A stretch of DNA of 20,225 nucleotides. It comes from a virus. Made by a program: the position numbers and the translations under genes. The notes under the pieces were generated by a model. That model had not been told where the DNA came from. It ran no database searches and saw nothing but the letters and a program-made list of their open reading frames with translations. Shown here in pieces: positions 1-20,225 of the stretch (positions are counted from its first letter, which is position 1; every line of letters begins with the position of its first letter). The stretch spans positions 1 to 20,225 of the IMG/VR virus record IMGVR_UViG_3300042540_000673; one strand, written 5' to 3'.

Positions 1-996
1 ACGAACTACGACGCCCTGCGAGACGACACTCCCGACGGCGACCTAGGCGGGCTCATCCTCGACGAATCATCAATGCTCAAGAGCCACTACGGCAAGTGGG
101 GGCAGGTCTGCTTGCGGATGGGTGCCGGCGTTCCGTGGAAGCTGGCCCTGACCGGGACGCCTGCCCCGAACGACCGGATCGAGTACGCCAATCACGCCGT
201 ATTCCTCGACGCCTTCCCCAACGTTAATTCGTTTTTGGCGAAGTTCTTCATCAATCGAGGCCAGACGCAAGAAAGGTGGGAACTAAAGCCGCACGCCCTG
301 CGGCCGTTCTACCGGGCTCTTTCGCACTGGTGCATCTTCCTGACCGACCCCAGCACCTACGGATGGAAGGACAACGTCCACAGCATCCCGCCGATTCACG
401 TCCACATCGACGACGTGAGGCTGTCTGAGGCGCAGGAACAGGCGGTGCGGAATGTCACTGGCCAGCTGTTCGTCACCGAGTTGGGAGGCATCACGACCAG
501 GGCCAAACTCTCACGGATGGCGAAGTGCGAGAGCAGCGAGAAGCCGCAGTACATCGTGGACATGGTCCGCGAGTGGCCGGCAGAAAGCACCATCATCTGG
601 TGCCGCTACAACGACGAGCAAGACATGCTCGCCCGCATGCTTCCCGAGGCCGCCAGCATCGACGGCAAGACGCCGCAGGAAGAACGCCAGCGGTTGGTTG
701 ACGAGTTCAAATCCGGGCGAATCAAGGTGCTCATCACCAAGCCAAAGATCCTTGGCTTCGGCCTGAATCTTCAGGTCTGCACAAGGCAGGTGTTCAGCGG
801 CCTGCAGGACTCTTACGAGGAGTACTACCAGGCCGTGAAGAGAAGCAACCGCGTCGGTTCGTCCAGACCTTTGAACGTGCATATCCCCGTGACTGACATC
901 GAACGCCCGATGGTTGAGAACGTGCTGAGGAAGGCACGTCGCGTCGAGGCTGACACCCGCGAACAGGAGGCCATGTTCCGTGACGCTACTGCCTGA
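1..996 (+). CDS. SNF2-like DEAD/DEAH-box helicase, 3' part
   Basis: This is the C-terminal part of a superfamily 2 (SNF2/Rad54-like) DNA-dependent ATPase. The reading frame is open from base 1, so the N-terminus, including Walker A, lies outside the window. Visible in order are a Walker B/DExx box (LILDESS, bases 52-72), the motif III region (LALTGTPAPN), and in the second RecA-like lobe the LGFGLNLQ stretch and QAVKRSNRVGSS, which corresponds to motif VI (QxxxRxxRxG) with the arginine fingers. The final residue of motif VI is S, where many relatives have Q. Phages of this type usually place such a helicase in the early DNA-metabolism block, where it may remodel DNA-protein complexes or assist replication. 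It overlaps the following methyltransferase by 17 bases, suggesting co-transcription. The family assignment is strong; the exact role is inferred. Confidence 0.9.
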   Translation, partial: TNYDALRDDTPDGDLGGLILDESSMLKSHYGKWGQVCLRMGAGVPWKLALTGTPAPNDRIEYANHAVFLDAFPNVNSFLAKFFINRGQTQERWELKPHALRPFYRALSHWCIFLTDPSTYGWKDNVHSIPPIHVHIDDVRLSEAQEQAVRNVTGQLFVTELGGITTRAKLSRMAKCESSEKPQYIVDMVREWPAESTIIWCRYNDEQDMLARMLPEAASIDGKTPQEERQRLVDEFKSGRIKVLITKPKILGFGLNLQVCTRQVFSGLQDSYEEYYQAVKRSNRVGSSRPLNVHIPVTDIERPMVENVLRKARRVEADTREQEAMFRDATA

Positions 997-1876
997 TAAC
1001 AAGCCATATGCCGTGCACCGCGGCGACTGCATTCCCCACATGCTCGAGGACATGCCGCCGGCATCCGTCGACTTCTCTGTGTTCTCGCCGCCTTTCCCGA
1101 GTCTTTTCGCCTACACGGCGAAAGCGGAGGACATCGGCAACAGCGAAGACATGAGAGGCGAAGCCAAGATCCACCTTTCCTACTTCTTCCGCGGGCTTGC
1201 TCGCGTGTTGAAGCCGGGGCGGGCGGCCGTCGTCCACGTCATGCAGATCCCGAGACTGAAGCGGAGCGGCGAGGTCGGCCTGCACGATTACCGCGGACTC
1301 AATATCCGCCTCGGCGAGCGTGCCGGGCTCGTCTACGAATACGACTGGGTAGTTCGAAAGAATCCGCAGGCCCAGGCAATCAGGACTCGCAGCCGCGAGT
1401 TGCAGTTTGCGGGCCTTGAAAGCGACCGGGCCAAGCAGCGTGGGTGCCTGCCCGACTACCTAATCAAGTTCCGTGCCCCAGGCGAGAACGCCGTCGCAAT
1501 CGACTCCGAGGGCGACGTGTCGCGGAACGAGTGGATCGACTGGGCTGAATGCTGTTGGAGCGACATCCGCGAGACGAACACGCTCAACGTCAAGGAAGCC
1601 CGCAGCGAAGATGACACGAAGCACATCTGCCCGCTGCAGTTAGACGTGATTGACAGGCTCGTCAGGCTCTACAGCAACCCCGGCGAAGTGGTGTTCTCGC
1701 CGTTTACCGGCATCGGCAGCGAGGGCTACATGTCGTTGCAGCGTGGCCGGCGTTTCTATGGCTGCGAACTGAAGCCCGAGTACCACGCCCAGGCGTTGAG
1801 GAATCTGGCGAAGGCAGAGCGGACGCACAGGGCGGACAGCAAAACGCTGTTCGATGCACCGGAGGCTGTCGCATGA
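980..1876 (+). CDS. Phage DNA methyltransferase (N4-cytosine/N6-adenine, beta-type motif order)
   Basis: The product is a 298-residue SAM-dependent DNA methyltransferase. The catalytic motif IV is FSPPF (about residues 33-37), an SPP[YF] form typical of N4-cytosine enzymes. The SAM-binding motif I appears near the C-terminus as FSPFTGIGSEG (about residue 239 on), followed by the acidic residue of GCELKPEY. Motif IV before motif I is the beta-group order. The start is GTG inside the end of the helicase gene; no ATG gives the complete N-terminus. No cognate restriction enzyme is visible, so it looks like an orphan phage enzyme that probably protects virion DNA against host restriction or marks DNA for regulation. 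N6-adenine specificity cannot be excluded. Confidence 0.9.
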   Translation: MTLLPDNKPYAVHRGDCIPHMLEDMPPASVDFSVFSPPFPSLFAYTAKAEDIGNSEDMRGEAKIHLSYFFRGLARVLKPGRAAVVHVMQIPRLKRSGEVGLHDYRGLNIRLGERAGLVYEYDWVVRKNPQAQAIRTRSRELQFAGLESDRAKQRGCLPDYLIKFRAPGENAVAIDSEGDVSRNEWIDWAECCWSDIRETNTLNVKEARSEDDTKHICPLQLDVIDRLVRLYSNPGEVVFSPFTGIGSEGYMSLQRGRRFYGCELKPEYHAQALRNLAKAERTHRADSKTLFDAPEAVA

Positions 1877-2196
1877 ACCACTACGGCATCGAAGACACCC
1901 CCGGCCCGCTCTTCGCCCAGCCTGCCCCTGCCGTTCGCGGCTCGGTCACCTCGGCCGCGGCAGCCGACTCGCTGACGCCGGCCACGCTCAACGCACTCCA
2001 GAAGCGGGTGCTCGACTTCATCTCGCGAAGGCCCAGCGGTGCCACTGACGAGGAGATCGCGAACGAACTCGAGATGAACCCGTCCACAGTGCGACCGCGG
2101 CGGATCGAACTGGCACGACGCGGCATGATCGTCGAGAGCGGCAGCACCAGGCGGACCGCGAGCGGACGCATGGCGGTGGTTTGGAAGAAAGCGTGA
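1873..2196 (+). CDS. Winged helix-turn-helix DNA-binding protein
   Basis: This 107-residue protein has a disordered Pro/Ala-rich N-terminus (about 45 residues) followed by a winged helix. The pattern is LNALQKRVLDFI, then DEEIANELEMNPSTVRPRRIELARRGMI as the HTH and recognition helix, then a basic wing (SGSTRRTASGRMAVVWKK). The 'xxEIAxxLxxxxSTVxxRRxELxxxGxI' layout is that of MarR/ArsR-like winged helices found in many phage early regions. The ATG overlaps the methyltransferase stop by ATGA, so the two are probably translationally coupled. It could be an early-region regulator or an accessory factor for replication. The fold is clear; the target is unknown. Confidence 0.75.
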   Translation: MNHYGIEDTPGPLFAQPAPAVRGSVTSAAAADSLTPATLNALQKRVLDFISRRPSGATDEEIANELEMNPSTVRPRRIELARRGMIVESGSTRRTASGRMAVVWKKA

Positions 2197-2214
2197 CACA
2201 AAGGAGATCTGACC

Positions 2215-2823
2215 GTGAAGTTCATACACGACATTGAGGCGTGGGGGATGGTCGAGAGCTTGGACGCCAGAGCGTTGCCGCTATTGAAGCCTTCTGCCGC
2301 ACAACTGGGCGTAGCGGACGCACGGACGGCAGGCTCAGTCGTTCGCATGGTGTGGGGTTGGTTTGCCGACCAGCGCCTCGGCAGAGATCACTACCCTTAC
2401 TCCCCCGAGTTGACGCAGATGACAGACGGAGTCAACCGCTCAATCGACGTGTGCCTTGAGCCGTGGCATGTATGGGGCTTGCTGCACCGCGCCCATAAGA
2501 AAGAAAAGAACTGGGGGGCACACAAAGGCCAGTGGTCGCCGTACCTTCGCGAGAGTCGAAACCGGCACGGAGTCTCTATGGAACAAATGAAATCGATGGG
2601 CGAGTTGCCTCTCCGCTTGGCTGGAGGCCTAGGCGACGATGTCGCAATGACTCACGTCATTACTCGAGCGACCAACCAACTGTTTCGCAGTGGATGGGGA
2701 AATTGGTTCGATGAGCGGTTCGTGTTCAACGCCATGGTTGCGCTTCGTAAATCCGGAAGGGGCCGAAGAATCACCCGCATTATGCAGCCCAAGGCCGATT
2801 CTCAGGCTGAGCCGACCTACTGA
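2215..2823 (+). CDS. Hypothetical phage protein, 202 aa
   Basis: I do not recognise this family. The start is GTG at 2215, preceded by a strong AAGGAG (2201-2206). The protein is soluble in appearance, rich in Trp, Arg and His, with no signal peptide or membrane segment. It has a WGWFADQRLGRDHYPY stretch near residue 47 and a basic C-terminus (RKSGRGRRITRIMQPK). Codon choice is less GC-biased than in its neighbours, and it sits in its own translational unit, with gaps on both sides in an otherwise overlapping operon. This suggests a recently acquired accessory gene (moron) together with the next small HTH gene. No function is proposed. Confidence 0.7.
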   Translation: MKFIHDIEAWGMVESLDARALPLLKPSAAQLGVADARTAGSVVRMVWGWFADQRLGRDHYPYSPELTQMTDGVNRSIDVCLEPWHVWGLLHRAHKKEKNWGAHKGQWSPYLRESRNRHGVSMEQMKSMGELPLRLAGGLGDDVAMTHVITRATNQLFRSGWGNWFDERFVFNAMVALRKSGRGRRITRIMQPKADSQAEPTY

Positions 2824-2892
2824 TCGCAGCCGCCCCCGTGATAGGCACGATGCCGCTTCGACGCGGCGGGGCGGAATGGAAAGGAGTCCAAC

Positions 2893-3120
2893 ATGGCTTA
2901 CTCAAAAACCATTTCGTTTGCTCTGCGGCAGGCCATCGAGAAAGACGGTAGGCCGTTGAGGCAGATAGCTCAAGCCGCGCGACTGTCCAGCACGACGGTA
3001 ACTCGTTTTGTAAATGGCCAACGATCCTGCTCTTTGCGCGTTGTGGAGCGGATTATGTATGTAATCGACGCATCGGTGGAAATAAGTGTGGAGGCCAAGG
3101 ATGGCACGCAAGCCCGATAG
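2893..3120 (+). CDS. Small Cro/XRE-type helix-turn-helix protein
   Basis: The product is a 75-residue single-domain DNA-binding protein. The pattern FALRQAIEKDGRPLRQIAQ, AARLSSTTVTRFVNGQRS and LRVVERIMYVID matches the five-helix lambda-repressor/Cro fold, with recognition helix SSTTVTRFVNG. The N-terminal serine/threonine stretch is short and there is no dimerisation or protease domain, so it is Cro-like rather than CI-like. A strong AAGGAG lies at 2880-2885 before the ATG. The last 20 bases overlap the DUF1376 gene start. It probably regulates early or replication genes; no operator can be assigned. Confidence 0.75.
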   Translation: MAYSKTISFALRQAIEKDGRPLRQIAQAARLSSTTVTRFVNGQRSCSLRVVERIMYVIDASVEISVEAKDGTQAR

Positions 3121-3907
3121 CCTGCACGTCCTGCCGCTGTTCTGCGACGACCTGATCGCGTCCTGCGTCGATATGACGCCGGCCTGCTTCGGTGCGTACA
3201 TGCGGCTGCTGTGCTTCGCCTGGACCCGCGGCGGAATCCCAGACAACGAAGCGGCATGTGGCCGGATCGCCGGCGGCATCGGCAACGAGGACTGGCAGCA
3301 GATTAGGGCGCGGCTCACCGTGCTCGAAGACGGTCGGCTGAGTCACGACCGCCTTGAGCGGGAGCGGTCTGCGGTGTCCGACATGCGCGAAGAGCGGTCA
3401 AAGGCAGGCAGCGCAGGTGGCCGGGCGAAGGCGGCGAACGTAGCGAACGGCAAGCAAACGTTTAGCAAACCTCTAGCAAACGGGCTGGCAAGCGGCTGGC
3501 AAACCCCTAGCAAAAGTCTAGCCCCTAATCCTTCCCCTAGCCTTCCCGTAAGAGAAGAAGAAACACACACACACACGGGACCGGCGGGCGACTTTCGCCA
3601 ACCCGGCTGGGCGGCAGACGAGTGGCAGCGGTTCGTGGCCGTCTGGAACGCCACGGAGCGGGCTGAGCCTTGGCCGCACCTCACAGCCCCTGACGGGTGG
3701 ACGGACCTGGCAGCGTCTCCTGGCTGGCTCCAGCGGGCACGGGAGGCACTGGCTCGACTGCCGAGCCGGGCGTACTTCAACCGCCCTCTGCCGGTCACTC
3801 GATTCTTTGACTTCGTTGACCGCATCAGGGCAGGCGAGTTTGCCGACCCGAAGTTTGAGCACCAGGCACGAAGCCGCAGCCGACAACCGGCAGGAGGGAA
3901 CCTGTGA
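3101..3907 (+). CDS. DUF1376-family phage replication protein (lambda O / YdaU-like)
   Basis: The 268-residue product starts with the DUF1376 signature: a short lead-in, then LPLFCDDLIASCVDMTPACFGAYMRL, CFAWTRGGIPDNE and a winged-helix-like remainder up to about residue 90. A basic linker (RSKAGSAGGRAKAAN) follows, then a low-complexity Ser/Pro/Asn region around residues 110-150, and a C-terminal domain of about 90 residues. Proteins with this layout sit in phage replication modules in place of lambda O. I chose ATG 3101 over the upstream in-frame GTG 3086 because GGAGG (3090-3094) is correctly spaced for 3101. The linker DNA contains an 11-bp-period repeat described separately and a CA-repeat near 3564-3577. 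It overlaps the next gene by GTGA. The replication-initiator role is inferred from family and position. Confidence 0.75.
   Translation: MARKPDSLHVLPLFCDDLIASCVDMTPACFGAYMRLLCFAWTRGGIPDNEAACGRIAGGIGNEDWQQIRARLTVLEDGRLSHDRLERERSAVSDMREERSKAGSAGGRAKAANVANGKQTFSKPLANGLASGWQTPSKSLAPNPSPSLPVREEETHTHTGPAGDFRQPGWAADEWQRFVAVWNATERAEPWPHLTAPDGWTDLAASPGWLQRAREALARLPSRAYFNRPLPVTRFFDFVDRIRAGEFADPKFEHQARSRSRQPAGGNL
3433..3515 (+). repeat. Iteron-like array of (A/G)GC(A/G)AA(C/G) units at 11-bp period
   Basis: Units read GGCGAAC 3433, AGCGAAC 3442, AGCAAAC 3453, AGCAAAC 3464, AGCAAAC 3475, GGCAAGC 3487, GGCAAAC 3498 and AGCAAAA 3509. From 3442 on the spacing is 11, 11, 11, 12, 11 and 11 bases, about one helical turn. 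Eleven is not a multiple of three, so the repeat is not a peptide repeat; it is maintained at the DNA level inside a coding linker. A strand-asymmetric stretch (pyrimidine-rich then purine/CA-rich, about 3521-3577) follows. Lambdoid phages carry iterons and an unwinding region inside the O gene, so this is a candidate replication origin. Confidence 0.6.
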
Positions 3908-4377
3908 GAACGTGGGAGCAGAACAAGACCGCCATCAACCAACTCTGGCCGCAGTGCCAGTGGACCGACGAAGAGCGTCGGCTCTGGTCTGACGACCTGT
4001 CGAGCGTCGATCAGGACGTGCTCTTCGATGCGGCCCGCAACGTGAAGCGGAACAACGACACGCTGTACCCGCAGCTGAAGTGGTTCCGCGAGGAGTACCG
4101 GTCGCTCAAGCGGCTGAAGGACGCTCGCAACCCGAGCCGGCCGTCGTCTGAACCGAGGCCGGCCAGGGTGGACATCGCCGCGGAACTGGACGAGCGGACC
4201 AAGGCTGACCTGATGCTGGTCGTCGATGACGCCACGGTGGAGAGCCATCGGGAGGTCATCAAGCTCATCGCCGACAAAGCGGCGGACCTACAGATCCGCA
4301 TGCACACGGCCTACCGGCTGGTGTCGTACCTGCTCCAGCGTCTCGGCTTGGACAACGGCGGGAGGGTCTGGTCATGA
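3904..4377 (+). CDS. Hypothetical replication-region protein, 157 aa
   Basis: The start is GTG overlapping the preceding stop (GTGA), and the end overlaps the next ATG. The N-terminal half (EQNKTAINQLWPQCQWTDEERRLWSDDL, then QDVLFDAARNVKRNNDTLYPQLKWFREEYR) is helical and resembles in outline the small helicase-loader or helicase-inhibitor type proteins found next to phage replication initiators, such as the G39P-like group. The second half is charged, with EHREVIKLIADK-like amphipathic helices. No catalytic motif is visible. A helicase-loading or primosome role is suggested only by position between the DUF1376 protein and the clamp; I cannot confirm a family. Confidence 0.6.
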   Translation: MRTWEQNKTAINQLWPQCQWTDEERRLWSDDLSSVDQDVLFDAARNVKRNNDTLYPQLKWFREEYRSLKRLKDARNPSRPSSEPRPARVDIAAELDERTKADLMLVVDDATVESHREVIKLIADKAADLQIRMHTAYRLVSYLLQRLGLDNGGRVWS

Positions 4378-4619
4378 CCGCCCTACGCTGCGAAGACCTA
4401 CCCGCGACGGCTCGGCAACTCGAGGTGCTGGCGTACATCCGCCGGCACATCGACGAGCTTGGCTACTCCCCGGCTCTCCGCGACATCGTGGCGCATTTCA
4501 AGTGGGTGTCGCCGAACACGGCCGCGTGCCACGTCAGTGCTCTCGTCCGCAAGGGGCTGCTGCGGCAGACCAGCGGCATCGCTCGTTCCCTCGTTCCCGT
4601 GGAGGCAACCGATGGCTGA
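4374..4619 (+). CDS. Standalone LexA-type DNA-binding domain protein
   Basis: This 81-residue protein matches the LexA N-terminal winged helix. The pattern LPATARQLEVLAYIRRHIDELGYSPALRDIVAHF, then SPNTAACHVSALVRKGLLRQTSGIARSLVPV corresponds to LexA 'LTxRQxEVLxFIxxxixxxGxxPTxxEIaxxlG..S.....HLxaLexkGxI.r....R'. Full LexA has about 200 residues with a Ser-Lys autoprotease domain. Here the protein stops directly after the wing, so it cannot self-cleave or dimerise in the LexA way. It may bind SOS-box-like sites or control phage genes. The ATG overlaps the previous stop by ATGA. The domain call is confident; the consequence for SOS control is inferred. Confidence 0.75.
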   Translation: MTALRCEDLPATARQLEVLAYIRRHIDELGYSPALRDIVAHFKWVSPNTAACHVSALVRKGLLRQTSGIARSLVPVEATDG

Positions 4620-4806
4620 AGGCAACCCCTACCCGCGACCGTCGCCCGTGATGCTGGCTCGCATGCTGGAGATACATGCGTGGTCCGAGCACATCGACGA
4701 CGCGACAAGGAAACTCTTGGAGTGGTCGCACGAAACCATCGACGACCTGACGCTGCGGCTGGGCAGGCAGGCGGCACAACTCGAACGAGCGGAGGCACGC
4801 CGATGA
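4612..4806 (+). CDS. Small helical hypothetical protein, 64 aa
   Basis: I chose ATG 4612, which follows GGAGG (4601-4605) and overlaps the LexA-like gene by eight bases, instead of the longer upstream opening in the same frame, which would run through that gene. The protein starts with a Pro-rich segment (NPYPRPSPVM). It continues as an amphipathic charged helix (WSEHIDDATRKLLEWSHETI and RLGRQAAQLERAEARR), probably a coiled coil. There is no membrane segment or catalytic motif, and the family is unknown. It is probably co-translated with its neighbours, since its stop overlaps the next ATG by ATGA. Confidence 0.5.
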   Translation: MAEGNPYPRPSPVMLARMLEIHAWSEHIDDATRKLLEWSHETIDDLTLRLGRQAAQLERAEARR

Positions 4807-5045
4807 CAACGACGCACGTAGCGTGCATCGCAGTAGGAATCTTGGTCCAGGCGGCGACGTTCGCCGTCGGACTTTTGGTTGGTGTGGCTTTGAGGAAGGA
4901 GCCGAACGATGGCAGTCAAGGAACGAAAGCGGACTGGTACTGTGACATTAAGCGTCGCCGAGCTGAAGAGCGCATTGCAGGTGGTCGGAAAGGCTGTGTC
5001 GTCCCGTGCCGTAAAGCCGGTGCTGAGCAACGTCAGGATCGGTGA
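4803..5045 (+). CDS. Putative small single-pass membrane protein overlapping dnaN
   Basis: The frame opens with ATG at 4803 (ATGA overlap) and encodes MTTTH followed by a hydrophobic stretch of about 24 residues (ACIAVGILVQAATFAVGLLV and onward), then a basic tail. The first 106 bases are the only coding explanation for the gap before the clamp gene. The remaining 137 bases (about 45 codons) run inside the clamp gene in another frame, so the tail sequence is constrained by dnaN and may carry little information. The total is 80 residues. It may be a small phage membrane protein of holin-like size. Confidence is limited because of the long overlap. Confidence 0.4.
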   Translation: MTTTHVACIAVGILVQAATFAVGLLVGVALRKEPNDGSQGTKADWYCDIKRRRAEERIAGGRKGCVVPCRKAGAEQRQDR

Positions 5046-6024
5046 CGGTCGAGTCTCGGCCACGGATCTTGAGGTCCGCCTGGACGTGGCAATCGACTAC
5101 CACGGCGATGCCATGTTGCTGCCTCACGGCAGGCTGTTGGCAATTCTGAACGCCGCGGGCAGCGATGAGGTGACGTTCGCGCCGAAGGGCTCGACGTGCG
5201 AGGTGCGGTGTGGTCGTGGCAGTTGGACGCTGCCGACCGAGGATGCAGCGGAGTTCCCGACGTGGGAGCCGGAAGGGCTGACGGCGAGGACTCAGCATCC
5301 GGCTGAGCAGCTGGCCCATGCCATTCGCTCGGTGCTGGTGGCGACCGACAACGAGAGCAGCCGCTACGCCCTGGGGGCGGTGCTGATCGAGGTCGAGGCC
5401 GAGGGCCAGGTCTCGTTTGTCGCAACCGACGGGCGGCGGCTGCACCTGGCGGCCATTGAGAACGCCGTGAACCTCGACCCGTCGCAGACGCTGCTGCCGG
5501 CTCGGGCGGCGGGGATCCTCTACTCGCTGGCTGCGGCCGGGGGGCAGGAGATGGTGGAGATCGACGCCAGCGACCGGGAGGTTGTCTGCACCTGCGGTGG
5601 CGTCAGACTGACGGCTAGGCTGGTCGAGGGCCGATTCCCTCGGTGGCGTGACGTTGTGCCGAAGGGCGAGCAAGAGCCGACCGTTGTCCTGGCGGCGGAT
5701 CTGCTGTCCGCCACGACGGCAGCGGCGATCGTGACGAGCGAGCAGTCGAAGGGTGTGCGGTACACGTTCACGAAGGAAGGCATCCACATGGTCGCTCGGT
5801 CGGCCGAGGCCGGCGAGTCGAGCGTGACGTGCGAGGTGCAGGACGCCGGGCATGAGTGCTCGGTGGTGCTCGACCCGGCCTACGTGCGTGAGTGGCTGCG
5901 GTGTCTTCCTTCTGGCGGTGACCCGGTGGTGACCCTCACGGCCAAGGACAAGGGCTCGGCGGTCGTCATGCGTAGCGACGACACCTACACGGGCGTGATC
6001 ATGCCCCAAGACACGGAGGCTTGA
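4909..6024 (+). CDS. dnaN: DNA polymerase III sliding clamp, beta subunit
   Basis: The 371-residue product has the length of bacterial beta clamps (about 365-380) and the three-domain layout. Domain 1 begins LSVAELKSALQVVGKAVSSRAVKPVLSNVRI, domain 2 contains NESSRYALGAVLIEVE and FVATDGRRLHLAAI, and domain 3 contains FTKEGIHMVARSAEAGESSVTCEV and ends YTGVIMPQDTEA in place of the usual MPMRL-type terminus. The clamp encircles DNA and tethers the replicative polymerase. A phage copy suggests the phage recruits host Pol III or replaces the host clamp. GGAAGGAG (4893-4900) supports ATG 4909. The gene closes the replication module; the next gene overlaps the stop region. Confidence 0.92.
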   Translation: MAVKERKRTGTVTLSVAELKSALQVVGKAVSSRAVKPVLSNVRIGDGRVSATDLEVRLDVAIDYHGDAMLLPHGRLLAILNAAGSDEVTFAPKGSTCEVRCGRGSWTLPTEDAAEFPTWEPEGLTARTQHPAEQLAHAIRSVLVATDNESSRYALGAVLIEVEAEGQVSFVATDGRRLHLAAIENAVNLDPSQTLLPARAAGILYSLAAAGGQEMVEIDASDREVVCTCGGVRLTARLVEGRFPRWRDVVPKGEQEPTVVLAADLLSATTAAAIVTSEQSKGVRYTFTKEGIHMVARSAEAGESSVTCEVQDAGHECSVVLDPAYVREWLRCLPSGGDPVVTLTAKDKGSAVVMRSDDTYTGVIMPQDTEA

Positions 6025-6026
6025 AC

Positions 6027-6305
6027 GTGGCGACCAAACTCGACATCGACGTGCCAGCCCTGTTTCGGCTTTGGAACGACCACAGCCTGACCGTGTCGGA
6101 GGTGGCGCGAGACCTCGGCGTGTCGGATCGCCACGTCCGCCGGTTGGCGCGTGACCGCGCCTTGCCAGAGCGGCCATACTGCTGGAGGCATACATCGGCG
6201 ACTGCCGAGGAGCTTGAGGACGAGGACGGGGCTGAGACGTTGGAGTTGAGCCCCTACGTGAAACGGCGGATCGAGCTACTGAAGCTGGGGCCGTACGCAG
6301 AGTAA
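6027..6305 (+). CDS. HTH DNA-binding protein (GcrA/Hin-like helix-turn-helix)
   Basis: I prefer GTG 6027 to the in-frame TTG 6021 because GGAGG (6015-6019) is spaced properly only for 6027. The 92-residue product has a single HTH: FRLWNDHSLTVSEVARDLGVSDRHVRRLARDRALPER, a layout 'LWxxxLTxxEVAxxLGVSxxxVxRLxxxxxLPxR' that resembles GcrA-type and resolvase-type HTHs. An acidic region (EELEDEDGAE) and a basic C-terminus follow. A second protein of the same layout is encoded at 10227-10517, so these look like paralogous phage regulators. It sits immediately upstream of a non-coding region rich in palindromes, which could hold its operators. Confidence 0.7.
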   Translation: MATKLDIDVPALFRLWNDHSLTVSEVARDLGVSDRHVRRLARDRALPERPYCWRHTSATAEELEDEDGAETLELSPYVKRRIELLKLGPYAE

Positions 6306-6312
6306 ACGAACA

Positions 6313-6373
6313 GCGCCCCCGGCGGGCAGGCACCGCTCCGATAAAGCGGCCCGCCGAACCCGCCGGGGTGCGC
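6313..6373 (+). promoter_or_regulatory. GC-rich structured hairpin with alternative pairing
   Basis: The left arm GCGCCCCCGGCGGG (6313-6326) pairs with CCCGCCGGGGTGCGC (6359-6373): 14 base pairs with one bulged T. Inside lies a second stem, CCGCT (6333-6337) with AGCGG (6345-6349). A competing 8-bp helix, CGGCGGGC (6320-6327) with GCCCGCCG (6349-6356), excludes the outer stem. No T-run follows, so it is not a standard intrinsic terminator. It starts eight bases after the HTH gene stop and may be an attenuator, mRNA stabiliser or DNA cruciform. Confidence 0.55.
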
Positions 6374-6478
6374 CTATCAAACGTATGGGAAAACCGACGG
6401 GAAGCGGGGGATTACAAATATGAGTTGGGAGGCGACGTTCTCGGGAAAAACTGTTACACGCCAGAAAAACCTGTAATG

Positions 6479-6490
6479 TCCCGAGCGGGA
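6479..6490. promoter_or_regulatory. Operator-like near-palindrome 1 (TCCCGAGCGGGA)
   Basis: TCCCG-AG-CGGGA has perfectly complementary 5-base arms. Related sites follow at 6552-6561 (CCCGATCGGG, a perfect palindrome) and 6674-6688 (TTCCCGAGCGGAAAA, arms CCG and CGG extended by imperfect T/A arms). Three such sites in about 210 non-coding bases downstream of an HTH gene suggest binding sites for a dimeric regulator. No protein can be assigned from sequence alone. Confidence 0.35.
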
Positions 6491-6594
6491 ACAGCCGGCG
6501 CGAAAATGGGAGACGCTGCCGGCGCGGAGTGGCGAAACTGGCGGCGATAGTCCCGATCGGGCATCAGTTACGCGATTGAGGCGATTCAAGGAAA

Positions 6595-6661
6595 CGACCG
6601 ATTTTCCGCCGAAATCGCATTTCCGGCGTCGGAAAATGCTGATATCGCGGAAAATCGGTCG
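6595..6661. repeat. 67-base interrupted inverted repeat (15-bp perfect outer stem)
   Basis: The left arm CGACCGATTTTCCGC (6595-6609) is exactly complementary to GCGGAAAATCGGTCG (6647-6661). After a 7/7-base internal loop, an inner stem forms from GCATTTCCG and CGGAAAATGC around a GCGT loop. The TTTTCCG/CGGAAAA motif therefore occurs in four arms. The element ends 43 bases before the first cassette boundary. It could be an origin or partition element, a protein-binding cruciform, a structured RNA or a small mobile palindromic repeat. Confidence 0.7.
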
Positions 6662-6706
6662 GAACCAACGGCTTTCCCGAGCGGAAAAGACGCAGAACGC
6701 GTGGTT

Positions 6707-6937
6707 ATGCGTGAACGACATTTGATGGAGCGACGGCGGCAAGTGACGCGACTAAGGAAATCGGAAAGCGCGCCGAGAGTACGAGGCCGGGATGATCTCC
6801 CGGTGACGCCACTCCTTGCCTCTTGTCGGTGGGTGATGCGACGTATGGCCGAGCCTCCGAGCCGGGCGGGCAAGGCGAACCGGCGGGGCTCAACACCGTC
6901 GCCGCAATCTGGTAAGCGGCATTTTTCATTCGCATAA
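6707..6937 (+). CDS. Doubtful ORF of the first cassette
   Basis: ATG 6707 lies inside the cassette boundary GTTATGC, and the TAA stop lies inside the R'' box GCATAAC, the same stop-in-R'' arrangement seen in later cassettes. The encoded 76 residues are extremely Arg-rich (RERHLMERRRQVTRLRKSE at the start) with no recognisable domain, and no good ribosome-binding site is visible. Other frames and the minus strand are also partly open, so the protein may be spurious and this cassette may be non-coding. An array of this kind can hold cassettes without genes. The boundary evidence supports the cassette, not the protein. Confidence 0.3.
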   Translation: MRERHLMERRRQVTRLRKSESAPRVRGRDDLPVTPLLASCRWVMRRMAEPPSRAGKANRRGSTPSPQSGKRHFSFA

Positions 6938-7020
6938 CGCTTGCGATCAGCGGCATCGAACACAGGAGATTGACACATGAGCGACGGTGATGAGATGTCC
7001 GCTGCATCGCGTGGTTCTAC
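6932..7020 (+). repeat. attC-like site 0, contains start of next gene
   Basis: R'' is GCATAAC (6932-6938) and L'' is CGATCAGCGG; on the right, CCGCTGCATCG is complementary to it with one extra base, then R' GTTCTAC (7014-7020). The stem continues as CATC/GATG, with an extrahelical T before CCGCTG. AGGAG (6964-6968) and ATG 6977 lie within the site, so the next gene's first codons are attC-encoded. The 19 bases from 6936 (AACGCTTGCGATCAGCGGC) recur exactly at 7271 and 7639. Confidence 0.8.
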
Positions 7021-7270
7021 GGACTGGATTGACGCGCAAGGATCAAAGGCCGAACGGCTGCATGATCTCGGAATGCTCGTCGGCTACATCTACTCGGCGG
7101 TAACAAACCTAGGGGACGCTATTTGCCTCGCCGAAGCGCTCCAACTTGTAGACGCGACAACGCTTGCAGCGATGAAGGCGGCCCTAGAAGCCCTGGACGC
7201 ACTGCCCTTGGGAGACTGCTCAAAGGCTCGCGTGGTAGAGGTTTTCAAGGAATGCGATGGGCGGCCGTAG
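6977..7270 (+). CDS. Cassette protein, 97 aa, hypothetical
   Basis: ATG 6977 is preceded by AGGAG at 6964-6968 and lies inside the attC-like site of the upstream cassette. The first residues, MSDGDEMSAASRG, are therefore supplied by attC, and the body (from STDWIDAQGSKAERL) by the cassette. The body is a helical, Leu/Ala-rich protein (LHDLGMLVGYIYSAVTNLGD, then LAAMKAALEALDAL) without signal peptide or known motif. The stop TAG falls within the R'' box GTAGAAC. I do not recognise the family. The leader pattern is shared with the genes at 8012, 8327 and 8691. Confidence 0.65.
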   Translation: MSDGDEMSAASRGSTDWIDAQGSKAERLHDLGMLVGYIYSAVTNLGDAICLAEALQLVDATTLAAMKAALEALDALPLGDCSKARVVEVFKECDGRP

Positions 7271-7357
7271 AACGCTTGCGATCAGCGGCCCGCGACCGCT
7301 GACGAAACTACAACCGGCAGACGGCATCGCGGGTCCGCTGCATCGTCTTGGTTAGGC
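7267..7357 (+). repeat. attC-like site 1 (classical, non-coding)
   Basis: R'' is GTAGAAC (7267-7273). L'' plus stem is CGATCAGCGGCCCGCGA, and the complementary right side is TCGCGGGTCCGCTGCATCG, with two unpaired bases (T after GGG, and C within GCATC). R' is GTTAGGC (7351-7357), which fits the GTTRRRY consensus. The stem has about 17 pairs. The apical loop holds CGCTGACGAAACTACAACCG and beyond. No start codon is read into the next cassette, because TTAGGC puts a TAG stop in the leader phase. Confidence 0.85.
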
Positions 7358-7364
7358 GACATTC

Positions 7365-7640
7365 ATGGGATGGTCCATCGACATTGAATCGGACCGCGAG
7401 ATTTCGGAACCCGAGATTGATGCCATTGTTCGGGAACTGCCGCAGCCGGTGCTTGGTGTGTTTCCAAGCAGGCAGGCGTGGGGTTGGTCGCTTGGCGTTG
7501 ACGCGAGATTATCGGGAAATACGCTTTCGTTGAGCGGGAGTTACTCAATGAGCGGGCGAATCGCGGAACTTGCGGCCGAGGCATTTGCAAGACGGCTTGA
7601 GAAACTCGGGCATACGGTGACGGTCGGGACGTTCGCCTAA
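7365..7640 (+). CDS. Cassette protein, 91 aa, hypothetical
   Basis: ATG 7365 lies 14 bases inside the cassette, so this gene is fully cassette-encoded, unlike its neighbours. No clear Shine-Dalgarno precedes it. The protein begins MGWSIDIESDREISEPEIDA and continues with alternating beta-like segments (WGWSLGVDARLSGNTLSLSG), then a helix (IAELAAEAFARRLEKLGH) and a final strand (TVTVGTFA). This is a plausible small alpha/beta domain of about 90 residues. I recall similar short proteins from environmental integron cassettes, but no function is known to me. The TAA stop lies in the R'' box GCCTAAC. Confidence 0.65.
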   Translation: MGWSIDIESDREISEPEIDAIVRELPQPVLGVFPSRQAWGWSLGVDARLSGNTLSLSGSYSMSGRIAELAAEAFARRLEKLGHTVTVGTFA

Positions 7641-7685
7641 CGCTTGCGATCAGCGGCGCAGTCCGCTGCATCGTCTTGGTTATGT
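7635..7685 (+). repeat. attC-like site 2 (compact, 51 bases)
   Basis: R'' is GCCTAAC (7635-7641), L'' CGATCAGCGG, a very short loop (CGCAG plus T), L' CCGCTGCATCG with one extra C, and R' GTTATGT (7679-7685). Its right half, CCGCTGCATCGTCTTGGTTA, is identical to that of site 1. It is the shortest and cleanest site, close in size to minimal integron attC sites. Confidence 0.87.
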
Positions 7686-7710
7686 GAGCGTATGGAGACG
7701 GAAGAGCAAG

Positions 7711-7962
7711 ATGGCATACGAGACGGTTTCGCTTCAACAAATTCTGCGAGAGATCGCGAGCCGCACCGCCAGCGAGCAGGACGCCGACGCGATCCGGCTG
7801 GCGGCCGACACACTGGATACGATTACGTCTCGCCGCACGCTCACCGCAGCGGAGCGCGAGGCGATCTACAGGGCATCGCGGTACATCTCGCAGAACGATG
7901 CGTTTGAAGGGATGGCAGAGGACGCTGACACGCTAGACGCCCTGCTTGAGCGGACGAAGTAG
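7711..7962 (+). CDS. Cassette protein, 83 aa, '(T)LTxxEREA' helical type
   Basis: I chose ATG 7711 (MAYETVSLQQILREIASRTA) because a GGAAGAG-type sequence lies just upstream; GTG 7684 is an alternative in the same frame, only a few bases after the crossover. The protein is helical: SEQDADAIRLAADTLDTI, then RTLTAAEREAIYRASRYIS, ending TLDALLERTK. The ending and the LTAAEREAI segment resemble the protein at 8327-8665 (LTDKEREAL, GLLERTK), and their last 21 coding bases are nearly identical. The frame is open back through the crossover in the leader phase, so it could also be expressed as a leader fusion in another array position. The function is unknown. Confidence 0.6.
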   Translation: MAYETVSLQQILREIASRTASEQDADAIRLAADTLDTITSRRTLTAAEREAIYRASRYISQNDAFEGMAEDADTLDALLERTK

Positions 7963-7965
7963 ACC

Positions 7966-8055
7966 ACATAACACGGAAGATCAACAGCCGCGAACAAAGG
8001 AGGCGGCGACTATGAGCGACGAAAATGAGCGGTCTGTTGCATCGGCTGGTTCTGT
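7966..8055 (+). repeat. attC-like site 3, contains start of next gene
   Basis: R'' is ACATAAC (7966-7972). GATCAACAG pairs with CTGTTGCATC, again with one unpaired C. The stem continues CCGC/GCGG with an extrahelical T, and R' is GTTCTGT (8049-8055). The L boxes differ in sequence from sites 0-2 but keep complementarity, so pairing is conserved rather than sequence. GGAGG (7999-8003) and ATG 8012 lie in the loop. Confidence 0.78.
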
Positions 8056-8296
8056 GGGTGAAGTGCTGGCGAAAGGCATCGCGGACATCATTCGGATTGC
8101 AGCCGAGCCGGACTGGATTCCGGTGACGGAGCGGTGCCCGGCCAAGCACTTGATGGTGCTGGTGTGGAGCCAGAGCGACGGCCTACACCTCGCCCATTTG
8201 GACTTGTGGGGGCAATGGCGAGACGCGGACGAGAACTTCGGCAAGAAGATCACTCACTGGATGCCGCTTCCGGCACCGCCAACGGCTCGCAAGTAG
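8012..8296 (+). CDS. Cassette protein, DUF551-like, 94 aa
   Basis: GGAGG (7999-8003) precedes ATG 8012, both inside the upstream attC-like site. Residues 1-13 (MSDENERSVASAG) are attC-encoded; the remainder is cassette-encoded. The body has the DUF551 signature: DWIPVTERCPAKHLMVLVW in the middle and the C-terminal ITHWMPLPAPP. DUF551 proteins are small phage and prophage proteins of unknown function, usually read as 'WIPVxERLP...VLVW...THWMPLPxPP'. A close relative is encoded at 8691-8966, two cassettes later. The stop is followed directly by the R'' box ACAGAAC. Confidence 0.75.
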   Translation: MSDENERSVASAGSVGEVLAKGIADIIRIAAEPDWIPVTERCPAKHLMVLVWSQSDGLHLAHLDLWGQWRDADENFGKKITHWMPLPAPPTARK

Positions 8297-8298
8297 CC

Positions 8299-8388
8299 AC
8301 AGAACACGCAGGATCAGGAGCATCGCATGATTGACGAGACTACACCGCAGGACGGCAAGGCGATGTCTCTTGCATCCGCTGGTTCTCA
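8299..8388 (+). repeat. attC-like site 4, Shine-Dalgarno inside the stem
   Basis: R'' is ACAGAAC (8299-8305). The stem GGATCAGGAGCATCGC (8311-8326) pairs with GCGATGTCTCTTGCATCC (8361-8378), leaving one T and one C unpaired and one G-T pair. R' is GTTCTCA (8382-8388). AGGAG (8316-8320) is part of the stem, and ATG 8327 is the first triplet of the loop. A folded transcript would therefore hide the ribosome-binding site. Confidence 0.8.
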
Positions 8389-8665
8389 GCCGGAGGCGTG
8401 GGCCGTCGAGTGGAAGGGCGACACAAAGATTGACCGCAGTACGGTCTGCTACACCGAGGACGCTGCGAAGCGAAAGGCTGACGAGTGTCCGGGGTTGGAT
8501 GGCGTTGCCGTCCCGCTCTACCGCGCGCCCACGCTCACCGACAAGGAGCGGGAGGCGCTGAGGAAGGTGCTGCGGCGAGTGCGAGAAGACTACTTCGCGG
8601 GGCGTTTTGCCGACAGTGTGGAGGTCGCCGCCGTGATCGACGGCCTGCTTGAGCGGACGAAGTGA
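8327..8665 (+). CDS. Cassette protein, 112 aa, 'PLYRAPTLTDKEREAL' type
   Basis: ATG 8327 follows AGGAG at 8316-8320. The leader MIDETTPQDGKAMSLASAG is attC-encoded; the body from SQPEAWAVEWKGD is cassette-encoded. The body has two parts: an N-terminal region (AWAVEWKGDTKIDRSTVCYT, then AKRKADECPGLDGVAVPLYR) and a helical C-terminal region (PTLTDKEREALRKVLRRVRE to GLLERTK). The layout 'WAV... A...A... VVPLYR.P.LT..EREA' is one I associate with planctomycete small proteins, without certainty. The C-terminal region resembles the protein at 7711-7962. The stop TGA is the start of the R'' box TGAGAAC. The function is unknown. Confidence 0.7.
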   Translation: MIDETTPQDGKAMSLASAGSQPEAWAVEWKGDTKIDRSTVCYTEDAAKRKADECPGLDGVAVPLYRAPTLTDKEREALRKVLRRVREDYFAGRFADSVEVAAVIDGLLERTK

Positions 8666-8752
8666 GAACGTGAAGGATCAGGAGCATCGCATGAGTGATT
8701 CAACTACACCGCAGGACTCGGCAGCGATGCCTCCTGCATCCGCTGGTTCTGT
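8663..8752 (+). repeat. attC-like site 5, Shine-Dalgarno inside the stem
   Basis: R'' is TGAGAAC (8663-8669). The stem GGATCAGGAGCATCGC (8675-8690) is the same 16 bases as in site 4 and pairs fully with GCGATGCCTCCTGCATCC (8725-8742), leaving two unpaired C bases. R' is GTTCTGT (8746-8752). AGGAG (8680-8684) lies in the stem and ATG 8691 opens the loop. The loop shares ACTACACCGCAGGAC with site 4. Confidence 0.8.
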
Positions 8753-8966
8753 GGCGAACAGTCAAGCGACCCTTGACCGTTGGATTCCAGTGACGGAGCG
8801 ACTGCCTGATATTGGGCAGCACGTTGCGGCGCTGACAGCCGGCGGGCGACGGTTCGTCGGCTACACGGCCACGCTATACAGTCGCCATTGCTGGATTGAT
8901 CGCGGGAATGAAGTGGCAGTCACCCACTGGGTGCCGCTCCCAGCCCTGCCAACGGAAGACAAGTAG
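8691..8966 (+). CDS. Cassette protein, DUF551-like, 91 aa
   Basis: ATG 8691 follows AGGAG (8680-8684). The leader MSDSTTPQDSAAMPPASAG comes from the attC-like site, and the cassette body starts at SVANSQATLDRW. The DUF551 pattern is clear: RWIPVTERLPDIGQHVAAL, then a strand-rich middle (RRFVGYTATLYSRHCWIDRG) and VTHWVPLPALP. It is a paralogue of the product at 8012-8296, sharing WIPVTER and THWxPLPAxP but differing strongly in between. The stop TAG precedes R'' ACAGAAC (8969-8975), the last recognisable box of the array. The role of DUF551 is unknown. Confidence 0.75.
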   Translation: MSDSTTPQDSAAMPPASAGSVANSQATLDRWIPVTERLPDIGQHVAALTAGGRRFVGYTATLYSRHCWIDRGNEVAVTHWVPLPALPTEDK

Positions 8967-8981
8967 CCACAGAACCACATT

Positions 8982-9083
8982 TATACGGCCCCGTATAACG
9001 CACCCCCTGCCGTATAACGCGCCGCCGAATCGACGCCAGCCTGCGGCGTGACGGGGAAAGCCGGCGTTATGCGGGGCCGTATA
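8982..9083. repeat. Large inverted repeat closing the cassette array
   Basis: TATACGGCCCCGTATAACGC (8982-9001) pairs with GCGTTATGCGGGGCCGTATA (9064-9083), 20 positions with one G-T pair. A third related copy, GCCGTATAACGC, lies at 9009-9020, and inner GGCGT/ACGCC arms could form further stems. It starts seven bases after the last R'' box, where the L'' and L' boxes of a seventh attC would be expected but are absent. It may be a degenerate attC, an insertion that ended the array, or a bidirectional RNA hairpin. Confidence 0.7.
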
Positions 9084-9155
9084 AGACGGCTTTCTTGACG
9101 CGTCTGGCATTCTGCCAGTGACCCGGCGGACACCGGGCGCACCGCAGGACGTGCC
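9084..9155. other. Short non-coding stretch with two small hairpins
   Basis: CTGGCA-TTC-TGCCAG (9104-9118) and CCCGG-N6-CCGGG (9122-9137) are perfect small stems between the large inverted repeat and the next gene. TTGACG (9095-9100) resembles a -35 box, but no matching -10 box is seen at the right distance. No T-run suggests a terminator. Confidence 0.35.
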
Positions 9156-9305
9156 ATGTCGCCCTCGCTAATCATCCTCACGGGCGCCATCTACCTCGTG
9201 GTCGCTGCGGATCTGGCCTGGCATGGCAAGCCGGGGCTGGGCCTGGCGTACCTCGGGTATGCCTTCGCCAACGTCGGTCTGTATATCGCAGCGAGGGGCG
9301 AATGA
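9156..9305 (+). CDS. Small membrane protein with two hydrophobic segments, 49 aa
   Basis: The short frame starts at ATG 9156 and ends with TGA overlapping the RusA start by ATGA. It encodes MSPS followed by a hydrophobic helix (LIILTGAIYLVVAADLAW), a short polar turn (HGKPG) and a second hydrophobic helix (LGLAYLGYAFANVGLYIAA), ending RGE. The two-helix hairpin layout and the ATGA coupling make it a credible phage gene, even though it is very short. Similar tiny two-helix proteins precede RusA-like genes in other phages as far as I recall. A holin-like role is possible, but its place in the DNA-metabolism block argues against it. Confidence 0.65.
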   Translation: MSPSLIILTGAIYLVVAADLAWHGKPGLGLAYLGYAFANVGLYIAARGE

Positions 9306-9703
9306 ACCCGGTGTCGTTCGTGGTGCTAGGCGAGCCCGTCCCGCAGCCGAGGCCGAGAGTCTCGACTCGGGGCGGGTTCGCCCGCGCCTACGTGCCAGCG
9401 AAGCATCCGGTCCATGCCTACCGCCAGGCTGTCGCCGCAGCTGCTAGAGCGGCTGGCCTGCGAGCGGTGGACCATGCCGTGCAGGTTGAGATCATCGCCG
9501 AGTTCGCCCGGCCGCCGTCGCACATGAACAAGAAGGGCGTGAAGGCTACTGCCCCCAAGTGGCCGCGAGCCGACGCCGACAACATCGCCAAGTCCGCGCT
9601 TGACTCACTCGGTCCAATCATCGGAGACGACGCTCAGGTGTGCCGGCTCGTCGTCTCGAAGATGTACGGCACGACCAGCAGAACGGTGGTAACCATCACA
9701 TGA
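9302..9703 (+). CDS. rusA: RusA-family Holliday junction resolvase
   Basis: The 133-residue product matches RusA endodeoxyribonucleases in length and motifs. It begins with the family lead-in VSFVVLGEPVPQPRPRVSTRG and contains the catalytic acidic cluster PRADADNIAKSALDSLGPIIGDDAQV, which corresponds to 'KPDxDNxxKxxxDALxxxxxxDDxQV' with the metal-binding aspartates. RusA resolves four-way junctions made during phage recombination or late replication, and can trim DNA before packaging. It is coupled by ATGA at both ends, so it is translated with the membrane protein and the methyltransferase. The call is strong. Confidence 0.9.
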   Translation: MNPVSFVVLGEPVPQPRPRVSTRGGFARAYVPAKHPVHAYRQAVAAAARAAGLRAVDHAVQVEIIAEFARPPSHMNKKGVKATAPKWPRADADNIAKSALDSLGPIIGDDAQVCRLVVSKMYGTTSRTVVTIT

Positions 9704-10230
9704 TCAAGCCTGTGCATCGCAACATGTTCCCCTTGTACCTGCAGGCTCTCGGGTTCAACGGCACAGCCGTCGAAGTCGGCGTCGCCGAGGGGAACTACTC
9801 CAAGGTCTTTCTCGACCTGTGGCCGGGCAAGTACGTCATGGTGGACCGCTGGTGCCACATCGACGGCTACGACGACATCATGAACGGGTCAGACGACGAG
9901 CACGAACAGCGGCACCAGCAAGCCCTGCTAGTGGCCCTGAAGCATCGGGATCGGTGCTCGATCCTGCGAATGGACTCGGTCGCCGCCGCGAACACGTTCC
10001 CCGATCGGTCGCTCGACTTCGTGTACCTCGACGGCGACCACTCGCTTGCCGGATGCACGCGGGACATCGCCGCTTGGGCACCAAAAGTCAAGGTGGGCGG
10101 AATCCTCGCCGGCCACGACTACTACGACAAAGAGCCGTTCATGGTTCGCACGGCCGTCAACCAGTGCTGCAACGGTCCCTGTGGCGTCACGCACGAACCG
10201 TCCCCGTCATGGTGGGTACACGTCGGATGA
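9700..10230 (+). CDS. Class I SAM-dependent methyltransferase (Methyltransf_24-like)
   Basis: The 176-residue protein starts at ATG 9700, overlapping the RusA stop. The SAM-binding motif I is AVEVGVAEGNYSKVFLD (about residues 23-39), the post-I acidic residue is in YVMVDRW, and motif IV is LDFVYLDGDHSLAGCTRDIA. KVGGILAGHDYYD completes the Rossmann fold. This pattern belongs to Methyltransf_24-type enzymes, often found with glycosyltransferases and modifying sugars or small molecules. Two glycosyltransferase genes lie 0.3-1 kb downstream, so a role in decorating a glycan is a reasonable inference. The N-terminus before residue 20 is short and may lack a cap. The substrate is unknown. Confidence 0.8.
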   Translation: MIKPVHRNMFPLYLQALGFNGTAVEVGVAEGNYSKVFLDLWPGKYVMVDRWCHIDGYDDIMNGSDDEHEQRHQQALLVALKHRDRCSILRMDSVAAANTFPDRSLDFVYLDGDHSLAGCTRDIAAWAPKVKVGGILAGHDYYDKEPFMVRTAVNQCCNGPCGVTHEPSPSWWVHVG

Positions 10231-10517
10231 GCAGGCCGGTCGATCGGGCAGAGTTCTGCCGCATGTGGATGTCCAAGGTGCGATTGCGAGAGATCGCGGA
10301 TCACTTCGGCATCTCATGGCATGTCGCCGCGAAACTGAGGGCCACCTACGGACTGCCCCGCCGGGTTGTCGTGGAGGAACTGGACGACATCGGCCCCGAC
10401 GAGATCCGACTGCGAGCCATGGAGCAGCGAACGAACTGGACGCCGGTAGAGGCTATGCAGCGGTGGTGCGGGAAGCCGCACACGATCTACAGCGACGAGG
10501 TGCCGTATGGCGGGTGA
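10227..10517 (+). CDS. HTH DNA-binding protein, paralogue of the 6027 gene
   Basis: ATG 10227 overlaps the previous stop by ATGA; longer openings in this frame run through the methyltransferase gene and are not used. The 96-residue protein has FCRMWMSKVRLREIADHFGISWHVAAKLRATYGLPRR, the same 'xLWxxxLxxxEIAxxxGxSxxxVxxLxxxxGLPxR' layout as the HTH protein at 6027-6305. An acidic EELDDIGPDEI follows, matching EELEDEDGA there, and a further helical region continues the protein. It may be a regulator or a homeodomain-like terminase or transposase-type HTH. It overlaps the next gene by 11 bases. Confidence 0.65.
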   Translation: MSRPVDRAEFCRMWMSKVRLREIADHFGISWHVAAKLRATYGLPRRVVVEELDDIGPDEIRLRAMEQRTNWTPVEAMQRWCGKPHTIYSDEVPYGG

Positions 10518-11253
10518 CGTGTGCGTAGTGATGACGCTCTGCAGCCGGCCCGAGTACACGCGGACGGTGCTCGACGCACTGGCACGGTGCGAAGGCATCG
10601 CAGACGTGCCGGTGTACATGCTCTGCGAGCCGGTGTCCGACGAGGTCATCGAGGCGGCCACCCGCTTTCGTGGTCGTGGCGAAGTGTTGGTCGGCAGCGA
10701 AAGGGTCGGCTGCAACATCAACACTTACGCCGCACTGGCTCATGGATTTGACCGGCACACTCGGGTGATCGCCATGGAGGACGACACGGTGCCGGGGAAG
10801 GACTTCATCCGGTTTGCACGCTGGGGGCTCGAGGAGTACCAGCACGACGCCAGCGTGTTCTCCATCTGCGGCTACCAGAAGACGCCGGCCTCCGAGGCTG
10901 GCTACCGAAACGCCGTGTTCCGTGAGGCGTGGTTCACTCCCTGGGGCTGGGCGACGTGGCGTGACCGTTGGGAGACGGTGCGAGCGTCATGGCCACGCTA
11001 CGACCATCAAGTGTCTTGGGACACGGTGCTAGACAAGTTCTCTCGCAGGGGGCGGTACGAAATCCGACCGATGTTGGCTCGCATCCAGAACATTGGCGCG
11101 GAGGGTGGTGCTCACGTGCCCGGCGCGGCGTGGCACGCTGAGCACCACCTGAACCGCTGCTGGGTCGAGACGACGCCTGGCCCTCGGGTAGACGAGTGGT
11201 CTGAGGTGCCGGCCGAGTACACGACGGCCCTGCGGAGATCCGCACCATGCTGA
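10507..11253 (+). CDS. Family 2-like glycosyltransferase
   Basis: The 248-residue product has a GT-A fold layout. The N-terminal strand is DVCVVMTLCSRPEYTRTVLDAL, the middle is GCNINTYAALAHGF, and RVIAMEDDTVPGKDFIRF holds the acidic DxD-like nucleotide-sugar/metal site (EDD). FTPWGWATWRDRW is a motif I associate with sugar transferases that act on glycans. A final basic HHLNRCWVETTPGPRVDEWSEV region may bind the acceptor. Phage glycosyltransferases modify virion proteins, DNA bases or the host surface, and which applies cannot be told. It is coupled to a second glycosyltransferase by a seven-base overlap. Confidence 0.8.
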   Translation: MAGDVCVVMTLCSRPEYTRTVLDALARCEGIADVPVYMLCEPVSDEVIEAATRFRGRGEVLVGSERVGCNINTYAALAHGFDRHTRVIAMEDDTVPGKDFIRFARWGLEEYQHDASVFSICGYQKTPASEAGYRNAVFREAWFTPWGWATWRDRWETVRASWPRYDHQVSWDTVLDKFSRRGRYEIRPMLARIQNIGAEGGAHVPGAAWHAEHHLNRCWVETTPGPRVDEWSEVPAEYTTALRRSAPC

Positions 11254-11906
11254 GGCTCGCCACGTTCTGGACGCCGTCGCATGCCGCCATGGCCCGCGAG
11301 TTCGTGCTGGACCGGGTCCGCGGGTTCTCCGAGATCGTGGCGGTCGAGTTCCCGCAGTCGTGCCCCAGCGGCTCGTTCAAGGAGCAGGGCTGGAACGCCT
11401 GCATGGACGACAAGCTGCGGCTGCTGCTCAGCCTGCCGACCGATGGCACGCCCACGCTGTACGTCGATGCCGACTGCCTGCTCCTGCCTGGCGTGGAGCG
11501 GTGGGCCGAGGAGACGATCGCCCGCATGGTGCCCGACGAAGTCGCCTACTCCGACGACGTGATCCAGTGGTGTGCCGGAGTGATGCTTTTCCGTTCGACC
11601 CCGGCGGTTCATGACTGGTGGCGGCTGGTGCTGGACATGAGCCGTCTGCTGGACATGCCCGACCAAGAGACGATTGCCGTTCTGCGGGGAAACGCCAAGC
11701 GTCTGCCGCTCCCGATGTCGGTCCTGCCGGCGGACAAGGTGGCGAACTGGGGCACGCTCGGGAACCGCGAGCCGTGGAAGGGCGAGCCGTTCACTGTCCC
11801 GGCGTCAGCCGTCGTCTGGCATGCGAATTGGACGATCGGCATTGAGTCGAAAATGGCGATGCTTCGCGCGGCGGCAAGCCAGTCCGTGTGCCGAAGTGGG
11901 TGGTAG
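11247..11906 (+). CDS. Nucleotide-diphospho-sugar transferase-like protein
   Basis: The 219-residue product begins LRLATFWTPSHAAMAREFVL and contains the metal-binding DxD in TLYVDADCLLLPGVERW (about residue 73). WCAGVMLFRSTPAVHDWWRLVLD and DMPDQETIAVL follow, with conserved D and Q residues typical of GT77/GT8-like sugar transferases; VVWHANWTIG near the end carries a His of the usual C-terminal site. It is probably the second enzyme of a two-step glycan modification with the preceding gene. The start ATG overlaps that gene. No membrane segment is seen, so it should act in the cytoplasm. Donor and acceptor are unknown. Confidence 0.75.
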   Translation: MLRLATFWTPSHAAMAREFVLDRVRGFSEIVAVEFPQSCPSGSFKEQGWNACMDDKLRLLLSLPTDGTPTLYVDADCLLLPGVERWAEETIARMVPDEVAYSDDVIQWCAGVMLFRSTPAVHDWWRLVLDMSRLLDMPDQETIAVLRGNAKRLPLPMSVLPADKVANWGTLGNREPWKGEPFTVPASAVVWHANWTIGIESKMAMLRAAASQSVCRSGW

Positions 11907-11929
11907 GCTGAAAAAACCGGAGGTCGCTA

Positions 11930-12361
11930 GTGGCTGGCTATCAGCGTGCCAAAGGCGGCGGCCGGATCGAGGTGCAGATCGCGGCCCACTCGGTGGGCAT
12001 CTGCCACTCGGACGGGGCATACAGCCGCGGTCGAATCACGTCACGGAGGACGCATCGCATGGCCAATTACGAAGCCACGCCCGCCGAACTCGCCAAGTAC
12101 GGGGCGAATCTCTCGATCTGGCAGCAGATCGCACTTCTGCAGGCCTGGTCGCCGCTGCTCGCCTACGGCCAGCGGTTTCTCGCCGAGGGCGACCCGTACA
12201 AGCGGTCGCTGATCGTGTCTGAGGGCGGCGAGTGGCTCGCCACGAAGACCAAGAGCCAGATCGACGACCGGATCGTGTCTCGCCTGGCCGACGTGCTGCG
12301 GACGCCACAAGGTGAGGCTCTTGTCCGCGAGCTTGTGAGTCTCGCCGAGGGGGTACGATGA
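11930..12361 (+). CDS. Hypothetical protein, 143 aa (possible internal start at 12059)
   Basis: There are two credible starts in one frame: GTG 11930 with GGAGG a few bases upstream (about 11920-11925), and ATG 12059 with CGGAGGA (12044-12050). The long form adds MAGYQRAKGGGRIEVQIAAH and 23 more residues; its codons have GC-rich third positions like the rest, so I report the long form. The core (ANYEATPAELAKYGANLSIW onward) is helical and soluble with acidic patches and no known motif. The stop overlaps the next ATG by ATGA. It may be a virion-associated or lysis-region protein; I cannot assign a family. Both forms could be produced. Confidence 0.55.
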   Translation: MAGYQRAKGGGRIEVQIAAHSVGICHSDGAYSRGRITSRRTHRMANYEATPAELAKYGANLSIWQQIALLQAWSPLLAYGQRFLAEGDPYKRSLIVSEGGEWLATKTKSQIDDRIVSRLADVLRTPQGEALVRELVSLAEGVR

Positions 12362-12948
12362 CCAATGATCTGCTTCGCGCCGGGGCCGTTGTGGCGGCGG
12401 TTGCTCTCGTCGCTGGCCCACATCTCCACAAAGCCGCCCCGTGGCTCGCTGAAGCCTGGAAGCGTGGCAAGCCCTACGCCGGCACGGCCGGCAGGGCAGT
12501 CGCCGCAGGGCTGATCCTGTGGGCCGCTTGGGGCAATCTACCCTCGCTCCCGAGCCTGCCGACGCGCCCGGTCACGGTGGACCTGCCCAGCGAGTCCATG
12601 CGTCAGACGGTCCAGCCGGTCGCCGACGCTCTGCGGTCGCTCCCGGCGTCCGACCGGGCACTGTGGCGTGAAGTGTGGAGCAAGGCTGGCATCGTCGTGG
12701 CTGCTGAGGCGACAGCGATTCAGCCGGCGTTCCGCGACACCCGCGAACTGCGGGCTTTCACCGCCGTTGCTCTCGACATCGCATGGCGGCGGATCGGTGG
12801 TCACGCTCCCGGCAGCCACGAATCGCTCAGGGGGGCCGTGGAGGCCTCGTACAAGGCCGTGCTGGGGTCTGACGACGTGCCGGTCACTGCCGACACTCGC
12901 GGCCGCTACGTCGAACTGGCGAAGGCTCTGGCATGGGCGGGGGGCTGA
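12358..12948 (+). CDS. Putative membrane-anchored protein, 196 aa
   Basis: ATG 12358 overlaps the previous stop. Two hydrophobic segments lie near the N-terminus (LLRAGAVVAAVALVAG, about residues 5-20, and GRAVAAGLILWAAWGNL, about 45-61), separated by a basic stretch. A Pro-rich hinge (LPSLPSLPTRPVTVDLP) leads to a soluble helical domain of about 120 residues with no recognised motif. The first segment could be a signal anchor. The position between the glycosyltransferases and a cysteine protease suggests a phage membrane or entry protein. The N-terminal hydrophobic pair recalls holin topology, but the large soluble tail is unusual for a holin. Confidence 0.6.
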   Translation: MTNDLLRAGAVVAAVALVAGPHLHKAAPWLAEAWKRGKPYAGTAGRAVAAGLILWAAWGNLPSLPSLPTRPVTVDLPSESMRQTVQPVADALRSLPASDRALWREVWSKAGIVVAAEATAIQPAFRDTRELRAFTAVALDIAWRRIGGHAPGSHESLRGAVEASYKAVLGSDDVPVTADTRGRYVELAKALAWAGG

Positions 12949-12951
12949 CGC

Positions 12952-13875
12952 ATGGCCGACCGTGGCATGGGGTATGTCCCCGATCCCGAAGGTGCCGAGT
13001 CGTTCGTCGCCACGTTGCGGCACCCGACGCTGGCACAAGCCGGCCCTGACCTGCGGGCGGCCGGCGAAGACGTGATGCTCTACCCGGCGCTCTTGGCGTG
13101 CTCGCCGGGCTGGCGGCGCGGTTCGCAGGGCAACGTTGGCAGTTGTGTCGGCTGGGGCGCGTCGCTCGCCGTGGACGTGCTCGCCGCGACGGATATTCAC
13201 TGGCGGAAAGAGCCTGAGACGTGGAAGGGCCGCGTGATCGAAAGCAGTTTGTACGGCTTTTCGCGCGTGGAAAGCAGGGGCCAGCGGTCGAACACTGGCG
13301 GCGACGGTTCCACCGGGTTTCATGCCGCCAAGAGCGTCCGCGACTACGGCTGCCTGCACTACGGCGTTGACTACGCCGGCACGATCATCCGCGAGGAAGG
13401 CAAGCAGGCCCGCGACCGCGACTGGGGCCGGAATGGCGTGCCCGACGTGCTCGAGCCGTTCGCCAAGGAGCGGCGGTGCTCGGAGACGACGCTGGCCACG
13501 AACTTCAACGAGGCCGCCGCAGCGATCAGCAATGGCTACCCGGTCGTTGTGTGCAGCGGGCAGGGCTTCAGCATGTCCCGCGACGCCGACGGGTTCTGCA
13601 AGGCCGGTGGTGTCTGGTGGCACTGCATGGCCTTCATCGGCGCCCGTTTCGGCAGGCGTCCCGGCCTGCTCTGTGCCAATTCGTGGGGCGACAGCAACAC
13701 CACGGGCAAGCACTACCCCGAGGACATGCCCGAGGTCGTCAGGAACTGCTCGTTCTGGGTCGATGCTGAGGTCGTGGACCGCATGCTGTCTGGCCGTGAC
13801 TCCTACGTCTACGCGGGCTACAGCGGCTTCCAGCCGACCGCCCTGCCCGACAACTGGCTGCGAGGAATCCTGTGA
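12952..13875 (+). CDS. Papain-like (C1-type) cysteine peptidase
   Basis: The 307-residue product shows the papain catalytic layout. QGNVGSCVGWGAS (about residue 60 on) matches the Q...GSC[WV]..A motif with the oxyanion Gln and nucleophile Cys. GGVWWHCMAFIGA (about residue 222) supplies the active-site His, and LLCANSWGDSN supplies the NSWG Asn. All three catalytic positions are intact. There is no signal peptide. In tailed phages, C1-like peptidases are uncommon; a role in virion maturation, host envelope or protein degradation, or in lysis is possible. It lies three bases after the previous gene and is followed directly by a lipoprotein gene. The enzymatic call is good, the biological target unknown. 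Confidence 0.85.
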   Translation: MADRGMGYVPDPEGAESFVATLRHPTLAQAGPDLRAAGEDVMLYPALLACSPGWRRGSQGNVGSCVGWGASLAVDVLAATDIHWRKEPETWKGRVIESSLYGFSRVESRGQRSNTGGDGSTGFHAAKSVRDYGCLHYGVDYAGTIIREEGKQARDRDWGRNGVPDVLEPFAKERRCSETTLATNFNEAAAAISNGYPVVVCSGQGFSMSRDADGFCKAGGVWWHCMAFIGARFGRRPGLLCANSWGDSNTTGKHYPEDMPEVVRNCSFWVDAEVVDRMLSGRDSYVYAGYSGFQPTALPDNWLRGIL

Positions 13876-14159
13876 TGCGTTACCTGCTCGCCCTCATCGT
13901 CGTTGCCGCCGGGTGCGTTGCCACGCTGCCATCGGACCACGGTGTCTCCGCTGACCTGGCCGCCGAGACGGCACGCATGGTCGTGCAGATGCGGCATGAG
14001 CCGGCCCCGACGCCCGCCCCGCCGAAGCCCGTCGTGCCAGCCGGCAAGTGCCCCAAGTGCCTCGGCACAGGACGCATGAGCACGGACGGCCGCATCGTCA
14101 TCACCTGCCCGGAGTGCAAAGGCACCGGAAAGGCATGCTCTGACGGGAGGTGCCAGTGA
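13875..14159 (+). CDS. Lipoprotein with DnaJ-type CxxCxGxG zinc motif
   Basis: ATG 13875 (GTG 13872 is directly before it) follows GAGGA. The N-terminus MRYLLALIVVAAGC is a lipoprotein signal peptide with lipobox VAAGC. A Pro-rich spacer (PAPTPAPPKPVVPAG) leads to KCPKCLGTGRMSTDGRIVITCPECKGTGKAC, two CxxCxGxG repeats that would bind one zinc ion, half of a DnaJ zinc-finger domain. The mature protein is about 80 residues. Small DnaJ-zinc proteins of this type are common next to phage structural or lysis genes; an inner or outer leaflet anchor is implied. Its partner may be the preceding cysteine peptidase. The stop overlaps the next start by GTGA. Confidence 0.75.
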   Translation: MRYLLALIVVAAGCVATLPSDHGVSADLAAETARMVVQMRHEPAPTPAPPKPVVPAGKCPKCLGTGRMSTDGRIVITCPECKGTGKACSDGRCQ

Positions 14160-14488
14160 CCCGCGACGACCTGACTGCCTACGTCTACGGCCGGTTGCCC
14201 CTGCGGCTGCGTATTGCGGGCCGTGATACCGTCGCCCGCGTCGTTGACGACGCCGTGCGTCGCTGGCCCGCTCCGGTCCTGCGGCAGTGCGACGCTGGCG
14301 AAGCCGAGGTCGTCGGCTCATTCCTTGCCAAGTCGCTCAAGAGGCGGCGGCAGCAGTACGGCATGGGCATCATCCTGACGCTCGTCCTGTCGGCGTTGAT
14401 CAGCGAGATCGTGAAGATCCTCATCCGCTGGTGGCTCGACAGCCGCGAGAACCGGGCAGCGATGCAGGCAATGCAGGAGACACCATGA
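14156..14488 (+). CDS. Putative membrane protein, 110 aa
   Basis: I chose GTG 14156 over GTG 14150 because GGGAGG (14145-14150) is spaced for 14156 and the prior stop overlaps it. The N-terminal 65 residues are soluble (TRDDLTAYVYGRLPLRLRIA and on). A basic KRRRQQYG precedes one membrane helix (MGIILTLVLSALISEIVKIL, residues about 70-90), and a charged tail follows (RWWLDSRENRAAMQAMQ). The positive-inside rule would leave the N-terminus in the cytoplasm. It overlaps the next ORF by ATGA. Together with that ORF it may form a holin or spanin-like pair; the family is not recognised. Confidence 0.6.
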   Translation: MTRDDLTAYVYGRLPLRLRIAGRDTVARVVDDAVRRWPAPVLRQCDAGEAEVVGSFLAKSLKRRRQQYGMGIILTLVLSALISEIVKILIRWWLDSRENRAAMQAMQETP

Positions 14489-14742
14489 CCGACGCGACCA
14501 AGGAAACGCTCTTCAGCATCATCGAACGGTGGGGATTTCCCACGTTGGTCGCCCTGGCTGCCGGTTGGGTGCTCAGGAACGACGTGCTACTACCCCTGGT
14601 GGAGGAGCATCGGTCGTTCGTCCGGCAACTCAGCGAGACGCAGCGAGAGATCAGCGAGACCATCAGCGAGCAGACGAAGTTGCTCTACGCACTTCAGCCG
14701 CGGCTGGTGAACGACAACAAGCCCGCCCCGACGAGGAACTGA
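14485..14742 (+). CDS. Holin-like membrane protein with coiled coil
   Basis: This 85-residue protein has a helix segment (TDATKETLFSIIERW), a membrane segment (GFPTLVALAAGWVLRND, residues about 17-33), and then a heptad-rich coiled coil (EEHRSFVRQLSETQREISET onward). The layout of one N-terminal membrane helix plus a charged coiled coil is that of BhlA/YvrJ-type holins. It lies just before a probable appendage gene and after another membrane protein, a usual place for lysis genes. No endolysin with a recognised lysozyme or amidase fold is seen next to it; the cysteine peptidase upstream is the only hydrolase nearby. ATGA overlap couples it to its neighbour. Confidence 0.6.
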   Translation: MTDATKETLFSIIERWGFPTLVALAAGWVLRNDVLLPLVEEHRSFVRQLSETQREISETISEQTKLLYALQPRLVNDNKPAPTRN

Positions 14743-14746
14743 CGCA

Positions 14747-15601
14747 ATGGGCATGAGCGGTAAGTTGCTGCGGCCGAAGGCGAGCGGTAGCCACCCCGAG
14801 GCGTTGGCGTGGCGGTCTGCCGTCATCGCCAATGGTGGCACCGTGTCGGCGTCAACCATGGCGGCCGTTACGACGTTCTGCCGCAGCATCGACGCAGCAG
14901 GGCTGCGGGATCGGTTCTACCGTTTGTCGTTGATGGCCGGCACTGGCCTGGAGGCTGCCCTCGTCCCGCTCTACCGAGGCCCGAGCCGCACCGGAACGCA
15001 GTACGGAAACACCACCGACACCAACTCGAACTTCGTCCTTGCCGACTACACGGAGACGGGGTCAAGTGGCGGACTCACAGGCAACGGCTCGACGAAGCAC
15101 CTGGCGACCGGGCTGGTGCCTTTCAACGCCGGCATGACGGAGCAGAACTACCACAACAGCGGGTATTTCAATGCCACGCTCAACACTAACGGCGAGTTCA
15201 TTTCGGCCGCCGGCACTCGCACTTCGGCGTTTTTTCCGGCGTTTTCTACGTTTGGCATGTACGCGCGTTTTGGTGGAGCGATTAATTCGGGTCTAGAGAA
15301 CGCCACGCTGGCGGCCAGGAACGGCCACCTCATCGGGTCGCGGTCTGGCGGCGCTGGCGTCGGCTACCGGAACGGCGTGAACCTTGCCAGCGGCAACAGT
15401 ACCGCCAACAGCCTGGCATTTGCGACGGACCAGCCTCCGGGGTTGTTTGTGTTCGCCCGGAACACCTCCGGCTCCCCTTCGACCTACTTCACCGGCCGGG
15501 CGTGCATGTACTCGGTTGGCATACAGTTCACGGACGCGCAGGCACTGGCGTTTTACAACGCCGTGCAGGCGTTCCAAGCGTCGCTTGGTAGGCAGATATG
15601 A
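14747..15601 (+). CDS. Probable tail appendage/receptor-binding protein (lectin-like)
   Basis: The 284-residue product is rich in Gly, Asn, Ser and Thr in the middle and has the look of a beta-sandwich. An N-terminal segment (SGSHPEALAWRSAVIANGGT, then FCRSIDAAGLRDRFYRLSL) precedes LVPLYRGPSRTGTQYGN and TNSNFVLADYTETGSSGGLT, then lectin-like repeats (NSGYFNATLNTNGEFISAAG, RNGHLIGSRSGGAGVGYRNG). I recall phage proteins with a similar 'RFYRLSL...LVPLY.G...GTQYGN' start and a LamG/concanavalin-like body. It probably recognises a host glycan or forms part of a baseplate. A stretch near 15215-15300 is markedly less GC-rich. No catalytic residues are apparent. Confidence 0.6.
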   Translation: MGMSGKLLRPKASGSHPEALAWRSAVIANGGTVSASTMAAVTTFCRSIDAAGLRDRFYRLSLMAGTGLEAALVPLYRGPSRTGTQYGNTTDTNSNFVLADYTETGSSGGLTGNGSTKHLATGLVPFNAGMTEQNYHNSGYFNATLNTNGEFISAAGTRTSAFFPAFSTFGMYARFGGAINSGLENATLAARNGHLIGSRSGGAGVGYRNGVNLASGNSTANSLAFATDQPPGLFVFARNTSGSPSTYFTGRACMYSVGIQFTDAQALAFYNAVQAFQASLGRQI

Positions 15602-16008
15602 CCCTTGCCCAACTTCTCACGGCAGGCATCGACACCCAGCGCCAGTACGCACTGACGTTCGGCGGCCCGCTTGCGGCCGTGCTACGCCAGCGATGGGAGC
15701 AGTTTGGTACGACGAATCTTGTGCCAACGCCCGTAATCCTGACAGACGGCCGCTACATGCTGTCCGCTGACATCCTGAGCGAGGTGAGCGAGCAAGTGGA
15801 CTCCAAGCGTCTTCTGGCCCGCATGTGGAGGAACAGCGATCGAGCGGTCATCGCCGCTGGTGTCACTGTCGTCCCGTGGGCTGAAGCGGTGGCCCTGCTG
15901 CCGCAAACCCCTGAACCGTTGCCGGAACCGTCGGATTTCCACGTCGTGCCTGGTTGGCCGGTCCGTGTGCGGCGAGCAACCTCCGGCGGAGTCGCTGGCG
16001 AAGGGTAG
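15598..16008 (+). CDS. Hypothetical protein, 136 aa
   Basis: ATG 15598 overlaps the previous stop (ATGA). The protein starts TLAQLLTAGIDTQRQYALTF and is mostly helical to about residue 90 (DILSEVSEQVDSKRLLARMW), then turns Pro-rich (LLPQTPEPLPEPS), ending with a short basic tail. No signal peptide, membrane segment or motif is seen. Coupling to the appendage gene suggests a chaperone or an associated tail component, but nothing in the sequence proves it. The stop is followed by 57 non-coding bases. Confidence 0.55.
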   Translation: MTLAQLLTAGIDTQRQYALTFGGPLAAVLRQRWEQFGTTNLVPTPVILTDGRYMLSADILSEVSEQVDSKRLLARMWRNSDRAVIAAGVTVVPWAEAVALLPQTPEPLPEPSDFHVVPGWPVRVRRATSGGVAGEG

Positions 16009-16065
16009 GCTGAAGCGAAAGGCCACGCATCGGGCCATACCCGTGCCTCACAAGGAACCATAGCC

Positions 16066-16422
16066 ATGTCGGAAGTTCGCATCCGCCGCAAGTCGAAGAC
16101 GTTCGCGTTCACGCTCTCGACCGCCACCTCGGTCGCCAACACGCTGCCAATGCTTGACATGGCCGGCGGGCACATCGAGGTCGGCACCATGCTGACCGCA
16201 GCCACCCAGATCAACATCTGGGCCAGCGATAGCACTAGCGGCCCGTTCTTCCAGCTGTACGACAAGGACGGGGCCGTGGTGAAGGTGACCCTCGCCGCGT
16301 CCACTACCGAAGGCCGTGCCTATGCCCTGCCCGACGAGGTGTTTGCCACGCAGTACATCAAGCTGCTGTCGGCCACCACGAACAGCACGGGCACCATCGG
16401 GACCGCCGTGTTCAAGGGCTGA
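16066..16422 (+). CDS. Small beta-rich phage protein, 118 aa
   Basis: ATG 16066 follows AAGGAA. The protein begins MSEVRIRRKSKTFAFTLSTA and is rich in Thr, Ala and Ser with alternating beta-type segments (HIEVGTMLTAATQINIWASD, FFQLYDKDGAVVKVTLAAST). It resembles small decoration or structural proteins in composition, but I do not recognise a family. It has no signal or membrane segment. It is followed after one base by the HNH gene. A structural role is inferred from the location next to the packaging genes. Confidence 0.6.
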   Translation: MSEVRIRRKSKTFAFTLSTATSVANTLPMLDMAGGHIEVGTMLTAATQINIWASDSTSGPFFQLYDKDGAVVKVTLAASTTEGRAYALPDEVFATQYIKLLSATTNSTGTIGTAVFKG

Positions 16423-16423
16423 C

Positions 16424-16762
16424 GTGCCAGACCGCATACCGACGTTCAAGCCGCCGTGGGTCAACAAGAAGCCCAAGCCAAGGGCTCCCGACATCGGCAG
16501 GCCGAACGCTTACCAGCGTGGCTACTGCTCGCAAGGGTGGAAGGCAGCACGGCGTGAGGTGCTGCTGAGGGATGGCTACCAGTGCCAGGTGTGCGGCTGC
16601 CTGGTGCATGGCAAGCGGGCGCATGTGGACCACATCGTGCCGAAGCGTCAGGGTGGAACGGATGAGGTGGCCAACCTCCGGGTGCTGTGCGTTTCGTGCC
16701 ACGCCAAGCATGAGGGGTGGCGCTCTGTTGCAAAACGCAACAGCCAGAATGGCAGTCGATGA
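16424..16762 (+). CDS. HNH endonuclease adjacent to terminase
   Basis: GTG 16424 begins PDRIPTFKPPWVNKKPKPRA; longer openings in the frame run through the previous gene. The 112-residue product has the HNH fold: REVLLRDGYQCQVCGCLVHG (first zinc pair CxxC), RAHVDHIVPKRQGGTDEVANLRVLC (catalytic DH and Asn) and VSCHAKHEG (second zinc pair, CxxC with the preceding LC). HK97-like phages need an HNH protein next to TerS for cos cleavage and packaging, so it probably works with the terminase. An intergenic region with a possible promoter separates it from terS. The call is strong. Confidence 0.88.
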   Translation: MPDRIPTFKPPWVNKKPKPRAPDIGRPNAYQRGYCSQGWKAARREVLLRDGYQCQVCGCLVHGKRAHVDHIVPKRQGGTDEVANLRVLCVSCHAKHEGWRSVAKRNSQNGSR

Positions 16763-16792
16763 TTGTGAAAACTTTTGGCCGTTTGTTATAGA
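16763..16792 (+). promoter_or_regulatory. Possible sigma-70-like promoter before terS
   Basis: TTGTGA (16763-16768) and TATAGA (16787-16792) are separated by 18 bases, a fair match to -35 and -10 boxes. They lie just after the HNH stop in the only longer gap of the late region. The match is imperfect and may be chance. Confidence 0.35.
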
Positions 16793-16842
16793 CCGCGTAC
16801 GGGGAAGCGTGCGTACGCGGCATCGAAATCGCCGGGGTTTTT
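16793..16842 (+). terminator. Hairpins and T-run upstream of terS (possible terminator or attenuator)
   Basis: CCGCGTAC (16793-16800) pairs perfectly with GTACGCGG (16813-16820). A second small stem (CGGCAT with ATCGCCG, one bulge, loop CGAA) ends just before GGGGTTTTT (T-run 16838-16842). A third small stem, GCCC/GGGC, lies near 16867-16879. The arrangement could end transcription of the upstream operon or attenuate terS expression. It might also mark a cos-type site; this cannot be settled here. Confidence 0.4.
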
Positions 16843-16898
16843 CTCACATTTAGCGGCACGGGACTTGCCCTTAGCGGGCCGATTAGCAGGAGCGAGTC

Positions 16899-17366
16899 AT
16901 GGCAAAAGCAGGTCGGCGACCCAAGCCTTCGGGCCTACGGATACTCGAAGGAACTGCAAAGAAGCGTGCAGGCCGCGAGCCAAGCATGCCGCCGGGTGTT
17001 CCGCCGATGCCCGAGCGTCTCGCGGTGGACGAGGTGGCTGTGGCGAAGTGGAACGAGCTCGCCGGCATCCTGACTCGGATGGGCGTGCTGACGACCGGCG
17101 ACGGCGAAGCCCTCGCGACGCTGTGCGAAGTCCACTCGGCTGAGCAGTCGTGCCTGCTCCAGTTCCGTGCTGGCGGTGCGGTCATGCACACGGACCTGGG
17201 CGGCGTGAAGCCCAACCCGGCGGGGCCGATGTACCGCTCGTTGGTTGCCATGAAGGCTAGTCTGTTGTCAGAGTTCGGGCTGACCCCCTCGTCGAGAACG
17301 AAGCTTGCCACGCAAGTCGAAGTCAAAAAGGACGAGCTCGAAGAGTTCTTCGCCGCCCACGGCTAA
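16899..17366 (+). CDS. terS: Terminase small subunit, P27 family
   Basis: ATG 16899 follows AGGAG (16888-16892). The 155-residue product has the P27/Terminase_4 N-terminus (AKAGRRPKPSGLRILEGTAK, then AGREPSMPPGVPPMPERL), DEVAVAKWNELAGILTRMGV and TTGDGEALATLCEVHSAEQ for the helical core, and GGVKPNPAGPMYRSLVAMKA before LSEFGLTPSSRTKL. This is the standard family layout and length. TerS recognises the packaging site on phage DNA and feeds it to TerL. Its 3' end overlaps the terL frame by 62 bases. Confidence 0.9.
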   Translation: MAKAGRRPKPSGLRILEGTAKKRAGREPSMPPGVPPMPERLAVDEVAVAKWNELAGILTRMGVLTTGDGEALATLCEVHSAEQSCLLQFRAGGAVMHTDLGGVKPNPAGPMYRSLVAMKASLLSEFGLTPSSRTKLATQVEVKKDELEEFFAAHG

Positions 17367-18909
17367 GCATCGCCCCGGCATCGACCAGGCGAAGGCCGAC
17401 CGGGTGTACCGTTTCTTCGAGACGGTGCTGAAGCACAGCAAGGGCCAGACGGCCGGGCAACCGTTCCTACTGCTGCCGTGGCAGCGGTACGTGCTGGGCG
17501 AGATCTTCGGCCGGCTAAAACCTGACGGCACGCGGCAGCATCGCCAGGCGTACATCGAGATCCCCAAGAAGAACGGCAAGTCCACGCTACTCGCCGGCAT
17601 CGCCCTCTACATGCTGGTGGCCGACGGCGAAGCCGGGGCTGAGGTTTACGGTGCGGCATCGGACCGCGAGCAGGCTGGCATCATCTACCGGGAAGCCGCG
17701 TCGATGGTGCGATCGTCGCCGGCTTTGTCGAAGGTGCTGGAGGTGCTCGACTCGCGGAAGACGATCGTGCATCGCGGCAGCAACTCGTTCTATCGGGTTC
17801 TATCGGCGGATGCGTTCAGGGCCGAGGGGCTCAACATCTCCTGCCTGCTTTTCGACGAGTTGCACGCCCAACGTGGCGACCGCCGGCTGTGGGATGCCCT
17901 GCGGTACGGCGGTGCAGCCCGGCGTCAGCCGCTGGTGATGTCGATCACGACGGCGGGCGAGGCGAACAAGACTCACCTCTGGTACGACCAGCACGACTAC
18001 GCCGAGCGGTGCATTGCCGACCCGACGTTCGACCCGTCGTTCTTCGGCTGCATCTACGCGGCTGACCGGGAGGACGATTGGAAGTCGCCGAAGATCTGGC
18101 ACAAGGCGAACCCGTCGTTAGGCGAGACGATCAGCGAGGAGTCATTCGCGGCCGACTGCCGCGAGGCCGAGAACTCTGCCACCAAACTCAACGCCTTCCT
18201 GCGGTATCGGTTGAACATCCCGACGACCAGCGACATCCGGTGGATTCGTCCTGACCAGTGGGCGGCCTGCGGCGTGGAACTCGAGCCGTTGGAGGGTCGG
18301 CCGTTCTGGGCGGGGCTGGACCTGGCGAGTACGTGGGACACGTCGGCGTTCGTGGCGGTGTTTCCCGACGAGTCTGGCAGGTACGACGTGGTCCCGATGT
18401 TCTGGTGCCCCGAGGCCAACGCCGCTGAGCGGGAGCGGGTTGACCGGGTGCCCTACACCCAGTGGGGCAGGGACGGGTTCCTGCGGCTGACGGACGGCAA
18501 GAGCACGGATTACGCCACGATCAAGCGGGACATCATGGAGTTCTGCGGGCGGTTCCAGCCGAAGCAGATCGCCATCGACCGATGGAACGCGACGATGCTG
18601 GCACAGGAGCTCGTTGCCGAGGGCTTGCCGGTGCAGATGTTTGGGCAAGGGTTCGCGTCGATGAGTGCCCCGGCGAAGCGTCTTGAGGCACTCACGATCG
18701 ACGGCAAACTGCGGCACGCTGGGCATCCGGTGCTAGGCTGGCAAGCAGGAAACGTAGCGGTACAGAGCGACCCGGCCGGCAACATCAAGCCCAGCAAAGC
18801 CAAGAGCACGGAACGCATCGACGGCATTGTGGCTCTGGTGATGGCGATTGGCACGCACATGGGCGAAAGCCTGACGCCGCAGGCGATGCCCGAACTTTCC
18901 TTCTGGTGA
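17305..18909 (+). CDS. terL: Terminase large subunit (Terminase_1, HK97-like)
   Basis: The 534-residue product has the packaging ATPase and nuclease. The DNA-engaging N-terminus is FFETVLKHSKGQTAGQPFLL, followed by LPWQRYVLGEIFG. The deviant Walker A is EIPKKNGKSTLL, and Walker B is CLLFDELHAQRGDRRLWDAL. ITTAGEANKTHLW holds the coupling motif. The RNase H-like nuclease contains AGLDLASTWDTSAF, QIAIDRWNATM and STERIDGIVALVMA with the metal-binding acidic residues. No ATG or GTG gives a full N-terminus; TTG 17305 is the best in-frame start I can see, without a good ribosome-binding site, so translation is probably coupled to terS. It powers DNA translocation into the prohead through the portal. 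Confidence 0.93.
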   Translation: MPRKSKSKRTSSKSSSPPTAKHRPGIDQAKADRVYRFFETVLKHSKGQTAGQPFLLLPWQRYVLGEIFGRLKPDGTRQHRQAYIEIPKKNGKSTLLAGIALYMLVADGEAGAEVYGAASDREQAGIIYREAASMVRSSPALSKVLEVLDSRKTIVHRGSNSFYRVLSADAFRAEGLNISCLLFDELHAQRGDRRLWDALRYGGAARRQPLVMSITTAGEANKTHLWYDQHDYAERCIADPTFDPSFFGCIYAADREDDWKSPKIWHKANPSLGETISEESFAADCREAENSATKLNAFLRYRLNIPTTSDIRWIRPDQWAACGVELEPLEGRPFWAGLDLASTWDTSAFVAVFPDESGRYDVVPMFWCPEANAAERERVDRVPYTQWGRDGFLRLTDGKSTDYATIKRDIMEFCGRFQPKQIAIDRWNATMLAQELVAEGLPVQMFGQGFASMSAPAKRLEALTIDGKLRHAGHPVLGWQAGNVAVQSDPAGNIKPSKAKSTERIDGIVALVMAIGTHMGESLTPQAMPELSFW

Positions 18910-18916
18910 ACACCGC

Positions 18917-20152
18917 ATGGATGCGACGCTCCCCGAGATCCGCTGGCTTGAGACGCGGATGAGCCGCTGGGATGACCTAGTTGCGGCTGCTGCCGAGTCT
19001 GGCGTGCGGGTGACTCCCGAGACCGCCATGCGAACGGCGGCCTACATGGCCTGTGCCCGAGTGGTGGCCGAGACTGTCGCCTGCCTGCCGCTGCACGTCT
19101 ACCGCAAGCGTGACGACTACACGTCTGAGCGAGCCAAGGATTTGGCGATCTACAGCGTGCTCGCCAAGAAGCCGAACCGCTACCAGACCCGGTATCAGTG
19201 GGTCGAGCAGATCTGCCTGCACATGGGGTTCTACGGCTCGTCCTACCAGTTCAAGTTCCGCGGCCCCGATGGGCAGGTGACCGAACTACGGCCGTTAAAC
19301 CCGGCCGGCATGAAGGTCGAGGCGGACGATGAGGGCACGAAGACGTACCTGTTCACGGACCCGAAGACGGGCCGCCAGACGATCTACCGCGATGACCAGA
19401 TCTGCCACATTCCGTGGATCTCGTTCGACGGCATTCACGGTGAGGTGCCGATTGAGTTGGGCCGGGATGCGATCAGCCTGGCCCGCAGCCTGGAGGGCTA
19501 CGCGGCCAACTTCTACAGGAACCAAGCCCAGCCGGGGCTGATCCTGACGACGGACCAAGTGCTCAACGAGGAGCAGCGGCGTGGGCTTCGCGAGTCGTGG
19601 AACGCCCGGCACAAGGGGGCGAGGAACGCTGGCGAGACGGCGGTGCTGAGCAACGGGCTGAAGGCCGACACGATCACGGCCACGAATCAAGAGAGCCAGT
19701 TGGCCGAACTGTGGATGCAATCGCTGCTGGCGATCTGCCGCATCTGGCGGATGCCGCCGCACATGATTCAGGAGTTGGGCCGCGCGACGTGGGGCAACCT
19801 GCAGAGCGAGATGGTGTCGTTCGAGAAGTTCACGATTGCCCCGTGGCTACGGCGGATTGAGGGTGCGATCGAGCGGGACGTGCTCCCCGAGGACGGCGAG
19901 TTGTACGCGGAGTTCCTGGTCGAAGGGCTGCTGCGGTCCGACATCACGACCCGCTATCAGGCGTATGAGATCGCGATCCGCAATAAGTGGCTGACGCCCG
20001 AGGAAGTGCGGCAGAAGGAAAGCCTCGGCCCGCTTCCCCCTGGTGCTGAGCCGGTGGCCGAGCCGGTGGAGGACGTGCCAGAGGAGCAGGACGAACCGAG
20101 CGAAGACGAGCCGGCCCAGGACACCCCGAGCACGGAGGCGAGCGATGGCTGA
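18917..20152 (+). CDS. HK97-family portal protein
   Basis: The 411-residue product matches phage portal proteins of the HK97 type in size and motifs. RTAAYMACARVVAETVACLP (about residue 40) is the family lead-in, VLAKKPNRYQTRYQWVEQIC follows, and GFYGSSYQFKFRGPDGQVTE and LRPLNPAGMKV come next. ICRIWRMPPHMIQELGRATW near residue 280 is the conserved 'R.P....' segment, and NLQSEMVSFEKFTIAPWLRR follows. The C-terminus is a Pro/Glu-rich acidic tail, usual for this family. The protein forms the dodecameric ring at the capsid vertex through which TerL pumps DNA. It starts seven bases after terL, and its stop overlaps the next ATG. Confidence 0.92.
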   Translation: MDATLPEIRWLETRMSRWDDLVAAAAESGVRVTPETAMRTAAYMACARVVAETVACLPLHVYRKRDDYTSERAKDLAIYSVLAKKPNRYQTRYQWVEQICLHMGFYGSSYQFKFRGPDGQVTELRPLNPAGMKVEADDEGTKTYLFTDPKTGRQTIYRDDQICHIPWISFDGIHGEVPIELGRDAISLARSLEGYAANFYRNQAQPGLILTTDQVLNEEQRRGLRESWNARHKGARNAGETAVLSNGLKADTITATNQESQLAELWMQSLLAICRIWRMPPHMIQELGRATWGNLQSEMVSFEKFTIAPWLRRIEGAIERDVLPEDGELYAEFLVEGLLRSDITTRYQAYEIAIRNKWLTPEEVRQKESLGPLPPGAEPVAEPVEDVPEEQDEPSEDEPAQDTPSTEASDG

Positions 20153-20225
20153 CGAGATGGACGTGGCGGTGGCTACGGAGATCGAGCGGCGTGACTGGGA
20201 GTTCGCCGACGACGGTGGCGTGGCT
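20145..20225 (+). CDS. 5' end of next head gene (possible prohead protease)
   Basis: ATG 20145 overlaps the portal stop by eight bases and follows GGAGG (20134-20138). The frame stays open to the window end, giving 27 residues, MADEMDVAVATEIERRDWEF and seven more. In HK97-type gene order the prohead protease follows the portal, and an 'ERRxxEF.DDG' start would fit. The sequence is too short to confirm a protease; only position and the start are supported. Confidence 0.45.
   Translation, partial: MADEMDVAVATEIERRDWEFADDGGVA

Follow-up and report, generated by a model that had tools for sequence, protein, structure and literature searches.

An apparently inverted, integron-type cassette array with a candidate attI-like edge in a phage lineage

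The stretch of DNA analysed here (the window), which is the entire 20,225 bp of virus record IMGVR_UViG_3300042540_000673, contains a real cassette array. The genes of the window include those for a helicase, a methyltransferase, DnaN, RusA, terminase and portal, and it was assigned to a phage because TerL and portal are present. We consider it very probable, on comparative evidence, that this uncultivated phage lineage carries an integron-type platform, in which an attI-like site is joined to variable attC-first cassettes, recombination takes place in AAC boxes, and the enzyme is likely a host IntI. The attI-like site (about 8966-9088) would be fixed with a variable cassette array attached to it, and each cassette would have its attC site in front of a small ORF, an order opposite to the usual one. 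The attI-like site and attC would recombine in the AAC boxes, probably at AA/C on the gene strand, equivalent to G/TT on the other, and new cassettes would therefore enter beside rusA. The cassettes share the reading direction of dnaN and rusA and could be expressed by read-through, with the recombinase presumably supplied in trans by a host IntI. A scan of positions 6200-9400 that was confined to sigma-70-like promoters, among the several promoter types, returned zero sites. The features of the locus are collected in Table 1.

Table 1. Features of the cassette locus and its neighbours; cassettes are given as predicted in the inverted reading (AA/C to AA/C).
Feature	Start	End	Strand	Details
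DnaN-type sliding clamp	4909	6024	+	left neighbour of cassette locus
Small HTH protein	6021	6305	+	between DnaN gene and array
Distal remnant	6704	6937	+	end boxes 6704/6938 agree; no attC core on left; ORF 6701-6937 doubtful
attC site 1	6932	7020	+	AAC box 6936-6938, GTT box 7014-7016; 49.8 bits; holds start codon of next ORF
Cassette 1	6938	7272	+	attC core, then ORF 6977-7270, 97 aa
attC site 2	7267	7357	+	AAC 7271-7273, GTT 7351-7353; 39.2 bits; fold z -3.6
Cassette 2	7273	7640	+	attC core, then ORF 7365-7640, 91 aa
attC site 3, short form	7635	7685	+	AAC 7639-7641, GTT 7679-7681; 41.5 bits
Cassette 3	7641	7971	+	attC core, then ORF 7711-7962, 83 aa; alternative GTG start 7684
attC site 4	7966	8055	+	AAC 7970-7972, GTT 8049-8051; 48.2 bits
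Cassette 4	7972	8304	+	attC core, then ORF 8012-8296, 94 aa, DUF551; start codon within attC
attC site 5	8299	8388	+	AAC 8303-8305, GTT 8382-8384; 47.2 bits
Cassette 5	8305	8668	+	attC core, then ORF 8327-8665, 112 aa; start codon within attC
attC site 6	8663	8752	+	AAC 8667-8669, GTT 8746-8748; 53 bits
Cassette 6	8669	8974	+	attC core, then ORF 8691-8966, 91 aa, DUF551; start codon within attC
End-box pairs				6704/6938, 7014/7273, 7351/7641, 7679/7972, 8049/8305, 8382/8669, 8746/8975
attI-like site (candidate)	8966	9088		end box GCCACAGAAC, inverted box TTTATACGG, more CCGTATAAC boxes
RusA	9302	9703	+	right neighbour of cassette locus

A mechanical scan of all 20,225 bases for an AAC and a GTT box enclosing a 4+6 bp stem in which one base is extrahelical returned exactly six sites, all on the + strand between 6932 and 8752. 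The unpaired base that the original prediction had noted in the stems was thus recovered in 6/6 sites. Shuffling the 2.7-kb region 100 times gave no site in 92 cases and one site in 8, i.e. about 0.08 expected by chance. The covariance-model search that had been proposed as a check was performed with a model built from phage sites and recovered the six window sites at E values of 1e-11 to 7e-8, although these matches share a training family with the model and are not independent of it; the sole further match in the window was weak (6692-6710, 14 bits, E 0.49). The same model missed the sites of R100 and TJE1 at E up to 1, and a geometric rule was used there instead. Across 29 phage sites, 98.1% of the stem cells were paired, compared to 27-47% in slid controls, and 41 cells showed compensatory double changes against 12.5 after shuffling. 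When folded as single strands, all six window sites formed a stem in which one base bulged out. The fold energies on the gene strand ranged from z -3.6 to about 0 across the six sites, i.e. they were unusual in some sites only, and fold energy alone is consequently indecisive. Two features count against the platform reading: the extrahelical base is a C in 54 of 58 phage sites, and many end boxes read GTTCT rather than GTTRRRY. An Rfam search at the gathering threshold gave zero matches, and when the attC sites were compared one by one with phages and plasmids by blastn, only short, chance-like matches emerged. As in a CALIN, the window holds at least two attC sites with R and L boxes and an extrahelical base.

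Seven complementary GTT...AAC end-box pairs delimit the array and match over 7-10 nt, in line with the earlier claim that the 5' boundary box of each of seven units is the reverse complement of the unit's own far box; the six attC-like sites and seven short units described between the clamp/HTH genes and RusA are likewise present. In related viral loci, the two end boxes of a cassette agree at 7/7 positions in 80 of 105 cassettes, compared to 8-26 when partners are permuted. Complementary end boxes and variation as whole units, both expected of a CALIN, are found. The description of all seven units as attC-bounded cassettes holds for the box pairs, but 6704-6938 has no attC core on its left and the box at 8975 is followed by attI-like sequence. 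In combination, the scan, the stem covariation and the own-box matching bear out the proposal that the early region of this phage holds a cassette array of the integron type.

Of 95 cassettes, 86 have their longest ORF on the gene strand, and among the 92 ORFs reaching 50 aa or more, 55 start inside the attC core, mostly in one frame. The cores supply such ORFs with a start codon and an N-terminal leader, e.g. MSDENERSVASAGS (at 6977, 8012, 8327 and 8691 in the window, and in many related loci), and similar leaders recur in front of different protein bodies. Most of 67 cassette proteins had no Pfam match; the matches were to DUF551 (eight proteins), an N6/N4 methylase (one) and a C5 methylase (one, weak).

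The orientation of the sites relative to the genes was examined via the position of the extrahelical base. When the "bottom" strand of a standard attC site folds, the extrahelical bases come to lie on its 3' arm, and in 6/6 window sites this base is found on the 3' arm of the gene strand. A geometric rule whose spacing was fixed at about 9 nt from AAC and 8-9 nt to GTT detected the aadA1 attC of R100, and at the same spacing three sites of phage TJE1, all on the strand opposite the genes, whereas the six window sites were detected on the gene strand. Because the bottom-strand anatomy falls on the gene strand here and on the opposite strand in R100 and TJE1, the window sites are reversed relative to their genes. 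The usual though not absolute CALIN order, with the ORF followed by an attC in the same orientation, is not seen in the window, where attC lies 5' of the ORF. At bacterial loci matching the phage-trained model, found in Methylomirabilota genomes, the right-hand ORF is mostly on the other strand, which is the usual arrangement.

Cassettes common to two different arrays keep the upstream core and usually not the downstream one, and their identity begins and ends at or beside AAC boxes. Cassette 1 shares 183 bp of its body with L009 at 99.5% identity, and the bodies of cassettes 4 and 5 are each 99.6% identical to a cassette in L009 and L007, respectively; the table of shared cassettes was read case by case and not as a statistic, as some pairs fall on noise clusters. 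An exception to the unit model is the comparison of L007 with window cassette 5, which differ in the 5' half of the attC core. Judged from these alignments, each attC belongs to the ORF downstream of it, and the units start and stop at AAC boxes.

Related phages provide further comparisons of whole arrays. From the array edge rightwards, 9786 bp of the window match contig L009 at 99.65% identity, but the arrays of the two differ, and the cassette at 8669-8974 is 100% identical over 306 bp in both while being placed beside the attI-like edge in the window and internally in L009. Similarly, two flanks, one of 1077 bp (99.0% identity) and one of 571 bp (99.1%), are common to L060 and L072 and overlap by AGAAC in L060; at this AGAAC, L072 has 582 bp extra, comprising two cassettes with two attC sites. 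L060, one of five dnaN relatives with downstream sequence but no model match that were read, has the attI-like edge and no attC. L010 and L013 have three cassettes in common at 99-100% identity, in different order, in backbones about 69-72% identical. In total, 36 dnaN relatives yielded 57 covariance-model matches, all on the dnaN strand, and many of these relatives have an array downstream of dnaN. As aligned, the natural variation fits gain, loss and relocation of whole cassettes. The expectation that single cassettes would differ between related phages was thereby borne out (L009, L060/L072), with breakpoints at AAC and not at the predicted G/TT.

At 8976 the array adjoins the attI-like site. 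In 26 arrays the last AAC is followed by similar sequence, mostly starting with CAGT, AAGT or CACA, followed by an inverted box ending near CGG and by further TATAAC-like boxes. When two edge patterns were scanned without reference to attC, most matches with enough sequence had an attC 200-450 bp upstream, the exceptions being L126/L129 and L138, with the nearest detected attC farther away. A presumable resemblance to attI1 lies in an L-like box located within a few bases of the crossover. By its sequence and position, the right edge of the array is a candidate attI-like site. It contains a long inverted repeat (8981-9001/9064-9084; 21 bp, 95%, spacer 62 nt), which folds strongly on both strands and could be regulatory or part of the attI-like site. 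A separate inverted-repeat element with 28-nt arms is located at 6560-6694 and is 94% identical over 136 bp to positions 2655-2790 of L015, where the copy sits between two attC sites of the other phage's array; it looks like a mobile palindrome and not an attC.

The enzyme was sought in the window and in 50 related viral records, many of which are fragments. No intI (TIGR02249) match above the family cut-off was found in this set, only three weak partial ones, and intI beside attI, the arrangement that characterizes an integron, was likewise not seen. Scanning viral contigs with two IntI seed proteins yielded 16 loci, none convincingly matching this attC family (best E 0.31). Given the lack of an integron integrase among the related viral records examined, the likeliest enzyme would be a host IntI that acts in trans while the phage infects or is lysogenic; the phages seem to swap small genes with an outside enzyme. 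Attempts to trace the host through phage and plasmid sequences similar to DnaN, TerL or the recombinase turned up distant matches at best. An exact 19-mer scan of bacterial genomes (257 billion bases) found six stretches, among which only one, from NC10 (L078), forms an attC-like hairpin; the 19-mer was rejected as a host marker, with roughly two exact matches expected by chance in 257 billion bases. In this NC10 MAG, positions 761-833 of L078 form a bacterial attC-like site nearly identical to the phage type, and close to the end of a contig the same genome has a C-terminal fragment resembling an integron integrase.

A variant that we regard as possible, though tentative, is a phage-specific integron with its own attI and its own attC-first cassette pool, exchanged mainly from phage to phage, with the enzyme being either the host's or a phage recombinase of a type that has so far gone unrecognised as an IntI. 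The more specific proposal that a tyrosine recombinase of the phages themselves (PF00589, about 300 aa) moves the cassettes draws on a PF00589 match at E 0.001 or better in 28 of the 50 viral records, but seems unlikely given the TIGR02249 result above; moreover, several array-bearing records of up to 47 kb have no PF00589 match, and about 9 kb separate the gene from the array in L033.

Phages recombine readily, and homologous recombination by phage or host functions could shuffle genes between attC cores that are similar enough to recombine and serve as homology anchors only; the L007/window break inside a core would fit such a process. However, the own end-box match in 80/105 cassettes, the extrahelical base and its spacing, and the whole-unit insertion at the 5-bp AGAAC junction of L060/L072 are all left unexplained, which makes this account very unlikely. 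It is highly improbable that the arrays are relics, assembled once in a bacterial integron and passively inherited since: phages about 99% identical in their flanks differ in their arrays, and near-identical cassettes (99-100%) occur in backbones about 70% identical, although the lack of an integrase in the records examined and the proposal that CALINs entered phages off target (Qi et al. 2023, PMC9892861) would suit such an origin. Finally, the canonical polarity assumed in the original prediction, with each cassette an ORF followed by attC and cut at G/TT of the gene strand, can hardly be right: the end-box complementarity is symmetric and alone compatible with both polarities, but the extrahelical base sits on the arm opposite to the canonical one, shared cassettes retain the upstream core, and the constant edge follows AAC, with the array-free/occupied junction (L060/L072) at AGAAC.

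If the platform reading is true, these phages keep a fixed address at which small early genes are swapped by integron chemistry without the usual integrase. Phage early genes could vary rapidly in this way, cassettes would have a route between phages and possibly hosts, and the locus would be a test case for whether attC works in front of a gene. The window/L009 and L060/L072 pairs would then be natural before-and-after comparisons of cassette events.

Several known systems resemble the locus in part. The mobile class 1 integron of plasmid R100 (aadA1) has an attI at one array edge, where the window has its candidate attI-like site, and its attC geometry is equal within a base. It differs in that intI1 adjoins attI1 and attC comes after a gene whose reading direction points away from attI; the aadA1 bottom strand has an extrahelical G, compared to mostly C in the phage sites. 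In spirochaete reverse integrons the integrase gene is the reversed part; they share with the window a change of orientation, which concerns the integrase gene there and the attC sites relative to the cassette ORFs here. Such spirochaete integrons in reverse orientation have been mentioned previously (PMC9668308). Integrons and CALINs in phages, including 17 CALINs, have also been described, and five of six assayed phage attC sites recombined with IntI1, both assayed Tetrasphaera phage TJE1 sites among them, whereas one from a Polaribacter phage did not (Qi et al. 2023, PMC9892861). TJE1 is similar to the window in having attC-bounded small genes, no integron integrase and equal attC geometry. 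Its three sites are on the strand opposite the genes, the usual polarity, and the conserved attI-like edge and the recurrence of the same locus in many related phages set the window apart from it. In Shewanella prophage M16-3 a CALIN separate from the prophage's complete integron is reported to begin with an attI (Qi et al. 2023, PMC9892861), comparable to the candidate attI-like edge of the window; this prophage, which is cryptic, differs in having an intact integron integrase. Neither attC-first cassettes nor an attI-like locus conserved across a phage lineage were described in the literature accessible to our search, which excluded many subscription papers. The claim that such a platform was undescribed for a phage replication module therefore falls with regard to phage CALINs as such, which have been known since 2023, and stands for the inverted, lineage-wide, attI-anchored form, which appears to be new.
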